Assembly (NCBI GenBank): GCA_944322325.1
Contig: CALUOQ010000005.1
Span: forward strand, 103,871 to 167,870
From: an uncultured Alloprevotella sp.
GTDB taxonomy: Bacteria > Bacteroidota > Bacteroidia > Bacteroidales > Bacteroidaceae
Direction of reading: 5' to 3'
Length of the DNA: 64,000 nt
Positions 1 to 64,000 of this stretch are shown here, piece after piece; positions within the stretch are counted from its first letter, which is position 1, and each line of letters begins with the position of its first letter. The position numbers and the translations under genes are program-made. Below the pieces are notes generated by a model. That model was given only the letters and a program-made list of their open reading frames with translations, was not told the DNA's origin and made no database searches.

Positions 1-1
1 T

Positions 2-274
2 TGCCGCATTTACGAGGAGCGCATCCCGCTTGACTACCAGACCGCCGTGACGGCCGAGGAGTTCAACATGAACGTCACCACCTGCGCCCTTAACGGCGGC
101 GAGGACTATGAGCTGCTCTTTACCGTACCCCTGACGGACCACGACCGCGTGGCGGCGCTCAAGGACGTCAAAATCATCGGCTACATCACCAAGGAAGAGC
201 TCGGCTGCTCCCTCATTGCCCGCGACGGACAGGAGTTTGAGCTCAAGGCGCAGGGATGGAACCCCCTGAAATAG
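2..274 (+). CDS. thiL: Thiamine-monophosphate kinase, C-terminal part
   Basis: The reading frame is open from the left window edge, so the gene starts outside the window. The visible 90 residues contain NGGEDYELLFTVP, the conserved GGEDYELLFT block of ThiL (AIR synthase-related kinase fold), followed by the usual C-terminal IGYI strand. ThiL phosphorylates thiamine monophosphate to thiamine diphosphate in the cytoplasm, the last step of the pathway. Thiamine diphosphate is also the cofactor of Dxs, encoded about 0.8 kb downstream, but whether the two are co-regulated cannot be judged. The identification rests on the conserved block alone, since most of the protein is missing. Confidence 0.85.
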   Translation, partial: CRIYEERIPLDYQTAVTAEEFNMNVTTCALNGGEDYELLFTVPLTDHDRVAALKDVKIIGYITKEELGCSLIARDGQEFELKAQGWNPLK

Positions 275-318
275 CGCCTGCCTTGAATTTCACCACAATA
301 CGTCATCAGAAAAAAGAC

Positions 319-822
319 ATGAAAACGCGTAAGTCACTCCTTATATTATATATGTCAGCCGGTCTCCTCTCCATCACAGCATGCGGCAATGGAAAAACTG
401 CCTCACAAAACGGAGAGACCACCCCGGAGAAAGTCACCGCCAACATCGTCTACACCATCGGCGACATGGCCGACCTGCCCTCGCTGGTCGACGTCACGGC
501 GACCTACACCGACGCCGACGGCGAACTGCAAACAGAACCCGTCACAACGCTGCCTTGGACGAAAAGCCTGACCGAAGTGGCCATGCCTGTCCAACCCATG
601 CTCATCGTCAGCTATGCGATAAAGCCGGGCGTCATTTACGACAAGCCCTTCTACACCTTTACGCGCACCCTCAACGTCAGTGTTTCGACCACCGACGGCC
701 GAAGCGATGCAGCCCCCAGTTCCTCAACCTTCAACGTCGATAACAGCGGCGACGAGCTGACCCAACACCTCCAGCAACTGGCAAGCAAAGCCGATACGCT
801 CAGGCTGGAAGAACTGGAATAA
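319..822 (+). CDS. Small predicted lipoprotein of unknown function
   Basis: This is a 167-residue protein. The start at 319 gives a typical lipoprotein signal: basic MKTRK, a hydrophobic stretch, then SITAC with Cys22 as the likely lipidated residue. An upstream in-frame start at 256 would bury this signal and overlap thiL, so 319 is preferred. The mature part has no motif I recognise. It looks like a single beta-rich domain (residues about 40-145) with alternating hydrophobic residues, then a Ser/Thr-rich linker and a short acidic helix at the C-terminus. It follows thiL by 44 nt and ends before a strong terminator, so it may be co-transcribed with thiL. Function unknown. Confidence 0.75.
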   Translation: MKTRKSLLILYMSAGLLSITACGNGKTASQNGETTPEKVTANIVYTIGDMADLPSLVDVTATYTDADGELQTEPVTTLPWTKSLTEVAMPVQPMLIVSYAIKPGVIYDKPFYTFTRTLNVSVSTTDGRSDAAPSSSTFNVDNSGDELTQHLQQLASKADTLRLEELE

Positions 823-862
823 CGCATCATCCGTCCCCGACACCCTTCGACAATCCCGTCAT

Positions 863-911
863 AGCGCCATTCGTCCGCCCCTACCGGCCCGACGAAAGGC
901 GCTTTGTTTTT
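863..911 (+). terminator. Rho-independent terminator after the lipoprotein gene
   Basis: A 13-bp stem with one mismatch (AGCGCCATTCGTC pairing with GACGAAAGGCGCT) is followed by TTGTTTTT. It separates the thiL-lipoprotein unit from dxs. Confidence 0.7.
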
Positions 912-1011
912 GCCCAGCGGTTCAGGGACTTCAATCGTTCTTCCGCAACGCCACGTAAAGGTCTCTCTATATTTTTCATGCCCAAGACCGACTTGTTTGT
1001 TCCTTTTAGCG

Positions 1012-1019
1012 TATATTTG
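1012..1019 (+). promoter_or_regulatory. Bacteroidetes -7 box for dxs
   Basis: TATATTTG matches the TAnnTTTG consensus and ends 19 nt before the dxs ATG, so the leader would be very short. A TTTG lies further upstream, but its spacing is shorter than usual for a -33 element. Confidence 0.55.
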
Positions 1020-1038
1020 CAAAACGTATCCGACCCAC

Positions 1039-2961
1039 ATGGAACAATCAAGGAAGTACGAACTGCTCGAACACATAGACAGTCCCGCCGACCTACGACG
1101 GCTCCGCCCCGATTTGTTGCCACAGGTTTGCGCCGAACTGCGAGACGATATCATCGAAGAACTGGCCCACAACCCCGGACACCTGGCTTCGAGCTTAGGC
1201 ACGGTCGAACTGACAGTCGCCCTCCATTACGTATATAACACGCCCGAGGACCGCATCGTGTGGGACGTCGGGCATCAGGCCTACGGCCACAAGATACTCA
1301 CCGGCCGCCGCGAGGCTTTTTCCACCAACCGCAAATTTCACGGACTCGCTCCCTTTCCCACGCCGCGCGAAAGCGAGTACGACACTTTCACCTGCGGACA
1401 CGCCAGCAACTCCATCAGTGCGGCCTTAGGTATGTCCGTCGCAGCCCTGCGGCAGGGAAATACAGACCGCAAGGTAGTGGCCGTCATCGGCGACGGGTCG
1501 ATGAGCGGAGGCCTCGCTTTCGAAGGCCTCAACAACGCCGCGTCCACGCCCAACAACCTGCTCATCATACTCAACGACAACAACATGAGCATCGACCGCA
1601 GCGTCGGCGGCATGAAGCAGTACCTGCTTCACCTGCACACCAGCAGCACCTACAACCGGCTGCGCTACCGTATGTCCAACTGGCTCGGATCGCGCGGATG
1701 GCTCAACGACGAGAAGCGCCACCGCATACTCCGCTTCAACAACGCACTGAAGAGCCTGCTGCAAGGGCAGCAGAACGTGTTCGAAGGAATGAACATCCGC
1801 TACTTCGGACCGATTGACGGACACGACGTGGAGGGCCTCGTGCGCACCCTGCGGGAGATCAAGGACATGCAAGGGCCGAAGCTGCTCCACGTACATACCG
1901 TGAAGGGACGCGGATTCAAGCCCGCCGAACGGGCCGCCACGCTCTGGCACGCACCGGGGAAGTTCGACCCCGCACACGGCGTACGTCTCGAGGAACAGAC
2001 ACCGGGCCAGCCGCCACGCTTCCAAGACGTGTTCGGCGAAACGCTGCTCGAACTGGCGCAAACCAACCCCGCCATCGTCGGCGTCACGCCGGCCATGCCC
2101 ACAGGCTGCTCCATGAACATCCTGATGAAAGCCCTGCCCGATCGCGCCTTCGACGTAGGCATCGCCGAAGGCCACGCCGTAACGTTCTCCGCCGGCATGG
2201 CCAAAGACGGGCTCATTCCTTTTTGCAACATATACTCCGCTTTTGCCCAGCGGGCTTACGACAACATCATCCACGACGCCGCCATTCTCAACCTGCCCGT
2301 CGTGCTGTGTCTGGACCGCGCCGGTCTGGTCGGCGAGGACGGCCCCACGCACCACGGTGTCTTCGACTTGGCCGCCCTGCGCCCCGTGCCGAATGTCACC
2401 ATCGCCTCACCTTACGACGAGCACGAACTGCGCCGTCTCATGTACACTGCCCAACTGCCCGGCAAGGGACTTTTCGTCATCCGCTACCCCCGCGGCCGCG
2501 GCTACTTGGCCGACTGGCGCTGCCCGCTCACCGAAATACCCGTCGGCCGCGGCCGGCGGCTCAAGGAGGGCAAGGACCTCGCTGTCGTCACGCTCGGCCC
2601 CATCGGCCACGTCGCCGCCGAGGCCATCCAAGCCGTCGAGTCAACACTCGCCGCCCAAGGCCAGCCCGTCGCCATCGCCCACTACGACCTGCGTTTCCTT
2701 AAGCCGCTCGACACCGGACTGCTCGACGAAATCGGGAACCGCTTCCGGCGCGTCGTCACCGTCGAGGACGGCGTCCGCGCCGGCGGCATGGGCAGCGCCG
2801 TCCTCGAATACCTGAGCGACCACGGCTACGCCACGCACGTCGAGCGCATCGGGCTGCCCGACACCTTCGTCGAACATGGCGACCTGCCCTCACTTTATCA
2901 TCTCGTGGGCCTCGACAAGGACGGGCTCACCGCCATATTACAAAAACAACTGCACTCATGA
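1039..2961 (+). CDS. dxs: 1-deoxy-D-xylulose-5-phosphate synthase
   Basis: Dxs condenses pyruvate and glyceraldehyde 3-phosphate to DXP, the entry step of the MEP isoprenoid pathway; the product also feeds thiamine and pyridoxal synthesis. The 640-residue length is normal for the family. Visible features are [11 protein letters not shown] near residue 75, the thiamine-diphosphate motif GDGSMSGG...NN near 151-175, the conserved [15 protein letters not shown] near residue 375, and a C-terminal transketolase domain. The frame is open upstream to 904, but that part would cross the terminator and the promoter box, so the ATG at 1039 is chosen. Its stop overlaps the trkA start by 4 nt (ATGA), so dxs, trkA and probably trkH form an operon. 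Confidence 0.96.
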
Positions 2962-4304
2962 GAATCGTCATTGCCGGGGCCGGAGCCGTAGGTACCCACT
3001 TGGCAAAACTCCTCTCCCGCGAACGTCACGACATCGTTCTCCTCGACGAAAATCCCGGCCGGCTCGAAACCATCGGAGCCGACTTCGACCTAATGACCCT
3101 TGCCTCGTCTCCCCTGTCCATTACCGGACTGCGCGAAGCCGGCACGCCAAAAGCCGACCTCTTTATCGGCGTCACGCCCGACGAAGCGCACAATATGACC
3201 TGCTGCATGTTGGCGCACAAGCTCGGAGCGAAGCGCACCGTGGCCAGAGTGGACAGCGAAGAATACACCCTGCCCGACAACGCGGAGTTCTTCCGCAGCG
3301 TGGGCATCGACTCGATCATTTATCCTGAGATGCTGGCCGGACAGGAAATCATGTCGAACATACGCCGCAGCTGGGCGCGCCAATGGTGGGAAGTACACGG
3401 CGGAGCGCTCATCATGGTCGGCGTGAAAGTGCGTACCGGAGCCCGCGTGCTCAACATTCCGCTCCGCGAGCTTTGCACGGCCGACGCGCCCTACCACGTA
3501 GTAGCCATCAAGCGCGACGGCGACACCATCATTCCCCACGGCGACGACAGTCTGCTCCACGGCGACATGGTCTATTTCATGACCACGCCCATGTACACCC
3601 ACTACATCCGCGAACAGGTCGGAAAGGCCGACTACCCCGACGTGCACAACGTCATCATCATGGGAGGCGGCGACACGACCCTGCAAGCCCTGCGCAACAT
3701 GCCCGACGACCTCCACGCAAAAATCATCGAAGCCAGCGAGGAGCGCTGCCGGCAGCTCAACGACCTGCTCGGTGACCGCCGCCACATTCTCGTCATACAC
3801 GGCGACGGGCGCGACGTCGACCTGCTGCGCGACGAGGGCGCGCACACTGCGCAGGCCTTTGCCGCCCTGACCGGCAGCGCCGAGACCAACATTCTGGCCT
3901 GCCTCACGGCCAAACGCCTCGGCGTACACAAGACCGTCGCCCGCATCGAGAATGCCGACTATGCCGGCATGGCCGAAAACCTCGACATCGGTTCCATCAT
4001 CAACAAGCGCACCTTTGCCGCCGGCCATATCTACAAAATGATGCTCAAGGCCGACGTGACCAACGTCAAGTGCCTCACGGTGGCCAATGCCGACGTCGCC
4101 GAATTCACGGCCGCCGAGGGCTCGAAGGTGACGCGCCATCAGGTCAAGGACCTCAACCTCCCGTCCACCACGACGCTGGGCGGCCTCGTACGCGACGGCC
4201 GCGGCTACCTCATCGGCGGTGCCACGCAAATCAAGGCCGGCGACACCGTCATGGCCTTCTGCATCGACAACAGCATCAAGAAACTGGAAAAGTTCTTCAA
4301 CTGA
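2958..4304 (+). CDS. trkA: Trk potassium uptake regulatory subunit TrkA
   Basis: This 448-residue cytoplasmic protein has the duplicated RCK layout of TrkA. A first Rossmann domain begins [11 protein letters not shown] at residues 4-14 and is followed by a TrkA_C domain around 140-220. A second nucleotide-binding half with MGGGDTT lies around residue 235, and a final TrkA_C domain reaches the C-terminus. TrkA binds NAD(H) or ATP/ADP and gates the TrkH channel. The start overlaps the dxs stop by 4 nt, and trkH follows 16 nt downstream, so the two Trk subunits are translated from one message. Confidence 0.95.
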
Positions 4305-4320
4305 CCTTTCCCCTCCGGTC

Positions 4321-5778
4321 ATGGTAAACACTAAAATCAACGCCAGCATCCTCGCTTCGCTGCTCTACCTCGAAGCGGTTCTCATGGTTGCCTGCGTCGG
4401 CGTAGGGCTCTACTACGGCGAGCGCGACTTCTCTGCTTTCGTGCTGCCCATGTGCATCGCCGTCGTCCTGGGCAGCCTCCTGAAGTTCTACAGCCGCGGT
4501 GCCAATCGCCACATGAGCCGCCGGGACGGCTACCTCATCGTTTCGATCACCTGGGTCGTATTCACGGCCGTCGGCATGCTTCCCCTGCTCGTCGGCGGGT
4601 ACGAGACGCGCGTCGCAGCCGCCTTCTTCGAAATCATGTCGGGCTTCACCACCACGGGTGCCACCGTGCTTACGAACATCGACAGCCTGCCGCCGTCCAT
4701 TTTGTTCTGGCGAAGCCTGACGCACTGGATGGGCGGTATGGGCATCGTATTCTTCACCATCGCCGTCCTGCCGACCATGGGCACGGGCGACCTGAAGCTC
4801 TTCTCGGCCGAAGCCACGGGCATGAAGCTCGGCAAGCTCCATCCGCGCATCCGCACGACGGCGCAATGGCTCTGGGCCATCTACCTCACACTCACCGTGA
4901 GCTGTGCCCTCGCGCTCTGGCTGGCGGGCATGTCGCCCTTTGACGCGGTGAACCACGCCATGTCCACGGCGGCCACGGGCGGCTTCTCGACGCACCAGGA
5001 CGGCATTGCCTGGTTTCAATCGAGCGCCGTAGAGTACGTCGAACTGGCTTTCATGTTTCTGGCCAGCATCAACTTCACCCTACTCTACCTGCTCCTCATC
5101 AAGGGCCGGCTGCGCAGCGTGCTGCGCGACGGCGAACTGCGCTGCTTCGTGCTGCTGTGCGTCGGTGCGTCGGCGTTCATCGCGGCCTCGCTCGTCGTCT
5201 GTCAGGGCTACCCCCTCGAACGGGCCCTGCGCGAGGCGGCCTTCCATGTCGTGTCGTGCCAGTCAACCACGGGATTCATTGCCTTCGATTTTCGCGAGTG
5301 GCCGGCGTTCACACTGCCCGTCATGCTGTTCATCATGGCCGTAGGTGCCTGTGCCGGTTCGACTACGGGCGGCTTCAAGTGCGTCCGCCTGCTCACGCTG
5401 GCCCGGCTGGCGCGCAGCGAGTTCAAGCACATCCTCCATCCACGCGCCATGTTGCCCGTCCGCATCGACGGCACCACGTTGACCAGCCAAGTAGTCCGCA
5501 CGCTCACCGCTTTCACGGCGCTCTACCTCCTGCTCCACATCGTGTCCACCTTTATCCTCGTCTGGACGGGCCTGCCCTTCCTCGACGCGCTGGCGGTCAG
5601 CATTTCCTCGTTCAGCAATGTCGGTCCGGCCTTCGGCCAACTCTTCAGCCCGCTCGACGCGTGGAACAGTCTTTCCGACGTGGGATTGTGGACGTGCTCC
5701 TTCATGATGTTGGCGGGCCGCCTCGAAATTTTCTCCCTCCTGCTGCCTCTTTTCCCCAGCTTCTGGCGCGAGAATTAG
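4321..5778 (+). CDS. trkH: Trk/Ktr-type potassium channel subunit TrkH
   Basis: This is a 485-residue integral membrane protein with about ten hydrophobic segments. The four selectivity-filter-like loops of the SKT superfamily are visible: SGFTTTGATVL, STAATGGFSTH, SCQSTTGFIAFD and SSFSNVGPAFG. It forms the potassium-conducting pore that TrkA gates. The frame is open from 4219 inside trkA, but the ATG at 4321, just after trkA, gives a proper N-terminal membrane segment and is preferred. Confidence 0.95.
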   Translation: MVNTKINASILASLLYLEAVLMVACVGVGLYYGERDFSAFVLPMCIAVVLGSLLKFYSRGANRHMSRRDGYLIVSITWVVFTAVGMLPLLVGGYETRVAAAFFEIMSGFTTTGATVLTNIDSLPPSILFWRSLTHWMGGMGIVFFTIAVLPTMGTGDLKLFSAEATGMKLGKLHPRIRTTAQWLWAIYLTLTVSCALALWLAGMSPFDAVNHAMSTAATGGFSTHQDGIAWFQSSAVEYVELAFMFLASINFTLLYLLLIKGRLRSVLRDGELRCFVLLCVGASAFIAASLVVCQGYPLERALREAAFHVVSCQSTTGFIAFDFREWPAFTLPVMLFIMAVGACAGSTTGGFKCVRLLTLARLARSEFKHILHPRAMLPVRIDGTTLTSQVVRTLTAFTALYLLLHIVSTFILVWTGLPFLDALAVSISSFSNVGPAFGQLFSPLDAWNSLSDVGLWTCSFMMLAGRLEIFSLLLPLFPSFWREN

Positions 5779-5806
5779 CCGCACACCGTCCATAATCCCC
5801 AAACCT

Positions 5807-6484
5807 ATGCCTACTGACAGCCGGGCGGCCACCGCCCTCCGTTTCCTTGCCGACATTGCGGCGCACAACGACCGCGAATGGTTTGCCGCCCATCGCACAC
5901 GTTACGACGAAGCGCGCGCCGCTTTCGAAAGCCTCGTCGAAGAGCTCATCCCCGCCGTGGCGCAGGTAGAGCCCGCCGTGGCGCCGCTCACGGTGCGCGA
6001 CTGCACCTACCGCTTCTACCGCGACACGCGCTTCTCGCCCGACAAGTCGCCCTACAAGCGCCATTTCGGCGCCTACCTCAACCCGCTGGGCAGGAAGTCG
6101 CCCCACGGCGGCTACTACTTGCACTTCGAGCCCGGCCACTGCCTCGTGGCGGGCGGTGCCTACTGCCTCGAGCCCAAGGTGTTGCGCGCCGTGCGCGAGA
6201 GCGTCGTCGACCGCATCGACGAGTTCCGCGCCATTGTCGAGGCGCCCGCTTTCCGACGCCGCTTCCCTACCCTCGGTTCGGAGTGGGTCAAGACTGTGCC
6301 CAAGGGTTTCCCCCGCGATTTTCCCTGGCCCGACTACATCCGCTGCAAGGACTACTCCGTGAGCCAGTCCCTGCCCGACGCTTTCTTCGACCGCCCCGAC
6401 TGGATGGCGCAGGTCGTCGATGCGTTCGCCTGCATGAAGCCCTTTCTTGACTTCGTCAACGACACGGTCGACGACTACCTTTAG
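5807..6484 (+). CDS. DUF2461 family protein
   Basis: This 225-residue protein matches the DUF2461 (TIGR02453) family by its pattern: FLADIAAHNDREWFAAHR at the start, then TYRFYRDTRFSPDKSPYKRHFGAY near residue 65, a GGYYLHFEPG segment and the PKGFPRDFPWPDYIRCKDYSV block near residue 165. The family is widespread in Bacteroidetes and its biochemical role is unknown. There is no signal peptide, so it is presumably cytoplasmic. It follows trkH by 28 nt and may be the last gene of the dxs-trkAH unit. Confidence 0.85.
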   Translation: MPTDSRAATALRFLADIAAHNDREWFAAHRTRYDEARAAFESLVEELIPAVAQVEPAVAPLTVRDCTYRFYRDTRFSPDKSPYKRHFGAYLNPLGRKSPHGGYYLHFEPGHCLVAGGAYCLEPKVLRAVRESVVDRIDEFRAIVEAPAFRRRFPTLGSEWVKTVPKGFPRDFPWPDYIRCKDYSVSQSLPDAFFDRPDWMAQVVDAFACMKPFLDFVNDTVDDYL

Positions 6485-6509
6485 CCGCATCCCGACGGCC
6501 CCGGCGCGA

Positions 6510-6552
6510 CGGCTCGGCGCAGTTTTCCGCCCCACGGTGCACCGCCGAGCCG
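6510..6552 (+). other. GC-rich hairpin between DUF2461 and the DUF2807 promoter
   Basis: A perfect 10-bp stem (CGGCTCGGCG pairing with CGCCGAGCCG) with a 23-nt loop is followed by a run of A rather than T. It could stall or stabilise the 3' end of the DUF2461 message, but it is not a canonical terminator. Confidence 0.4.
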
Positions 6553-6562
6553 AAAAAAACTG

Positions 6563-6570
6563 TATCTTTG
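6563..6570 (+). promoter_or_regulatory. Bacteroidetes -7 box for the DUF2807 cluster
   Basis: TATCTTTG fits TAnnTTTG. Transcription from here would give a leader of about 170 nt before the first DUF2807 gene, and that leader would contain the palindromic element at 6619-6698. Confidence 0.55.
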
Positions 6571-6618
6571 TCGACAACCGCCGTTGCGGACGAAACGTCG
6601 GTCGCCCTGACCGCCCGG

Positions 6619-6698
6619 ACAAGTGTAGTCCCAGGAAAAACGATCGCTACGATAGAAATTTCTATCGCTACGACAGGAAAAACGGGGACAGCACTTGT
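6619..6698. repeat. Palindromic repeat element, long form (80 nt)
   Basis: The element runs from ACAAGTGTAGTCC to AGCACTTGT. Its centre is the palindrome ATAGAAATTTCTAT, flanked on each side by CGCTACGA and AGGAAAAACG-type blocks, so it mixes inverted and direct symmetry. Ends and core match the elements at 15695, 24301 and 48117. It lies in the predicted leader of the DUF2807 cluster. Confidence 0.8.
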
Positions 6699-6745
6699 TA
6701 GAACCGCCCGCCGGCTAGACGTAGATACCCTAACCGAACCTGCAC

Positions 6746-7465
6746 ATGAACCGCCTGCTCATCCCCCTGCTCGCCCTGATGCTCACCGCCTGCAACGTCG
6801 GCGGCATACCCGACAAGGTGCTCGACATCGCCGAAAGCCGCATGGACACCACCGGCTACGTCGGCCGCACCATTCCCGTCGGCGCCTACCGCTCGCTCCT
6901 CGTCGACGGCTTCGCCTCAGTCCGCTACAACGCGCAGACCACCGGCGACGCACGCGTTGAGGTCCGCGTACATCCCGACTACGCCGACAGTCTGCGCGTT
7001 GAGGTGCGCGACAGCATGCTCCGCCTCGGCATGGAGGGCACCACCTCGGTGAAGCTGGACGACGCGGAGCCCCTGAAACCATACTACACAGCCACCGTCT
7101 ACGGCCCGGCGCCCCGCGGCGTGACGCTGGCCGGCGCCGGCCGGCTCGAGCTCGGCCAGTGGCAGAGTCCTGCCCCGCTGACCGTCCGTCTTACCGGAGC
7201 AGCCAATGTCGAAGCGACCCTCGTCGAAGCGCCCGCCCTTACCCTCATTCTCTCGGGGACAGGGCGCATTGACCTCCCCTCAGTCGCCGTCGGCCACCTC
7301 GATGCCTCCGTCAGCGGCGTGGGTGACGTCCGCCTCGGCGGCACAGCACAGGAGGCCAGCTTCGCCGTCTCGGGCGTCGGGAACATCGACGCTGACCGCC
7401 TGAGCGTCGCCGGCCGGGTGGACCGTCAGGTATCCGGCATGGGGCGCATCCGCGCGGACAAATAA
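6746..7465 (+). CDS. DUF2807 (GIN domain) lipoprotein, first of four
   Basis: This is a 239-residue predicted lipoprotein: MNRLLIPLLALMLTAC with Cys16 as the lipidation site. The mature part resembles the putative auto-transporter adhesin head GIN domain (DUF2807): an early IPVGAYRSLLVDGFASVRY strand, then a right-handed beta-helix-like region with short repeats such as LTGAANVEA, LSGTGRIDL, VSGVGDVRL, VSGVGNIDA and VSGMGRIRA. It is the first of four adjacent paralogous secreted genes. The family's role is not established; an envelope location follows from the signal peptide. Confidence 0.85.
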   Translation: MNRLLIPLLALMLTACNVGGIPDKVLDIAESRMDTTGYVGRTIPVGAYRSLLVDGFASVRYNAQTTGDARVEVRVHPDYADSLRVEVRDSMLRLGMEGTTSVKLDDAEPLKPYYTATVYGPAPRGVTLAGAGRLELGQWQSPAPLTVRLTGAANVEATLVEAPALTLILSGTGRIDLPSVAVGHLDASVSGVGDVRLGGTAQEASFAVSGVGNIDADRLSVAGRVDRQVSGMGRIRADK

Positions 7466-7505
7466 GCCTGCTCCCTCATTTTTCATAACCTAACCCTTAC
7501 AAATC

Positions 7506-8417
7506 ATGATGAAAGCCCTTATCTTCCCGCTCATAGCCGCAGCCAGCCTGCTGACCGCCTGTGGTACATCGCCCAAAGCCCAAGGACAAAAGGTCCCCGC
7601 CGGCGCCGTCACGGTCGACCCCTTCACGCATCTCGAAGTAGACGGCCGCATCTACCTCACGTTCGTACAGACTAAAGGCACTCCGCGCGTGGTTTATTCC
7701 ACCGCCGTAGCCACCGCGCGCCATATTGACGTCACGTCCACCAGCCACACCCTGCGCATACGTACCGTCCGGACCGAAACGTTCGACGACGACATGCGCT
7801 TCGCCGTTACGGTCTACGCACCGGCTCCGGAAGCCATCGTGTGCAACGGCGTGAGCGACGCCCAGCTCGGCGACATCCGAACGAAAAGTCCGCTGCGCAT
7901 CACCCTGAACGGCCCGGGCGACATCGAAGCCGGCCGCATCGAAGCAAGCGAATTCACCGCCGAAAACAGGTCGAGCGGTGACATGGACATCAAGGGCGTC
8001 AAGGCCGCCAACGTGCAGTACGCCACACTTGGGCCGGGCGACCTCAGAAGCGGCATCACGCGCTGCGAGAATCTGGGGAGCAGCCTGTGGGGTCCGGGCG
8101 ACCTGACGTTACACGACGTCAAGGCGACCACGGCCGTCGCGCGGTTGCGCGGCTCGGGAGACTTGGCCATCGAGGACATCAAGGCCGAACGTCTCGACGC
8201 ACGACTCGACGGTGCGGGCGACCTGACGCTGTCCGGCATCGACGCCGGTACACTCACCGCCCACTTGTACGGCGCAGGCGACATCACCCTGACCGGGAAA
8301 GCCGAAAAAGCCAAACTGTCCCTCAGCGGAGTCGGCACGCTCGACGCCAGCACGCTGCGGGTAAAGGAAGTCGACACCGACCACCGGAACGGACACGGCG
8401 AACTCATCCGTCCCTAA
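7506..8417 (+). CDS. DUF2807 (GIN domain) lipoprotein, second of four
   Basis: This 303-residue lipoprotein begins MMKALIFPLIAAASLLTAC, with Cys19 lipidated; either of the two adjacent ATGs could serve. An N-terminal strand pair (FTHLEVDGRIYLTFVQ) precedes a repetitive beta-helix region with recurring turns such as NGPGDIEAG, RSSGDMDIKG, LGPGDLRSG, WGPGDLTLHD, RGSGDLAIED, DGAGDLTLSG and YGAGDITLTG, spaced about every 20 residues. The gene lies 40 nt after the first paralogue and 15 nt before the third, so it is probably co-transcribed with both. Confidence 0.85.
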   Translation: MMKALIFPLIAAASLLTACGTSPKAQGQKVPAGAVTVDPFTHLEVDGRIYLTFVQTKGTPRVVYSTAVATARHIDVTSTSHTLRIRTVRTETFDDDMRFAVTVYAPAPEAIVCNGVSDAQLGDIRTKSPLRITLNGPGDIEAGRIEASEFTAENRSSGDMDIKGVKAANVQYATLGPGDLRSGITRCENLGSSLWGPGDLTLHDVKATTAVARLRGSGDLAIEDIKAERLDARLDGAGDLTLSGIDAGTLTAHLYGAGDITLTGKAEKAKLSLSGVGTLDASTLRVKEVDTDHRNGHGELIRP

Positions 8418-8432
8418 ACCGTACTACGACCT

Positions 8433-9401
8433 ATGCGCACCCTCCTGCTCGCCTCCCTCGCCCTGCTACTGCCCGCCGTCCTGACGGGCGTGGCACCCCA
8501 CGGCGGTATTTCCACTCCGGTCGACGCCGTCACCGGCGCCACCGACCCCGTCGGCGACAGCGACACGCCGCGCACCGTCGAGGTCAAAACGTTCCGCCAC
8601 CTCTCCGCCCGGAGCGTTGTGTCCGTCCGCCTCGTACAGCAGGCCGGCACGCCCCGCGTGGAATATACCCTACCGGCCGGCGCAAAAGACATACTCCGCG
8701 TCCTGAGCGAAGGCGATCGGCTGGTACTCACCGTAGCGCTGGACGACTACCAGGCGCTCAATCAGGACATCGAAGTCACCGTTTACACGCCCGACCCGCC
8801 CGAAGTCATCGACTTGCAGGGCACGGGTAGCCTCCAGGCCAACGACCTGCGTGCCGACCACGCCCTGACGTTCACCAGCCAGGGCACGGGCGACGTCCGC
8901 CTTGACCATGTGGCCTGCGCCGCGCTCGAAGTGCAAAACAGCGGCACCGGCGACTTCACGTGGAACAAGGCCGAGGTGCAGGACGGCGCCGTCCTCGTCT
9001 CCTCAGGCACCGGCGACATGAAGGGAAGCTACCTGCGCTGCGGCGCGCTCGACGCCACTCAACGCGGCACGGGCCGCACCTCGCTCGCCACACTGTACAC
9101 AGACGTCGCAGCCACCTTTTCCGCGACCCACTCCACGCTGAACGTAACCCACGCCGAAGTGGGCGGAACGCTCAGCGCCACGGCCGCCGAGGACGGGCGT
9201 ATCGAACTGCCGCGCATCGACGCCGCCGCGCTCACGGCCGAAACGCGCGACAGGGCAAGCCTTACCATCGGCGGCGGAGTGAGCGGTCCGGCCCGCTTCA
9301 CGTGCGACAGCGAAAACAAACTCGACGCCCGCCGGCTAAGCATCAGCGGCGAGTGTACCACTCAGGGCAGGCACACGAAAAACCTGCTCCTCATTAAATA
9401 A
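8433..9401 (+). CDS. DUF2807 (GIN domain) secreted protein, third of four
   Basis: This 322-residue protein has a signal peptide (MRTLLLASLALLLPAVLTG) but no lipobox cysteine, unlike the two preceding paralogues. The domain start VEVKTFRHLSARSVVSVRLVQ aligns with the strand pair of its neighbours. Repeating turns QGTGSLQAN, QGTGDVRLD, SGTGDFTWN, SGTGDMKGS and RGTGRTSLA mark the beta-helix. The lack of a lipid anchor suggests it is periplasmic, released, or held by its neighbours. Function unknown. Confidence 0.85.
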   Translation: MRTLLLASLALLLPAVLTGVAPHGGISTPVDAVTGATDPVGDSDTPRTVEVKTFRHLSARSVVSVRLVQQAGTPRVEYTLPAGAKDILRVLSEGDRLVLTVALDDYQALNQDIEVTVYTPDPPEVIDLQGTGSLQANDLRADHALTFTSQGTGDVRLDHVACAALEVQNSGTGDFTWNKAEVQDGAVLVSSGTGDMKGSYLRCGALDATQRGTGRTSLATLYTDVAATFSATHSTLNVTHAEVGGTLSATAAEDGRIELPRIDAAALTAETRDRASLTIGGGVSGPARFTCDSENKLDARRLSISGECTTQGRHTKNLLLIK

Positions 9402-9439
9402 ATGCCCCTTTACCATAACCGTTAAAAAATCACCGATCC

Positions 9440-11086
9440 ATGAAACCACTCCGCCTCCTTCTGTTCGCCGCGCTGGCTTGCCTGCCGGCCGCGGCTGCGC
9501 CGGTCGTCGCAAGTACGACGTCCGAAAACGTGCGCACTGCCCAGACAGTCATCAACCTGCCGAGCCTCACTGCACTCAAAGTAAACGGCCGGCTCAAAGT
9601 AGTGTTCGTGCAAAGCAAAGGGCGACCCTATATCACGTACAAAGGCGAAAATCTGTCCGTCACCCCCTTTGAGTACACCCACGCGACGGACGGAAAACTG
9701 ACCCTTACGGGCAGCCGATCCGGCAACCAGTCCCAACCGACCGTCTACGTCTACGGCCCCATGCCCGCCGACATCGCCGTCTCCAACTTTGCCCAAATCA
9801 GGCTGGGCGACCTGAAAACAAACAGCGACCTTACGCTGCGCATCGCCGACCGGGGCTTTCTCAACACGGGCGACGTGGACTGCCGCAGCCTCACGCTGGA
9901 AAAGAACGGCATGAGCCGCGTCCGTATGGGGAACGTCGACGTCCGACAGGACGCCACCCTCCGCCTGCACGGCAACAACAGCACCCGGATGGGCGACCTC
10001 ACCGTCGGCGGCACGTTCTGGCTCGAAAAGGACGGCACACTCAGCGTATGGTGGGGCAAGCTCACCGTCAAGGGTAACATCCGCCTACGCATTACCGACC
10101 AAGGCAACGTCGAAAGCGGTGACATCGCCACCAACGGACAGTTCCAGCTCGAGAGCCACGGCCTCGCCAACGTCCGGTGGGGCCGGCTCACCGCCAAGGA
10201 CGACGTTCTCCTCCACCTCAACGACCGGGGCTGCGTCCGCAGCGGCGACATCAGCGTCGGCCGCCAGCTCGACCTGGCCATGAACAACATGGCCAGCCTT
10301 ACCGCGGGCCGTATCGACGTCGCCTCCGACGCCCGCTTCGCCCTGGACCTCATAGGCGGCATCACCACGGGCGACCTCACCGTCGGTGGTCTCTTCGACC
10401 TCAGCCAGAAAAACATGCACCGCGCCAAGCTGGGACAAGTGGAATGCCAGACGTTCCGGCTCGCCAAGGAGAGCAACACTGAACTGGACATGGGCGACCT
10501 CACGGCCGACACCGACATACAACTCACTACGACGGGCATAGGCCGAATGACCACAGGCCGCCTCAGCACTAAGGGCACGCTCACCCTGAACTGCGCCCAG
10601 CAGACGGCCAGCAGCCTCGGCGACATCGCCTGCCGCGAGCTGCGTGCCGACCTCTCCGGCAAGTGCCAGCTCAAACTGCCCGCAGTGGAAGTGAAAGGCG
10701 ACGTATCACTTGCCGCACGCGACGTGAGCACCATAACCTTTACCACGCTCGCAACGGACGGCGACATCAGCGTCACGCGGCAGAACATGGCCACGCTCAG
10801 CGTAGGCACGCTCGACTGCACCACCCTGACCCTGCACAGCAGCGGCGACGGCTGGCTGAATCCCGAAAGCGAAAAAACGAAGAAGGCTTTCCTGCTCGTC
10901 AGCAGGCCGGGCGGCGGCATCAACATCACGCACATGGTCAATCCCTCGCCTTACGTCATTGAGAACAAAGGCAAGAGTATGCTCGAGATCAACCCCTACA
11001 GCAACGATGGAAACGACATCCGATTCAAGGACGGCTACCACATCGTTCTTCAAAAGCCATCCCGCCAGCTCACCCAACTGCCCTAA
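9440..11086 (+). CDS. Large DUF2807-like repeat protein, fourth of four
   Basis: This 548-residue secreted protein begins MKPLRLLLFAALACLPAAAA. Its first 100 residues (LTALKVNGRLKVVFVQSKGRPYITY) match the GIN-domain opening of the three upstream genes. The rest is an extended run of imperfect units of about 20 residues with alternating turns (GDLTVGGTF, GKLTVKGNI, GDIATNGQF, GRLTAKDDV, GDISVGRQL, GRIDVASDA, GDLTVGGLF and others), predicting a long beta-helix or solenoid. It is about twice the size of its paralogues, consistent with internal duplication. No enzymatic motif was seen. Confidence 0.8.
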   Translation: MKPLRLLLFAALACLPAAAAPVVASTTSENVRTAQTVINLPSLTALKVNGRLKVVFVQSKGRPYITYKGENLSVTPFEYTHATDGKLTLTGSRSGNQSQPTVYVYGPMPADIAVSNFAQIRLGDLKTNSDLTLRIADRGFLNTGDVDCRSLTLEKNGMSRVRMGNVDVRQDATLRLHGNNSTRMGDLTVGGTFWLEKDGTLSVWWGKLTVKGNIRLRITDQGNVESGDIATNGQFQLESHGLANVRWGRLTAKDDVLLHLNDRGCVRSGDISVGRQLDLAMNNMASLTAGRIDVASDARFALDLIGGITTGDLTVGGLFDLSQKNMHRAKLGQVECQTFRLAKESNTELDMGDLTADTDIQLTTTGIGRMTTGRLSTKGTLTLNCAQQTASSLGDIACRELRADLSGKCQLKLPAVEVKGDVSLAARDVSTITFTTLATDGDISVTRQNMATLSVGTLDCTTLTLHSSGDGWLNPESEKTKKAFLLVSRPGGGINITHMVNPSPYVIENKGKSMLEINPYSNDGNDIRFKDGYHIVLQKPSRQLTQLP

Positions 11087-11133
11087 TCATCCCTAACGAC
11101 CCATCCGCAAATACTTATCCACCTATATAAATA

Positions 11134-13161
11134 ATGAAGACAAGACTTCTCACCATGATCGTAGCAGCCAGTACCCTTGCGCCCGCCGACGCGGACGACT
11201 TCAAGTACACCGACGAGCAATTCGCCGACATCCAGATGCTCCGCTACAAGGTCGAGGGATTCGAGTCGCTGTCCCTGCGCCAGAAAACGCTGATATACTA
11301 CCTCTCGGAGGCAGCGCTGCAAGGCCGCGACATACTCTTCGACCAGAACGGGCGCTACAACCTGCGCATCCGCCGCCTCCTCGAGGCCGTCTACACCGAC
11401 TATAAGGGCGACCGCCAAAGCGACTTCTACAAGGCGCTCACCGTCTACCTGAAGCGCGTCTGGTTCAGCAACGGCATCCACCACCACTACGGCAACGAAA
11501 AGCTCGACCCCGGCTTCAGGCCCGACGACCTGCGCGCCGCAGCGTGCCAGCTCGACCCCGCCAGGCTGCACTTGGCCGAGGGCCAGTCGGTGGACGAATT
11601 CTGCGACGAGCTGTTCCCCGTCATTTTCGACCCGGCCGTCATGCCCATGAAAGTGAACCAGACGGACGGCGACGACCTCGTACTCACGTCGGCAGTCCAC
11701 TTCTACGGCGACGGCGTGACGCAAGCCGACGCCGAAGCCTTCTACACGGCCCAAAAGGACCTCAGCGACCCGCATCCCGTGATGGCCGGCCTCAACAGCC
11801 GCCTTGTCAAGCAGGACGGGCAGCTCGTCGAAAAAGTCTGGCACTCGGGCGGCCTCTACGGAGCAGCCATCGACCGCATCATTGCTGACCTCGAAAAAGC
11901 CAAGCCCTTCGCCGACACGCCCGCACAGGCTGCCGTCATCGACAAGCTCGTCGAGTACTACCGCAACGGCGACCTGCACACGTTCGACGCCTACAACATC
12001 CTGTGGCTCGCCGACACGGCCGGCACGGTCGACTTCACGAACGGCTTCATCGAGACTTATGACGACCCGCTCGGCATGAAGGCCACTTGGGAGGCCATTG
12101 TGAACTTCAAGGACCACGAGGCGACGGCCCGGACGGAGAAGCTGAGCGCCAACGCGCAGTGGTTCGAGGACCACTCGCCGGTCGACGCACGCTTCAAGAA
12201 GGAGGAATGCAAAGGCATCTCGGCGAAAGTCATCACGGCCGCCATGCTCGGCGGTGCACTCTACCCCTCCACGGCCATCGGCATCAACCTCCCGAACTCC
12301 GACTGGATACGTAAGGAGCACGGGTCCAAGAGTGTGACCATCGGAAACCTCACCGGGGCTTACAACAAGGCGGCCCACGGCAACGGCATGGACCAGGAGT
12401 TCGTCGTCGACGACGCCACGCGCGAGCTCATCAGCCTCTACGGCGACGTCTGCGACGAGCTGCACACCGACCTGCACGAGTGTCTGGGCCACGGCAGCGG
12501 CAAACTGCTGCCCGGCACCGACCCTGACACGCTGCGTGCCTACGGCTCGACCATCGAGGAGGCCCGCGCCGACCTCTTCGGACTCTACTACATCGCGGAC
12601 CCGAAACTCGTCGAACTGGGACTGACGCCGAACAACGTAGCGTACAAGTCGCAATACTACTCGTACATGTTGAACGGCCTCATGACGCAGCTCGTACGCA
12701 TCAAGCCGGGACTGAACATCGAGGAAGCCCACATGCGCAACCGCGCCCTCATCGCCCGTTGGGCCTACGAGCACGGCAAGGACAAGAAGGTCGTCGAACT
12801 GGTGAAGCGCGACGGCAAGACGTACGTCCAGATTAACGACTATCCCGCCCTGCGCCGCCTCTTCGGCGAGCTGCTCGCCGAAGTGCAGCGCATCAAGAGC
12901 GAAGGCGACTTCGAGGCCGCCCGCCGGCTCGTCGAGGACTACGGCGTGAAGGTCGACCCGCAGCTCCACGCGGAAATCCTCGCCCGTTACGAGAAACTGC
13001 ACCTGTCGCCGTACAAAGGCTTCATAAACCCCGTCTACACGGCCGTTAAGGACAGCCAGGGCCGCATCACCGACGTGCGTGTCAGCTACGACGAGCCCTA
13101 CGACCAGCAGATGCTCCGTTACAGCCGCGACTACAACACGTTGCCCGACATCAACGACTGA
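11134..13161 (+). CDS. Dipeptidyl peptidase III (family M49)
   Basis: This is a 675-residue zinc metallopeptidase that removes dipeptides from peptide N-termini. The zinc motif HECLGH spans residues 448-453 and the third ligand is in EEARADL (Glu476). A cysteine inside the motif at position 450 and a 675-residue length are both features I recall for the characterised Bacteroides thetaiotaomicron enzyme. A short N-terminal segment (MKTRLLTMIVAASTLAPADA) could be a signal peptide, which would place it in the periplasm. It follows the DUF2807 cluster by 47 nt and precedes the AlkD-like gene by 5 nt. Confidence 0.93.
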   Translation: MKTRLLTMIVAASTLAPADADDFKYTDEQFADIQMLRYKVEGFESLSLRQKTLIYYLSEAALQGRDILFDQNGRYNLRIRRLLEAVYTDYKGDRQSDFYKALTVYLKRVWFSNGIHHHYGNEKLDPGFRPDDLRAAACQLDPARLHLAEGQSVDEFCDELFPVIFDPAVMPMKVNQTDGDDLVLTSAVHFYGDGVTQADAEAFYTAQKDLSDPHPVMAGLNSRLVKQDGQLVEKVWHSGGLYGAAIDRIIADLEKAKPFADTPAQAAVIDKLVEYYRNGDLHTFDAYNILWLADTAGTVDFTNGFIETYDDPLGMKATWEAIVNFKDHEATARTEKLSANAQWFEDHSPVDARFKKEECKGISAKVITAAMLGGALYPSTAIGINLPNSDWIRKEHGSKSVTIGNLTGAYNKAAHGNGMDQEFVVDDATRELISLYGDVCDELHTDLHECLGHGSGKLLPGTDPDTLRAYGSTIEEARADLFGLYYIADPKLVELGLTPNNVAYKSQYYSYMLNGLMTQLVRIKPGLNIEEAHMRNRALIARWAYEHGKDKKVVELVKRDGKTYVQINDYPALRRLFGELLAEVQRIKSEGDFEAARRLVEDYGVKVDPQLHAEILARYEKLHLSPYKGFINPVYTAVKDSQGRITDVRVSYDEPYDQQMLRYSRDYNTLPDIND

Positions 13162-13166
13162 CCCCC

Positions 13167-13760
13167 ATGGTAGAGTCACAGATTCAAGAGATACGCCGCG
13201 CGCTCCGTTCCATGATGAGCGGGCCCGTCAGCTCATCGATGCGCGAAAAAGGCCTCGCCTACAAGCTCAACTTCGGAGTGGATGCCGTGCGCCTGCGGCA
13301 GCTGGCCGACCAGCTGCCCCACACCCATGAACTCGCCGCCGCCCTCTGGAAGGAGGACGTACGCGAGTTGCGCCTGCTGGCCGCCATGGTGCAGCCCGTG
13401 GAGTCGTTCCCGCCCGAACTGGCGGACCTCTGGGTCGAACAGATGCGGTTTCCGGAAGAGGCGGAGTACACCGTGATGAACCTCTTCGCCCGCCTGCCCT
13501 ACGCGTCGGAGAAGGCGTTCGTCTGGATGGCCCGCGAAGAGTTCATGTTCCGCCTGTGCGGTTTTCTGCTCATGGCGCGGCTGCTGATGCAGGGCGCCAC
13601 GCCCGCTCCGCGCGATGCCGACGAACTCCTCGACCAGGCCGAGGCTGCCCTCCACGACTGCGACACGGCCGTACGCCTCGCCGCCGCCAAGTGTCTGATA
13701 AAGTTCGAGGACACCTGCCCGCAGTATGCCGAACGCGTCGAAGCCCTCCTCGAAAGCTGA
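13167..13760 (+). CDS. AlkD-like DNA alkylation repair (HEAT-repeat) protein
   Basis: This 197-residue, all-helical protein resembles the AlkD/AlkC HEAT-repeat DNA glycosylase family. The pattern includes an N-terminal NFGVDAVRLRQLADQL, then WKEDVRELRLLAAMVQP followed by VEQMRFPEEAEYTVMNLFARLPYASEKAF. It is somewhat shorter than typical AlkD, and the catalytic residues cannot be assigned with confidence by eye, so the activity (removal of alkylated bases) is inferred. It begins 5 nt after the peptidase gene and ends before a terminator. Confidence 0.7.
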   Translation: MVESQIQEIRRALRSMMSGPVSSSMREKGLAYKLNFGVDAVRLRQLADQLPHTHELAAALWKEDVRELRLLAAMVQPVESFPPELADLWVEQMRFPEEAEYTVMNLFARLPYASEKAFVWMAREEFMFRLCGFLLMARLLMQGATPAPRDADELLDQAEAALHDCDTAVRLAAAKCLIKFEDTCPQYAERVEALLES

Positions 13761-13781
13761 GTGCCGCACCCGTTTATCCTA

Positions 13782-13823
13782 CGAGCGGGACTGTTCCCCA
13801 AAGAACAGCCCCGCTCGTTTTTT
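13782..13823 (+). terminator. Rho-independent terminator after the AlkD-like gene
   Basis: A 15-bp stem with one G-T type mismatch (CGAGCGGGACTGTTC with GAACAGCCCCGCTCG) and a 6-nt loop is followed by TTTTTT. It also lies just past the end of the convergent araC-type gene. Confidence 0.85.
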
Positions 13824-13846
13824 CTCCACCGCCACTTACGCTTGCC

Positions 13847-14284
13847 TCAGTCCTTGCCGGACGCGTCGGGCAAGGCCGGCTGATGTTTCTGCCGGTACTG
13901 AAGCGGCGTTCCGTCAAACACGCGCCGGAAAGCCGTGTAGAAAGCCTGACGGGAGCTGAAGCCCGACATCAGACCGATTTCCTCCACCGTATAGCAGGCA
14001 TAGCGCGCCTGCGCCAGGCGCCGGCAGGCATCACGCAGGCGATAGTGATTCACAAGAGCGTTATAGTTGTTCCCCGTATGGCGGGCAATGGCCGCCGCGA
14101 CGTATCGCGGCGTCGTCCGTAAGTCCGTTGCCAGCTGCCGAGCCGTGTAGTCGGGATCGCGGTAGAGCTTCTCCACCACCAGTTTCTGCAAAATTTTCAC
14201 ATAAAGCTCGTCCGACGTCAGGTCGCTTATCTGGCGATGATAAGCGCGCTGCGGGCGGCCCTCTCCGGTTTCTTTCTTCTCCAT
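13847..14284 (-). CDS. Short AraC-family transcriptional regulator
   Basis: This 145-residue protein is little more than an AraC-type DNA-binding domain with two helix-turn-helix units: YTARQLATDLRTTPRYVAAAIARHTG and YTVEEIGLMSGFSSRQAFYTAFRRVFDGTPLQYRQ. The frame stays open far upstream, but that extension runs antisense to the next gene, so the start MEKKETGEG at 14284 is chosen. It has no effector-binding domain, so it either acts constitutively or senses through another protein. It is divergent from the cysteine desulfidase-like gene and may regulate it. Confidence 0.85.
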   Translation of the reverse strand: MEKKETGEGRPQRAYHRQISDLTSDELYVKILQKLVVEKLYRDPDYTARQLATDLRTTPRYVAAAIARHTGNNYNALVNHYRLRDACRRLAQARYACYTVEEIGLMSGFSSRQAFYTAFRRVFDGTPLQYRQKHQPALPDASGKD

Positions 14285-14339
14285 AACGGCAAAGTTGCAC
14301 TTTTTTCCGCAAACAGCGTAGTAACTGCGGCCTTTTCCG

Positions 14340-14347
14340 TACATTTG
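14340..14347 (+). promoter_or_regulatory. Bacteroidetes -7 box for the desulfidase-like gene
   Basis: TACATTTG fits TAnnTTTG and lies 18 nt before the ATG at 14366. It is in the 81-bp divergent region shared with the AraC-type regulator. Confidence 0.6.
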
Positions 14348-14365
14348 TCCAAAACTCCCGTAATT

Positions 14366-15667
14366 ATGCTCACAATTGAAGAACGCAATCGCATAACGGC
14401 CCTCGTTCGCCGGCAAGTCGTCCCGGCCATCGGCTGTACCGAACCCGTCTGCGTGGCGCTGGCCACAGCCCGCGCCGCCGAAGTGTTGCGCCGTCTCGGC
14501 GCCGAACCCGCCCGCATCGACGTGCGCCTGAGTGCCAACATCCTGAAAAACGCCATGGGCGTAGGCATTCCCGGCACGGGCATGGTAGGCCTGCCCATTG
14601 CCGTCGCTCTGGGCGCCCTCATCGGGCAGTCCGCCCTCGGGCTCGAGGTGCTGCGCGACGTCAGCCCCGAAGCCGTGGAGCGCGGCCGCCACTTCATCGA
14701 CGAGGGTCGCGTCGCCATCAGCCTGAAGGAAGATACCGACGAAAAACTCTACGCCGAAGTCACCTGTAGCGGCGACGGACACACGGCCACCGCCGTCATC
14801 GCCGGCGAGCACACCCGCTTCGTGCACGTCGTCGCCGACGGCGTCGTGGAGCTCGACGCCACACCGGCTGCCCACGGCGAAGAGGGCGACACGGACGAAC
14901 CGGAACTCAACCTGCGCAGGGTCTTCGATTACGCCACGACGGCCCCGCTCGACGAAATCAGCTTCATCCTCGAAGCGCGCCGCCTCAACGAGCGCGCCGC
15001 CAGCCTCTCGCTGGCCGGCAACTACGGCCACAGCCTCGGCAAGACGCTCTCCCGCCCGCTCGGACGCGGCATTCTGGGCGACACCATCTTCTCCCGCATT
15101 CTCTCGAGCACCGCCTGCGCCTGCGACGCCCGCATGGCGGGCGCCATGATCCCCGTCATGAGCAATTCGGGCAGCGGCAACCAAGGCATCTGCGCCACCA
15201 ATCCCGTCGTCGTCTTTGCCCGCGAAAACCACAACACCGACGAGGAAATGACGCGCGCCCTCATGCTCAGTCACCTCACCGCCATCTACATCAAACAGCA
15301 CCTCGGCACCCTCTCGGCGCTGTGCGGCTGCGTCGTGGCGTCGACCGGGTCGAGCTGCGGCATCACCCTGCTCATGGGCGGCGGTTACCGCGAAGTGACC
15401 TACGCCGTCAAAAACATGATTGCCAACCTGACCGGCATGATTTGCGACGGCGCCAAGCCCAGCTGCGCCCTGAAACTGACCAGCGGCGTAAGCACCGCCG
15501 TCCTTTCCGCCATGTTAGCCATGCAGGGAAACTGCGTCACGCCCGTCGAAGGCATCATCGACGGCGACGTCGACCGCAGTATCCGCAACCTGGCCAGCAT
15601 CGGCGCCGACGCCATGAACGAGACTGACCGCTGCGTCCTCGACATCATGACACACAAAAGCCGTTGA
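14366..15667 (+). CDS. L-cysteine desulfidase / serine dehydratase alpha-like protein (UPF0597, YhaM family)
   Basis: This 433-residue protein belongs to the YhaM/CyuA family: VPAIGCTEPVCVALATARAAEVL at the N-terminus, GTGMVGLPIAVALGAL near residue 68, SGSGNQGICATNPVV near residue 270, and LCGCVVASTGSSCGITLLMGGG near residue 320. The conserved cysteines (GCTEP, GCVVAS, SSCG) are those expected to hold an iron-sulfur cluster. Characterised members degrade L-cysteine to pyruvate, sulfide and ammonia; L-serine dehydratase activity is the alternative. The frame is open from 14237 across the promoter box, so the ATG at 14366 is preferred. Confidence 0.9.
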   Translation: MLTIEERNRITALVRRQVVPAIGCTEPVCVALATARAAEVLRRLGAEPARIDVRLSANILKNAMGVGIPGTGMVGLPIAVALGALIGQSALGLEVLRDVSPEAVERGRHFIDEGRVAISLKEDTDEKLYAEVTCSGDGHTATAVIAGEHTRFVHVVADGVVELDATPAAHGEEGDTDEPELNLRRVFDYATTAPLDEISFILEARRLNERAASLSLAGNYGHSLGKTLSRPLGRGILGDTIFSRILSSTACACDARMAGAMIPVMSNSGSGNQGICATNPVVVFARENHNTDEEMTRALMLSHLTAIYIKQHLGTLSALCGCVVASTGSSCGITLLMGGGYREVTYAVKNMIANLTGMICDGAKPSCALKLTSGVSTAVLSAMLAMQGNCVTPVEGIIDGDVDRSIRNLASIGADAMNETDRCVLDIMTHKSR

Positions 15668-15683
15668 TTCTCCCCGCGCCGCC

Positions 15684-17597
15684 ATGCGAAAACGAAGTGT
15701 AGTCCTGCTATTTTCTATCGCTGCGATAGTAAAAACTATCGCAGCGCCCATTGATTCTATCGTAGCACTTGTTCAGGCCCTCACTTTCCTGCGCACGACG
15801 CAGCCTGCCACGCGCACCCTCGCGTCCGACGACGTCCGTCCCTTCGCTGCCGGCCGGGCCGCCTATGGCTTCGCCGCCACCGACGGGCGCTTCGTCCTCG
15901 TCGCTGCGGACGACCGCCTGCCCTACGTGCTCGGCTACGGCCGGACGGGCGACACCCTGCCGCCCGCTCTCGACGGACTGCTGCGCCTCTACGAGCGCCA
16001 GCTGGCCACACCGCCCGCCGCCCGGGCTGCCGAGGCCCGCACCACGCGCCCCGTGGCCCCCTTGCTGCGCTCCGTACGCCACCAGCGCGACCCCTTCAAC
16101 CGCTCCTGCCCCTACTACATCGACGACGCAGGCCAGCCCTCGGCCACGCGTTGCGTCGTGGGCTGCGTGGCCACGGCCTTGGAGCAGGTGCTGACCTACT
16201 ACCGGCAGCCCGCCGTGCTGGCCGACACCGTCTTCGCCCACTCCTCGGCACACTTCACCACCACGGACGTCGCGCCCGGCACCCCCATCGACTGGCCACA
16301 CATTCTCGACGTCTACGCCGAGGGGCAATACTCCGACGCCGAGGCCCGCGCCGTGGCCGACCTGTCACTCTGGTGCGGCCAGATGGCGCAGATGGACTGG
16401 GGCACGCGCGAGTCGGGCGCCTACGTGAACCGCCTGGCCGCACCCGTCAGCCGCTCGCTCGGCTACGGCTACGTTCACTACGCCGACAGTTACCAGTATC
16501 GCCCCGACGAGTGGATGGACATGCTCTTGGCGGAAATCCAGGGCGGACGCCCCGTCGTCTACGCCGGCGGCATCTACGCCCAGAGCGCCCATGCCTTCGT
16601 GCTCGACGGCGTCGACGCCGAGGGACGCTTCCATGTCAATTGGGGCTACGGCGGAGCGTACGACGGCTACTTCCGGCTGGACGTCCTCAACCCCTTCGAC
16701 CCCACCGCGACGGGCGGCACGGTGGGCCAGGCGCAAGGCTTCTTCTGCAACCAGGAAGCCCTGCTGCTCCATCCCGCCGCGCTCGACGTCCGCCTGCCCG
16801 ACACGCTCGGCCGTACCGGGCAGGAGCTGCGCCTGACGTCGCTACAATTCGAGCGCCGGCCCGACCTCAACGACGCCGTCGCCGTCCGTCTCGGCCTGCA
16901 CAATACGTGCGACGCGCCGCTCACGACGACCCTCGCCCTCGTCACCTACGCCCCCGACGCCGCCGAGCCGCTCGAGGAGGCCGAAGTGCTCGGTTACACC
17001 GCCGTGCGCCTCGCCGCCGGACAGGACTCCGTCGCCACGGCCTACGCCCGCTTCCAGACACCGGGCCAGCGCGTCTTTGCCCTCACGGCCGACGGCGCAA
17101 GCACCTTCTACACGCAAGCCCTGCGCGTCGACTCGACGGCCGCGGCTCTCCTCACGGTGACCTCCATCACGGCCCATGCCGAGCCCGACCGCGTCCGGGC
17201 CGACATCACCTTCCACAACGCCGCCACGGCCGGATGGGCCGGCGACATGCCCACCTTCAGCCTCTTCGAGGGCGACTATTCCACCGCCGACGGCGAACCG
17301 CGCCGCTACGCCCACCTGAACCTGGCTCCCGGCGCCGACACCGTGGTCACCGTCTGTTTCGACGGGCTACGCCCCGCCACGCGCTACACCCTCTGCGTGC
17401 GCCTCGACTGGCTCCCCGACGCGCAGTACGCCTTCACTACGCCGGCCGCCACCGGCATTGCGTCCCCTCCGGCCGACGCCGGGCCTGTGCGCTGGCTCAC
17501 CCCGGACGGCCGGCCCGTCGCCCGCCCCAACCGGCCCGGTGTCTACCTTCGCCAGCGCGGCCGCGAGGTGCATAAGGTGACCTGGCCCGTCCGCTGA
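15684..17597 (+). CDS. C10 (streptopain-like) cysteine protease with T9SS-like tail
   Basis: This 637-residue predicted exported protease belongs to family C10 (SpeB/streptopain, interpain). The catalytic Cys161 lies in RCVVGCVATALEQVL, His303 in SAHAFVLDGVD, and the Trp motif follows as NWGYGGAYDGYF. A prodomain occupies residues about 30-140. Beta-rich domains follow the protease, and the C-terminus GRPVARPNRPGVYLRQRG resembles a T9SS type A sorting signal. Residues 4-30, including the hydrophobic signal sequence, are encoded by a copy of the dispersed palindromic repeat, which is very unusual. It follows the desulfidase-like gene by 16 nt. Confidence 0.92.
   Translation: MRKRSVVLLFSIAAIVKTIAAPIDSIVALVQALTFLRTTQPATRTLASDDVRPFAAGRAAYGFAATDGRFVLVAADDRLPYVLGYGRTGDTLPPALDGLLRLYERQLATPPAARAAEARTTRPVAPLLRSVRHQRDPFNRSCPYYIDDAGQPSATRCVVGCVATALEQVLTYYRQPAVLADTVFAHSSAHFTTTDVAPGTPIDWPHILDVYAEGQYSDAEARAVADLSLWCGQMAQMDWGTRESGAYVNRLAAPVSRSLGYGYVHYADSYQYRPDEWMDMLLAEIQGGRPVVYAGGIYAQSAHAFVLDGVDAEGRFHVNWGYGGAYDGYFRLDVLNPFDPTATGGTVGQAQGFFCNQEALLLHPAALDVRLPDTLGRTGQELRLTSLQFERRPDLNDAVAVRLGLHNTCDAPLTTTLALVTYAPDAAEPLEEAEVLGYTAVRLAAGQDSVATAYARFQTPGQRVFALTADGASTFYTQALRVDSTAAALLTVTSITAHAEPDRVRADITFHNAATAGWAGDMPTFSLFEGDYSTADGEPRRYAHLNLAPGADTVVTVCFDGLRPATRYTLCVRLDWLPDAQYAFTTPAATGIASPPADAGPVRWLTPDGRPVARPNRPGVYLRQRGREVHKVTWPVR
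15695..15772. repeat. Palindromic repeat element inside the C10 protease gene
   Basis: This 78-nt copy begins AAGTGTAGTCC and ends AGCACTTGT, the same ends as the element at 6619. Inside is a perfect 12-bp inverted repeat, CGCTGCGATAGT with ACTATCGCAGCG, separated by AAAA. The length is a multiple of three, and the copy is read in frame as residues 4-30 of the protease precursor. Confidence 0.8.
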
Positions 17598-17657
17598 CGC
17601 CGCGCCACCTCGCCGCAGGAAAGCCCCGTCACGTTTGGGCGCAGCCGTACTTTTCCG

Positions 17658-17665
17658 TACCTTTG
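17658..17665 (+). promoter_or_regulatory. Bacteroidetes -7 box for the radical SAM gene
   Basis: TACCTTTG fits TAnnTTTG and lies 50 nt before the ATG at 17716. Confidence 0.6.
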
Positions 17666-17715
17666 CTGCTCAAGAAGCGCTCCCTGCGCTATTCATCTTT
17701 TCATCCCTGCACATC

Positions 17716-18495
17716 ATGTCTACCGTACTCTATCCATCCCCTATCTTCGGCCCCGTACACAGCCGCCGCCTGGGCGTCTCGCTGGGCATCAACCTCATGC
17801 CGGCCGACGGCAAGGTCTGCACGTTCGACTGCATCTACTGCGAATGCGGGTTCAACGCCGACTTCCGCCCCACGCTGCGACGCCCCACCCGCGAAGCCGT
17901 CCGCACGGCTCTCGAGGCACAGCTGATAAAAATGGCCGCCGAGGGCCCCCACCCCGACGTGCTTACCTTCGCCGGCAACGGCGAGCCGACGACCCACCCC
18001 GACTTTGCCGGCATCATCGACGACACCCTCGCGCTGCGCGACCGCTACTGCCCCGCCGCCAAGGTCAGCGTGCTGAGCAACGCCACGCTGGCCGGCCGTC
18101 CCGGCGTCCGCGAGGCACTGCTCCGGGTCGACAACAATATCCTCAAGCTCGACACTGTGGACCCCGACTACATCGCCCGCGTGGACCGGCCCGTCGGTCG
18201 CTACGACGTGGAGCAGGTCGTCGAGACGCTGGCGGGCTTCGGCGGACAAGCCATCATACAGACCATGTTCCTCAAGGGGCTGGATGCCGAGGGCCGCTCG
18301 GTGGACAACACGGGCGAACGCTACGTCGGGCCGTGGCTTGACGCCGTCCGCCGCATCGCGCCGCGCCAGGTAATGATTTACACCATCGACCGCGAGACGC
18401 CCGACCACGACCTGCGCAAGGCCTCGCCCGAAGAGCTCGACCGCATCGCCGACCGGGTGCGCCAGGCCGGCATCCCCGTCTCCGTCTCCTACTGA
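17716..18495 (+). CDS. Radical SAM protein (COG0731-like)
   Basis: This 259-residue protein has the iron-sulfur motif CTFDCIYC (Cys-x3-Cys-x2-Cys) near residues 35-42, preceded by SRRLGVSLGINLMP. A GNGEPTTHPDF motif near residue 87 is the usual SAM-contacting strand. The pattern resembles the COG0731 group of radical SAM enzymes, related to wyosine-type and activase-like proteins, whose substrate in Bacteroidetes is unclear. The frame is open upstream to 17635, but the promoter box and the conserved N-terminus support the ATG at 17716. tilS begins 14 nt downstream, so the two are likely co-transcribed. Confidence 0.88.
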   Translation: MSTVLYPSPIFGPVHSRRLGVSLGINLMPADGKVCTFDCIYCECGFNADFRPTLRRPTREAVRTALEAQLIKMAAEGPHPDVLTFAGNGEPTTHPDFAGIIDDTLALRDRYCPAAKVSVLSNATLAGRPGVREALLRVDNNILKLDTVDPDYIARVDRPVGRYDVEQVVETLAGFGGQAIIQTMFLKGLDAEGRSVDNTGERYVGPWLDAVRRIAPRQVMIYTIDRETPDHDLRKASPEELDRIADRVRQAGIPVSVSY

Positions 18496-18509
18496 CGACG
18501 CGCCGCTCC

Positions 18510-19877
18510 ATGGACCCGCTCGTCAGCCAGACCGCCCTCGCTCTCCGCACCCGTTGCGCCGTCGCCGCGGACGCCCCGCTGCTCGTGGCGCTGAGCGGTG
18601 GAGCCGACTCCGTGGCGCTGCTGCACCTGCTGCGGGCAGCGGGCCATCCGGTCGAGGCCGCCCACTGCCACTTTCACCTGCGCGGCGCCGAGTCCGACCG
18701 CGACGCGGCGTTCGTCGCCGACCTCTGTCGCCGACTGGGTGTCCGCCTCCATCGCGCCGACTTCGACACCCGGGCCGAGGCGCGCCGCCGCGGCGTCAGT
18801 ATTGAGACCGCCGCACGCGACCTGCGCTACGCCTGGTTCGACAGTCTGCTCGACGAGCGTGCGCTCGCCGCCGTCGCTGTGGCCCACCACCGCGACGACA
18901 ACGCCGAAACCCTCCTGCTCCACCTCGTACGCGGCGCGGGGCTTCACGGCCTCAGCGGCATGGCATGGCGGCGCGGCCACGTGGTGCGTCCGCTGCTCGG
19001 CGCGAGCCGCCAGGACCTCGAAGCCTACCTCCGCCGCATCGGTCAGGACTACGTCACCGACAGTACGAACCTCATCCCCGACGTCCGGCGCAACCGCATC
19101 CGCCTTGAAGTGCTTCCCCAGCTGCGTCAGCTGAATCCCGCCATAGACCGCGTGCTGGCCGAGACAGCCCGGCGCATGGCTGAGACGGAACAGATTTTCG
19201 ACCGCGCCGTGGCCGAGGCGCGCCGCCGTGTCTGCACCGAAGCGGACGGCGGACTGGACATCCGGCTCGCTGCCCTCCGCGCCGAGCCGGCACCCGCCAC
19301 GCTGCTCCACGAGTGGCTTGCACCCTACGGCTACCGCCCCGAACAGACAGCCGATGCCTTGGCGCACGCCGACGACTGCGGCACGGCCCGCTACGACAGC
19401 GGCACGTGGACCCTCGTCCGCGACCGCGGTTTCCTGCGCCTGCGCCGTCGGACGGAACGCTTTGCGCCGTTTGTCCTTGACCACGAGGGCCTTTACCCCC
19501 TGCCCGGCGGACGGCAGTTGCGCCTCGCCCGCCTGTCGCGTCAGGCATTGGGCCTCATCCCGCGCGACGCGGCCACGGCCTGCCTCGACGCGGCCCTCAC
19601 GGGACGCCTTGTCTGCCGCCCCGTGGAGCGCGGCGACCGTTTCCAGCCCTACGGGATGCACGGCTCGAAGCTCGTCAGCGATTACCTGACCGACCGCAAG
19701 CGCTCTCCCCTCGCCAAGGCTGCCGCCTGCGTCGTATGCAGCGACGAGGCCATAGCCTGGCTGGTGGGCGAACGCCCCGACCAGCGTTTCACCCTCACCG
19801 ACCACACGCAGGACGTCATCGTCCTGACGCTCGAACGGACCGGTGAAAACGGTGCCCGGCCCCGCACAAACACCTGA
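18510..19877 (+). CDS. tilS: tRNA(Ile)-lysidine synthase
   Basis: TilS attaches lysine to C34 of the minor tRNA-Ile (CAU), changing it to read AUA, and is normally essential. The 455-residue protein has the PP-loop LVALSGGADSVALLHLL near residue 30 and the AAHCHFHLRGAESDRDAAFV motif that follows it. The HHRDDNAETLLLHLVRGAGL block lies near residue 130, and a C-terminal TilS domain contains FQPYGMHGSKLVSDYLTDRK. It follows the radical SAM gene by 14 nt. Confidence 0.94.
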   Translation: MDPLVSQTALALRTRCAVAADAPLLVALSGGADSVALLHLLRAAGHPVEAAHCHFHLRGAESDRDAAFVADLCRRLGVRLHRADFDTRAEARRRGVSIETAARDLRYAWFDSLLDERALAAVAVAHHRDDNAETLLLHLVRGAGLHGLSGMAWRRGHVVRPLLGASRQDLEAYLRRIGQDYVTDSTNLIPDVRRNRIRLEVLPQLRQLNPAIDRVLAETARRMAETEQIFDRAVAEARRRVCTEADGGLDIRLAALRAEPAPATLLHEWLAPYGYRPEQTADALAHADDCGTARYDSGTWTLVRDRGFLRLRRRTERFAPFVLDHEGLYPLPGGRQLRLARLSRQALGLIPRDAATACLDAALTGRLVCRPVERGDRFQPYGMHGSKLVSDYLTDRKRSPLAKAAACVVCSDEAIAWLVGERPDQRFTLTDHTQDVIVLTLERTGENGARPRTNT

Positions 19878-19968
19878 CGTACCCGTCGGGCCACAAAAAA
19901 ACTTGCCCGTTCGTGTTACATTTACCCTCATATCGTGTTTTACTATGATAGACAAACATTTTACGACC

Positions 19969-21948
19969 ATGAGAAAAATGCTCTTTACCCTCGTTCTCCC
20001 TTTGTTCCTGCTGGGAGGCAGCGCCGCCGCGCGACGCACGACCGTCGTGGTGGAAGTCCCCGGCACCCTGCCGCAACTCATTCCCGCCGCCGACAAGTAC
20101 CGCATCGAGTCCCTGACGCTGAAAGGCCGGCTTGACGGCACCGACCTGCTCTACCTGCGCGAGATGGCTGGCAGCGACGCCCGTATGCAGCCCACGCCGG
20201 GCCGGCTGACCGACGTCGACCTGAGCGGCGCCACCTTTTCCCCCGGCGGCGCGATCTATATCTACAAGGACGCGCCCCAGCGTCCGCAAGGTCCCCACAC
20301 ACTGCCCAAGTTCCTCTTCCGGCTGACGCGCGTGGAGCGCGTCGTACTGCCCGCCCGCACGGACACTATCGGCGTCGGCGCGCTCGAGTATGCCCGGCTG
20401 CGCCGCGTCGTCCTCCCGTCGAACGTATACATCGGCAATTACGCCTTCAGCAACAACCCGAATCTCACGGAGGTCGTCATGCCCGAGTACATCAGCTACG
20501 TGGGCCTGTACGTCTTCGACAACTGTCCGCGCATCGCCGAACTGCGCTTCAACCACGTCGGCTACGTCGCCGCGTGGGCTTTTGCGAACATGCCGGGCAT
20601 CGAGCGCATCGAGTTCCGCGGCAATCTGGGCCACATTGACGGCTACAACACGTTTCTCAACTGCCCCCGCCTGCGGAGCGTCCGCTTCGGCGGTCCCGTC
20701 CTGACGACTGGCGGCCCCTCGATGTTCGTCAATTGTCCCGCCCTCACCGACGTGACGTTCGATGGCCCCGTCATGCGCACAGCCCTCGGCCAGGCACAAG
20801 GCTGCCCGCTCCTGAAGAAATACCAAGCCAACGGCATCGTCGCTCAGGGCATCGACACGACCTGCATTGACGGTCCGGGCATCGACTTCGACGCCGAGAG
20901 CGCAGCGTGCGACGACGCCCTCGACATCCTGCTCAGCGCCTACGGCTACCTGCACGGCGCCACGCTGTCCCTGCCCGCGTTCACCCGAAACACGGCGGCG
21001 TACCTCTTCTACCGCCAGGCCACCCGCTGGGCCGCCCGTGCGCCGCAGAAGGCCCTGGCCTACCTCACGTCGGCCGTCGACGCCGGCTTCAACGACGGCG
21101 CGCGGCTGGCCGCCGACTCGGCACTGGCCCCACTGCACGCCCATCCCCAGCTTGCCGAACTGGACTCCATGATGGACGGCGGGGACAGTTACCTCGACGT
21201 GCTGCGCGCCACGCCGGCCTACGCCGGCACGATGCCCTTCACCTACGCCGCACCGACCGACTCGGGCCTGCGCCGCGTCCGCGAGTTCTTCAACCTCGAC
21301 AGCATCGCCGGGCAGGGCGACGAAATCAGCCGCATCAAGCGCCTGATGTACTGGGTGCACGACCACATTCCCCACGACGGCGGCTCGTCGTGGCCCGACT
21401 GCCCCTATAACGCCGTCGACCTCTACCAGGTGGCCCAGCGCGACGACCGCGGCCTCAACTGCCGTTTCCTGGCCATGGTGCTCAACGAGATGTATCTCGC
21501 CGTCGGTTTCAAGGCGCGTTTCCTCACCTGCCAGTCGAAGCGCTACGACTCCGACCCCGACTGTCACGTCATTAATGTCGTCTGGAGCGACTCCCTGCGC
21601 AAGTGGGTCTGGATGGACCCGAGCTTCGCCGCCTACGTGACCGACGAGCGGGGACTCCTGCTCCACCCGGGCGAGGTGCGCCAGCGCCTCATCGACGGCC
21701 GGCCCCTCGTGCTCAACGACGATGCCAACTGGAACCACCGCACGAAGCAGACCAAGGCCCACTATCTGGAGGAGTACATGGCCAAGAACCTCTACCTCAT
21801 CTCGGCGCACCGCCACTTCGGCTGCCAGACCGAGGGCCGCGGCGCCCGCCCCGACAACCCCGAGGTGACGCTCGTGCCGCAGGGCTTCCCTTACCGTAAC
21901 AGCTACACCACAAACGACCCCGACTACTTCTGGCAGGCGCCGGAGTAG
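19969..21948 (+). CDS. Secreted LRR (BspA-like) plus transglutaminase-like protein
   Basis: This 659-residue exported protein starts with [21 protein letters not shown], a clear signal peptide. An in-frame ATG at 19945 would add a polar extension, so 19969 is preferred. Residues about 50-290 carry BspA/LRR_5-type repeats ([28 protein letters not shown], then [18 protein letters not shown] and similar units). Residues about 430-600 form a transglutaminase-like domain with a plausible triad: Cys498 in GLNCRFLAM, His533 in DCHVINVVW and Asp550 in WMDPSF. Such proteins are probably exposed or periplasmic; whether they cleave or cross-link is unknown. The domain order is the reverse of the gene at 42169. 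Confidence 0.82.
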
Positions 21949-21974
21949 GGAGAAAAAGCGGGGCACCGCGTCAG

Positions 21975-21986
21975 TTTTCCGGAAAA
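21975..21986. promoter_or_regulatory. Possible operator palindrome upstream of copA
   Basis: TTTTCCGGAAAA is a perfect 12-bp palindrome 27 nt upstream of the copA -7 box, a position where a regulator could bind. No matching regulator gene is nearby, so the role is a guess. Confidence 0.3.
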
Positions 21987-22013
21987 TGCAACCCGCGTGC
22001 AGCGGAGTTGCCG

Positions 22014-22021
22014 TACCTTTG
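22014..22021 (+). promoter_or_regulatory. Bacteroidetes -7 box for copA
   Basis: TACCTTTG fits TAnnTTTG and lies 66 nt before the ATG at 22088. Confidence 0.6.
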
Positions 22022-22087
22022 CGGACGGTGGCTCCGCTGCATGGCATCGGAGCCATCCGAACCCGTGAAACTGAAAAGACAAAACCT

Positions 22088-24283
22088 ATGGAACCGAACC
22101 GTAAAACCGACACTTTCCCCGTCATGGGGATGCACTGCGCCGCTTGTGCGCACAACGTCGAGCGCATGTTGCTCGGCGTCGACGGCGTGGCGGCGGCCAC
22201 CGTCAACCTCGCCGCGGCCACGGTGGCCGTTGACTACGACCCTGCCCGCGCCACGCCCGAGGCGATGAAGGCCGCCGTGGGCCGCGCCGGCTTCGGCCTC
22301 ATCACCGAGGACCCCGACACCGCCGAGCGCCAGAAAGCCGAAGCCGAACGACGCTACCGCCGCTCGCTGTCGCGCCGCTGCATGGTGGCATGGTGCCTCA
22401 CCGCGCCGCTAATGGCCGTCATGCTGCTCGCCCACACCGCGTGGACCGACTGGCTGGCCCTCGCGCTCACCCTACCCCTGCTCGCCTATTCCACCTGGCC
22501 CTTCTTCACGGCCGCCGTGCGCGCCGCACGGGCCGGGCAGACCAACATGGACACCCTCGTCGCCGTGAGCACGGGCATTGCCTTCCTCTTCAGCCTGGCG
22601 GGCACGCTCCTGCCCGACGCCTGGACCGCACGCGGCCTCACCCCGCCCTGCTACTACGAGGCGACGGCCATGATCACGGCCTTTGTCCTGACGGGAAAAG
22701 TCATGGAGGAACGCGCCAAGCACCGCACGGGCGAAGCCATCCGCGCCCTGATGGGCCTGCAGCCCCGCACGGCGCGCGTCGTGCTGCCCGACGGCACCGA
22801 GGCCGACCGCCCGCTGGCCGTACTGGCCAAGGGCGACCGCATCCGTGTCCGCCCGGGCGAACAGGTGGCCGTCGACGGCCGCGTCCTCGACGGAACGTCC
22901 GCCGTCGACGAAAGCATGATCAGCGGTGAGCCCTTGGCCGTGGAGAAAGCCGCGGGCGACGCCGTGCTGGCCGGCACGGTCAACGGTCGCGGCACCCTGC
23001 TGGTCGAGGCGCGCGAGGTGGGCGCCACCACCGTGCTGGCCGGCATCGTCAAGGCCGTGCACGACGCCCAAGGCTCCAAGGCCCCCGTCGAGCGCATCGT
23101 GGACCGCGTCACGGCCGTGTTCGTCCCCGTCGTGCTGGGGCTGGCGCTGCTCACGTTCATCGTGTGGCTGGCCGTCGGCGGATGGGACGCCCTGCCGCGC
23201 GCTGTGCTCTCGGCGGTGTCCGTCACGGTCATTGCCTGCCCCTGCGCCCTCGGGCTGGCCACACCGACAGCCCTCATGGTGGGCATCGGCCGCGGCGCCC
23301 AAGCCCACATCTACATAAAGGACGCCGTCGCCCTCGAACAGCTGCGCCGCGTGGACACCGTGGTGCTTGACAAGACCGGCACCGTCACCGAGGGCCGGCC
23401 CGAGGTAGTAAGCCGCCACGACGAGCCCGGCCTGACGCCTGCCGACCTGGCCCTGCTGCGCGCCATGGAACAACGTTCCGAACACCCCACGGCCGAGGCC
23501 GTCGCCGCAAGCCTGACCGACGTCAGCGCCCCCGCCCCGGCCATCGAAGCCTTCGAAAGCCTCACCGGGCGGGGCATACGCGCCACGGCGGCCGGCGCCG
23601 TCTACTGGGCCGGCAACGAGCGGCTGGCCGCCGACATGGGCTGTCCCGTCGCCGTGCCCGACGCCGACGGACTCACCCACGTATTCTTCGGCCGCGGCGA
23701 GCACCTACTCGCCCGCTTTGCCATAGGCGACCGCGTGAAGCCCCACTCGGCCGAAGCCGTCGGCCGCCTGCACCGCATGGGCCGACAGGTGGTGCTGCTG
23801 ACGGGCGACAACGCCGCGTCGGCGGCCGCCGTCTGCCGCGCGACGGGCATCGACCACTACGAAGCCGGCCTGCTGCCTGCCGACAAGGAGGCCGCCGTGC
23901 GACGGATGCAGGCCGAGGGCCGCGTCGTCGCCATGGCGGGCGACGGCATCAACGACTCGCAGGCCCTGGCCGCCGCCGACATCTCCGTGGCCATGGGCCG
24001 CGGTACGGACATCGCCCGCTCCGTTGCCCAGCTCACCCTCATGACGTCCGACCTGCGCCTCCTGCCACAGGCCATCCGCCTCTCGGAGCGCACCGTCGGC
24101 ACCATTCGGCGCAACCTCTTCTGGGCGTGCATCTACAACGCCGTCGGTATTCCCCTGGCCGCCGGCGCGCTCTATCCCCTGTGGGGCCTGACGCTCACGC
24201 CCGCCGTCTCGGCCGCCTGCATGGCTTTCTCGTCTGTCTCGGTAGTGACCAGCAGCCTCCTACTGGCCCGCGGCCGGCTCTGA
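22088..24283 (+). CDS. copA: Copper-transporting P1B-type ATPase
   Basis: This 731-residue inner-membrane pump has one N-terminal heavy-metal domain with GMHCAAC (Cys17, Cys20), the membrane CPC motif at 384-386 ([12 protein letters not shown]), and the phosphorylation site DKTGT with Asp428. The SEHPTAEAV nucleotide-domain motif, [10 protein letters not shown] hinge and membrane residues YN ([11 protein letters not shown]) and MAFSSVSVV near the end are typical of Cu(I) transporters (P1B-1). It exports copper from the cytoplasm. The frame extends upstream to 21986, but the HMA domain and promoter favour 22088. A perfect palindromic repeat lies 17 nt after the stop. Confidence 0.95.
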
Positions 24284-24300
24284 GCGCTGCCTTCGTAAAA

Positions 24301-24359
24301 ACAAGTACTACGCCAGGAATTTCTATCGCAGCGATAGAAATTCCTGGCGTAGTACTTGT
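24301..24359. repeat. Palindromic repeat element, 59 nt, perfect
   Basis: Two 29-nt arms are exact reverse complements around a single central base. The left arm starts ACAAGTACTACGCCAGGAAT and ends TTCTATCGC. RNA from either strand would fold into one long hairpin. It begins 17 nt after the copA stop. No T-tract follows, so it is not a standard terminator, but it could protect the copA 3' end. Confidence 0.9.
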
Positions 24360-24486
24360 GCTGACTATCTCCTGCGACTGACATCATGACATCACCGCAC
24401 GCTCTCCCCGACGCTACGCCTGTCCACGCCTGAAGCACAGGAGATAAAATTCCCGGCAGGACACCTTTTCTTCAAAAAACTTTCCA

Positions 24487-24494
24487 TAATTTTG
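24487..24494 (+). promoter_or_regulatory. Bacteroidetes -7 box for the T9SS protein gene
   Basis: TAATTTTG fits TAnnTTTG and would give a leader of about 105 nt before the start at 24608. Confidence 0.5.
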
Positions 24495-24607
24495 CCTTAG
24501 AAACAATTTGAAGCACCACTGCCAGTCTTTTCTCCCCCGCCGAAAACAGGAAACGGCGTACCGCGACAATAAACAGATTCACACACTCTGACAAATCCAA
24601 GAATACG

Positions 24608-26446
24608 ATGATGAAACGAATGTTACTCTGTAGCCTGCTGGCCACTGCGGGCCTGACGGCCGAAGCGACCGAAATCACTTTCACCTCCGACCTCGATTTT
24701 CGCCAGCTCTACGTTTTTGCCGAAGGAGAGGCGGTCCCCGTCAGCGTAACGGAGCCTCAGACATCCTCAACGACGCTCGACCTTGCACCAGGTCGCTACT
24801 ACGTGGCCGCCACGCTGGACTCGGACGACGGAAATACGTACCCCCTCGGCGCCATGAAAACCTTCACCGTAAGCGACACGCCGACCACCGTCAGCTACAC
24901 TACGAGCGAAAACTACGTCCCAGTACGCTTCACCGTCACCGACGAGAACGGCCATCCGCTCAAAGGCATAGCCATCGACGCGGGTGCCGACGACTTCTCA
25001 TACGTCCGCTTCGAATACAGTTTCCATGCCGAAACCGGAGACGACGGCACCGTCACGGCCTTGGCCGCGCCGGGCATGTCCTTCCTTTGCTCCACCAGCG
25101 ACCCAGGCCAGCACTACACCAGCCTGCAACAGCGTTTCTCAACCGGCAGCGAGGGTATCGACGTCGCCCTGTCCTACACCGGTTATCACTGCATCAGCCT
25201 CACGGTCACGGGTTATTACGTGCCTGAATGGGACGACCCCGCCAATTTCTCGGGCAGCGCGACCCTCACAGACGGAAACCAGTTCGCGTTCAACCTGAAC
25301 AACGGCGGAACAGGGCACACGCTGTGGGCCGTAGTCCCCGACGGCAGATACGACCTCCTGCTACGTAGTCAGCACGACGAAGAGGGGTACGAAGTGGTTG
25401 CAACCACACCATTGGTGGTGAACGGCGCCGACGTGGAGCAGACCGTCGACCTCTCCGGTGCCCGCAAGGTCAGCTTTGCCCCCGACGACCTCTCCGGCGA
25501 CTTCACGCTCTACGCCACGAATGGCGACCGACGCGTCGCCCTGACCACCGGAACCAACCGGACATACCTCCTTCCCGGCTCGTACGAACTGGCCGGAGCG
25601 TTCTACGACATGGCGACAGAGCGCCGCTACATCTTCGGTCACCCATTTCACGTGACCGACGCAGCCCTGACCGTCAGCGTAGCTACGGACCACGCCCTCT
25701 ACCACGACGTGACGCTCGACGTCTCCACCGCCCGCGGCAAGGCCGGTTACCAAGCCTACGTGAACGGCAGCGAAGTGGCCTACGCCGAGGGCTTCATTAA
25801 ATCGCTCCCAGCCATCGCCGACGGCTCGTACACATACACCGTGACGAACGTCTGGGTCGACAAGACGCAATACGTGCTGCCTCTCACGCAGGAGGGCACA
25901 TTCACCGTCAGCGGCGCCGACGTCACCGTACCAGTCGACCTGACGGACCACCGATTCTTTACCCTCCACTATACAAGGGACGGGAAAGACTTTGACTTCA
26001 GCAACATGAACCTCACCGACAGCGAGGGACGCACGGTGCACGTCGAGCAAGGCGGCCTGAGCGGCGTGCGCTTCGGTTTGCGGCCCGGCACCTATCGCAT
26101 CAACGGCACCCTTGAGTTCGACCTGACCGGGAGCGTCAGCGGGACACTCACCGTGCCGGACGACTGTCCCGCCGAACTGACCGTCGACTTCACCGGAAAA
26201 CCGACCGGCATCGCCGACGCCCACGCCGAAACGCTCACCCTCCGCGTCACGACCGACGGCCTGCAAGTCGGCGCAGCCCCGGGCACAGCCACACTCGACC
26301 TCTACGACACAACAGGCCGCCGCGTCCTTTCGAAACCAGCCACCGGCGGGGCCACCATCAGCACGACTCACCTTCCTGCAGGTGTCTACATAGCCCGCCT
26401 GCGACAGGGCGCCACCACGCGCAACCTGAAATTCGCCATACGCTAA
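24608..26446 (+). CDS. T9SS-sorted surface protein, beta-rich, unknown function
   Basis: This 612-residue exported protein has a signal peptide (MMKRMLLCSLLATAGLTAEA) and a C-terminal type IX sorting domain: TLDLYDTTGRRVL, then LPAGVYIARLRQGATTRNLKF at the very end. Between them are several beta-sandwich-like domains (carboxypeptidase-regulatory or Ig-like in flavour), for example VPVRFTVTDENGHPLKGIAI near residue 105. No catalytic motif was seen. It is probably secreted through the outer membrane and anchored to the surface or released. It stands alone between a palindromic repeat upstream and a long hairpin downstream. Transport via T9SS follows from the tail; the rest is unassigned. Confidence 0.8.
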   Translation: MMKRMLLCSLLATAGLTAEATEITFTSDLDFRQLYVFAEGEAVPVSVTEPQTSSTTLDLAPGRYYVAATLDSDDGNTYPLGAMKTFTVSDTPTTVSYTTSENYVPVRFTVTDENGHPLKGIAIDAGADDFSYVRFEYSFHAETGDDGTVTALAAPGMSFLCSTSDPGQHYTSLQQRFSTGSEGIDVALSYTGYHCISLTVTGYYVPEWDDPANFSGSATLTDGNQFAFNLNNGGTGHTLWAVVPDGRYDLLLRSQHDEEGYEVVATTPLVVNGADVEQTVDLSGARKVSFAPDDLSGDFTLYATNGDRRVALTTGTNRTYLLPGSYELAGAFYDMATERRYIFGHPFHVTDAALTVSVATDHALYHDVTLDVSTARGKAGYQAYVNGSEVAYAEGFIKSLPAIADGSYTYTVTNVWVDKTQYVLPLTQEGTFTVSGADVTVPVDLTDHRFFTLHYTRDGKDFDFSNMNLTDSEGRTVHVEQGGLSGVRFGLRPGTYRINGTLEFDLTGSVSGTLTVPDDCPAELTVDFTGKPTGIADAHAETLTLRVTTDGLQVGAAPGTATLDLYDTTGRRVLSKPATGGATISTTHLPAGVYIARLRQGATTRNLKFAIR

Positions 26447-26472
26447 GCGCGCCGAGCCACCGTCTCACCCAT

Positions 26473-26524
26473 AAGGAAATCCCCTCCGGATGAAAATGTT
26501 TTTCAAACCGGAGGGGATTTCCTT
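26473..26524. terminator. Long hairpin, probable bidirectional terminator
   Basis: A perfect 17-bp stem (AAGGAAATCCCCTCCGG with its exact complement) has an 18-nt loop that is itself partly self-complementary. It lies between two convergent units, the T9SS protein gene on + and the capsule locus on -, with AT-rich sequence on both sides. Confidence 0.75.
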
Positions 26525-26582
26525 AAATTTCCCTGCAAAACGCCAGATTGCGGATTCATGGGACGGGTCGCCCCGCCCGGCG

Positions 26583-26981
26583 TCAGCGGGACTGGATGCA
26601 GTCGGGCGTGAGCGGCGTGTAGGGCCCGTCCTTGGCTTCGAAGAGCACCGTGCCGGCGGCGAGCACTTCGAGCGAGTGCCACTGTCCGCGCGGGATGTGC
26701 ACCCCGTACTGGGCGTCAGCGGGGTCGAGCACAGCCTCGTCGGTGAGGCGGCCCGCGTCGTCGTAGAACATCACGCGAAGCCTGCCCCGCAGCAGGACGT
26801 AAGTTTCCGACGTGTGCAGGTGGCGGTGGATGGGCATCTGCGTACCGGGTTCGAGGGCATTGAGCAGACGCTGCGACGGCGCGTCGAGGCTGTCATGGAA
26901 ATTGTGGTTCATGCGCAGCCGCTCGTTGGCGGCTGCCCGGCGGCTGAGGTCGTCGAGCAGATTCTGGTCGATAAGGTTCAT
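26583..26981 (-). CDS. wbuC: WbuC-family cupin protein
   Basis: This 132-residue protein has a cupin fold with metal-site motif MPIHRHLHTSETYVLLRG and a second cupin box around QYGVHIPRGQWHSLEVL. WbuC-type cupins are found at the end of FucNAc-containing O-antigen and capsule clusters beside wbuB; their reaction is not established. The longer open frame continues into wbuB, so the start MNLIDQNLL at 26981, 11 nt after the wbuB stop, is used. It is the last gene of the capsule operon. Confidence 0.85.
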   Translation of the reverse strand: MNLIDQNLLDDLSRRAAANERLRMNHNFHDSLDAPSQRLLNALEPGTQMPIHRHLHTSETYVLLRGRLRVMFYDDAGRLTDEAVLDPADAQYGVHIPRGQWHSLEVLAAGTVLFEAKDGPYTPLTPDCIQSR

Positions 26982-26992
26982 GATTTCTTTCG

Positions 26993-28216
26993 TTAGGATT
27001 GGGGTGAGCGGACGTCGTCTTCGAACAGACGGCAGAGGCGGTCCATGGCGCCGTCGAGGTCGAAGTGCTCGCGGCAGTAGCGCCGGCCGTTGGCGCCGAG
27101 GGCCTCGCGCTCGGCAGCGGGCATCCGCTTCAGGCGGAGCAAGGCGTCGGCCAGGCCGTGCGCGTCGCCCGCCGCGACGGACAAGCCACAACGCGCTTCG
27201 GCCACGAGGTCGCGCGTCTCGCCGTTGGCCATGGCCGCCACGGGCCGCCCGGCGGACATGTAGGCCTGTAGTTTGGCCGGTGCCGTCAGGTTGAAAATCA
27301 GTTCGTCCTTCAGGGTGACGAGCATCACGTCGGCGCGGGCGAAAAAGAGCGGCATGGCCTCGAGCGGATGGCGCCCCACGAGATGGACCGTCGCTGTGAG
27401 ACCGCGGCGCGCCACTTCGGCCTCGACCCACGGCCGCTTGCGCCCGTCGCCCACGAGCACGAAATGCAGGTCCGGCTCGCCGCGCAGCAGGTCGGCCGCC
27501 GCGACGATGTGCTCGAAGTCCTGCGCCTCACCGATGTTGCCGGCGAACATCACCGTGAAACCGGCGGGCAGGGGCGGCAGGGCGTAGTCCACCTTCGCGC
27601 TGAGGGCGCGGTCAGCCCAGTTGGGAAAGTAGACGAGGCGGTCAGCGTAGTCGCCCTTCTCCAGAATGGAGCGACGGAAGCCACGCGAGCTAATGAGGAT
27701 GCGGCGGGAATGGTCGTATATCCAACAGGTTAGGCGCGTGAAGAAGCGCAGCACGGCGGGCGAAGTGATGCCTCCGGCGGCCGTCAGGCTTTCGGGCCAA
27801 AGGTCGAGCACCCAGAAGTAGAGCGGCACGCGCTGCCGCCGGGCCGCCACGACGGCGGGCACACCGACGGTGACGGGCGACGTTTCGTGGACGAGTACGG
27901 CGTCGAAGCGCTCGCGCCGCGTCAGCCACAGGGCCCGCAACGTGCCCGTGAGGACAAAACTGGCGTAGTTCAGGGCCAGACGGACAGCCCCGCCGCGGCC
28001 GCGCGGCACGACCCACGAACGCACGATGCGGTAACCCTCGCGATCCTCGGTGAGGCGGCGAAAGAAACCGAAGCCCTCGAAAATGCGCCCGCCGGGATAG
28101 TTGGGCAGACCGGTGAGCACCGTAACGCGATGGCCGCGCGCCACGAGCTCGCGCGCCACGTCGTTGCACTTGAACTGCTCGGGCCAGAAATGCTGGGAGA
28201 CCAGGAGGATGTGCAT
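26993..28216 (-). CDS. wbuB: GT4-family glycosyltransferase, WbuB-like (FucNAc transfer)
   Basis: This 407-residue cytoplasmic glycosyltransferase has the GT-B fold. The N-terminal domain starts MHILLVSQHFWPEQFKCNDV and includes VLTGLPNYPGG. The C-terminal nucleotide-sugar domain contains FAGNIGEAQDFEHIVAAADLL, and its acceptor/donor loop is LQAYMSAGRPVAAMANGE. The opening and its place directly after fnlC are typical of WbuB, which transfers N-acetyl-L-fucosamine. The sugar specificity is inferred from the neighbouring fnlABC genes. It lies 3 nt after fnlC. Confidence 0.85.
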   Translation of the reverse strand: MHILLVSQHFWPEQFKCNDVARELVARGHRVTVLTGLPNYPGGRIFEGFGFFRRLTEDREGYRIVRSWVVPRGRGGAVRLALNYASFVLTGTLRALWLTRRERFDAVLVHETSPVTVGVPAVVAARRQRVPLYFWVLDLWPESLTAAGGITSPAVLRFFTRLTCWIYDHSRRILISSRGFRRSILEKGDYADRLVYFPNWADRALSAKVDYALPPLPAGFTVMFAGNIGEAQDFEHIVAAADLLRGEPDLHFVLVGDGRKRPWVEAEVARRGLTATVHLVGRHPLEAMPLFFARADVMLVTLKDELIFNLTAPAKLQAYMSAGRPVAAMANGETRDLVAEARCGLSVAAGDAHGLADALLRLKRMPAAEREALGANGRRYCREHFDLDGAMDRLCRLFEDDVRSPQS

Positions 28217-28219
28217 GGC

Positions 28220-29401
28220 TTAATGCTTGCGCCAGACCATGCGGTCGACGATGCCGGTGTAGCTCTGGATGATTTTCACAACCTTGCCCGACACGTCCTC
28301 GGCGTAACAGGGCACGGGAATGCCGAAATCGCCGGCCCGGTGGAGCGCCACGGCAGTATCAACAGCCTGTAAGAGCGAGCGCTCGTCGATGCCGGCCAGC
28401 ACGAAGCAGCCCTTCTCCATGGCCTCGGGACGCTCGGTGCTCGTACGGATGCAAACGGCGGGAAAAGCGTGGCCCACGCTCGTGAAGAAGCTGCTCTCCT
28501 CGGGCAGGGTGCCGCTGTCCGAAACGACGGCGGCAGCATGCATCTGTAGGCAGTTGTAGTCGTGGAAACCGAGCGGCTCGTGGCGGACGACGCGCGCATC
28601 GAGCCGGAAGCCCGACTCCTCCAGCCGCTTGCGCGAACGGGGATGGCAAGAGTAGAGGATGGGCAGGTCGTACTTCGCGGCCAGCGCGTTGATGGCCGTG
28701 AAGAGCGAGCGGAAGTTGCGCTCGGTGTCGATATTCTCCTCACGATGGGCCGAGAGCAGGATGTACTTGCCCCGCTCCAGCCCGAGGCGTTGATGGATGT
28801 CGCTGGCGCAGATGGCGTCGAAATTGGCGCGCAGCACCTCGGCCATCGGGGAGCCCGTGACGTAAGTACGCTCGCGGGGCAGCCCGTTGTCGGCCAGGTA
28901 GCGGCGCGCGTGTTCGGAGTAGCAGAGGTTGACGTCGGAGATGATGTCAACGATGCGGCGGTTGGTCTCCTCGGGCAGGCACTCGTCCTTGCAGCGGTTG
29001 CCGGCCTCCATGTGGAAGATAGGGATGTGCAACCGCTTCGCCGCGATGGCCGAGAGGCACGAGTTGGTGTCGCCGAGGATGAGCAGGGCGTCGGGCCGCG
29101 TCTGCGCCATGAGCTTGTACGAGCAGTTAATGATGTTGCCCACGGTGGCGCCGAGGTCGTCGCCCACGGCGTCCATGTAGACCTCGGGCGGTGCCAGCTT
29201 GAGGTCGTGAAAGAAAATGCCGTTCAGGGTGTAGTCGTAGTTTTGCCCGGTGTGCGCCAGGAGGCAGTCGAAGTAGCGGCGGCACTTGTCGATGACGGCG
29301 GCGAGGCGGATGATCTCGGGCCGCGTGCCAACGATGATAAGCAGCCGCAACCGGCCGTCGCCGGCAAAGCGGACGTCGGAGTAGTCAGTTCGGATAGTCA
29401 T
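28220..29401 (-). CDS. fnlC: UDP-sugar 2-epimerase for UDP-L-FucNAc synthesis
   Basis: This 393-residue protein has the WecB/FnlC epimerase fold: LLIIVGTRPEIIRLAAVI at the N-terminus, HTGQNYDYTLNGIFF, LILGDTNSCLSAIAAKR, HMEAGNRCKDECLPEETNRR and SAHREENID. In FucNAc clusters this enzyme performs the final C2 epimerisation giving UDP-N-acetyl-L-fucosamine. A generic UDP-GlcNAc 2-epimerase (WecB) is the alternative, but its position directly after fnlB and before wbuB favours FnlC. The start MTIRTDYSD at 29401 is 7 nt after the fnlB stop; the upstream extension would overlap fnlB. Confidence 0.9.
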   Translation of the reverse strand: MTIRTDYSDVRFAGDGRLRLLIIVGTRPEIIRLAAVIDKCRRYFDCLLAHTGQNYDYTLNGIFFHDLKLAPPEVYMDAVGDDLGATVGNIINCSYKLMAQTRPDALLILGDTNSCLSAIAAKRLHIPIFHMEAGNRCKDECLPEETNRRIVDIISDVNLCYSEHARRYLADNGLPRERTYVTGSPMAEVLRANFDAICASDIHQRLGLERGKYILLSAHREENIDTERNFRSLFTAINALAAKYDLPILYSCHPRSRKRLEESGFRLDARVVRHEPLGFHDYNCLQMHAAAVVSDSGTLPEESSFFTSVGHAFPAVCIRTSTERPEAMEKGCFVLAGIDERSLLQAVDTAVALHRAGDFGIPVPCYAEDVSGKVVKIIQSYTGIVDRMVWRKH

Positions 29402-29408
29402 AACGGGA

Positions 29409-30578
29409 TTAGTTTTCAACGGGTTCAGCGTAAGTGTCGGGACGGGCGGGGTCGAACGGCTCATTGCACCAGATGAGCGTGACGAGGTCGTCCGTCGGCG
29501 AGAGGTTGACGAGATTGTGCGTGTAACCGGGTATGGTCTCCACGACTTCGAGATGAGCGCCACTCACCTCGCGGTTGACAACAGGATAAGGGCGCCCCTC
29601 GGCGTCGAGCCCCACGCGGCGCTGCTGGATGAGCCCATGGCCGTGGACGACGACGAACTTCTCGACCTTGGAGTGGTGCCAGTGGTTGCCCTTGACCTGG
29701 CCGGGGCGCGACACGTTGACAGACAGCTGGCCGAAACCCTCGCCGCGCAACACCTCGGTGAAGCTGCCGCGCGCGTCGGTGTGCATCGTCAGCGGATAGG
29801 CGAACTTGTCCGTCGGCAGGTAACTGAGATACGTGGAGTAGAGCTTGCGGGCAAAGGCATCGCCCACGTCGGGCAAGGCCAAACGGTCGCGCCCGGCGGC
29901 AAAGGAGCGGAGCAGATCGGCAATGCGGCCCAGCGTGACCGTATGTTCGACCGGGACACGGCAGTAGTCGCCCTCGCGGTGCGCATGGCCGCCGAGGGCA
30001 CCGATCAGCTCGTCGACGACGTCGTCGACGTAGACCATGTGGAGCTCGACGGTGGGGTCGTTGACCTGGATGGGCAGGTCGTGGGCCAGGTTGTAACAGA
30101 ACGTGGCCACGACGCTGTTGTAGTTGGGCCGGCACCACTTGCCGAACAGGTTAGGGAAGCGGTAGACCAGCACGGGAGCGCCCGTGCGGCGCGCATAGTC
30201 GAAGAAGAGCTGTTCGCCGGCCCGTTTGGACTGGCCGTAGGGGTTGTCGAGCGCCGCCTGGGTGGACGACGAGAGCATGACGGGGCAGCGGTTGCCATGG
30301 CGTTCGAGGGCGGCGAGCAGGTCGGAGGCAAAGCCGAAATTGCCGCGCATGAAGTCGGCCGGATCCTGCGGACGGTTGACGCCGGCAAGGTTGAAGACGA
30401 AGTCGGCCCGGCGGCAATAGTCGTCGAGCTCGGCGGGCGTATTGCCCAAGTCGTACTCAAGGATTTCGAGGTCGGGCGCCAAGTCATAGCAGCGGGCCTT
30501 CGCGTCGCGCACGTTGCGCAGTTGCGACACGAGGTTCCGCCCGACGAAGCCCTTGGCGCCGGTCACTAAGATGTTCAT
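29409..30578 (-). CDS. fnlB: Bifunctional epimerase/reductase with cupin domain
   Basis: This 389-residue protein is FnlB/CapF/WbjC-like. An N-terminal short-chain dehydrogenase part starts MNILVTGAKGFVGRNLVSQL and includes NPYGQSKRAGEQLF. A C-terminal cupin domain starts about residue 260 with YPLTMHTDARGSFTEVL, GNHWHHSKVEKFVVVHG and PGYTHNLVNLS. The family epimerises at C3 (cupin) and then reduces at C4 (NADPH domain) the FnlA product during UDP-L-FucNAc synthesis. It lies between fnlA (122 bp away) and fnlC. Confidence 0.93.
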   Translation of the reverse strand: MNILVTGAKGFVGRNLVSQLRNVRDAKARCYDLAPDLEILEYDLGNTPAELDDYCRRADFVFNLAGVNRPQDPADFMRGNFGFASDLLAALERHGNRCPVMLSSSTQAALDNPYGQSKRAGEQLFFDYARRTGAPVLVYRFPNLFGKWCRPNYNSVVATFCYNLAHDLPIQVNDPTVELHMVYVDDVVDELIGALGGHAHREGDYCRVPVEHTVTLGRIADLLRSFAAGRDRLALPDVGDAFARKLYSTYLSYLPTDKFAYPLTMHTDARGSFTEVLRGEGFGQLSVNVSRPGQVKGNHWHHSKVEKFVVVHGHGLIQQRRVGLDAEGRPYPVVNREVSGAHLEVVETIPGYTHNLVNLSPTDDLVTLIWCNEPFDPARPDTYAEPVEN

Positions 30579-30700
30579 GTGGAAAAAGGATTAGAATCGG
30601 GATGGCCCTACGCGGGAAAACAACGGTTGCGTTTTCGCCAACTACGAAGGGGCCGGACCTGCACGGCGGCAGGCTCCATGGATAAGGTGGAAAGAGCCGG

Positions 30701-31774
30701 TTACTCGGAGCGGATGTCGCGTGCCTTGGCGCGGGGTATAAAGCCTAAGTCTTCCTGGATGAACCGGAGCTTCAACAGCAGCGCCTTCATGCCCTCGACG
30801 TCGAGCCGTCGCGTATTGTGGCTGTGGTAGTCCGAGATCTTGGCCACATCCTCGCTGCCCTCGGTGAAAAACTTGTCGTAATTGAGGTCGCGCGTGTCGC
30901 AGGGGATGCGGTAGTAGTCGCCCATGTCCTCGGCGCGAAGCATCTCCTCGCGCGTCACGAGCGTCTCGTACAGCTTCTCGCCGTGGCGCGTGCCAATGAC
31001 CTTTACTTCCGTCTCACCGAACTTGGGGTCGATGCGGGCGTACGTTTCCTTCAGCGCCTGGGCCAGCGTCGAGAGCGTCGCGGCGGGAGCCTTCTGCACG
31101 AAGAGGTCGCCGTTGCGGCCGTGCGTGAAAGCGTAGACCACGAGGTCCACCGCGTCGTCGAGCGTCATCATGAAGCGCGTCATGTTCGGGTCGGTGACGG
31201 TGATGGGCTTGCCCTCCATCATCTGTTCTACCCAAAGCGGGATGACCGAGCCGCGCGACGCCATCACGTTGCCGTAGCGCGTGCAGCAGATCGTGGTCTG
31301 CGCCCCGTCGCCCAACTCGCGCCCCTTGGCGATAGCCACTTTCTCCATGAGCGCCTTACTCATGCCCATGGCGTTGATGGGGTAGGCCGCCTTGTCCGTA
31401 GAGAGCACCACGACGTTCTGCACACCGTGCTCGACAGCCGAACGGAGCACATTCTCCGTGCCGAGGATATTGGTGCGCACGGCCTCAACGGGGAAGAACT
31501 CGCACGAAGGGACCTGCTTCAGCGCGGCGGCGGCAAAGACGTAGTCGACGCCGTTCATGGCCACGTCGACTGACGACTTGTCACGCACATTGCCGATGTA
31601 AAACTTCACCTTGGGGTTCTGCAAGGCGTGGCGCATGTCGTCCTGCTTCTTCTCGTCGCGCGAGAAAATACGGATCTCCCGGATGTCGCTGTTCAGGAAG
31701 CGACGCAGCACGGCGTTACCGAACGAGCCCGTGCCACCTGTAATCAACAGGGTTTTGTCCTTAAATACAGACAT
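30701..31774 (-). CDS. fnlA: UDP-N-acetylglucosamine 4,6-dehydratase (inverting)
   Basis: This 357-residue extended short-chain dehydrogenase is FnlA/CapE/WbjB-like. It has LLITGGTGSFGNAVLRRFL for NAD(P) binding, FSRDEKKQDDMRHAL, FAAAALKQVPSCEFFPVEAVRTN, and the Ser-Met-Lys type active site (STDKAAYPINAMGMSKALMEK) in place of the usual Tyr-x3-Lys. It dehydrates UDP-GlcNAc and inverts C5, the first step to UDP-L-FucNAc. The 122-bp gap to fnlB is the largest spacing in this half of the operon; I see no gene in it. Confidence 0.94.
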   Translation of the reverse strand: MSVFKDKTLLITGGTGSFGNAVLRRFLNSDIREIRIFSRDEKKQDDMRHALQNPKVKFYIGNVRDKSSVDVAMNGVDYVFAAAALKQVPSCEFFPVEAVRTNILGTENVLRSAVEHGVQNVVVLSTDKAAYPINAMGMSKALMEKVAIAKGRELGDGAQTTICCTRYGNVMASRGSVIPLWVEQMMEGKPITVTDPNMTRFMMTLDDAVDLVVYAFTHGRNGDLFVQKAPAATLSTLAQALKETYARIDPKFGETEVKVIGTRHGEKLYETLVTREEMLRAEDMGDYYRIPCDTRDLNYDKFFTEGSEDVAKISDYHSHNTRRLDVEGMKALLLKLRFIQEDLGFIPRAKARDIRSE

Positions 31775-31795
31775 AACAATAAGGTATATGGAAGT

Positions 31796-32929
31796 TTATT
31801 TTTGTGTTTGCGCCCGGCGAAACTCCGTTTCCACAAGGCGTATCAGTTTTTCGGCGCGCGCCGTGTAGGTGTCGAAACGCTTCAGCTGTTCGGTCCCGGC
31901 CGCCACAAGGCGGGCTCGCAGGTCGCGCTCCGTAGCCACGCGATAGATGGCCTCGGCCGCTGCCTGGGGCGAAAGGGCGTCGTAGTAGACCGCCGCGTCG
32001 CCACACAGACCGCGGGCGAACTCAATGTCCGTCGTCACGATGGGCCGACGCATCCGCATCGCCTCGGGATACGTGGCACTGAAACACTCCAGCAACGAGG
32101 GTTGGAACATGACGTCGCACTGCTCGTAAAGGGAGGGACACTCCGCGATGTCTACGCGGCCTATCCTCAGAAAATGGTCCTCCAGCTCCGCAGGCACGGC
32201 CAGCTGCGACGCGTCGACCGTCAGCACGAAGCGGAAACGGAAGTCCGGATGATTTTGCACAAGATGCCGGGCCGCGCCGACCGCTATCGGCAGATTCTTG
32301 TGCACATAGGGCGCTGTCACCGTCAGGAGCGTCACGCCGTCGAACGGCGGCAGCTCCCGCCGTTGCCATCGCTCCGGATGGTCGTACACCTGGTTATAAT
32401 AGTTCGTCACCGTAGCCACCCGCGCGCCGGGCAGCAGGCGCTCCAACCGCCGGGAGATATAAGGATTCTCCGTAAAGAAGAGCTTCGTGCTACGACGGTA
32501 ATAATGAAGGAGGATGCGGTTGCGGATATTCTCTTTTAGTCTTTTCGTAAAGGACAAAGGCATACATTGGTAGGGTGAATCGGTCAAGACCAATTGCGCA
32601 GAAGCGAATCCCGAAATATGCAGACACTGCGGGTCCCAGCGGGACGGCCCGAACACCGTCAGCACGGCGTCAATGCCTTTCTCGCGAACCAACCCGTCCA
32701 GAAAACGGTCGCGCCCCAATAGCAAGGTCCGCCAGTCGTTACGCACGTCGTACTCGTACACCTCCACGTTCGCCGCACCTGCAATTCGCTCCCGCGTGGC
32801 CCGCATCCGCGACGAAAGCACCACCACGAAGCGGTGCGCCGCAAACCCGGCCAACGCACCGCAAAGCGAATCCGCCACCTGCAAGCCTCCCCCCACCTTC
32901 AAGTTCGAACAATTTATGAGTATGCGCAT
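31796..32929 (-). CDS. GT4-family glycosyltransferase
   Basis: This 377-residue cytoplasmic glycosyltransferase starts MRILINCSNLKVGGGLQVADSL, a glycine-rich N-terminal loop common in capsule GT4 enzymes. The C-terminal half has LLTVTAPYVHKNLPIAVGAAR and the donor-binding LLECFSATYPEAMRMRRPIVTTDI, an EX7E-like segment. Its sugar cannot be read from the sequence. It lies 21 nt upstream of fnlA. Its base composition is GC-rich like the fnl genes and unlike the AT-rich genes before it, so it may have entered together with them. Confidence 0.85.
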   Translation of the reverse strand: MRILINCSNLKVGGGLQVADSLCGALAGFAAHRFVVVLSSRMRATRERIAGAANVEVYEYDVRNDWRTLLLGRDRFLDGLVREKGIDAVLTVFGPSRWDPQCLHISGFASAQLVLTDSPYQCMPLSFTKRLKENIRNRILLHYYRRSTKLFFTENPYISRRLERLLPGARVATVTNYYNQVYDHPERWQRRELPPFDGVTLLTVTAPYVHKNLPIAVGAARHLVQNHPDFRFRFVLTVDASQLAVPAELEDHFLRIGRVDIAECPSLYEQCDVMFQPSLLECFSATYPEAMRMRRPIVTTDIEFARGLCGDAAVYYDALSPQAAAEAIYRVATERDLRARLVAAGTEQLKRFDTYTARAEKLIRLVETEFRRAQTQK

Positions 32930-32935
32930 GGGGAA

Positions 32936-34036
32936 TTATAACACCGATTCTATAATCCGCAGCTGATAATGCGGATTGTAGCGCTCATCAATGACACGAT
33001 AGGCGGCTTTACGAACCTCTTCACGCTGTTTCAATTGAACCGGTGATATCCACGCAGAAATCACGTCTGCCAGATGTTTCACATCGCCTTCATGAAAGAA
33101 AGCCCCGGTCCTGCCGTCCTGAATTGCCTCAAACTCTGGCATCTGATGCACAAAGTTATCATGCGTAATAACGGGAGTCCCGTAAGAAAGCGCGTGCAGA
33201 GCCGTCAGCCCTACATTGCCCGGTGATACACAAACTGCGGCATTATAAAACAATTCAGCTAATACCTCCTCGTCATAACACGGGCCGTAAAACCAAACCG
33301 CTCCGGATAAACCATTATCCTCAACAATAGACAGCAGATTGACGTCATCGGCAGACTTGCCGACAAGGACAAGATTACAGGACTCTCCTTTCTCGCGCAA
33401 AATGGTCATTGCCTGTATCAACAAATCCAGACGCTTTACGGTTTGCAATCGCCCGACATATATTAATGTCGGCGCCATATTGCCAAAGTGGGTTGCGTAA
33501 ACATTCGTTTGGCGCAGTTTCCCTCTTATACCGACTTGTTTGTCATAATCTAAGGAGTTGTAGACGCAATGTAGCATCTCCGATTTCAGCCCCTCCCTGA
33601 GAAGCAGATTTCGTGCATAGTCACCATAAAGTAAAAGACCATGAGACAATCTAAAAAACAACTTCTTTATCCACGTTTTAGGGAAGCGTTCATCTCCGTA
33701 CCAACCGTGCGTCCAAAGAAACACCTTTTTACGCCTCAACTTCGCAACGACCAACAACAGCCACGTAGAAAGACAATACGGGTCTCCTGTCACGATAAAA
33801 TCGTCATATTGTCTGAAAGCCAAACTGAGCTCTCCTCTCAACCAATGTACCGGTGGAACCAAAGGCAAAAAGGTCAAAGTCTTCTGAAAGCCCCGGAGTG
33901 AGGTATATTTTATCAACTTCATTGGGGTATATGTCCTGTCCCCGATGAAGAAGTCACAGTGCAGCTCATTATCCAACAACCGGTAAATCGGCTCACGATA
34001 ATGAGCTGCGATATTAAAGACACAACAAATCTTCAC
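32936..34036 (-). CDS. GT4-family glycosyltransferase (AT-rich segment)
   Basis: This 366-residue protein begins MKICCVFNIAAHYREPIYRLL and has the GT4 C-terminal domain: TLIYVGRLQTVKRLDLLIQAM and CVSPGNVGLTALHALSYGTPVITHDN. It presumably adds one residue of the repeat unit on the cytoplasmic face of the membrane. Codon use is visibly more AT-rich than in its fnl neighbours, indicating a different origin within the locus. It is 6 nt from the next GT gene and 3 nt after ugd. Confidence 0.87.
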   Translation of the reverse strand: MKICCVFNIAAHYREPIYRLLDNELHCDFFIGDRTYTPMKLIKYTSLRGFQKTLTFLPLVPPVHWLRGELSLAFRQYDDFIVTGDPYCLSTWLLLVVAKLRRKKVFLWTHGWYGDERFPKTWIKKLFFRLSHGLLLYGDYARNLLLREGLKSEMLHCVYNSLDYDKQVGIRGKLRQTNVYATHFGNMAPTLIYVGRLQTVKRLDLLIQAMTILREKGESCNLVLVGKSADDVNLLSIVEDNGLSGAVWFYGPCYDEEVLAELFYNAAVCVSPGNVGLTALHALSYGTPVITHDNFVHQMPEFEAIQDGRTGAFFHEGDVKHLADVISAWISPVQLKQREEVRKAAYRVIDERYNPHYQLRIIESVL

Positions 34037-34039
34037 GCC

Positions 34040-35347
34040 TTAACCGATTCTCACGTATTGTATCCCGTCCAATTCTGTAGGGTCAAACACATTTCGTCCG
34101 TCAAACAGTACCGGACTGGGCTTCATAGAGCGTCTTATCACTTCCCAGCTGGGCATACGGAATTCCTTCCACTCCGTAACGTGGAAAATAGCATCAGCGT
34201 CTATCACTGTATCGTACAGATTCTTCGCATACTTAATCTTATCTCCGATTCTCCGGCGGCATTCGTCCATCGCGACAGGATCATAAGCAACGACTTCGCA
34301 CCCAGCAGTCAACAGGCTATTAATCAATACCAGAGCTGGGGCCTCGCGCATATCATCCGTCCCAGGCTTAAATGCCAATCCCCATAAGGCTACACGTCGT
34401 CCCTTCACGTCTCCGCCAAAATGCTTCAAGAATTTCTCGAATAAGATATTCTTCTGATATTCGTTTACGGCCTCCACTGCATTAAGCACACGCATGTCAT
34501 AACCATGCTGAGCCGCAGTATGAATGAGCGCCTTCACATCCTTTGGGAAACATGAACCACCATAACCACAACCGGAATACAAAAACTTACTGCCAATCCG
34601 AGAATCTGAGCCAATACCTTTACGGACCATGTTTACGTCCGCTCCGACCAGCTCACACAAATTAGCCACGTCGTTCATGAAACTTATTCGCGTAGCCAAC
34701 ATAGAATTCGCAGCATACTTGGTCATTTCGGCAGACGGAATATCCATAAACAACACCCTGAAATTATTTAGAAGCATCGGTTTATACAAACGCGTCAGCA
34801 CATCCTTCGCTCTCTCTGATTCGACGCCGACTACTACCCTGTCTGGCTTCATAAAGTCGTCAATGGCATTTCCTTCCTTCAGAAACTCCGGATTACTTGC
34901 CACGTCAAACTCTACGTCAAGTCCACGCTTCGCAAGCTCATCAGTAATTACGGCTTTCACTTTTCGCGCCGTGCCCACGGGAACCGTGCTCTTGGTCACC
35001 ACGACCAAATACTTCGTCATATTCTGCCCTATAGTATGCGCCACTTGTAGCACGTACTTCAAGTCAGCACTCCCGTCCTCATCGGGCGGAGTGCCCACAG
35101 CTGAGAATACGACCTCTACCGAAGGTAACACTTCTGCCAACTCTGTTGTAAAATGCAAACGCCCTGCCTGCACATTCCGCATGACCAAAGCATCCAATCC
35201 GGGTTCGTAGATAGGCACCTCGCCAGCCAACAAACGCTGGATCTTATGCTCATCCACATCCACACAAGTGACATTAGCACCTAATTCAGCAAAACAGGCG
35301 CCGGACACCAGTCCGACATATCCTGTACCCACAATTGCGATATCCAT
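34040..35347 (-). CDS. ugd: UDP-glucose 6-dehydrogenase
   Basis: This 435-residue enzyme oxidises UDP-glucose to UDP-glucuronate. It shows the NAD-binding MDIAIVGTGYVGLVSGACFAELG, STVPVGTARKVK, FVASNPEFLKEGNAIDD-type segment, YAANSMLATRISFMND, and the catalytic cysteine loop SGCGYGGSCFPKDVKALI near residue 265. The C-terminal domain has LWGLAFKPGTDDMREAPAL. It indicates that the polysaccharide contains an acidic sugar derived from UDP-GlcA. It is packed tightly (2-3 nt gaps) between the polymerase and a GT gene. Confidence 0.96.
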   Translation of the reverse strand: MDIAIVGTGYVGLVSGACFAELGANVTCVDVDEHKIQRLLAGEVPIYEPGLDALVMRNVQAGRLHFTTELAEVLPSVEVVFSAVGTPPDEDGSADLKYVLQVAHTIGQNMTKYLVVVTKSTVPVGTARKVKAVITDELAKRGLDVEFDVASNPEFLKEGNAIDDFMKPDRVVVGVESERAKDVLTRLYKPMLLNNFRVLFMDIPSAEMTKYAANSMLATRISFMNDVANLCELVGADVNMVRKGIGSDSRIGSKFLYSGCGYGGSCFPKDVKALIHTAAQHGYDMRVLNAVEAVNEYQKNILFEKFLKHFGGDVKGRRVALWGLAFKPGTDDMREAPALVLINSLLTAGCEVVAYDPVAMDECRRRIGDKIKYAKNLYDTVIDADAIFHVTEWKEFRMPSWEVIRRSMKPSPVLFDGRNVFDPTELDGIQYVRIG

Positions 35348-35349
35348 GA

Positions 35350-36459
35350 TTATCTACTAATAAATTGTTTATACTCCTGTTCCTGCCAAAAGAAATAAAA
35401 CATCGAATGATTTTCTCTTGCACCAGACATATAGCCCGCAAAAAGCAAAAGATATAACGCCGCCAATACGAAAAATAACGTCCTCTTTCTATTTTTCAAA
35501 TAGGCTAAAGTAAAAGCACCAATTATAAAATCGAATCCATACATATAATAATTGATGCGCTGTAGTAACATACTAGAAATAAAAACATAACGCCACAAAA
35601 CTCCTACATAATACAAATTATAGGCATAAGGCATCCACGTCTCCTTATATAACCTCTTCACATCCTTACTTTGACTGATCAGTATAATATTAATGATTAG
35701 GATCACATAAAAACCCACTCCAAACGTCACTTCAGACTCAAATATCTCTAAATACTTATCCTTCATATATTCCTCATAGCCCAAACTAATAATTAAATTA
35801 TCCAGCAAGCCAACAACGGAGCCTACTAAAGAAAAATTCATAAGTACAATAGCTACACATAATGCGATTAATTGTTTCTTAACATCGACAAACCACTCCT
35901 TCTTCCATATGAATAACGGATAAAACGCAATCAGAATTATAGCCGACTTGTGCATCAAATAAGCAAACATTACAAAAAAGAAGTACAGCCACTTACGCTT
36001 CGTCGACAAGCAAAAAATTGCAACAATAAAAAAACAGAATGCAAGTTCCTGCCGTATTCCATTTGAAAAGCTCAACCACACACATGCCATCATAAATACA
36101 AAAAACATATATGAAATTATCTCTTTATGCTTTCTTAAAGAGAAACATATCAAAAACAACTGCAAGAAAGCAATTGCCCCAAAAAATACGCTAAAATGTG
36201 CACCTTCTCCTGCAAATAAGTTAATTAAGAAGTTAAATCCAGCCTCATAAGAATCAAACTCGGACAAAGAGGTCTGAGCTAACTTGTAATAATATAAATA
36301 ACCAAAGTAATCCGTTCCAACTCCATATCGCACACCAAAGACTATAGCATAGAGTAATACCGCCAAACTAACACCAAACCATTGGCCACGCCCTCTTCGA
36401 TTTGAGAGGAACAACATTATTACTGTTAAAGACAAGTATACTAAGACTGTTTGAAGCAT
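35350..36459 (-). CDS. EpsG-like O-antigen/capsule polymerase (Wzy role)
   Basis: This 369-residue integral membrane protein has about ten hydrophobic segments and is strongly AT-rich. The N-terminal SNRRGRGQWFGVSLAVLLYAIVFGVRYGVGTDYFGY resembles the EpsG family (GxRxxxGtDY motif), which polymerises repeat units in the periplasm. As the only multi-spanning protein in the locus besides the flippase, it is the best Wzy candidate. It overlaps the GT2 gene by 1 nt and precedes ugd by 2 nt. Confidence 0.82.
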   Translation of the reverse strand: MLQTVLVYLSLTVIMLFLSNRRGRGQWFGVSLAVLLYAIVFGVRYGVGTDYFGYLYYYKLAQTSLSEFDSYEAGFNFLINLFAGEGAHFSVFFGAIAFLQLFLICFSLRKHKEIISYMFFVFMMACVWLSFSNGIRQELAFCFFIVAIFCLSTKRKWLYFFFVMFAYLMHKSAIILIAFYPLFIWKKEWFVDVKKQLIALCVAIVLMNFSLVGSVVGLLDNLIISLGYEEYMKDKYLEIFESEVTFGVGFYVILIINIILISQSKDVKRLYKETWMPYAYNLYYVGVLWRYVFISSMLLQRINYYMYGFDFIIGAFTLAYLKNRKRTLFFVLAALYLLLFAGYMSGARENHSMFYFFWQEQEYKQFISR

Positions 36460-37430
36460 CAGGAATTAATAGCAATTACCTTGTATCGAAAGTAGAAGAT
36501 GAAATAAAAAAGACAGTATGAAAAATTCAAAAGACGAATTTTATTATGACATAAAGTACTTTTGTCGAATTTCAAAGGCAGATAACTTCTTATACTCAAA
36601 CGACACTGAAGTTCTCCATACGAAAGGCACGAAATCACCGCTTGATACGTTAGATTTGAGATTAAGGTATATTTCAGGAAATCTATCAAGTATGTCTGCT
36701 CCTTACTGAGAGACGCGTGGTTACACTCAAACTCCTTGACTTTACGTAAGGCGACCTCATATAATAATATGGTCTCCTTATTCTGTGTCCGCGACGCGCT
36801 TCCGGCCCGTTCGTTTATCTTATACAAAGCGATATCCACATATCGCATTCGCTGAGCCAAGACTTGGCAGCAAGTAAAGAATATGGTATCCTCACCATTC
36901 CTTACCCCGACAGGAAACAGAAGCGAATTTCTCTTCAGAAAAGCCCGCTCGTAAAGCGCCCCACAAGAGCTACCACGGAAATATCCGCGCCTGAATGACT
37001 CTACGCCTGAAAGCATTCCTCCCTCGGGTAGCTTCTCTTTCCACGAATAAACCTCACCTTTTTCATTAAAACTTCTTGCCACATAAAGTTCAATGCCCTC
37101 GTTGCTATCAATATGCTCCAGAACCTGTTTCAAGCTCCCCGGTAACAATGCGTCGTCAGCATCCACGAACATCAAGTACTCACCACGAGCAGCCTCTATC
37201 CCATAATTGCGTGCTTCCGACACGCCGCCATTTTTCTTGTCTACCACCACCAAATTAGCATGGGCCTCAGCATAACGTGCAACCACTCGCATAGAATCAT
37301 CAGGCGTCCCGTCATTCACCACCACCACTTCGAAAGACGCCTCGTCCACTTGCTGCCCATACACAGAGTCCAAACAAGCCCCCACATAGCGCTCCACGTT
37401 ATAAACCGGGATTATTATCGACAACTTCAT
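36459..37430 (-). CDS. GT2-family glycosyltransferase
   Basis: This 323-residue protein has a GT-A fold: MKLSIIIPVYNVERYVGACLDSV, VVVNDGTPDDSMRVVARYA, VDKKNGGVSEARNYGIEAARG, and the DxD motif LMFVDADDALLPG near residue 92. It is an inverting transferase adding a sugar to the lipid-linked repeat unit; specificity unknown. The C-terminus ends in a basic hydrophobic segment. It overlaps the polymerase gene by 1 nt and follows the pyruvyltransferase gene by 88 nt. Confidence 0.92.
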   Translation of the reverse strand: MKLSIIIPVYNVERYVGACLDSVYGQQVDEASFEVVVVNDGTPDDSMRVVARYAEAHANLVVVDKKNGGVSEARNYGIEAARGEYLMFVDADDALLPGSLKQVLEHIDSNEGIELYVARSFNEKGEVYSWKEKLPEGGMLSGVESFRRGYFRGSSCGALYERAFLKRNSLLFPVGVRNGEDTIFFTCCQVLAQRMRYVDIALYKINERAGSASRTQNKETILLYEVALRKVKEFECNHASLSKEQTYLIDFLKYTLISNLTYQAVISCLSYGELQCRLSIRSYLPLKFDKSTLCHNKIRLLNFSYCLFYFIFYFRYKVIAINS

Positions 37431-37518
37431 ACTCTAATGTTGGAATTACACCACTTTTACTAAATCAAATGACCACTCCCGAACGAAAAGTAAGCGAATT
37501 CTTACAAAACCTATCGAT

Positions 37519-38445
37519 TCAGCTTTTCCTTTTATAGTCTGGTAAAATTTCAAACGGACAGGCATTGATCAACTTCGCTAAGTCTATCTCTATCGGACGC
37601 CATTTCTCCCTATATTCCAATAGAGAACCAAGTTTAGTATCCGACGTAACGCGAACTGGATTCATACTCTCGGACTTCCCCACCGAACCGAAATAATCGC
37701 GAAACTTGAATCCATTGCCCAATACCTTGTCCGAGAATTCCACCCATACATTCGGGATATTGTAAGCGTCGGACAGGATAAGACCGTGCAGCGAACTGGA
37801 AACTATGAACTCGCATTCATTAATTTCATCAATAACATCATGCCAATCCACATACCCTCCCATCTTGATAACTGTTATGCCATCACCGCTTACTTGCTGC
37901 TTAAGGTTATGTACCAGCGGATTGTCAAGATCGTAAATATGCGGAACAATTCCCACCATATATCTTTTCCTCTTACCGGGATTATAGATCATGGGCAACA
38001 GCAAGGCAGGATCGCCATACACCGCAGGACATTCTACTCCCTGCGCCAAAAGATACTGTCGAGTTAACGGACCACGGACCGCACACACCTTAAACGGGAT
38101 TTTCTGCATCCGTCCTTCTCCATACATCGCTCCTGAACCCCAAATTCTACTTCTACCATTTGCTCTGGAATCGACTATCGACCCTATACAGCAGTAGTTC
38201 CTGATTTTCAAGAAACGCATATTGAAATAATTGTAAATGCGTTTACCCGTCAATTCCTTGATGAGGTAATAATTCAGTTCATCGCCAAGATTTCTATGCA
38301 CTGGCTCTTTCCCATACAGGTCCATCCAGGCATTAACCACCAAGCATTGGCTTTTGTCCACTTCGCATAAATACCTCAACGTATTTACTACATCTTTCGC
38401 GACCCTGACCAACCTGTTTACCAAGTCTTTCGTAACACGTTTCAT
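37519..38445 (-). CDS. Polysaccharide pyruvyl transferase family protein
   Basis: This 308-residue protein matches the polysaccharide pyruvyl transferase family (PF04230) by NLGDELNYYLIKELTGK near residue 57, WGSGAMYGEGRM, VRGPLTRQYLLAQGVECPAVYGDPALLLP and the C-terminal FIVSSSLHGLILSDAYNIPNVWVEF. Such enzymes add a pyruvate ketal from phosphoenolpyruvate to a sugar, giving the polymer negative charge. It lies 54 nt after the flippase gene and is AT-rich. Confidence 0.88.
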   Translation of the reverse strand: MKRVTKDLVNRLVRVAKDVVNTLRYLCEVDKSQCLVVNAWMDLYGKEPVHRNLGDELNYYLIKELTGKRIYNYFNMRFLKIRNYCCIGSIVDSRANGRSRIWGSGAMYGEGRMQKIPFKVCAVRGPLTRQYLLAQGVECPAVYGDPALLLPMIYNPGKRKRYMVGIVPHIYDLDNPLVHNLKQQVSGDGITVIKMGGYVDWHDVIDEINECEFIVSSSLHGLILSDAYNIPNVWVEFSDKVLGNGFKFRDYFGSVGKSESMNPVRVTSDTKLGSLLEYREKWRPIEIDLAKLINACPFEILPDYKRKS

Positions 38446-38499
38446 CTCCCTGCTTCAAATAAATTTTATTGCCATCACTATCATGCTCGGCAAGCCTGT

Positions 38500-40035
38500 T
38501 TATGATACACCGGAGAACCGGGATCTTATATTCCTTATTCTTTGTCCTATGAATACCCGCTCTCTCTTCGTAATGCCGATAAACCACACTGCCGCGACCG
38601 TCAGCAGGACGCCCACCACAAGACTGGCGACCAAACGAACGTAACTTGCCACCATCACAACCGGTATCACAAACGACACCGATGCCATCAAACTCACTGG
38701 AACCACCCTGAGCAGCACCGAACACCCGAACGTGCGCAACGACAACGACACCAGCCGTCGGCACATCAGCAGGCGGGCGCTCGCCGTCAGTACCGACACC
38801 AAGATACCCACGCAGAAACTCGCCTCGGGCACCCCCGTCAGCTTCAGCGCCACATACGAAAGCGGAAGGTTTAGCAAAAGCAGGCAACTCACCAGCACCT
38901 GATAATTGCGTATACGCCCCGTGGCCTGAACCGCCGGGATGAGCGGAGTCGCAAGGCTGTCTATCAACGTCGAAACCAGTATCAACCGACAGAACACCAC
39001 CGCATGCGCCGGCACCGTGTGCAGCCAAAGGCGCAATATCTGCTCCGTCTCCAACAATATGGGACAGGCCAGAAGCCACACCAGCAGATAGGTAAAACGG
39101 CAGCTGCGGAATATCAGCTGGTGCATGTACTCCAGATTCCCGCCCGAGTACTGCTTCACAATCTGAGGGTTTACCGCCTGCGTGAAACTGCTGTAGAGCG
39201 ACGACACCGCCGCATTCACCTGATAGGCGATGCCACGCGCCGCATTCACCGCAGGACCGAAAAACACGTTCAGCAGCATGTTCACACCTTGGGGCGGAAT
39301 CACGGAAGCCACACCGCCGAACAGCGACCAGCCCGAGTAGGAAAACATCTCCTTGAACAGCGCCCTGTCCCACCTTCGGCGGAAACGGCATTCCTCAAAG
39401 TGCGTGATGCAGTATATGCGGTAGAACAGCGCCACCGCCACACTTATCGAAAGAAGAATAACACCGTACCATATCAACTTGTCACCCCGGAAAAAGCCCA
39501 AAGCGATAATGCCGCCCAACTTGGCGCAGCTGTCCATTATCGTTCCGGCGGCATACACGCCCATCTTCTCGTGCGCGATGATGCTCGCCATATAGGGCAC
39601 CTGGACTATCGTCACGCCGAACGAGAGCAGCGAGCACAGGAACACCACGCACGCCGCGTGGAACCGCTCCGCCGGGATGTTCAGATAAGCGTACAGGATA
39701 TATCCGCCCGCCGACCCGGCCAGCAGCAACGACACCAGCGCCAACGCCAGGTGTATCATCACCGCCATACAGAATATCGTGTGCAACCGTTCCGACACGC
39801 CACGGCCAAGCTCGAAGGAAATGTAGCGCTGCACGGCGGCTGTCATGGCGTTGTTCAGAAAACCGAACATCAACACCACGCCGCCCACCACGTTATAGAT
39901 GCCAAAGTCCTCGACGCCCAATATACGCAGCACCTCCCGCGACGTGTACAGCGACACCGCCATGAGGAACAGCATCCGCACGTAAAGCAGCGCCGTGTTC
40001 TTCGCGATACGCTTGTTGTTCTCTGCGTTCGACAT
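38500..40035 (-). CDS. Oligosaccharide flippase (Wzx-like, MOP superfamily)
   Basis: This 511-residue membrane protein has about 12-14 hydrophobic segments and the arrangement of polysaccharide flippases: RIAKNTALLYVRMLFLMAVSLYTSREVLRILGVEDFGIYNVVGG at the start (here given in full only as an indicator of family), then FLNNAMTAAVQRY and GVNMLLNVFFGPAVNAARGI. It moves lipid-linked repeat units across the inner membrane. It is the first structural gene of the capsule operon, after upxY, and is GC-rich relative to the next genes. Confidence 0.9.
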   Translation of the reverse strand: MSNAENNKRIAKNTALLYVRMLFLMAVSLYTSREVLRILGVEDFGIYNVVGGVVLMFGFLNNAMTAAVQRYISFELGRGVSERLHTIFCMAVMIHLALALVSLLLAGSAGGYILYAYLNIPAERFHAACVVFLCSLLSFGVTIVQVPYMASIIAHEKMGVYAAGTIMDSCAKLGGIIALGFFRGDKLIWYGVILLSISVAVALFYRIYCITHFEECRFRRRWDRALFKEMFSYSGWSLFGGVASVIPPQGVNMLLNVFFGPAVNAARGIAYQVNAAVSSLYSSFTQAVNPQIVKQYSGGNLEYMHQLIFRSCRFTYLLVWLLACPILLETEQILRLWLHTVPAHAVVFCRLILVSTLIDSLATPLIPAVQATGRIRNYQVLVSCLLLLNLPLSYVALKLTGVPEASFCVGILVSVLTASARLLMCRRLVSLSLRTFGCSVLLRVVPVSLMASVSFVIPVVMVASYVRLVASLVVGVLLTVAAVWFIGITKRERVFIGQRIRNIRSRFSGVS

Positions 40036-40220
40036 TATGAGATTTTCGGGATTCGGGGTGCTCGTGAGTTATGCAGTGACTTCCAGCAGCGAGAGCAGGG
40101 AGTTTGTCCCTCCTTCTCGCCATACGCTGGGCGCGGTGGAGACAGCAACGCATTTCTCATCGCTACGTTTGTTTTTCTTGAATGCTTCGTTGCTTCTTCC
40201 GGAGACTGGAGGAAAACGGT

Positions 40221-40757
40221 TTATTTCTTTTCGGGTATTTTCTCGACCAGGGAGGGATGGAGGGCAGCGGTGGCTACGGCCATGAAGCCGCGGATTTCGA
40301 CGACTACGCGGCAGTCGCCCTTGACGCGCAGGAGATGGCCTTCGACGCCGGCCCAGATGCCACCCGTGATGCGAACGCGGTCGCCGGCCTGAAGGCGGAC
40401 TTCGTCGGCGGGCAGGTAGAGGAGCTGCTCCTCGTAGGTGCCGGCCACGGCGATGAAGTCGCGCATCTGCTTCGGCGGAATGGTAAGGGGACGCCGCTCG
40501 GTGAGGCTCATGATGTAGCGTATCTGGTCGGCAAAGGGCGAGGTGCGTTTGAGCGACTGCACCGTGGCCTGCGCGGCGCGGACGAAGATGAGGTTGTGGA
40601 CCACGGGGACGAGCTTGCGCTTCGCTCCGGAACCCTCGGGTTGCACGTAGTGGAGGGGAATGAAATTCTCGATGCCGAGGGCGTCGAGATAGGCTTTGAA
40701 TTTCATCTCGCGCGAGTAGGTGACGCGCAAGGGATACCATGCCATCTCCGGGGTCAT
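40221..40757 (-). CDS. UpxY-like transcription antiterminator of the capsule locus
   Basis: This 178-residue NusG-like protein begins AWYPLRVTYSREMKFKAYLDALGIENFIP, the NGN domain, and has a C-terminal KOW-like segment LQAGDRVRITGGIWAGVEGHLL. In Bacteroides, UpxY proteins are the first genes of capsule operons and prevent early termination in the long leader of their own locus. The context is the same here. No UpxZ partner was found. A start at 40757 is used; an ATG at 40745 is also possible. The wzx gene follows after 185 bp. Confidence 0.9.
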   Translation of the reverse strand: MTPEMAWYPLRVTYSREMKFKAYLDALGIENFIPLHYVQPEGSGAKRKLVPVVHNLIFVRAAQATVQSLKRTSPFADQIRYIMSLTERRPLTIPPKQMRDFIAVAGTYEEQLLYLPADEVRLQAGDRVRITGGIWAGVEGHLLRVKGDCRVVVEIRGFMAVATAALHPSLVEKIPEKK

Positions 40758-40785
40758 GGGACGGGGACGCGGGTTTAAGCATTAA

Positions 40786-40816
40786 GGCCACGGCATCCGT
40801 TACGGACGCCGTGGCC
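40786..40816 (-). promoter_or_regulatory. Hairpin in the upxY leader
   Basis: A 15-bp stem with one mismatch (GGCCACGGCATCCGT and ACGGACGCCGTGGCC) closes on a minimal loop about 30 nt before the upxY start. It could be the pause or attenuation structure on which UpxY acts, but the T-tract after it is weak. Confidence 0.5.
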
Positions 40817-40975
40817 TCTCATATATAGTGTTTTTGTGTCTGAAAAAGTATATTCCTTGGGGACACCGAAAAGTGCATCAGCCCTCTTCGATCAGTCAGT
40901 TCCGGCCGGCTATACGCGGGGTACTTCGACTCGCCATCCTCTCCTCGTGTCCAAGGCGCGAACGGGGAACTGCGG

Positions 40976-40983
40976 CAAAGGTA
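40976..40983 (-). promoter_or_regulatory. Bacteroidetes -7 box for the capsule operon
   Basis: On the minus strand this reads TACCTTTG. It would start a leader of about 210 nt before upxY, in line with the long leaders of Bacteroides capsule operons. No long flanking inverted repeats of the invertible-promoter type were seen. Confidence 0.55.
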
Positions 40984-41123
40984 GTACTTTTTTCGTTACG
41001 CCCGCCTACTCGCCGCCTATTTTTTCACAGATGGGCGAGAAAACGGGGGGCGGCAACAGTTCCGGCGACAAGCATATAATGTATTTTTCACCGTCAAGTC
41101 TGTACGAAAACATACTTTCCTCC

Positions 41124-41315
41124 TCAAAATTCCTTAAGTTCGACAACATCAAAAGGCGCAGGTGAAAACAAATCCAAGTCTACGGACCGACGATGTCCCA
41201 AATATAACGACAAAGCCGTCCCCCTTGCCAAACTGAACGACGAAATCCGGGATTCGGCCAGCAAGCTTTTCAACAACCCAAGCGTTGTTCCCTCAACAGT
41301 CTCCGTGTGAAGCAT
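41124..41315 (-). pseudogene. Truncated AbiEii/AbiGii-type nucleotidyltransferase toxin
   Basis: Only 63 residues remain. MLHTETVEGTTLGLLKSLL followed by SFSLARGTALSLYLGHRRSVDLDLF matches the start of the AbiEii nucleotidyltransferase toxin family, including the Asp-x-Asp pair in SVDLDLF. The usual GGTAL motif is changed to ARGTAL, and the protein stops right after ELKEF, while full members are around 200 residues or more. It is therefore most likely an inactive remnant. It overlaps the end of the upstream DUF6922-like gene by 46 nt, the normal antitoxin-toxin arrangement. Confidence 0.75.
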
Positions 41316-41596
41316 TGCAATTCTTCCCTTTTCAGGCCGAAAACGAGGCAGGCAAATTCCGCGTCGCGGGGCGACAAATATGCGATTTCCTTTATGATTT
41401 CCCGAAATCCCCGGATGCCACCATAAAGGTCGAATGCTGCAAAATAATCCTGTAGCCACCCTCTCTCGAGTATGCGGCTGACAACTATCTTTCGCGACTT
41501 CCACCAATCGAAATCCGAAAGATCATACTCCCACAACAACGAGGGAGAAACGGTGAACATCCCTTTGTAATCCTTATAATCGTCCAAAATCGTCAT
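41270..41596 (-). CDS. DUF6922-like protein, probable antitoxin partner
   Basis: This 108-residue protein contains LLWEYDLSDFDWWKSRKIVVSRILERG followed by YGGIRGFREIIKEIAYLSPRDAEFACLVF, the pattern of DUF6922-type proteins that precede AbiEii toxins in Bacteroidetes. It is probably the antitoxin or regulator of that pair. The gene looks intact although its toxin is truncated. A TACCTTCG sequence (one mismatch from TAnnTTTG) lies just upstream on the minus strand near 41620. Confidence 0.7.
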   Translation of the reverse strand: MTILDDYKDYKGMFTVSPSLLWEYDLSDFDWWKSRKIVVSRILERGWLQDYFAAFDLYGGIRGFREIIKEIAYLSPRDAEFACLVFGLKREELQCFTRRLLREQRLGC

Positions 41597-42168
41597 GAAC
41601 TGTCATGGAATTTATCCGCACGAAGGTAGCACTTTTCACCTTAGCAGAAAAATTTTTGAGAAGAGTAAAAAGGATATACTATCCGCCCTTCCGAAAAAAA
41701 GGTATGACTCTTACAAAATACGGACAAGAGCTTCGCCTCCCGTCCATCTGCCTGCTTCCAACCGCCAAGCAGGGAAGATTTTTTCAACATCTGGCTGGAA
41801 ATGTGCTACAAGTTGGGCGAAACGTTCAGCAACTGACTGCATTTCTCGAAAAACTGAGGCAGCACGCGGGAGGGGTAGCACTATATTTTTGCGCCATACT
41901 CGTTCACTGTCTGATACGCCACAAAAATACCTATAAATTCCTGATTTTACGACTAAAGCAGGACGGATTTGGCAGTTTGGCTGGATTCTGTTCGGTCATT
42001 TGGCCAGATTTCGTTCGGGAGTTTGGCCAGATTTCATTCAGTCGTCTGGCCGGATTCCGTTCAGTCGTCTGGTCACATCCTGTCGGCGGGCAAGTACCTC
42101 ACAACGAAAGGGCGCCCCGCAGAAGGAATCCCACGAGGCGCCCAAGGAGGGTTTCCGGATCGACGGAT
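41597..42168. other. Intergenic region with tandem repeat
   Basis: This 572-bp region contains the minus-strand promoter-like box for the DUF6922 gene near 41620 and the 23-bp tandem repeat at 41976-42090. An open frame crosses it on + (from 41605) but runs antisense through the next gene and shows no recognisable protein. I see no other feature. Confidence 0.5.
41976..42090. repeat. 23-bp imperfect tandem repeat, about 5 units
   Basis: Units start at 41976, 41999, 42022, 42045 and 42068. The consensus is close to TTTGGCCAGATTTCGTTCAG plus TCG; the last unit is the most degenerate. The period is not a multiple of three and no gene covers it. Confidence 0.8.
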
Positions 42169-43437
42169 CTACATTGTCACGTCGCGTATGCCGGTCGGTA
42201 CGCTGACGATTTCGACGTTGTCGTTGCAGTCGTATATGGCATCGGGCTCCATCTCGGCAGTTTCGGGGAGGTACACCCGTTTCAGGCTGGGACACCGCTC
42301 TATGGCATAAGCGGAAACGCGCTTCGTGCCCTCGCTGAATACGACCTCCTCCAACCGAGGCAGGCCGACCAGCACGTTCTTGCCGACCGTCGGCAGCGGC
42401 CTAAGCTGCACGCGCCGTGTACCTTGCGGGACGTAATAGGGCGTCTTGCTCGTCCGCGGCTTGTATACCACCCCGCCCTCGCTGGCCATGTAGCGGTTGT
42501 CCGCGTCGACTTCGACCGTCTCCACGTTGGGCGCGTTGTCGAGAAGTCCCATAAAGGCGTCGCCCAGCATCTGTATGTTCTTTCCTATGTACAAGGTCCG
42601 CACATTGGCGGGCAGAGGGGTGAGCGGGCAGAACGAGGTGACCTGAAAACCACTCACGCTGAACGGCACGGTCAGATAGTCCTGCGCGCATTTCTCTACG
42701 CCGATGAGCGTCAAGGCCTCGTCGCGGAACGTATAGGAAAATCCGTTCTCCTCGAAAAGGGGGACGTCGACGGAAGTGGGCTCGAGCGTGTTCTCATAAC
42801 TGGTGACGGACGTCATCGGATACTGAAAGCCGTTGGTGGGGTCACTCACGAACCAGGCATTGCCGAGGTAGGCGTAGCACCAGGCATGACCTTGGTCGAA
42901 GGGCCCCTTCAGGAACCCGTTCACGCCTACGCAAGGGATGCCCTGCGTATGTAGCATGACGCGCAGAATGTTGGCAAAGCCCTGACAAACGCATCGCTTG
43001 TTCTTGAACACCTCGTAGGGATCGGGACTGCCCACGGGACCGCTTTGGCCGTAATCGAACTTCACGTTTGTCGTGATCCAGCGGAAAATGCGGTCATACG
43101 TAGCCTTCGGGTCGCCGGGGACGGCCAGATACAGGTCCACCGTGTCCTTGATTTCGTCGTACTGCGCCTGCGTGATAACCTGATTACTGATGTTCAGGCA
43201 CTTCTGAGGGTCTACCTTCAGCATGAGCGTGCGCAACTTGGCCGCGACGGTTGTGCCCGGCAAAAGCCGGGCGCCATCGTCGACCGGGAAGAACGACGGC
43301 GATTCTACCACTTGTCCCGTGCCGTCGATAGCGGTTGCCGCCTCGCCCGGCATGTCGATGTCGCCAGAACAAGCCGCGACCGTACCGACCGTCGCCAGCG
43401 TACAGGCCACGAGCCACGGAGTAAGTTTTCTTTTCAT
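42169..43437 (-). CDS. Transglutaminase-like plus LRR lipoprotein
   Basis: This 422-residue predicted lipoprotein starts MKRKLTPWLVACTLATVGTV followed by AAC, with Cys23 as lipid site. The start at 43437 is chosen for the signal peptide; 43443 is possible. A transglutaminase-like domain (about residues 90-205) has Cys151 in CVCQGFANI, His184 in QGHAWCYAY and Asp199 in FVSDPTNGF. A C-terminal LRR/BspA-like region (about 285-420) follows, with RTLYIGKNIQMLGDAF and GKNVLVGLPRLEEVVFSEGT. The domain order is the reverse of the gene at 19969. Function at the cell surface is likely but unknown. Confidence 0.85.
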   Translation of the reverse strand: MKRKLTPWLVACTLATVGTVAACSGDIDMPGEAATAIDGTGQVVESPSFFPVDDGARLLPGTTVAAKLRTLMLKVDPQKCLNISNQVITQAQYDEIKDTVDLYLAVPGDPKATYDRIFRWITTNVKFDYGQSGPVGSPDPYEVFKNKRCVCQGFANILRVMLHTQGIPCVGVNGFLKGPFDQGHAWCYAYLGNAWFVSDPTNGFQYPMTSVTSYENTLEPTSVDVPLFEENGFSYTFRDEALTLIGVEKCAQDYLTVPFSVSGFQVTSFCPLTPLPANVRTLYIGKNIQMLGDAFMGLLDNAPNVETVEVDADNRYMASEGGVVYKPRTSKTPYYVPQGTRRVQLRPLPTVGKNVLVGLPRLEEVVFSEGTKRVSAYAIERCPSLKRVYLPETAEMEPDAIYDCNDNVEIVSVPTGIRDVTM

Positions 43438-43461
43438 AAGCATGACTGTTTTTTGATGGAT

Positions 43462-43507
43462 AAAATAAAGAAAGACCGGGAAACCCAGCAAGCGGAATTC
43501 CCCGGTT
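43462..43507 (-). terminator. Terminator after purL
   Basis: On the minus strand, ACCGGGGAA and TTTCCCGGT form a short stem with a loop of about 20 nt, followed by CTTTCTTTATTTT. It lies about 30 nt after the purL stop. Confidence 0.65.
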
Positions 43508-43536
43508 TGTGAGTTTTCGTTCTTGCCGCGGTGGGG

Positions 43537-46500
43537 TCAGGCTCGGTGTGCCTCTACCCAGCGGCGGGCATTGACAAAGGCCTCCATCCACGGTGTTACC
43601 TCGTCGGCAAGGCGGTCAGCCGGATAGTAGGCACACTGCCACGGATAGAAGGCGCGCTCCAAGTGGGGCATCATGGCGAGATGGCGTCCGTCCTTCGAAC
43701 AGATGGCCGCCACGCTGTAGTCCGACCCGTTAGGATTGCCGGGATACTCGTCGTAGGTGTACTTGAGGACCACGTTGTAGTCGTCCTCGGGATAAGGCAG
43801 GGAGAACTTGCCCTCGCCATGGGCCACCCAGATGCCCAGCCGCTCGCCCGAAAGCGAACCGAACATCACGCTGCGGTTCGTCGGGACGGTGACGCCGACA
43901 AAGGCACTCTCGAACTTGCGACTGTCGTTGTGGAGCATGTGGGCGCGGCGCTCCATTTCAGGATTGACCAGGTTAAGCTCAACCATCAGCTGGCAACCGT
44001 TGCATACGCCCAGCGAGAGCGTGTCGGGACGGGCATAGAAGCGGTCGAGCGCGGCCTTGGCCTTCTCGTTGTAGAGGAAAGCGCCGGCCCAACCCTTGGC
44101 CGAGCCGAGCACGTCGGAGTTGGAAAATCCGCCGCAGAAGACAATCATGTGGATGTCGTCGAGCGTTTCGCGACCGCTGACAAGGTCCGTCATCATGACG
44201 TCCTTCACGTCGAAGCCGGCAAGATAAAGGGCATAAGCCATCTCGCGCTCGCCGTTGGTTCCCTTTTCGCGGATGATGGCGGCCTTGATGCCCGACGGGG
44301 TGCGGCGGTCAGGGTCGATGCCCAACTGTGCGAACGTACCGGCAAACTTCGGATCGATATTGAACTCCAGCGGCTGCCGCTTGTAGTTCTCGAAACGTTT
44401 TTTGGCGCATCCGTTCATGCTCTGCTTGCAGTCGAGCAGGTACGACGTGGAGTACCACACATCGCGCAGGTAGTCGATGCCGAACTGATAGGTGGCCCCG
44501 TCCTTTTCGACCAGGATGTGGCGCTCGTCCGCGGGATGGCCCAGCTTCACGTAGCCGACACCTGCCTCGTCGAGCCACTTTTTGACCTCGTGCTTGTGCT
44601 TGTCGGCCACCTGAATGACGACACCGGGATTCTCGGCAAAGAGCAACTTGACCAAGTCGTCCTCGCGAAATTTGTCGAGACAGATTTCCATACCGCCTTC
44701 AGTATTGGCAAAACACATTTCGAGCAGGCAGGTGATAAGACCACCGGCCGAAATGTCGTGACCGGCCAAGAGCAAACCGCGTTTGACGAGCTCCTGCACC
44801 GCGTTAAAGGCGTCACGGAAATACTCGGGGTTGGTCACCGTCGGGACGTCGCTGCCCACCCGGTCGAGCGACTGGGCAAAAGCTGAACCTCCGAGCCGCA
44901 GGGCGTCGAAGCTGAAATCGATATGATAAAGAGTGGACTTGGGCGTATTGACCAATACGGGCGAAACCACGCGGCGCACATCGCTCACCTCACCGCCGGC
45001 CGACACGATGACCGTTCCCGGCGAAATGATTTTCTCGCCGTCGGGGTACTGTTGCGAAAGCGAGAGGGAATCCTTGCCCGTAGGCACATTGATTTTCAGG
45101 GCGCAGCAATAGTCGCTCAGCGCCTGTACGGCGGCATACAGACGAGCGTCTTCGCCCTTCTGCGAGCGGCAGGGCCACATCCAGTTGGCCGAAAGCGAAA
45201 CGCTGTCGAGCCCCTCTGCGAACGGCGCCCATACGATGTTGGTCAGCGCCTCGGACACCGAGAGGACCGAACCGGCCTCAGGACTGGCCAGCCCGGCCTG
45301 CGGCGCATGGCCTATGGCCGTAGCGATGCCGGCCCGGCCGCGGTAGTCGAGCGCCACGACGCCGCAATCCGAAAGGGGCAACTGGAGCTCGCCCTGCGTC
45401 TGCTGGCGCGCCACCTTGCCCGTAATGCTGCGGTCCACCTTGTTCGTCAGCCAGTCCTTGCAGGCCACGGCTTCGAGCTGGAGCACATTTTCCACATATT
45501 CTTGCAGATGGGCGATGTCGTAGGTGACGTTCTCGTAACGACGCACCACCGTTTCGTCGACCATGACGGTCTTGGGCGAATGGCCAAACATCTGGGCGAC
45601 GTCGAGGTCGAACGGCCGCGTACCGTCGGCCTGCTGAAAGGCAAAGTGGGCGTCGCCCGTGGTTTCACCGACGACGTACATCGGTGCCCGCTCGCGCTCG
45701 GCGATGCGGCGCACGTGGTCGAGGTGTTCTTCCTGAATAAGGAGTCCCATACGCTCCTGGCTCTCATTGGCAATGATTTCCTTGGCCGAGAGCGTCTTGT
45801 CGCCGATGGGCAGTTTCGTCATGTCGATGAGTCCGCCGCAGTCCTCCACCAGCTCGGACAGGCAGTTGACATGGCCGGCCGAACCGTGGTCGTGGATGCT
45901 GACGACGGGATTCACGTCTTCCTCGCAAAGCGCGCGCACCAAGTTGTTGGCCCGCTTTTGCATCTCGGGGTTGGCACGTTGCACAGCGTTGAGCTCAATG
46001 CCGCTCGAGTAGCGCCCCGTGTCGACCGACGACACCGAGCCTCCGCCCAAGCCGATGCGGTAGTTATCACCACCGACGACCACGATTTTGTTGCCCTTGG
46101 CGGGCGTACCCTTCAGGCAGTCGCGCTTGGTGCCGTAACCGACGCCGCCGGCCAGCATGATGACCTTGTCGTAACCGTACTTCTCGCCGTTCTCCTGATG
46201 TTCGAACGTGAGAACCGAACCGGTGATAAGAGGCTGACCGAACTTGTTTCCGAAATCCGAAGCACCGTTCGACGCCTTGATAAGTATCTGCTCGGGCGTC
46301 TGGTAGAGCCACTTGCGCACGGGCAGAATGTCTTCCCACGGGCGGCCGCCGTCGAGCCGGGGATAGGACGTCATGTAGACCGCCGTACCAGCAATGGGCC
46401 ACGAACCCACGCCGCCCCCCATACGGTCGCGGATTTCTCCGCCCGTTCCGGTCGAAGCGCCGTTGAACGGCTCGACCGTCGTGGGGAAATTGTGGGTCTC

Positions 46501-47238
46501 GGCTTTGAGCGAAATGACGCTCTCGATGTCCTTCACGACGAAATAGTCGCTCGTGGCGTGGTCCTTTGGAGCAAACTGCTCGACGACCGGACCTTGCGCA
46601 AAAGCAACGTTATCCTTGTAGGCCGAAATGATGTGATGCGGATTCTCGCTGGTAGTTTTCTTGATGAGGGCGAAAAGCGACGAAGGCCTTTCTTCGCCAT
46701 CGATGATGAACGTTCCGCCGAAAATCTTATGCCGACAGTGCTCCGAGTTGATCTGCGCAAAGCCGAACACTTCGGAGTCCGTCAGTTTGCGCCCCAACTG
46801 CCCCTCGACCTGATGCAGGTACTCGATTTCAGCAGGCGACAGGGCCAAGCCCTCCTCCTCGTTGTAAGAATCGAGGTCGTCGATGTAGCGAACAGGGGCA
46901 GGCGTAATGTTCACCGTAAAGATGTCCTGGTCCAATCCGTGGTAAAGGCGCTGAAGCATGGGGTCGTGCTCGGCATCTTCGCCACTGACGGGGAAATACT
47001 CCTCGATGCGGACGATGCCGCTAAGGTTCATGTTCTGCGTGATTTCGACAGCGTTCGTACTCCAGGGAGTCACCATTTCGCGACGGGGACCAACGAACCA
47101 TCCCTCCATGCGGTCGGCCTGCTCGAAGCGGGCTTCGCCGAAGAGCCAGCACAAAGCGTTCAGGTCGGCAGGAGTCAAAGTCTGCTCCACCTGCACGGCA
47201 ACAACGCTCTCCGCGGGCGTAGTAAAAAAGAGAATCAT
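43537..47238 (-). CDS. purL: Phosphoribosylformylglycinamidine synthase
   Basis: This 1233-residue single-chain FGAM synthase carries out the ATP- and glutamine-dependent fourth step of purine synthesis. Visible are an N-terminal PurS-like part, the linker/first AIR-synthase domain (FGFAQINSEHCRHKIFGGTF, and KAETHNFPTTVEPFNGASTGTGGEIRD split here as family hallmarks), a second synthase domain, and the C-terminal glutaminase with GVCNGCQLM (Cys1079). The length fits the large type of PurL. A CAAAGGTA sequence on + (TACCTTTG on -) at 47276 marks its promoter; a terminator follows the stop. Confidence 0.96.
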   Translation of the reverse strand: MILFFTTPAESVVAVQVEQTLTPADLNALCWLFGEARFEQADRMEGWFVGPRREMVTPWSTNAVEITQNMNLSGIVRIEEYFPVSGEDAEHDPMLQRLYHGLDQDIFTVNITPAPVRYIDDLDSYNEEEGLALSPAEIEYLHQVEGQLGRKLTDSEVFGFAQINSEHCRHKIFGGTFIIDGEERPSSLFALIKKTTSENPHHIISAYKDNVAFAQGPVVEQFAPKDHATSDYFVVKDIESVISLKAETHNFPTTVEPFNGASTGTGGEIRDRMGGGVGSWPIAGTAVYMTSYPRLDGGRPWEDILPVRKWLYQTPEQILIKASNGASDFGNKFGQPLITGSVLTFEHQENGEKYGYDKVIMLAGGVGYGTKRDCLKGTPAKGNKIVVVGGDNYRIGLGGGSVSSVDTGRYSSGIELNAVQRANPEMQKRANNLVRALCEEDVNPVVSIHDHGSAGHVNCLSELVEDCGGLIDMTKLPIGDKTLSAKEIIANESQERMGLLIQEEHLDHVRRIAERERAPMYVVGETTGDAHFAFQQADGTRPFDLDVAQMFGHSPKTVMVDETVVRRYENVTYDIAHLQEYVENVLQLEAVACKDWLTNKVDRSITGKVARQQTQGELQLPLSDCGVVALDYRGRAGIATAIGHAPQAGLASPEAGSVLSVSEALTNIVWAPFAEGLDSVSLSANWMWPCRSQKGEDARLYAAVQALSDYCCALKINVPTGKDSLSLSQQYPDGEKIISPGTVIVSAGGEVSDVRRVVSPVLVNTPKSTLYHIDFSFDALRLGGSAFAQSLDRVGSDVPTVTNPEYFRDAFNAVQELVKRGLLLAGHDISAGGLITCLLEMCFANTEGGMEICLDKFREDDLVKLLFAENPGVVIQVADKHKHEVKKWLDEAGVGYVKLGHPADERHILVEKDGATYQFGIDYLRDVWYSTSYLLDCKQSMNGCAKKRFENYKRQPLEFNIDPKFAGTFAQLGIDPDRRTPSGIKAAIIREKGTNGEREMAYALYLAGFDVKDVMMTDLVSGRETLDDIHMIVFCGGFSNSDVLGSAKGWAGAFLYNEKAKAALDRFYARPDTLSLGVCNGCQLMVELNLVNPEMERRAHMLHNDSRKFESAFVGVTVPTNRSVMFGSLSGERLGIWVAHGEGKFSLPYPEDDYNVVLKYTYDEYPGNPNGSDYSVAAICSKDGRHLAMMPHLERAFYPWQCAYYPADRLADEVTPWMEAFVNARRWVEAHRA

Positions 47239-47275
47239 ATCACTTCGGTTTTCGTATTACGTAATTATATATGCG

Positions 47276-47283
47276 CAAAGGTA
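47276..47283 (-). promoter_or_regulatory. Bacteroidetes -7 box for purL
   Basis: On the minus strand this reads TACCTTTG, about 38 nt before the purL start. Confidence 0.6.
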
Positions 47284-47478
47284 CGCTTTTTCTCTGAAAA
47301 CGATTACAAGCCAGGCCAAAATAGCTTTAGCCCCATGCACCTCATCGAACGCCGCGCCACAGTGGCCATTGTGGAAGTCATACTCAACTCCCCCCACCTT
47401 TTCCACAACTCCACAATCAGGCCCAAGCGCATTAAGTATCACTATCTCCTGAAAACCAATCACATAAATAAATTTAAG

Positions 47479-47499
47479 AACTTCTGGCATTCCACTTGT
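47479..47499. repeat. Possible half-copy of the palindromic repeat
   Basis: AACTTCTGGCATTCCACTTG plus T matches the right end of the element at 48117-48175 at 16 of 21 positions, including TTCTGGC and CACTTGT. The following GTGCTTACTATC also resembles the flank of the element at 24301. No left half is visible. Confidence 0.35.
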
Positions 47500-47555
47500 G
47501 CTTACTATCGGCGAATAGGTAATAAAAGATTGCACACTTAAAAGTTTTCAGGATT

Positions 47556-47993
47556 ATGAAAAAGTTAATGGTTGCCGTAATGGCATTGATAGGAGTTAGC
47601 AGCATGATGGCTGGCGGTGGCCGGAGCACCGCAACAGGTTTCGCCGCAGTGAACGACACGGTAGTCCCGACGGACACGACGAAGCAGGCACTGGCCCTCG
47701 TAGCAGTGAACGACACGGTGGTCCCCACAGACACCACCACGAAAGAGGACGGGCTTGCCGCCGTTAACGACACCGTCGTCCCGACCGACACCACCGCAAA
47801 GGAGCTTGTCCTCATAGCCGCAAGCGACACGGTCGTGCCCGTTGACACAGCGACTCAAAAGGCCCTCATGCTGGCCGCGAACGACACGGTGGTCCCCACA
47901 GACACCACCGAAAAGGCGCTCCGCCTCATCGCGGCAAACGATACGGTCACCCCCGACTCAACACAGAAACTGATGTCTGCTTTTCTGGCGTAA
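47556..47993 (+). CDS. Small secreted protein of six VNDTVVPTDTT repeats
   Basis: This 145-residue protein has a signal peptide (MKKLMVAVMALIGVSSMMAG), and almost the whole mature part is made of six units of about 20 residues. Each unit holds (A/V)NDTVVPTDTT followed by a short hydrophobic-charged linker such as KQALALVA or AKELVLIA. The last unit is shortened (NDTVTPDSTQK). Synonymous codons differ between units, so selection seems to keep the peptide rather than the DNA repeat. I do not recognise the family. The high Thr/Asp content could suit O-glycosylation (D-S/T motifs are Bacteroidetes glycosylation sites) or ion binding. It stands alone, with its own terminator. Confidence 0.75.
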   Translation: MKKLMVAVMALIGVSSMMAGGGRSTATGFAAVNDTVVPTDTTKQALALVAVNDTVVPTDTTTKEDGLAAVNDTVVPTDTTAKELVLIAASDTVVPVDTATQKALMLAANDTVVPTDTTEKALRLIAANDTVTPDSTQKLMSAFLA

Positions 47994-48030
47994 AAGCGCT
48001 TTGATAAGTTTTTAGATTCCACTTTGCTTT

Positions 48031-48063
48031 CCCCGCCGCGCCGTGAGGCAGCGGCGGGGTTTT
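48031..48063 (+). terminator. Terminator after the repeat protein gene
   Basis: A 9-bp stem (CCCCGCCGC with GCGGCGGGG) with an 11-nt loop is followed by TTTT. Confidence 0.8.
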
Positions 48064-48116
48064 CTTTACCATGCAGCGAAGCGGGTGTGCTCCGCTCATC
48101 GCGCGACTCGTAAGAA

Positions 48117-48175
48117 ACAAGTGCTGCGCCAGAAATTCCTAAGACTACGATAGGAATTTCTGGCGCAGCACTTGT
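48117..48175. repeat. Palindromic repeat element, 59 nt
   Basis: Two perfectly complementary 25-nt arms (starting ACAAGTGCTGCGCCAGAAAT) surround a 9-nt centre. Total length and ends equal the element at 24301. On the minus strand it begins exactly 17 nt after the relA/spoT stop, the same distance as the other copy from copA. Confidence 0.9.
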
Positions 48176-48192
48176 ATTTCGGAGCGCTCCGC

Positions 48193-50445
48193 TCAGTCGA
48201 CGCGAATAACCTTAATGACGTTCTCGATGTGCTTGAGCGAATTGCAGATGTTGCGTACGTCGTCCGTATCGTGCACACAGACGACGATGCGGCCCTCGAA
48301 GATTCCATCGTTCGTCTCGAGGTTGATTTGCTTGACTTCGATACTCAACTGTGTGTGTATCACGTCGGCGATGGAGCACAACATACCTTGTGTATCGATG
48401 CCCTTGATGTAAATTGTCGTGGTGAAGTAAAGCACACGATGCGTGTCCCACTGCGTAGCTATGATACGGTTGCCGTAACTGCTCTTGAGCTTGTTGGCCA
48501 CTTCGCAGTTGCGCTTGTGGATGGTGAGCACATTCTTGGCGTCGATGTAGCCCAAAGTATCGTCGCCGGGGATGGGGTGACAACATTGGGCCAGCTGGCA
48601 CTTCGTGAGGTTTTCCTCGTTGAGCATGAGGGTCTTCTTGCGATCTATTCCTTTGACAAAGGCTTGCGCCAGGTTGTTAGTGTGAAGCGTGGAGCGACCG
48701 TTCATGAAAGGGATGTAGCGCCGCCAGCCTTGCGAGGGGTGGCGTCCGCGCAGACAATTGACATCGCTGTCGTCAGGAACGATTTTCTTTTCACCGATAG
48801 CCAGCAACAACTCTTCGCGGCTGGCCAAGCCGTGCAGATGAACCAGTTTCTCGATATTGGCGGGGCTGTATTCGAGGTCCTTGCCCTCCAGGAAAGCTTT
48901 AAGCGTCTGTTCGCCATCGTGCTGTAGCTCGCGGTCGACCCGGCGCAGGATGGCCATGATTTTCCCTTTGGCCTTGGCCGTATTGGCGTAACCTATCCAT
49001 TCGCGCTGGACGTGCTGCGAACGCGAAGTGAGGATTTCGACCTGGTCGCCGCTCTTGAGACGGTGGTTGAGCGGCACGAGCTTGTGATTGACCTTTGCGC
49101 CGATGCAATGGCTCCCTAAGAATGAGTGTATTGAAAAGGCGAAGTCGAGTGCCGTAGAGTTAGCCGGCATCGTCTTGATTTCCCCTTTGGGCGTAAAGAC
49201 CAGTATCTCGGAAGCAAAGAGGTTCAGCTTGATGGCATCGAGGAAGTCGAGCGTATCGGGCTGGGGGTCGTCGAGGATCTCCTTGATGGAGTTGAGCCAG
49301 CGGTTGAGCTCGTTGTCGTCGTATTCGGCGGAACCGTCCTTGTACTTCCAGTGGGCGGCAAAACCTTGCTCGGCGATGTCGTCCATGCGGTCGGAGCGAA
49401 TCTGCACCTCTATCCACTCGCCGTGATGGCTCATCAGTGTCACGTGGAGCGCCTGGTAACCATTGGCCTTCGGGTGGCTGAGCCAGTCGCGCAGACGATC
49501 GGGATGGGGCTTATAGATCTGGGACAACGCGACATAGATATTAAAGCACTCGTTGATTTCCTCCTCGCGCTTAAGCGGAGTAAAGACGATGCGGATAGCG
49601 AGGATGTCATAGATTTCCTCAAAAGTGACGTGCTTCTTCTGCATCTTGTTCCAGATGGAATAAGGGCTTTTGACACGTGCTTTGATGGTGTACTTGAGTC
49701 CCATGCGGTCGAGCTCGGCACGAATGGGCGGCGTGAAATCGTCGAAAATAGCGTCGCGCTCGCGCTGGGTCTTGGCCAGCTTTTCCTCAATGGCCTTATA
49801 CTCCTCGGGATGTTCGTACTTGAAACTCAGATCCTCGAGCTCTGTCTTGATTTTGTTGAGCCCGAGACGGTCAGCCAAGGGTGCGTAGATATAAAGCGTC
49901 TCGCCGGCAATCTTGTATTGCTTGTTGGGCGCCATGCTCGACAGGGTTCGCATGTTGTGCAGGCGGTCCGAAATTTTGATGAGAATGACGCGGATGTCGT
50001 CACTCATCGTAAGCAGCAGTTTCTTAAAGGTCTCGGCTTGCAGCGAAGCGCGGTCGCCGAAGATGCCGCCGGCAATCTTCGTGAGGCCTTCGACAATGTT
50101 GGCCACCTTGGGACCAAAAAGATTGCTGATGTCTTCGTTGGTGTAGTCGGTGTCCTCTTCGACATCGTGAAGCAGTGCGGCGCAAATCGAGGTAGACCCC
50201 AGACCGATTTCGCCGCACGCTATCTGCGCCACGGCGATGGGGTGCAGGATATAAGGCTCGCCGGAAAGGCGGCGAACGCCTTTGTGCGCCTGCTTGGCGA
50301 AGTGGAACGCTTTCGTGATGACGTCCACCTTGCGGCGGTGGTTGGAAGCCAAGTACGTATCCAGCAGCTTCTGGAACGCAGCATTAATCATCTCTTCGTC
50401 CTTCTGCTCCTGCGGCGTCAGTGTTTTCGTGTTTGTGTCTTCCAT
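48193..50445 (-). CDS. RelA/SpoT-family (p)ppGpp synthetase/hydrolase
   Basis: This 750-residue Rel protein makes and degrades the stringent-response alarmone. The N-terminal hydrolase domain has HDVEEDT at residues 93-99, so hydrolase activity is expected. The synthetase domain has RVKSPYSIWNKMQKK and GYQALHVTLM. TGS (VFTPKGEIKTMPANSTALDFAF), helical and C-terminal ACT (IDTQGMLCSIADVI) regulatory domains follow. It is the last gene of the parA-parB-DUF5683-lytic transglycosylase block, 40 nt after the transglycosylase gene. Confidence 0.95.
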   Translation of the reverse strand: MEDTNTKTLTPQEQKDEEMINAAFQKLLDTYLASNHRRKVDVITKAFHFAKQAHKGVRRLSGEPYILHPIAVAQIACGEIGLGSTSICAALLHDVEEDTDYTNEDISNLFGPKVANIVEGLTKIAGGIFGDRASLQAETFKKLLLTMSDDIRVILIKISDRLHNMRTLSSMAPNKQYKIAGETLYIYAPLADRLGLNKIKTELEDLSFKYEHPEEYKAIEEKLAKTQRERDAIFDDFTPPIRAELDRMGLKYTIKARVKSPYSIWNKMQKKHVTFEEIYDILAIRIVFTPLKREEEINECFNIYVALSQIYKPHPDRLRDWLSHPKANGYQALHVTLMSHHGEWIEVQIRSDRMDDIAEQGFAAHWKYKDGSAEYDDNELNRWLNSIKEILDDPQPDTLDFLDAIKLNLFASEILVFTPKGEIKTMPANSTALDFAFSIHSFLGSHCIGAKVNHKLVPLNHRLKSGDQVEILTSRSQHVQREWIGYANTAKAKGKIMAILRRVDRELQHDGEQTLKAFLEGKDLEYSPANIEKLVHLHGLASREELLLAIGEKKIVPDDSDVNCLRGRHPSQGWRRYIPFMNGRSTLHTNNLAQAFVKGIDRKKTLMLNEENLTKCQLAQCCHPIPGDDTLGYIDAKNVLTIHKRNCEVANKLKSSYGNRIIATQWDTHRVLYFTTTIYIKGIDTQGMLCSIADVIHTQLSIEVKQINLETNDGIFEGRIVVCVHDTDDVRNICNSLKHIENVIKVIRVD

Positions 50446-50485
50446 CGTCGTATGCGTTAAAGTTTAGATTAATCTGTACTTCACA

Positions 50486-51790
50486 TCATCTTACCCGAAG
50501 TTTCTTTCCGGCACGGATATTATTATTCTTCAAACCATTCAGACGGCGCAGCTTGGATACTGTCATCCCATACTTCCTTGCGATTTCACCCAAGGTCTGC
50601 CCCTGACGAATCGTAATGGTACGACGCGACGAACGGCGACTGCTGGACTTGCTCTTCGTGGTGGCACGCTTGCGCTGCTCGCCCGGTTCGGGAGCCACGG
50701 AGGCGTCGACGCTGACCACAGAACGACGGGAGAAAAGGGTGTCGCGCCGATAATTATAGACGGAATCAGCATTATCGATATACGCCATCAGCTTTTCCTG
50801 CGGCAAACATAGCGACATGGGGCGGATATGACCGGGAATGACGCCCGTACGGTACTGAGGATTGAGCGTGCGTATTTCCTCAACTTCAACACCACAGACT
50901 GCGGCAATCTGCTCGAAATGGATGTCGCGACTGAGCAACACCGTGTCCGTCGAAACGGGGATGGTAGTCTTCATCGGGCAGATGTTGTGCTCGCAATAGT
51001 AGTTCATGATATAGTTTGCAGCGATAAAGGCCGGAACGTAGCCGCGCGTCTCACGCGGCAGGTAGGGATAGATGGCCCAATAGTCGCGCGAGCCACCCGC
51101 ACGGTGGATGGCCTTGTTCACGGCGTTGGGCCCGCAATTGTAGGCGGCAATGACCAGATTCCAGTCGCCGAACATGGCATACAGATCGCTCAGGTAGTGG
51201 GCGGCGGCATAGGAGGACTTGATAGGGTCACAACGCTCGTCGATGAGGCTGTTGACTTCAAGGCCATAACGCTTGCCCGTGTCGATCATGAATTGCCACA
51301 AGCCCACAGCGCCGGCATGGCTGGTGGCGCGGGGGTCGAGGGCCGATTCAATAACGGGAAGGTATTTCAGCTCCAAAGGCAGGCTGTACATGTCGAGGGC
51401 CTCTTCGAAAATAGGCACGTAGAAGTTGCTCGCACCAAGCATGTACGAGACCGAACGGCGAAGCGGACCGCTGTACTGATCGATGAACTTCTGCACCACG
51501 TCGTTATGGGCCAGTTCCATCACAGCCGGGATTCGACGAAGCCGGTCTATATAAACTTCTTTCTCGAAATAGGGATTGACATCGGGATTGAGGCAGTTGG
51601 TGTCAGGAACGAGGTACTTCTTCGCATTCCATTCCTGAAGCAGACTGTCGGTGTCGTAGGTCATGGCCTCGGGCAGGTCGATGACTTCGTCTTGGTTCTT
51701 CGTATCATCGTGCACCGTTACCCGGGTCTGTGCGCCGGCTGTCAACGCTCCGGCCAAAAGCAAACATAATGTAAAACGTGTCCGTTTCAT
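50486..51790 (-). CDS. MltD-like lytic transglycosylase with one LysM domain
   Basis: This 434-residue exported peptidoglycan enzyme has a signal peptide (MKRTRFTLCLLLAGALTAGA). The SLT domain has the catalytic glutamate at 148 in YLPVIESALDPRATS, followed by HAGAVGLWQFMIDTGKRYGL and VIAAYNCGPNAVNKAI. A Ser/Arg-rich linker leads to a single C-terminal LysM domain (ITIRQGQTLGEIARKYGMTV), which binds glycan strands. It cleaves the glycan to anhydro-muropeptides. It lies 17 nt after the DUF5683 gene. Confidence 0.92.
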   Translation of the reverse strand: MKRTRFTLCLLLAGALTAGAQTRVTVHDDTKNQDEVIDLPEAMTYDTDSLLQEWNAKKYLVPDTNCLNPDVNPYFEKEVYIDRLRRIPAVMELAHNDVVQKFIDQYSGPLRRSVSYMLGASNFYVPIFEEALDMYSLPLELKYLPVIESALDPRATSHAGAVGLWQFMIDTGKRYGLEVNSLIDERCDPIKSSYAAAHYLSDLYAMFGDWNLVIAAYNCGPNAVNKAIHRAGGSRDYWAIYPYLPRETRGYVPAFIAANYIMNYYCEHNICPMKTTIPVSTDTVLLSRDIHFEQIAAVCGVEVEEIRTLNPQYRTGVIPGHIRPMSLCLPQEKLMAYIDNADSVYNYRRDTLFSRRSVVSVDASVAPEPGEQRKRATTKSKSSSRRSSRRTITIRQGQTLGEIARKYGMTVSKLRRLNGLKNNNIRAGKKLRVR

Positions 51791-51807
51791 GTCATTCGTT
51801 AGTAGAA

Positions 51808-52551
51808 TTAAAAATTAAGGCTACAGCCTACGCCGTAGGCTTGGGAGCGAAACGATTTCTCGCCCCCGATAACCGCGGGTTTGAGCCGCATACTCAAATC
51901 GCGCGAAATGTCGAACGCCGAAAGCTGGGCGTCGACATAAGCGTCGATGACCGAGAGCAGATAAACGCCCACGAAACAAAACGCACTCAGGTCGCGATAC
52001 CGACGGTAGAAGTCCTTCTTGTTGCGGAAAATGGTCTTGAACTGCTCCTCGCGCCCGGTAATGTCGTAACGCGGGGGAAGCATGTCCATATAACTGTCGG
52101 TATTCGGGTCGTCGTCCATGATGTCGAGGTAAGCCTGCGAGTAGTCGCGGTACATCTGCTGGTTCCACATCAACGCATAAGTGCAGCCCAAGAATCCGCC
52201 ATAGATGAACGGCAACTTCCAGAACTTGCGATTGTAAATCTGCCCCGCACCGGGAAACACCAGCGACAGCCAGAGCGCACGTTTCGGATTGGGGATGAAA
52301 TTGGCCGTCCGGCGAAGCGGGGGCACTTGCTTGGCGACCGAATCGGTAAACGCCATAAGACGCGCCGTGTCGACAGGTTCTGCCACCTCGGCCGTAGGCG
52401 TATCGCTCTGCGCCACTACGCTGTCTTTCACCACCACCGTCTCCGACGTATCAGCCACCGCGACCCACCCGACAGGAAACGTCCGGCTCGCCCGAAGCGC
52501 GCCGGAAAGCCCTATCAGCAAACACAATATGGTCACGCGCAAGCCGGTCAT
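51808..52551 (-). CDS. DUF5683 domain protein
   Basis: This 247-residue protein has an N-terminal signal-like segment and a DUF5683-type core: NPKRALWLSLVFPGAGQIYNRKFWKLPFIYGGFLG (the family signature, quoted here only as PKRALWLSLVFPGAGQIYN), a second hydrophobic segment around LSAFCFVGVYLLSVIDAYVDAQL, and a short C-terminal beta strand. It is probably an inner-membrane or periplasmic protein of unknown function. The gene overlaps the parB stop by 4 nt, and its position between parB and the transglycosylase is conserved in Bacteroidales. Confidence 0.88.
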   Translation of the reverse strand: MTGLRVTILCLLIGLSGALRASRTFPVGWVAVADTSETVVVKDSVVAQSDTPTAEVAEPVDTARLMAFTDSVAKQVPPLRRTANFIPNPKRALWLSLVFPGAGQIYNRKFWKLPFIYGGFLGCTYALMWNQQMYRDYSQAYLDIMDDDPNTDSYMDMLPPRYDITGREEQFKTIFRNKKDFYRRYRDLSAFCFVGVYLLSVIDAYVDAQLSAFDISRDLSMRLKPAVIGGEKSFRSQAYGVGCSLNF

Positions 52552-53441
52552 TCTTTCATCTTGTCGAACAGTGCGATGATGCGCTCCAGTTCTTCTTCCG
52601 ACGAGAACGGTATGCTGATTTTACCCTTGCCTTGCGACGAGCAGGTCATCTGTACTTTTGTCTGAAAAAAGTCGGAAAGTTTTGTACGTAAGAGATGAAA
52701 CTCCTCCGGCAGGCGTTCGCCCTTGCCAACCAGCTTTTTCCGACCGCTTTTCACGGTCTCGCCGTTATTGATAGCTTTGACCATTTCCTCGACTTGGCGC
52801 ACAGAGTAACCGTTCGCCTGAATCTCGGTAAACAGCTTTATCTGAAGCGTCGGGTCTGCAAGGCCCAACAGCGCGCGGGCATGACCCTGATCGATTTGCT
52901 TATTCTGCAACGCCATCTGAACCGGGGCCGGAAGTTTGAGCAGGCGCAGGTAGTTGGCTATCGTAGTCCGTTTTTTTCCAACCTTCTCGCTGAGTTGGTC
53001 CTGCGTAAGCTCATAATTGTCTATCAGTTTCTGATAAGCCAGCGCGATTTCGATGGCATTAAGGTCCTCCCTCTGGATATTTTCGACGAGGGCCATCTGC
53101 ATCATGTTCTCGTCGTCGGCCGTGCGAATGTACGCGGGAATAGAGCGGAGGCCCGCCATCTGCGACGCGCGCCATCGTCGTTCGCCTGCGATAATCTGAT
53201 AGAAGCCATCCTCCATCTGCCGCAAGGTTATCGGCTGTACGATGCCGATTTCGCGGATGGAGTCTGCCAATTCCTGCAAAGTCTCGGGCGTAAAGTCGCG
53301 ACGCGGCTGGTTGGGATTGGCCTTTATCCGGTCAAGGGGCACCTCGCTGATAGACGACGAGCCGTCGGTGCGGACGTCGTCAGTCGATATGAGCGCGTCA
53401 AGTCCCCGCCCCAGCGCGGGAAATTTCTTATGCACGGCCAT
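52548..53441 (-). CDS. parB: Chromosome partitioning protein ParB
   Basis: This 297-residue ParB/Spo0J protein has the N-terminal CTPase/ParB domain with VPLDRIKANPNQPRRDF, the IVQPITLRQMEDGFYQIIAGERRWRAS block, and ALVENIQREDLNAIEIALAY. A helix-turn-helix region with LTQDQLSEKVGKKRTTIANYLRLLKLP follows, then a C-terminal dimerisation part. It binds parS and spreads on DNA for chromosome segregation. The start overlaps parA by 14 nt. No parS-like site was identified here. Confidence 0.95.
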   Translation of the reverse strand: MAVHKKFPALGRGLDALISTDDVRTDGSSSISEVPLDRIKANPNQPRRDFTPETLQELADSIREIGIVQPITLRQMEDGFYQIIAGERRWRASQMAGLRSIPAYIRTADDENMMQMALVENIQREDLNAIEIALAYQKLIDNYELTQDQLSEKVGKKRTTIANYLRLLKLPAPVQMALQNKQIDQGHARALLGLADPTLQIKLFTEIQANGYSVRQVEEMVKAINNGETVKSGRKKLVGKGERLPEEFHLLRTKLSDFFQTKVQMTCSSQGKGKISIPFSSEEELERIIALFDKMKE

Positions 53442-54210
53442 GACTGTCAGCGTTTTTACGGATTATTTCCTTGGCCAAATTCAAGTGGTTCTTGGCTCCG
53501 GCCGAATCAGCGTCGTACAAGATGGCCGGCATTCCGTGACTCGGCGCCTCGCTCAGCTTCACGTTTCGCTGGATGACAGTCTTGAACACCAATTCCTGGA
53601 AGTGGCGTTTCACTTCGTCGTATATTTGGTTGGCCAAGCGCAACCGGCTGTCGTACATCGTCAGCAGGAAACCCTCGATTTCCAGTGCCGGGTTGAGCTT
53701 CTTCTTGATGATTTTTATCGTGTTCAGCAATTTGCTGATACCCTCAAGCGCAAAGTATTCGCACTGCACCGGTATGATGACCGAGTCGGCGGCCGTGAGG
53801 GCGTTGACGGTGATAAGCCCCAACGAGGGGGAGCAGTCTATTAGAATATAGTCGTACTCTTCCTTCAGGGGAGTGAGCAAATTTTTCAGTACTTTCTCGC
53901 GGTTATCCAGATTGAGCATTTCGATTTCCGCACCGACCAAGTCAATGTGCGAGGGAATGATGTCGAGGCCGTCGATGTCGGTCGTGTAGATAGCCTCCCT
54001 TACGTCCGCGCCGTTGATGATACACTCGTAAATGGAGCAGTCTACCTCGCCCAAATCCACGCCTAAGCCCGACGAGGCGTTGGCCTGGGGATCGGCGTCC
54101 ACCAGCAGCACTTTCTTTTCCAGCGTAGCCAACGAAGCGGCAAGGTTCATCGAAGTTGTCGTTTTCCCTACGCCACCTTTTTGATTGGCTAATGCAATTA
54201 TTTTGCCCAT
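53428..54210 (-). CDS. parA: Chromosome partitioning ATPase ParA
   Basis: This 260-residue Soj/ParA ATPase has the deviant Walker A NQKGGVGKTTTSMNLAASLA at residues 9-27, the LLVDADPQANASSGLG segment, and the Walker B-like DYILIDCSPSLGLITVNAL. It forms dynamic ATP-dependent complexes on the nucleoid and works with ParB. The start MGKIIALANQ at 54210 is preferred to an upstream extension. A TATCTTTG promoter box on - at 54244-54251 lies just upstream. Confidence 0.95.
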   Translation of the reverse strand: MGKIIALANQKGGVGKTTTSMNLAASLATLEKKVLLVDADPQANASSGLGVDLGEVDCSIYECIINGADVREAIYTTDIDGLDIIPSHIDLVGAEIEMLNLDNREKVLKNLLTPLKEEYDYILIDCSPSLGLITVNALTAADSVIIPVQCEYFALEGISKLLNTIKIIKKKLNPALEIEGFLLTMYDSRLRLANQIYDEVKRHFQELVFKTVIQRNVKLSEAPSHGMPAILYDADSAGAKNHLNLAKEIIRKNADSHGRA

Positions 54211-54243
54211 AAATCTTCTTAAAATCCCTATTCTAGTAGGGGG

Positions 54244-54251
54244 CAAAGATA
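54244..54251 (-). promoter_or_regulatory. Bacteroidetes -7 box for the parAB operon
   Basis: On the minus strand this reads TATCTTTG, 34 nt before the parA start. Confidence 0.6.
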
Positions 54252-54292
54252 GTTATTTTTCCCCGAAGGGCAGGCTGTTAAACTTTTTTTCG

Positions 54293-54300
54293 TACTTTTG
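54293..54300 (+). promoter_or_regulatory. Bacteroidetes -7 box for surE-lpxB
   Basis: TACTTTTG fits TAnnTTTG and lies 19 nt before the surE ATG, divergent from the parA promoter. Confidence 0.6.
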
Positions 54301-54319
54301 CCCGAAGTCTGAATCCCTC

Positions 54320-55084
54320 ATGGAACCTACGAAACCTCTGCTTCTGCTCTCGAACGACGACGGCGTCACCGCCCGGGGGCTGAATTATCTTATCGAAACG
54401 CTTGCTCCGCTTGCTGACCTCTTTGTTATGGCCCCCGACTCGCCCCGGTCGGGCGCAGGTTGTTCCCTCACGTCGGTCAACCCCGTCAGCTACCGCGTGG
54501 TGCGCGACGAACCGGGTCTTACCATCTGTTCCTGTTCAGGCACGCCCGTCGACTGTGTCAAACTGGCCCTCGACCAAGTCATGGACCGTCGCCCCGACCT
54601 CGTCATTGGCGGCATCAACCACGGCAGTAACGCTTCCGTCAATGCCCACTACTCCGGTACGATGGGCGTAGTGTACGAGGGTGCGATGAAGGGCTACCCG
54701 GCCGTAGCCTTCTCCCTCTGCGACCATCGCCATGACGCCGACTTCACGCCCTTGCGCCCTTATCTGGTCGACATCATGTTTAAGGCGATAGCCATCGGCT
54801 TACCCCGTTTCACGTGCCTGAATGTCAATTTCCCTCTGCGCCCCAAGTTCGAAGGCGTCCGCGTATGCCGCATGACGTACAGCAGTTGGGACAACGAGTA
54901 TGTCAACTGTCCGCATCCTCATGGTGGCCACTATTATTGGCTCACGGGCGACAACACAAATCTCGAACCGGCCGCGGAGGACACGGATCTATGGGCCCTC
55001 GACCACGGCTATGTGGCCATTACGCCCACACAGGTCGACGTCACGGCCCACGGCCTCATCGACACGCTGAAACAAGCCTTCTGA
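54320..55084 (+). CDS. surE: 5'-nucleotidase SurE
   Basis: This 254-residue SurE acid phosphatase acts on nucleoside 5'- and 3'-monophosphates. It shows LLLLSNDDGVTARGL, with the metal-binding aspartates at 13-14, followed by APDSPRSGAGCSLTS and GGINHGSNASVNAHYSGTMG with the usual NHG and SGT motifs. The frame is open upstream to 54185, but that would run through the divergent promoters, so 54320 is used. It lies 30 nt before lpxB. Confidence 0.94.
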   Translation: MEPTKPLLLLSNDDGVTARGLNYLIETLAPLADLFVMAPDSPRSGAGCSLTSVNPVSYRVVRDEPGLTICSCSGTPVDCVKLALDQVMDRRPDLVIGGINHGSNASVNAHYSGTMGVVYEGAMKGYPAVAFSLCDHRHDADFTPLRPYLVDIMFKAIAIGLPRFTCLNVNFPLRPKFEGVRVCRMTYSSWDNEYVNCPHPHGGHYYWLTGDNTNLEPAAEDTDLWALDHGYVAITPTQVDVTAHGLIDTLKQAF

Positions 55085-55114
55085 CCCATTAACCCCCTTG
55101 TCCCGTTTTCCGGT

Positions 55115-56335
55115 ATGCGGTATTTTCTAATCGTAGGCGAAGCCAGCGGCGACCTCCACGCTTCCCACCTCATGAAAGCCCTCCGCCAGTGCGACCCCGA
55201 CGCTGAGTTTTATTTTTACGGAGGCGACCTGATGAGCGAGGCCGGCGGCATCCGCATGGAGCACTACAAGACGATGGCCTACATGGGCTTCATCCCCGTC
55301 CTGCTCCACCTCCCCACCATCATGCACAACCTCAGCGCGTGCAAACAAGCCATCCAGCGCCTACACCCCGACGTCGTCATTTTGGTTGACTACCCGGGGT
55401 TCAACCTGAAGATTGCCCGTTTTGTCCGTCAGCACGTGGGCATTCCCGTATTCTACTACATTTCGCCGAAGATATGGGCTTGGAAAGAACACCGTATAAA
55501 GAACATCCGGCGCGACGTTGACGCGCTCTTCTCCATCCTGCCGTTTGAGGTAGACTTCTTCGAAGGTAAACACCACTACCCTATCCACTATGTTGGCAAC
55601 CCCACTGTCGACGAAGTCGCACACTACCGGAAAAACAACACTGAGACACATGATGAATTCTGCCACAGCCTCAACCTGCCGGCGGAAAGCCCTGTGATTG
55701 CCTTGCTCGCCGGCAGCCGTCAGCAGGAAATCAAAGACAACCTGCCGCGTATGTGCCGGGCCGCCGCGTCCTACGCCGAACAGGGCTACTCGCTGGTCAT
55801 TGCCGGCGCCCCGTCGGTCGAGGAGGAATTCTATGCCCAGACCCTGTCGGCGCTCCCCGACTCTCTGCACAGCAGGGTTCACATAATCCAAAACCAGACG
55901 TTCCGTCTGCTGTCGCACGCCGAGGCCGCCCTCGTCACCTCAGGTACCGCCACGCTCGAAACGGCACTGTTCGATGTGCCCCAAGTCGTGTGCTACTACA
56001 CCGCCATGGGACGCCTTGTCTCGTGGCTGCGTCGCCGGTTGCTCAAGGTGCCCTACATCTCGCTGGTCAACCTCGTATGCGCCGAAGAAGTCGTGCCCGA
56101 ACTCGTAGCCGACGGCATGACAGTCGAAAACGTACGTCGGCATTTGGGCTATATTCTTAAGGACGGGCCGCACCGTGCCGCCATGCTCGAAGGTTACGCC
56201 CGTATGCGCCGCCGCCTCGGTCCGACAGGGGCAGCACTGCGGGCCGCCAGCGAAATGGTCCGCCTGCTGCGCGACAGGCAGCAATTCCCGGACAGCCTCA
56301 GTTTCCCTCGTCCACCCAAGTCCCTTGCTCCGTAA
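55115..56335 (+). CDS. lpxB: Lipid-A-disaccharide synthase
   Basis: This 406-residue GT19 enzyme joins UDP-2,3-diacylglucosamine and lipid X into the lipid A disaccharide at the inner membrane. Typical parts are RYFLIVGEASGDLHASHLMKAL, MGFIPVLLHLPTI, VDYPGFNLKIARFV, YISPKIWAWKEHRIKNIRRDVD and the C-terminal SGTATLETALFDVPQVVCY. The last 38 nt overlap the end of the convergent gene on the other strand, so no terminator separates them. Confidence 0.95.
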   Translation: MRYFLIVGEASGDLHASHLMKALRQCDPDAEFYFYGGDLMSEAGGIRMEHYKTMAYMGFIPVLLHLPTIMHNLSACKQAIQRLHPDVVILVDYPGFNLKIARFVRQHVGIPVFYYISPKIWAWKEHRIKNIRRDVDALFSILPFEVDFFEGKHHYPIHYVGNPTVDEVAHYRKNNTETHDEFCHSLNLPAESPVIALLAGSRQQEIKDNLPRMCRAAASYAEQGYSLVIAGAPSVEEEFYAQTLSALPDSLHSRVHIIQNQTFRLLSHAEAALVTSGTATLETALFDVPQVVCYYTAMGRLVSWLRRRLLKVPYISLVNLVCAEEVVPELVADGMTVENVRRHLGYILKDGPHRAAMLEGYARMRRRLGPTGAALRAASEMVRLLRDRQQFPDSLSFPRPPKSLAP

Positions 56336-58814
56336 GGCCGCGCACCGTCACCTGCAAGTGTTGCTGCGCGTCTGCGTTGGCGCTAAACGTCAGCTCCGCC
56401 CGTCCGTCTTTCCCGGTCTTCACCTCCGGATTCCAATAAAGCGTGCGGCGATGGTCTTTCGGGTCCGGCGGCAACTCATGGGCATAATCCGGCGCGTAAA
56501 ACTCCGCCGGACTGTGGAATCCATGTCCATAAAGCCGCCTATACCCTTTGGGGACCTCTCCGCTCCGGTCGTAGAACGGATGGTCGTCCGGGATAGAATA
56601 AAAATTGACGACAGCCGTCGCATGGCGTGTCGTGTCAGCTAGGAACCGGTGCTCGGCACGCCGAAACGTTACCACTGCCGACTGAAAGCGCTGACTATAG
56701 ACCTCCGGCACCCTATTCCGACTGGCATACCCTGACGGCTCGAGGCGAGCGTGACTGTTGTCTAAAGAGAACACGACTCCTTTACGCCCCCAGGCCCAAA
56801 ACTTTGCCCGCATGGCCCACGCCCGATACTCCGGCACTTCCTCACCACGGTCCAAATACTGCTGAACGATGTCCAGAAAATTGAATGCGGTGACCGCACG
56901 ATGTATCGTAAACTGCTCGCCGCCCTTATAATTAAACACATCCCAATCCAGCAGGCTACGCCGTTTTTTCCGCCTTCTTACCCTGACTTCTGGTAGTTTG
57001 CGAGCCGGTTGTCTCACGGCGGTTTCTTCCGTCCACACAAAGGTCTCGGGTTTACGCCACTGGCCCACAGCGACAGCCGGCAACTCCAGCTCCAACGGCT
57101 CGAATGCCCGGGGGGCCGGCATAAACCATCGGTTCAACAACACCCGACTGGCTTTTCGCTTGCGCCCTTCGCGCACAGAGAGCTGCCCGAACCATTCTTC
57201 AGGCAACAGACTTCCTTGAAAGGCAAACTTGCCTTCGGCATCGGTCTTCGCTTTTGCAGTGTAGGTGTGCCCTTTCAGCGTATAAAGGCTCAGGTTGAGC
57301 CTCATACCGGGCAGCGGCTTGTCGTGCCAACGCGCCAACACCCGCCCGTCCAGCAGTATGCCTTTATCTTCGATGGGGTGCCGGTGTTCGAACGGCACCA
57401 CTCCGGCCATTATCCGGAAGTCGTATCGTCGCCAGCCCTGCACCAGCAGCAACAAGTCAAGCGCTTCGTTATGCAGGGAGTCGTCCTGCTCAAAATAAAA
57501 CTCTGGCCGATGGACGTAACCGCGCAAGTCGGACGCCAGCAACAGCACGGCCCCAAGCGATGGGGAACCGGCGGCAGGCAAATCGCGCTCCGCCTCGCGC
57601 ACAGACATCGCCAACGTCCCCTCGACTGGCCGCTCATACCGGTCCGTCAGCTGCAACCGCATCACGACCGGCGAGAAGGACTCATAGGACGCACGGTTCT
57701 GCTGCACGCGCAACCGCAGACGCCTGCGGCTGCCCCGTTGAAACACCAGACGCTCCGCCACAACATTTCCCTCGCCATCATAGAGCGTCAGCTGATTGAC
57801 CCCCTCTCTCAGAAAACGACGCGGCAACACATAATGGGTACGTAACGAATCCATCCATAGCCTATCAAAATAAAGGGCCTGCCCCCGACACGTCACACAC
57901 AGCCCCAGCCACGTTGCACCGAGCGACCGGCTCTGTCGCACGTACAGATGCAATGCTGCCGAATCCGACAATGCGTCTACCCTCAGACTCCGCCCACTCG
58001 GCTCGGGGACAGGCAGTGGAAAGCGGAACGTATCGGCCCGTACGACCACCTCGGCGCTACAGCCGCTCTGGGCCGAATACAGGAAAAACATGCCACGTCC
58101 CTCATGTTGTGGACGGGCGGTCAGCAAGGTCCGTCCCTGAGCATCGCACACACGGAAAGGTACGTCGAGAGCCCGCCCCGCCCCGTCGGTCATCCGGAAA
58201 GCCACCCGCCCGGGCAACCCGTTGACCATGGCACCTCCCTCGGGATAGAACGACAGACGGACGCCTCCCTGTCCGAACGTCCAAGGACGCGGGGCATGTT
58301 CTCCGGGAATGTCGTACGGCCCGCGGATGCGATCTACCGTTTCCGGAACACGGTCTGGCGTATCCACGCTTCGATAGACCGGCACCACGCGCGAAAAACA
58401 GACGTCAGGCCCCCAGTTCAGCATTTCGCGCGTATAAGCCCGTATTTCGTAAAAACCGCTCAAAATAGGGGCAGCCAGCTTGAATTCTCCGTGCGCCTCG
58501 CCCTTTACCACCCTGAGCGTTTGTCGCGCCACGATATCACCGAGGTCGTTAATCAACTCGACGTAGACCACCCGGCTCAGTTTGGTCGGCTGTAGCGTCG
58601 ATGCCGTCACAACCCAGACTTTGTACCATATAGTCTCACCCTCGACGTAAGCGTTATTGTCAAGCAGCACATAAACTTTTTCCTGTGGCAGGCGGTAGTC
58701 GTAATCGCGGACGCGGTTAAACAACTGGTACAAGCTCTGACGCCCGGCGCTCTCCTGAGCCTGCATGGTCAATGTCAGCAGCAGGCCCAACAGCAGGCTC
58801 AGTTTACGTATCAT
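56298..58814 (-). CDS. Large exported MG2-type (macroglobulin-like) protein
   Basis: This 838-residue protein begins MIRKLSLLLGLLLTLTMQAQ, a clear signal peptide; the upstream extension lacks one, so 58814 is chosen. Residues about 40-150 look like an MG2 domain (KVYVLLDNNAYVEGETIWYKVWV, GFYEIRAYTREMLNWGP). Several further beta domains follow, including a carboxypeptidase-regulatory-like part near residue 520, and the C-terminus ends in TLYWNPEVKTGKDGRAELTF. The pattern matches a common Bacteroidetes family of unknown function that resembles partial TonB-receptor/macroglobulin architecture. It overlaps lpxB convergently by 38 nt. Confidence 0.8.
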   Translation of the reverse strand: MIRKLSLLLGLLLTLTMQAQESAGRQSLYQLFNRVRDYDYRLPQEKVYVLLDNNAYVEGETIWYKVWVVTASTLQPTKLSRVVYVELINDLGDIVARQTLRVVKGEAHGEFKLAAPILSGFYEIRAYTREMLNWGPDVCFSRVVPVYRSVDTPDRVPETVDRIRGPYDIPGEHAPRPWTFGQGGVRLSFYPEGGAMVNGLPGRVAFRMTDGAGRALDVPFRVCDAQGRTLLTARPQHEGRGMFFLYSAQSGCSAEVVVRADTFRFPLPVPEPSGRSLRVDALSDSAALHLYVRQSRSLGATWLGLCVTCRGQALYFDRLWMDSLRTHYVLPRRFLREGVNQLTLYDGEGNVVAERLVFQRGSRRRLRLRVQQNRASYESFSPVVMRLQLTDRYERPVEGTLAMSVREAERDLPAAGSPSLGAVLLLASDLRGYVHRPEFYFEQDDSLHNEALDLLLLVQGWRRYDFRIMAGVVPFEHRHPIEDKGILLDGRVLARWHDKPLPGMRLNLSLYTLKGHTYTAKAKTDAEGKFAFQGSLLPEEWFGQLSVREGRKRKASRVLLNRWFMPAPRAFEPLELELPAVAVGQWRKPETFVWTEETAVRQPARKLPEVRVRRRKKRRSLLDWDVFNYKGGEQFTIHRAVTAFNFLDIVQQYLDRGEEVPEYRAWAMRAKFWAWGRKGVVFSLDNSHARLEPSGYASRNRVPEVYSQRFQSAVVTFRRAEHRFLADTTRHATAVVNFYSIPDDHPFYDRSGEVPKGYRRLYGHGFHSPAEFYAPDYAHELPPDPKDHRRTLYWNPEVKTGKDGRAELTFSANADAQQHLQVTVRGLTEQGTWVDEGN

Positions 58815-58879
58815 TTCTATCTTTAATTGTATAGTTCCGGCCGACCGAAGCCTCACCGCCTCAGCCGGCCGAAACGGTA

Positions 58880-61099
58880 TCAGTCTATCAGTGTGAACTT
58901 CACTCGCTTGTCCTTCACCTGAAGGTAGTAATCGCCCGCTTCGAGCACGAGGTTTCCCTCGGCGTCACGGTACGACAGGTCGCGCTGAGGGTTCACCGTG
59001 AAGCGGTACACCGCCTCCTCGCCCGCCTTTATCAGTTTTTTCTCGAAATGTTTGAGTTCCTTGACCGGACGCGAGAGGGTGGCCACGGGGTCAGAAACGA
59101 ACCACATCACCGTCTCCATGCCGTCGCGCGGTCCACTATTGCTCACCCGGACCTCGACCGTCATTTCCTCGCCTTTGCGGAGCGTTTCTTTCGGCAGACT
59201 GATTTCGCCGTAGTCGTAGGTCGTAAAGCTCAGGCCGGCACCGAATTCGTAAAGCGGTTCGCTCGACATGTCCAGATAGCGTCCCTGTGTCCCCTTACGG
59301 GCTGCCGGGCGACGGTTATAATAAATGGGTATCTGCGCCACGCTGCGCGGGAACGTGACCGACAGACGGCCGGAGGGATTGACCCGCCCGGAAAGCACAC
59401 CCGCCAGCGGTTTGCCGCCCACTACGCCGGGCTGCCAGATTTCCACGATGGCGTCCGCCAGCGGTTCCATACGGCTCAAGTCGAGCGGCCGCCCGTTCGA
59501 GAGCACAAGCACCACCGGTTTACCGGCTTTCTTCACTTCTGCCAATAGATCTTCCTGTATCTCCGGCAACGAAATGGAACCCCAGACCGCGTTTTCGCCG
59601 CTCCAACGGCGTTTTTCGCCGAGGCAGAGCACCACAACGTCAGCCCGACGGGCCACCCCGACAGCCTCGGCAAACCCGCTCCGGTCGTCGCCCTCCATAC
59701 CGCACCCTTGGGCATAAAGGATGTCGGCGCGGCCTTCAAATTCCTGCGACAAGGCCCGATCGATCGGGCACACGTCCTTGGCCTCGCCATACGCGAACCA
59801 ACTCCCCAGCAGGTTCTCGGTGTCCTTGGCCAACGGACCGATCAGGGCGATGGTCGACGCTCTCTCCAAGGGCAGCACGGCATTTTCGTTCTTCAGCAGA
59901 ACGATGCTCTGTTCGGCCATCTGTTCGGCCAAACGGAGACCTTCGGGTTGCAGAATGCGCTTCTCGCGCTTCATCTCCTTCGTGTAGGGATTCTCGAACA
60001 GTCCCATTTCGAACTTGATGCGGAGCACGCGCCTCACGGCGTCGTCCAGGCGCTCCATGGGAACAAGCCCTTTGTTCACGAGGTCCGGCAAATGACGTTG
60101 ATACAGGTCGTCCATCATGTCCATGTCCAACCCGGCGTTGAAGGCCTTCAGCGCGGCTTCGCGCCCGTCGGCAGCCACGCCCTGATTGATAAGCTGGCGC
60201 ACTGCGTCCCAGTCCGACACGACAAAGCCGCGATGCCCCCACCGCTCCTTGAGTACTTCCGTCATCAGGAAGTGGCTGGCCGAGGAGGGCGTACCGCTGA
60301 CGTCGTTGAAACTACTCATCAGCGTCGCCGCACCGGCCCGCACGCCGGCCTCGTAAGGCGGCAGGTACAGGTTCCACATCGTAGGGCGGGAAATTTCGGT
60401 ATATACATAGTCGCGCCCGGCCTCCGACGCGCCGTAGCCGACAAAGTGTTTCAGGCAGGCGGCAAGGCTGCCCTCGGCCGACAGGGTGTCGCCCTGATAT
60501 CCCCGTACCGCGGCGGCGGCATACACGCCGGTGGCATAGGGGTCCTCGCCGTAGCCCTCGGCCACCCGGCCCCACCGCGGGTCGTGGGCGACGTCGATCA
60601 TGGGCGAAAAGGTCCAGTCCACGCCGGCACGGCTCGCCTCGAGGGCCGACTGGGCACAGACTTGCGTGACGAGTTCGGGATTCCACGAGCACGACTGGGC
60701 CAGCGGGATGGGCGTAATCGTGCGGAAACCGTGAATCACGTCGTGCCCGAACAGGACGGGAATGCCCAGACGAGTCTGCTCAACGGCCTTGCGCTGGAAG
60801 TCGTTGCGCAGGGCGGGATCCTGGTCGTAGTAAATCACCGAGCCAATCTCGGCCGGCACACGGGCCACAGCGCCGGCGTTGTTTTCATTATTGTTCCGTC
60901 CCAACGAGTATTGGTTCACTTGCATCACCTTCTCCTCCAGCGTCATGCGGCGCAGCAGGTCGTCCACGCGACGCTCCACCGGGGCGGTGGCGTCCTTATA
61001 CAACGGTTTTTCGTCCTCACTGCCGTCGGCCTGCATCGCTACCGACGGACACAAACCCAGCACGACGCCGAGCACGAAGCCAAGTCTCCGACTATCCAT
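58880..61099 (-). CDS. Glycoside hydrolase family 3 beta-glucosidase
   Basis: This 739-residue exported enzyme has a signal peptide (MDSRRLGFVLGVVLGLCPSVAMQ) and the GH3 layout: TIM-barrel domain with LFGHDVIHGFRTITPIPLAQS, KHFVGYGASEAGRDY, and the nucleophile Asp296 in GFVVSDWDAV. The alpha/beta sandwich and a C-terminal fibronectin III-like domain (SLPKETLRKGEEMTVEVRVSNSGPRDG) follow. It resembles periplasmic BglX-type beta-glucosidases that release glucose from beta-linked oligosaccharides; xylosidase activity is possible. It is not flanked by SusC/D genes. Confidence 0.94.
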   Translation of the reverse strand: MDSRRLGFVLGVVLGLCPSVAMQADGSEDEKPLYKDATAPVERRVDDLLRRMTLEEKVMQVNQYSLGRNNNENNAGAVARVPAEIGSVIYYDQDPALRNDFQRKAVEQTRLGIPVLFGHDVIHGFRTITPIPLAQSCSWNPELVTQVCAQSALEASRAGVDWTFSPMIDVAHDPRWGRVAEGYGEDPYATGVYAAAAVRGYQGDTLSAEGSLAACLKHFVGYGASEAGRDYVYTEISRPTMWNLYLPPYEAGVRAGAATLMSSFNDVSGTPSSASHFLMTEVLKERWGHRGFVVSDWDAVRQLINQGVAADGREAALKAFNAGLDMDMMDDLYQRHLPDLVNKGLVPMERLDDAVRRVLRIKFEMGLFENPYTKEMKREKRILQPEGLRLAEQMAEQSIVLLKNENAVLPLERASTIALIGPLAKDTENLLGSWFAYGEAKDVCPIDRALSQEFEGRADILYAQGCGMEGDDRSGFAEAVGVARRADVVVLCLGEKRRWSGENAVWGSISLPEIQEDLLAEVKKAGKPVVLVLSNGRPLDLSRMEPLADAIVEIWQPGVVGGKPLAGVLSGRVNPSGRLSVTFPRSVAQIPIYYNRRPAARKGTQGRYLDMSSEPLYEFGAGLSFTTYDYGEISLPKETLRKGEEMTVEVRVSNSGPRDGMETVMWFVSDPVATLSRPVKELKHFEKKLIKAGEEAVYRFTVNPQRDLSYRDAEGNLVLEAGDYYLQVKDKRVKFTLID

Positions 61100-61195
61100 G
61101 TTTTTTCTCCATTATGATTATAACTGATAAAACGGTCCGTTCGTCAGCCGGGCAGGAAACCCTCACTCCGCACTTACGCCGAACCTAACTCCCGG

Positions 61196-61203
61196 CAAAT
61201 GTA
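61196..61203 (-). promoter_or_regulatory. Bacteroidetes -7 box for the GH3 gene
   Basis: On the minus strand this reads TACATTTG, about 97 nt before the GH3 start. Confidence 0.55.
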
Positions 61204-61269
61204 CGGAAACCGACGGGGATTCCCGCCGGTTCTCAAAATAAAACATGAAAAGTCCGAATCTGCCGCCCC

Positions 61270-62454
61270 TCAGCAATGTGCGGCCTGAACGCTACTGGCC
61301 GTGCGACGGGGCTCGTAGCGACGGACGAAATACAGCAGGACCAGCGTGCTGACCACAAGGAACGCAGCGCCCGCCAGCGCAGTGTAGTTATAACCCAGCC
61401 CGTGGCGCAAGGGCCAGCCGCCGACCTGTGCGCCCACGGCGTTGCCCAGGTTGAAGGCGATCTGGATGCAGGCTCCGCCCAGCAGTTCGCCGCCGGGCGC
61501 ATGCTTCAGGATGAGCGTCTGCTGCGGTGACGAAATGGCAAACAGCCCCGTGGTCACGACGAACATCAGCGCAACGGACAACCACCATACCTGTGCAAAA
61601 AAGAAGATGCCGACCAGGGCCACACAAATGCCCCCTTGCACCACGGCGTCGACGCGGCCGGGCGTGAAACGGTCGCTGAAGTAACCGCCCATCGCGTTGC
61701 CCAGCACCATGCCGCCGCCGGCCAGCACCATTAGGAGCGGCACCATCGCGTCGGGGAAACCGCTCACCCGCGTCAGGAGCGGACTGATGTAACACCACCA
61801 GCAAAACACGCCGCCGTTGCCCAGCACCGTGGCAGCCAGGATGCACCACGGCGCGCCACGACGCAGGAAGCGGAACTGCCCACGGAATCCCGTGTCGGGC
61901 AGGCCCGGCATGAAGGGCACCCATCGCCACAGGAAATACAGCGTGACGCCGCCCCAAAGCCCCGCAAAGAGGAAGGCCACGCGCCAGGAAAGCAGGTGGC
62001 AGACAAAGGTGGAGACCGGGACACCCGCAAGGTTGGCCACCGTCATGCCGGCCACCATGACCGAAACGGCCAGCGCCCCCTTGCCCTCGGGGGCCAGCTT
62101 CAACGCCACGAGCGAGGCTACGCCGAAATAGGCGCCGTGGGGCAGGCCCGACACGAAGCGCGCCGCCATGAGTGTCCAATAGCCCGGCGAAACGGCGGCC
62201 AGCAGGTTGCCGGCCACCATCAAGACCATCAACAGAAGCAGCAACTGCTTCAGCGGACGCCTCCGCCCCGCCACAAGCAGCGGAGCGCCGCAACAGACGC
62301 CGAGCGCGTAGGCCGACACCCATCCGCCCGCCGTCGGGATGCTCACCCCCATGTCGCGAGCCACATAGGGCAGCACGGCCATCATGACAAACTCGGCCAC
62401 GCCCAACCCGAACGTACCGAACGAGAGGGCTATCAAGGCTTTGCGTACCGACAT
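61270..62454 (-). CDS. MFS efflux transporter
   Basis: This 394-residue inner-membrane protein has twelve predicted transmembrane segments and matches the AraJ/YdhP-type major facilitator group: MSVRKALIALSFGTFGLGVAEFVMMAVLPYVARDMGVSIPTAG at the start (quoted only as GTFGLGVAEFVMMAVLP for identification), AARFVSGLPHGAYFGVASL and the second-half YFSDRFTPGR loop. Such proteins export sugars or drugs; the substrate is not predictable. It follows tsaE by 12 nt. Confidence 0.88.
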   Translation of the reverse strand: MSVRKALIALSFGTFGLGVAEFVMMAVLPYVARDMGVSIPTAGGWVSAYALGVCCGAPLLVAGRRRPLKQLLLLLMVLMVAGNLLAAVSPGYWTLMAARFVSGLPHGAYFGVASLVALKLAPEGKGALAVSVMVAGMTVANLAGVPVSTFVCHLLSWRVAFLFAGLWGGVTLYFLWRWVPFMPGLPDTGFRGQFRFLRRGAPWCILAATVLGNGGVFCWWCYISPLLTRVSGFPDAMVPLLMVLAGGGMVLGNAMGGYFSDRFTPGRVDAVVQGGICVALVGIFFFAQVWWLSVALMFVVTTGLFAISSPQQTLILKHAPGGELLGGACIQIAFNLGNAVGAQVGGWPLRHGLGYNYTALAGAAFLVVSTLVLLYFVRRYEPRRTASSVQAAHC

Positions 62455-62466
62455 GGCTGTGAAAGG

Positions 62467-62880
62467 CTAAAACGTGAGCCGGCGGCTGCCGTCGGCCTCC
62501 TCGACGATGTCCACGCGCACGGCGTCGCCGGGCAACAGGTCCTCCACCAGTTCGGGCCACTCGATGAAGCAGAGCGCCCCGGAGTAGAAGTAGTCCTCGT
62601 AACCCATGTCGTAGACTTCCTCGAGCTTCTTGATGCGATAAAAGTCAAAGTGGTAAATCAGTTCGCCGGTGGTGGCAGAGCGATACTCGTTGACCAGCGC
62701 GAACGTAGGAGAAGTGACGGGGTCCTCGACGCCGAGCGCCTCACAGAGGGCCTTGATGAAAGTGGTTTTCCCGGCGCCCATCTTGCCATAGAAAGCAAAA
62801 AGGGTGTGTTCGCCCATAGCCTCGATGAAACGGCGGGCAGCGGCGGGCAACTCCGCCGGACTGGCTATCCGAATGTCCAT
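62467..62880 (-). CDS. tsaE: tRNA t6A biosynthesis ATPase TsaE
   Basis: This 137-residue P-loop protein has [21 protein letters not shown] (Walker A, residues 32-40), [10 protein letters not shown] and YHFDFYRI with the conserved Asp, and [13 protein letters not shown]. TsaE works with TsaB and TsaD to make threonylcarbamoyl-adenosine in tRNAs reading ANN codons. The start [10 protein letters not shown] at 62880 is used; the upstream extension crosses the promoter. A TACTTTTG box on - lies at 62910-62917. Confidence 0.93.
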
Positions 62881-62909
62881 AGTTATCCTTTCTTTTCGAT
62901 TAACGGCCG

Positions 62910-62917
62910 CAAAAGTA
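62910..62917 (-). promoter_or_regulatory. Bacteroidetes -7 box for tsaE
   Basis: On the minus strand this reads TACTTTTG, 30 nt before the tsaE start. Confidence 0.6.
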
Positions 62918-63023
62918 CGCATTTCCACGAGGGCGGCAAACGCCGTTAAGGACAAAATTGGCGCTATCCTGACCTTTTGCGGCACAGCGGAATAAGCGAC
63001 CTTTGCCAACAAATGAAACTTTT

Positions 63024-63845
63024 ATGGTAAACAGAGTTTTCGCACGGATAACGCGCGCCGCTCTGCTGAGTGCTTCTTTGTTCCTCACGGGCTGTGAAGT
63101 GATTGAATATCACCCCTACGACACGCGCATCAGCGGCGAGACGGACCTCAACCGCCGCAACATGGAGCGCATCGAGGCCGAGTGTCTCGGACGCGATACC
63201 ATCCGCTTTGCCGTCATCAGCGACACGCAGCGCTGGTACGACGAAACGCGCGCCGCCATCGACGCCATCAATGCCCGCGACAGCATTGACTTCGTCATCC
63301 ACTGCGGCGACCAGGCCGACTTCGGTCTGACGCGCGAATTCGAGTGGATGCGCGACGAACTGCTGCGCCTGCACGCCCCCTTCGTCTGCCTGCTGGGCAA
63401 TCACGACTGCCTCGGGACGGGCACCGACGTCTACCGCACCATCTACGGCACACCCAACTTCGCCTTCGACGCCGGTCCCGTGCATTTCCTCTGCCTCAAT
63501 ACGAACGCCTTCGAGTACGACTACTCCGTGCCCATCCCCGATTTTTCCTTCATCAGCGCCGACCGCGACGCCCTGCCCGCCACGACGCGGCGCACCGTCG
63601 TGGCGATGCACGCCCAGCCCTTCAGCGAACAGTTCAATAACAACGTGGCCGAGCTCTTCCAAGGTGAACTGCACAAGTACCCCGGGCTGGCCTTCTGCCT
63701 GAGCGGTCACGGCCACACCACCCAAGCCGTGGACCTCTACGGCGACGGTATATATTATTATGAGTGCACTTCGGCCAAAGGGCGGGAGTACTTGTTGTTC
63801 ACCCTGTCGGCACAAGGAATGACGTATGAAGCCATCCCGTACTAA
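63024..63845 (+). CDS. Calcineurin-like metallophosphoesterase lipoprotein
   Basis: This 273-residue predicted lipoprotein starts MVNRVFARITRAALLSASLF followed by LTGC, with Cys24 lipidated. The metallophosphoesterase core shows FAVISDTQRWYD, HCGDQADFGLTREFEWM, LLGNHDCLG, VVAMHAQPF and LSGHGHTTQA, which supply the Asp, Asn and His ligands of the dimetal site. It probably faces the periplasm or surface; the substrate is unknown. A TTG at 63003 would be an alternative start without a better signal. The next ORF overlaps its end by 20 nt. Confidence 0.9.
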   Translation: MVNRVFARITRAALLSASLFLTGCEVIEYHPYDTRISGETDLNRRNMERIEAECLGRDTIRFAVISDTQRWYDETRAAIDAINARDSIDFVIHCGDQADFGLTREFEWMRDELLRLHAPFVCLLGNHDCLGTGTDVYRTIYGTPNFAFDAGPVHFLCLNTNAFEYDYSVPIPDFSFISADRDALPATTRRTVVAMHAQPFSEQFNNNVAELFQGELHKYPGLAFCLSGHGHTTQAVDLYGDGIYYYECTSAKGREYLLFTLSAQGMTYEAIPY

Positions 63846-64000
63846 ACTGCTGGCCGCCCTCGCCCTCGCCCTGCCCCCGGCCGCGACGACCGTTGCGGCC
63901 GGAAATCCTGTCGCAGCGATAGAAAATCCTGTCGCAGCGATAGAAAATCCTGTCGCAGCGATAGAAAATCCTGTCGCAGCGATAGAAAATCCTGTCGCAG
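63826..64000 (+). CDS. Exported (NPVAAIE)n repeat protein, 5' part
   Basis: An ATG within the end of the phosphoesterase gene opens a frame that reaches the window edge without a stop. It starts MKPSRTKLLAALALALPPAA followed by TTVAAG, a plausible signal peptide, with an AAGGA ribosome-binding-like sequence 9 nt upstream. Then comes a run of the heptapeptide NPVAAIE, encoded by exact 21-nt repeats. The full length cannot be seen. It could be a surface or secreted repeat protein, or a non-coding satellite that happens to be open in this frame; the signal peptide and overlap favour coding. The repeat unit nearly equals half of the dispersed palindrome. Confidence 0.55.
   Translation, partial: MKPSRTKLLAALALALPPAATTVAAGNPVAAIENPVAAIENPVAAIENPVAAIENPVA
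63903..64000. repeat. 21-bp perfect tandem repeat, cut by the window edge
   Basis: Four complete identical units of AAATCCTGTCGCAGCGATAG plus A, and 14 nt of a fifth, are visible. The unit differs at one position from the stretch TCGCAGCGATAGAAATTCCT of the palindrome at 24301. It is a direct repeat with no spacers, so it is not a CRISPR array. Confidence 0.95.

Follow-up and report, generated by a model that had tools for sequence, protein, structure and literature searches.

Introduction

RAYT transposases account for extragenic mosaic repeats of the REP/REPIN kind. REPs and REPINs are high-copy extragenic palindromes placed approximately at random over extragenic space (Bertels and Rainey, 2011, PMC3116915; Di Nocera, 2013, PMC3733652), and BIMEs are extragenic mosaics in which palindromic units alternate in orientation (PMC3733652; PMC2817692). 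Also considered here are the neisserial intergenic mosaic elements (NIME), whose dRS3 unit is ATTCCC-N8-GGGAAT (20 bp; PMC3898611), the Rickettsia palindromic elements (RPE), which are about 150 bp long and lie in genes in nearly half of cases (PMC10969869), and quasipalindrome correction by template switching, in which the arms of an inverted repeat are matched in one step (PMC8794818; PMC7202029).

The repeats described here were met in a 64,000-nt stretch of DNA, analysed whole and referred to as the window. They resemble BIME, NIME and RPE in parts and are members of none of these by the features tested. No described family in this genus was found in the literature, in which subscription papers were thinly covered.

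Elements in the window

The four palindromic copies listed by the initial annotation were present where it had placed them. They are given here with a tandem array and the neighbouring genes.

6619..6698: 80-nt element of four words (59 + 21)
15684..17597, + strand: Peptidase_C10 gene with Inhibitor_I69 propeptide, host of the coding element
15695..15772: 78-nt element, in frame within the open reading frame of the peptidase C10 family protein
22088..24283, + strand: P-type ATPase gene, immediately upstream of the 24301 element; query for the closest named relative
24301..24359: 59-nt element, ACAAGTACTACGCCAG / GAATTT / CTATCGCAGCGATAG / AAATTC / inverted outer word
48117..48175: 59-nt element, ACAAGTGCTGCGCCAG / AAATTC / CTAAGACTACGATAG / GAATTT / inverted outer word
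48193..50445, - strand: RelA/SpoT-type gene beside the 48117 element; basis of the genus tree and of the site comparison
63908..64000, + strand: tandem run of the 21-nt unit CTGTCGCAGCGATAGAAAATC, up to the window end, which is the end of contig C5 (167,870 bases)

The 24301 element consists, as had been claimed for one copy, of two perfect 29-bp inverted arms around a 1-nt centre. The 48117 element has perfect arms of 25 bp and a 9-nt centre, starts 17 bp past the end of the RelA/SpoT-type gene and adjoins a separate GC-rich stem-loop with a T-run. Both longer elements are partly palindromic: 26 of 40 positions pair end to end in 6619-6698, and 15695-15772 folds mainly via an inner hairpin. 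All four copies gave much better folds than their dinucleotide shuffles did (z = -13.4, -13.7, -6.6 and -4.8; 0 of 200 shuffles as good for each copy). Only miRNA hairpin models, far below gathering score, were returned by Rfam for 24101-24560. In the 1.6 Mb of genome examined, the outer word ACAAGTACTACGCCAG was confined to the 24301 element, once per arm; ACAAGTGCTGCGCCAG was found on both 48117 arms and at one other site (C2 187733), and together with its spacer only at 48117. The fifth array, which runs from 63908 up to the end of the window, is tandem, with no ACAAGT end within the window, so that an ACAAGT-bounded palindrome is not the defining feature of these repeats.

Modular build and copy number

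The genome holding the window (G000), that of a gut bacterium, comprises 2,721,972 bp in 33 contigs and is 90.67% complete. Arrays were surveyed in 1,605,069 bp of it (59%) using seed words taken from early copies, and 141 arrays with at least two seed words were found, a count that misses divergent arrays because the seeds were words from early copies. Genome-wide, CTRTCGYWRCGAYAG was matched 169 times (reversed control 0), far from only a few copies, and RCTRCGAYAGRAWWTYCT gave 170 + 152 matches (control 0). The dispersed family proposed initially was thereby borne out, with hundreds of module copies in mosaic arrangement, mostly extragenic.

The palindrome is a special case; the real unit is a 21-bp module made of a 15-bp, roughly dyad-symmetric word (mostly CT-N11-AG) and a 6-bp A/T spacer. 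Modules are joined head-to-tail and head-to-head, in direct and inverted order; the array at C1 255678, for example, has three ACAAGTACTACGATAG units followed by CTATCGCAGCGATAG and CTGTCGCTGCGACAG. This build was first recognised by reading 30 loci, which included some chance matches to short patterns and several overlapping loci.

Spacing between modules was strictly phased. The AG-RAWWTY-CT junction occurred at 246 sites in 1.6 Mb of G000 (reversed motif 18), and all 90 junction pairs less than 130 bp apart lay at 21 (74 pairs), 42 (11), 63 (4) or 84 bp (1). A sister species, G030, had 48 junctions, and 14 of 14 such pairs were at 21 (9), 42 (4) or 63 bp (1). The reversed motif formed no pairs in G000 and G030, from just 18 and 3 sites, respectively. 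The commonest repeat lag was 21 in both genomes, with a count of 240 in G000 (other lags had a median of 9) and 47 in G030 (median 2). In 850,713 bp of G000, ACAAG-to-CTTGT distances peaked at 59 (31 cases) and 80 (27), and ACAAG was followed by ACAAG at a distance of 21 in 15 cases.

Element lengths of 59, 80 and 101 nt correspond to 17 + 21n; spans off register by one base were also recorded (eight of 81 nt, four of 102 nt), and one of the four 102-nt spans had no modules. Sixty-four elements of 59 nt (ACAAG-N49-CTTGT), some nested in longer arrays, were collected from the 1.6 Mb; 61 were distinct, three 59-mers occurring twice in identical form. Element length is not fixed and the ends vary: there are tandem arrays, and there are ends that lack ACAAGT.

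Pairing of the arms

According to the initial annotation, arms vary between copies and stay complementary within each copy. This held for the 59-mers, 41 of 64 of which had perfect outer 16-nt arms (mean 14.0, maximum 27 in 2000 shuffles of right arms), and less well for the longer copies; part of the excess in 59-mers is due to arms of one word class going together. Spacers were perfectly paired in 17 of 64 59-mers (shuffled 7.5, maximum 18). Core halves were not clearly coupled, being perfect in 20 of 64 (shuffled mean 12.0, maximum 24) with a mean pairing of 4.77 against 5.00 shuffled.

Rare words were then compared between arms. Six outer words were confined to one 59-mer each among the 64, and every one was present on both arms. 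Five of these 16-nt words occurred exactly twice in 1.6 Mb, as the two arms of their own element, and the sixth, that of 48117, had one further site. Another rare outer word was on one arm only (three occurrences in 1.6 Mb), and two were found in two 59-mers each, never on both arms of one element. Among 12-mers private to one array, inverted recurrence within the array was seen in 14 of 141 arrays and direct recurrence in 4 of 141; the same test on random genome segments, which are mostly coding and not a fair intergenic background, gave 3 inverted and 2 direct.

The simplest reading, moderately supported by these counts, is that words arose locally and were copied to the partner arm. Coupled arms are consistent with local hairpin-templated copying, and equally with selection for a paired hairpin; telling the two apart requires closely related strains.

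Distribution and words across the genus

Among the matches listed, the closest named relative by P-type ATPase was Candidatus Caccomonas pullistercoris, which at 79% identity ranked first of 80 loci, in a search from which the genome's own records were possibly left out. NCBI places this organism in Prevotellaceae; Candidatus Caccomonas corresponds to the GTDB genus CAG-617, Bacteroidaceae (PMC8035907), and from this we infer that G000 belongs to CAG-617. A Caccomonas contig (L090) was found by reading to carry a G030-type array downstream of the same P-type ATPase gene.

Twelve of 399 genomes of the family had RCTRCGAYAGRAWWTYCT matches: 322 in G000, 32 in G030 and one in each of ten others. 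ACAAGTACTACGAYAGAAAWTYCT had no match in GTDB r220 contigs, from which the window's own or near records were possibly left out. The RelA protein of G030 (86% complete) is 87% identical to that of G000, other full-length matches reaching at most 73%. Thirty-four arrays were found in 340,083 bp of G030, in contigs mostly picked for having matches, with words including CTGTCAGCCGGATAG, CTGTCACTGCGACAG and CTGTCAGTTATTTAG.

The junction pattern CAGRAWWTYCTG was counted in 58 genomes of the genus against a reversed control. Forward and reversed counts were 129/0 in G030, 64/0 in G366, 59/1 in G000, 57/0 in G019, 35/0 in G008, 21/0 in G024 and 18/3 in G440, and the remaining 51 genomes gave 0 to 15 with controls of up to 8. 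Modules of 15 + 6 bp were present at 4 of 4 loci read in each of G008, G019 and G366, with words unlike those of G000 (CTGCAGTGCTTGCAG and CTAAACGCCTTGCAG in G008 and G019; CTGTAACGCTTACAG and CTGTTTGGGCGACAG in G366). They were present at 0 of 4 loci read in G024, so the CAGRAWWTYCTG count alone is no proof of modules. G388 has 21-nt modules of TCGCCTTAGCCCCGT with an A/T spacer, and G424 has the word CGACTTGGGCGACTG; the CAG/CTG junction is not kept in either. By lag analysis the 21-nt signal was clear in G000, G030 and G388 and not outstanding in G366 and G315; a lag-42 signal in G388 came partly from coding repeats, and none of five lag-21 runs in G029 was module-like.

On a RelA tree of 30 rows, the deepest forks of which are weak, the carriers lie scattered among low-count species, as G000 with G030, G008 with G019, G366 with G424, and G388. 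The junction count is 64 in G366 and 2 in its near sister G424, which still has arrays, with changed words. One array is common to both with its surroundings (96% over 410 bp); in another shared intergenic region both have arrays, the words differ and the surroundings are unalignable. Taken together, these repeats form a genuine, large family of modular build, in which the grammar is conserved and the words are specific to each species.

Other repeats were seen in congeners. A dispersed segment of about 240 bp combines modules, a terminator-like GGGCCC hairpin and TTTGCATTTCG...TTGTATCTTTGC, which we take to be promoter-like; it was read in G424 (L350, L356, L357, L358 and L360), where it has dozens of matches, and in G366 (L297 18285-18560), and may be a short transcription unit present in many copies. 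A different intergenic repeat lies downstream of the relA-type gene in L188 and L199 (G366 and G315); its units (CCGGAACAT; CYGGRNWWT-like) are 9 nt long, a length that is once more divisible by three. In G366, L296 14806-17083 is a locus of approximately 100-bp repeats with CCACGTCAATGGACATGGC and GCCACGATACC; separately, about 30 matches in G424 were found for a 160-bp stretch of L299 (1156-1323).

Sites compared between G000 and G030

For the initial annotation, aligned orthologous sites could have shown independent origin of the copies; the alignment of G000 with G030 yielded both filled and empty sites. Of 34 G030 arrays, 11 had no flank in the examined G000 DNA and 23 had at least one. 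A G000 array lay within 250 bp of the flank for nine of these 23, and one more (C33 5061) was ambiguous; G030 arrays with empty counterpart sites in G000 were also found. Orthology of single intergenic arrays was considered and found no support, the nine pairs being unalignable by eye. The flanks of one G030 array (L076, on C76) match two distant places in G000, C1 55635 and C1 129988, each adjacent to an array, and arrays may be points of rearrangement.

Genomic placement and copies within genes

Genes were predicted with a hexamer-based finder (1180 genes, 83% coding). Twelve of the 141 arrays lay in predicted genes, 127 between two genes and 2 at the edges of examined stretches. The intergenic arrays comprised 44 in the -- class, 36 in -+ (divergent), 26 in ++ and 21 in +- (convergent), against 39.3, 37.6, 26.9 and 23.2 expected from intergenic length. 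No orientation bias was detected among the 127 (chi2 0.86, p = 0.83), which argues against a dedicated terminator or promoter role.

Eight of the 12 in-gene arrays were in the frame giving TSTT(T/I)(G/E)K-like peptides, and the hosts include DnaX, GcpE, an HPPK-GNAT protein and LysM proteins. A match in MnmA was judged to be probably due to chance because its RYRSARQ resembles native sequence. The gene at C123 6118 of G030 contains an in-frame array that its G000 orthologue (C4 53663) lacks. In the window, the 15695 copy encodes the hydrophobic signal-peptide region and the propeptide start of the peptidase C10 protein, with Inhibitor_I69 from residue 20. At the same codons, the orthologue in G030 carries module-like DNA in 21-nt phase (CTGTCGCCGCGACAG/GGATTT/CCGTCGCGGCTCCGG), and none was seen by eye at the peptidase C10 N-termini of G015 and G103; judged by these codons, the 15695 copy seems older than the split of G000 and G030. 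The window-end array, one of the two edge cases above, probably codes for protein as well: translation from the ATG at 63826 gives a signal-peptide-like start and then NPVAAIE heptads, with no stop before the contig end. Contig C5 ends inside this array.

Discussion

The initial annotation had compared these repeats with REP/BIME or MITE elements. The likeness to BIMEs stood; membership in REP/REPIN or MITE families was unsupported because neither a Y1 (RAYT) enzyme, a reverse transcriptase nor target duplications were found. REPs and REPINs share with this family inverted palindromic pairs that form hairpins, compensatory changes between arms, high copy number and extragenic placement (PMC3116915; PMC3733652), all of them features present here. 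They differ in that no RAYT was found in either carrier and in that the 21-bp modules form a chain in direct and inverted order and strict phase, where a REP doublet has a free spacer. Some words contain GTAG (ACAAGTGTAGTCCC), and no constant GTAG or CGTC tag was evident at array ends by inspection. The 15 + 6 module and its 21-bp phase likewise distinguish these arrays from BIMEs, with which they share the mosaic arrangement of palindromic units that alternate in orientation, and no relation to REP or RAYT was found. MITE-type terminal inverted repeats (ACAAGT...ACTTGT) are present on 59- and 80-nt elements and not on all arrays.

NIME/dRS3 repeats are alike in that a short unit, constant at its inverted ends and variable at its centre, recurs in intergenic mosaic arrays of hundreds of copies. 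Here the period is 21, modules abut directly, words differ between species and the sequence is another; in the arrays read, units were CT-N11-AG with an A/T spacer and not dRS3. RPEs, compared by description (PMC10969869), are palindromic repeats that lie between genes and in frame inside core-enzyme genes, as here; only 12 of 141 arrays are in predicted genes in this case, and the build is modular. Quasipalindrome correction would account for private words on both arms; it is a process and not a repeat family, and dispersal is unexplained by it alone.

The best explanation, to which we give about an even chance, is that these are extragenic modular mosaic repeats whose arms are kept complementary by hairpin-templated copying, with one dialect per species. 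Arrays would lengthen and shorten through 21-nt slippage or unequal exchange. Copying in place on a hairpin, by template switching between arms, would keep the arms complementary, a word mutated on one arm being copied onto the other. Within a species, new words would be copied from array to array and displace the old, leaving one dialect per species. Arrays could be seeded at new loci in either of two ways, by template switching where short A/T homologies exist or by an enzyme that recognises the conserved junction; template switching alone does not readily explain dispersal to more than 100 loci. Among the arrays analysed, none was caught in the act of moving or changing.

It is rather unlikely that these are non-autonomous elements, like REPINs or MITEs, mobilised in trans by a transposase that reads the ends or the junction and that is missing from the draft, lost or of another class. 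High copy number, bursts specific to species and REPIN-like inverted outer words all accord with such elements, as do the three identical 59-mer pairs and the empty G000 sites for G030 arrays, and a gene could be missed in assemblies of this completeness. The RAYT or IS transposase suggested by the initial annotation did not emerge, however: PF01797 (Y1_Tnp) had no match in G000 or G030 and was present in 4 of 8 other congeners tested (G029, G015, G440 and G008; ten genomes in all), an absence that is not final because G000 is 91% and G030 86% complete. No target duplication was found at the 64 elements (mean exact match 0.86 nt versus 0.70 shuffled, sd 0.14), the nine genes bracketed by two nearby elements were all ordinary, with no transposase among them, and the elements vary in length and ends.

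Whole-genome enzyme searches covered Y1_Tnp and RVT_1. A reverse-transcriptase origin (retron, DGR or group II intron) was rejected, RVT_1 having no match in G000, and so was a phage origin, for which one pattern was searched with no match in IMG/VR. In G029, hairpins of GCCCTGAAAGGGC and CCCAGGGC...GCCCTGGG flank a Y1_Tnp gene (C87 5015-5359; L287 at about 4800-5490), and similar hairpins occur at L288 2673-2880. The C87 locus probably represents a genuine RAYT/REP system within this genus and does not resemble the module repeats described here.

Less probable still, and in our judgement improbable, is a selected protein-binding array, in which a dimeric or nucleoid protein would read junctions on one helix face, for chromosome organisation or silencing, while words drift. 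Twenty-one base pairs make two helical turns, A/T tracts recur in helical phase, and the junction and 21-bp phase are constant in G000, G030, G008, G019 and G366 while the words change. Weighing against selection of this kind are the 64-to-2 difference in junction count between the near sisters G366 and G424, counts of at most 15 in 51 of 58 genomes and the G388 and G424 words without the CAG/CTG junction; no candidate binding protein was identified. Amplified bidirectional transcription terminators or stabilisers of mRNA 3' ends are very improbable. In their favour, the hairpins are very stable and often have an A-tract before and a T-tract after; against them, arrays are about as frequent between divergent genes as intergenic length predicts and not enriched between convergent ones, the 48117 copy sits beside its own separate GC-rich stem-loop with a T-run, and tandem unpaired arrays exist.

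Returning to hairpin-templated copying with one dialect per species, the family allows template switching to be tested against selection as the keeper of complementary arms. The 21-nt build recurs in congeners whose RelA differs from that of G000 by 27-33%, with the words replaced, and two repeat-rich genomes without a detected RAYT raise the question of what spreads such repeats. In-frame copies in core genes are cases of repeat DNA turned into protein linker and, once, into a signal peptide. We suggest, tentatively and with more doubt than confidence, that the grammar is fixed and the lexicon free, palindromic A/T junctions being held at a 21-bp phase while 11-bp word cores are replaced wholesale and in concert in each species. 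If so, a conserved DNA-binding or DNA-copying machine would read the junction and the phase while hairpin-templated copying lets the words drift, and these self-spreading arrays, for which no transposase is known, would constitute a new class.
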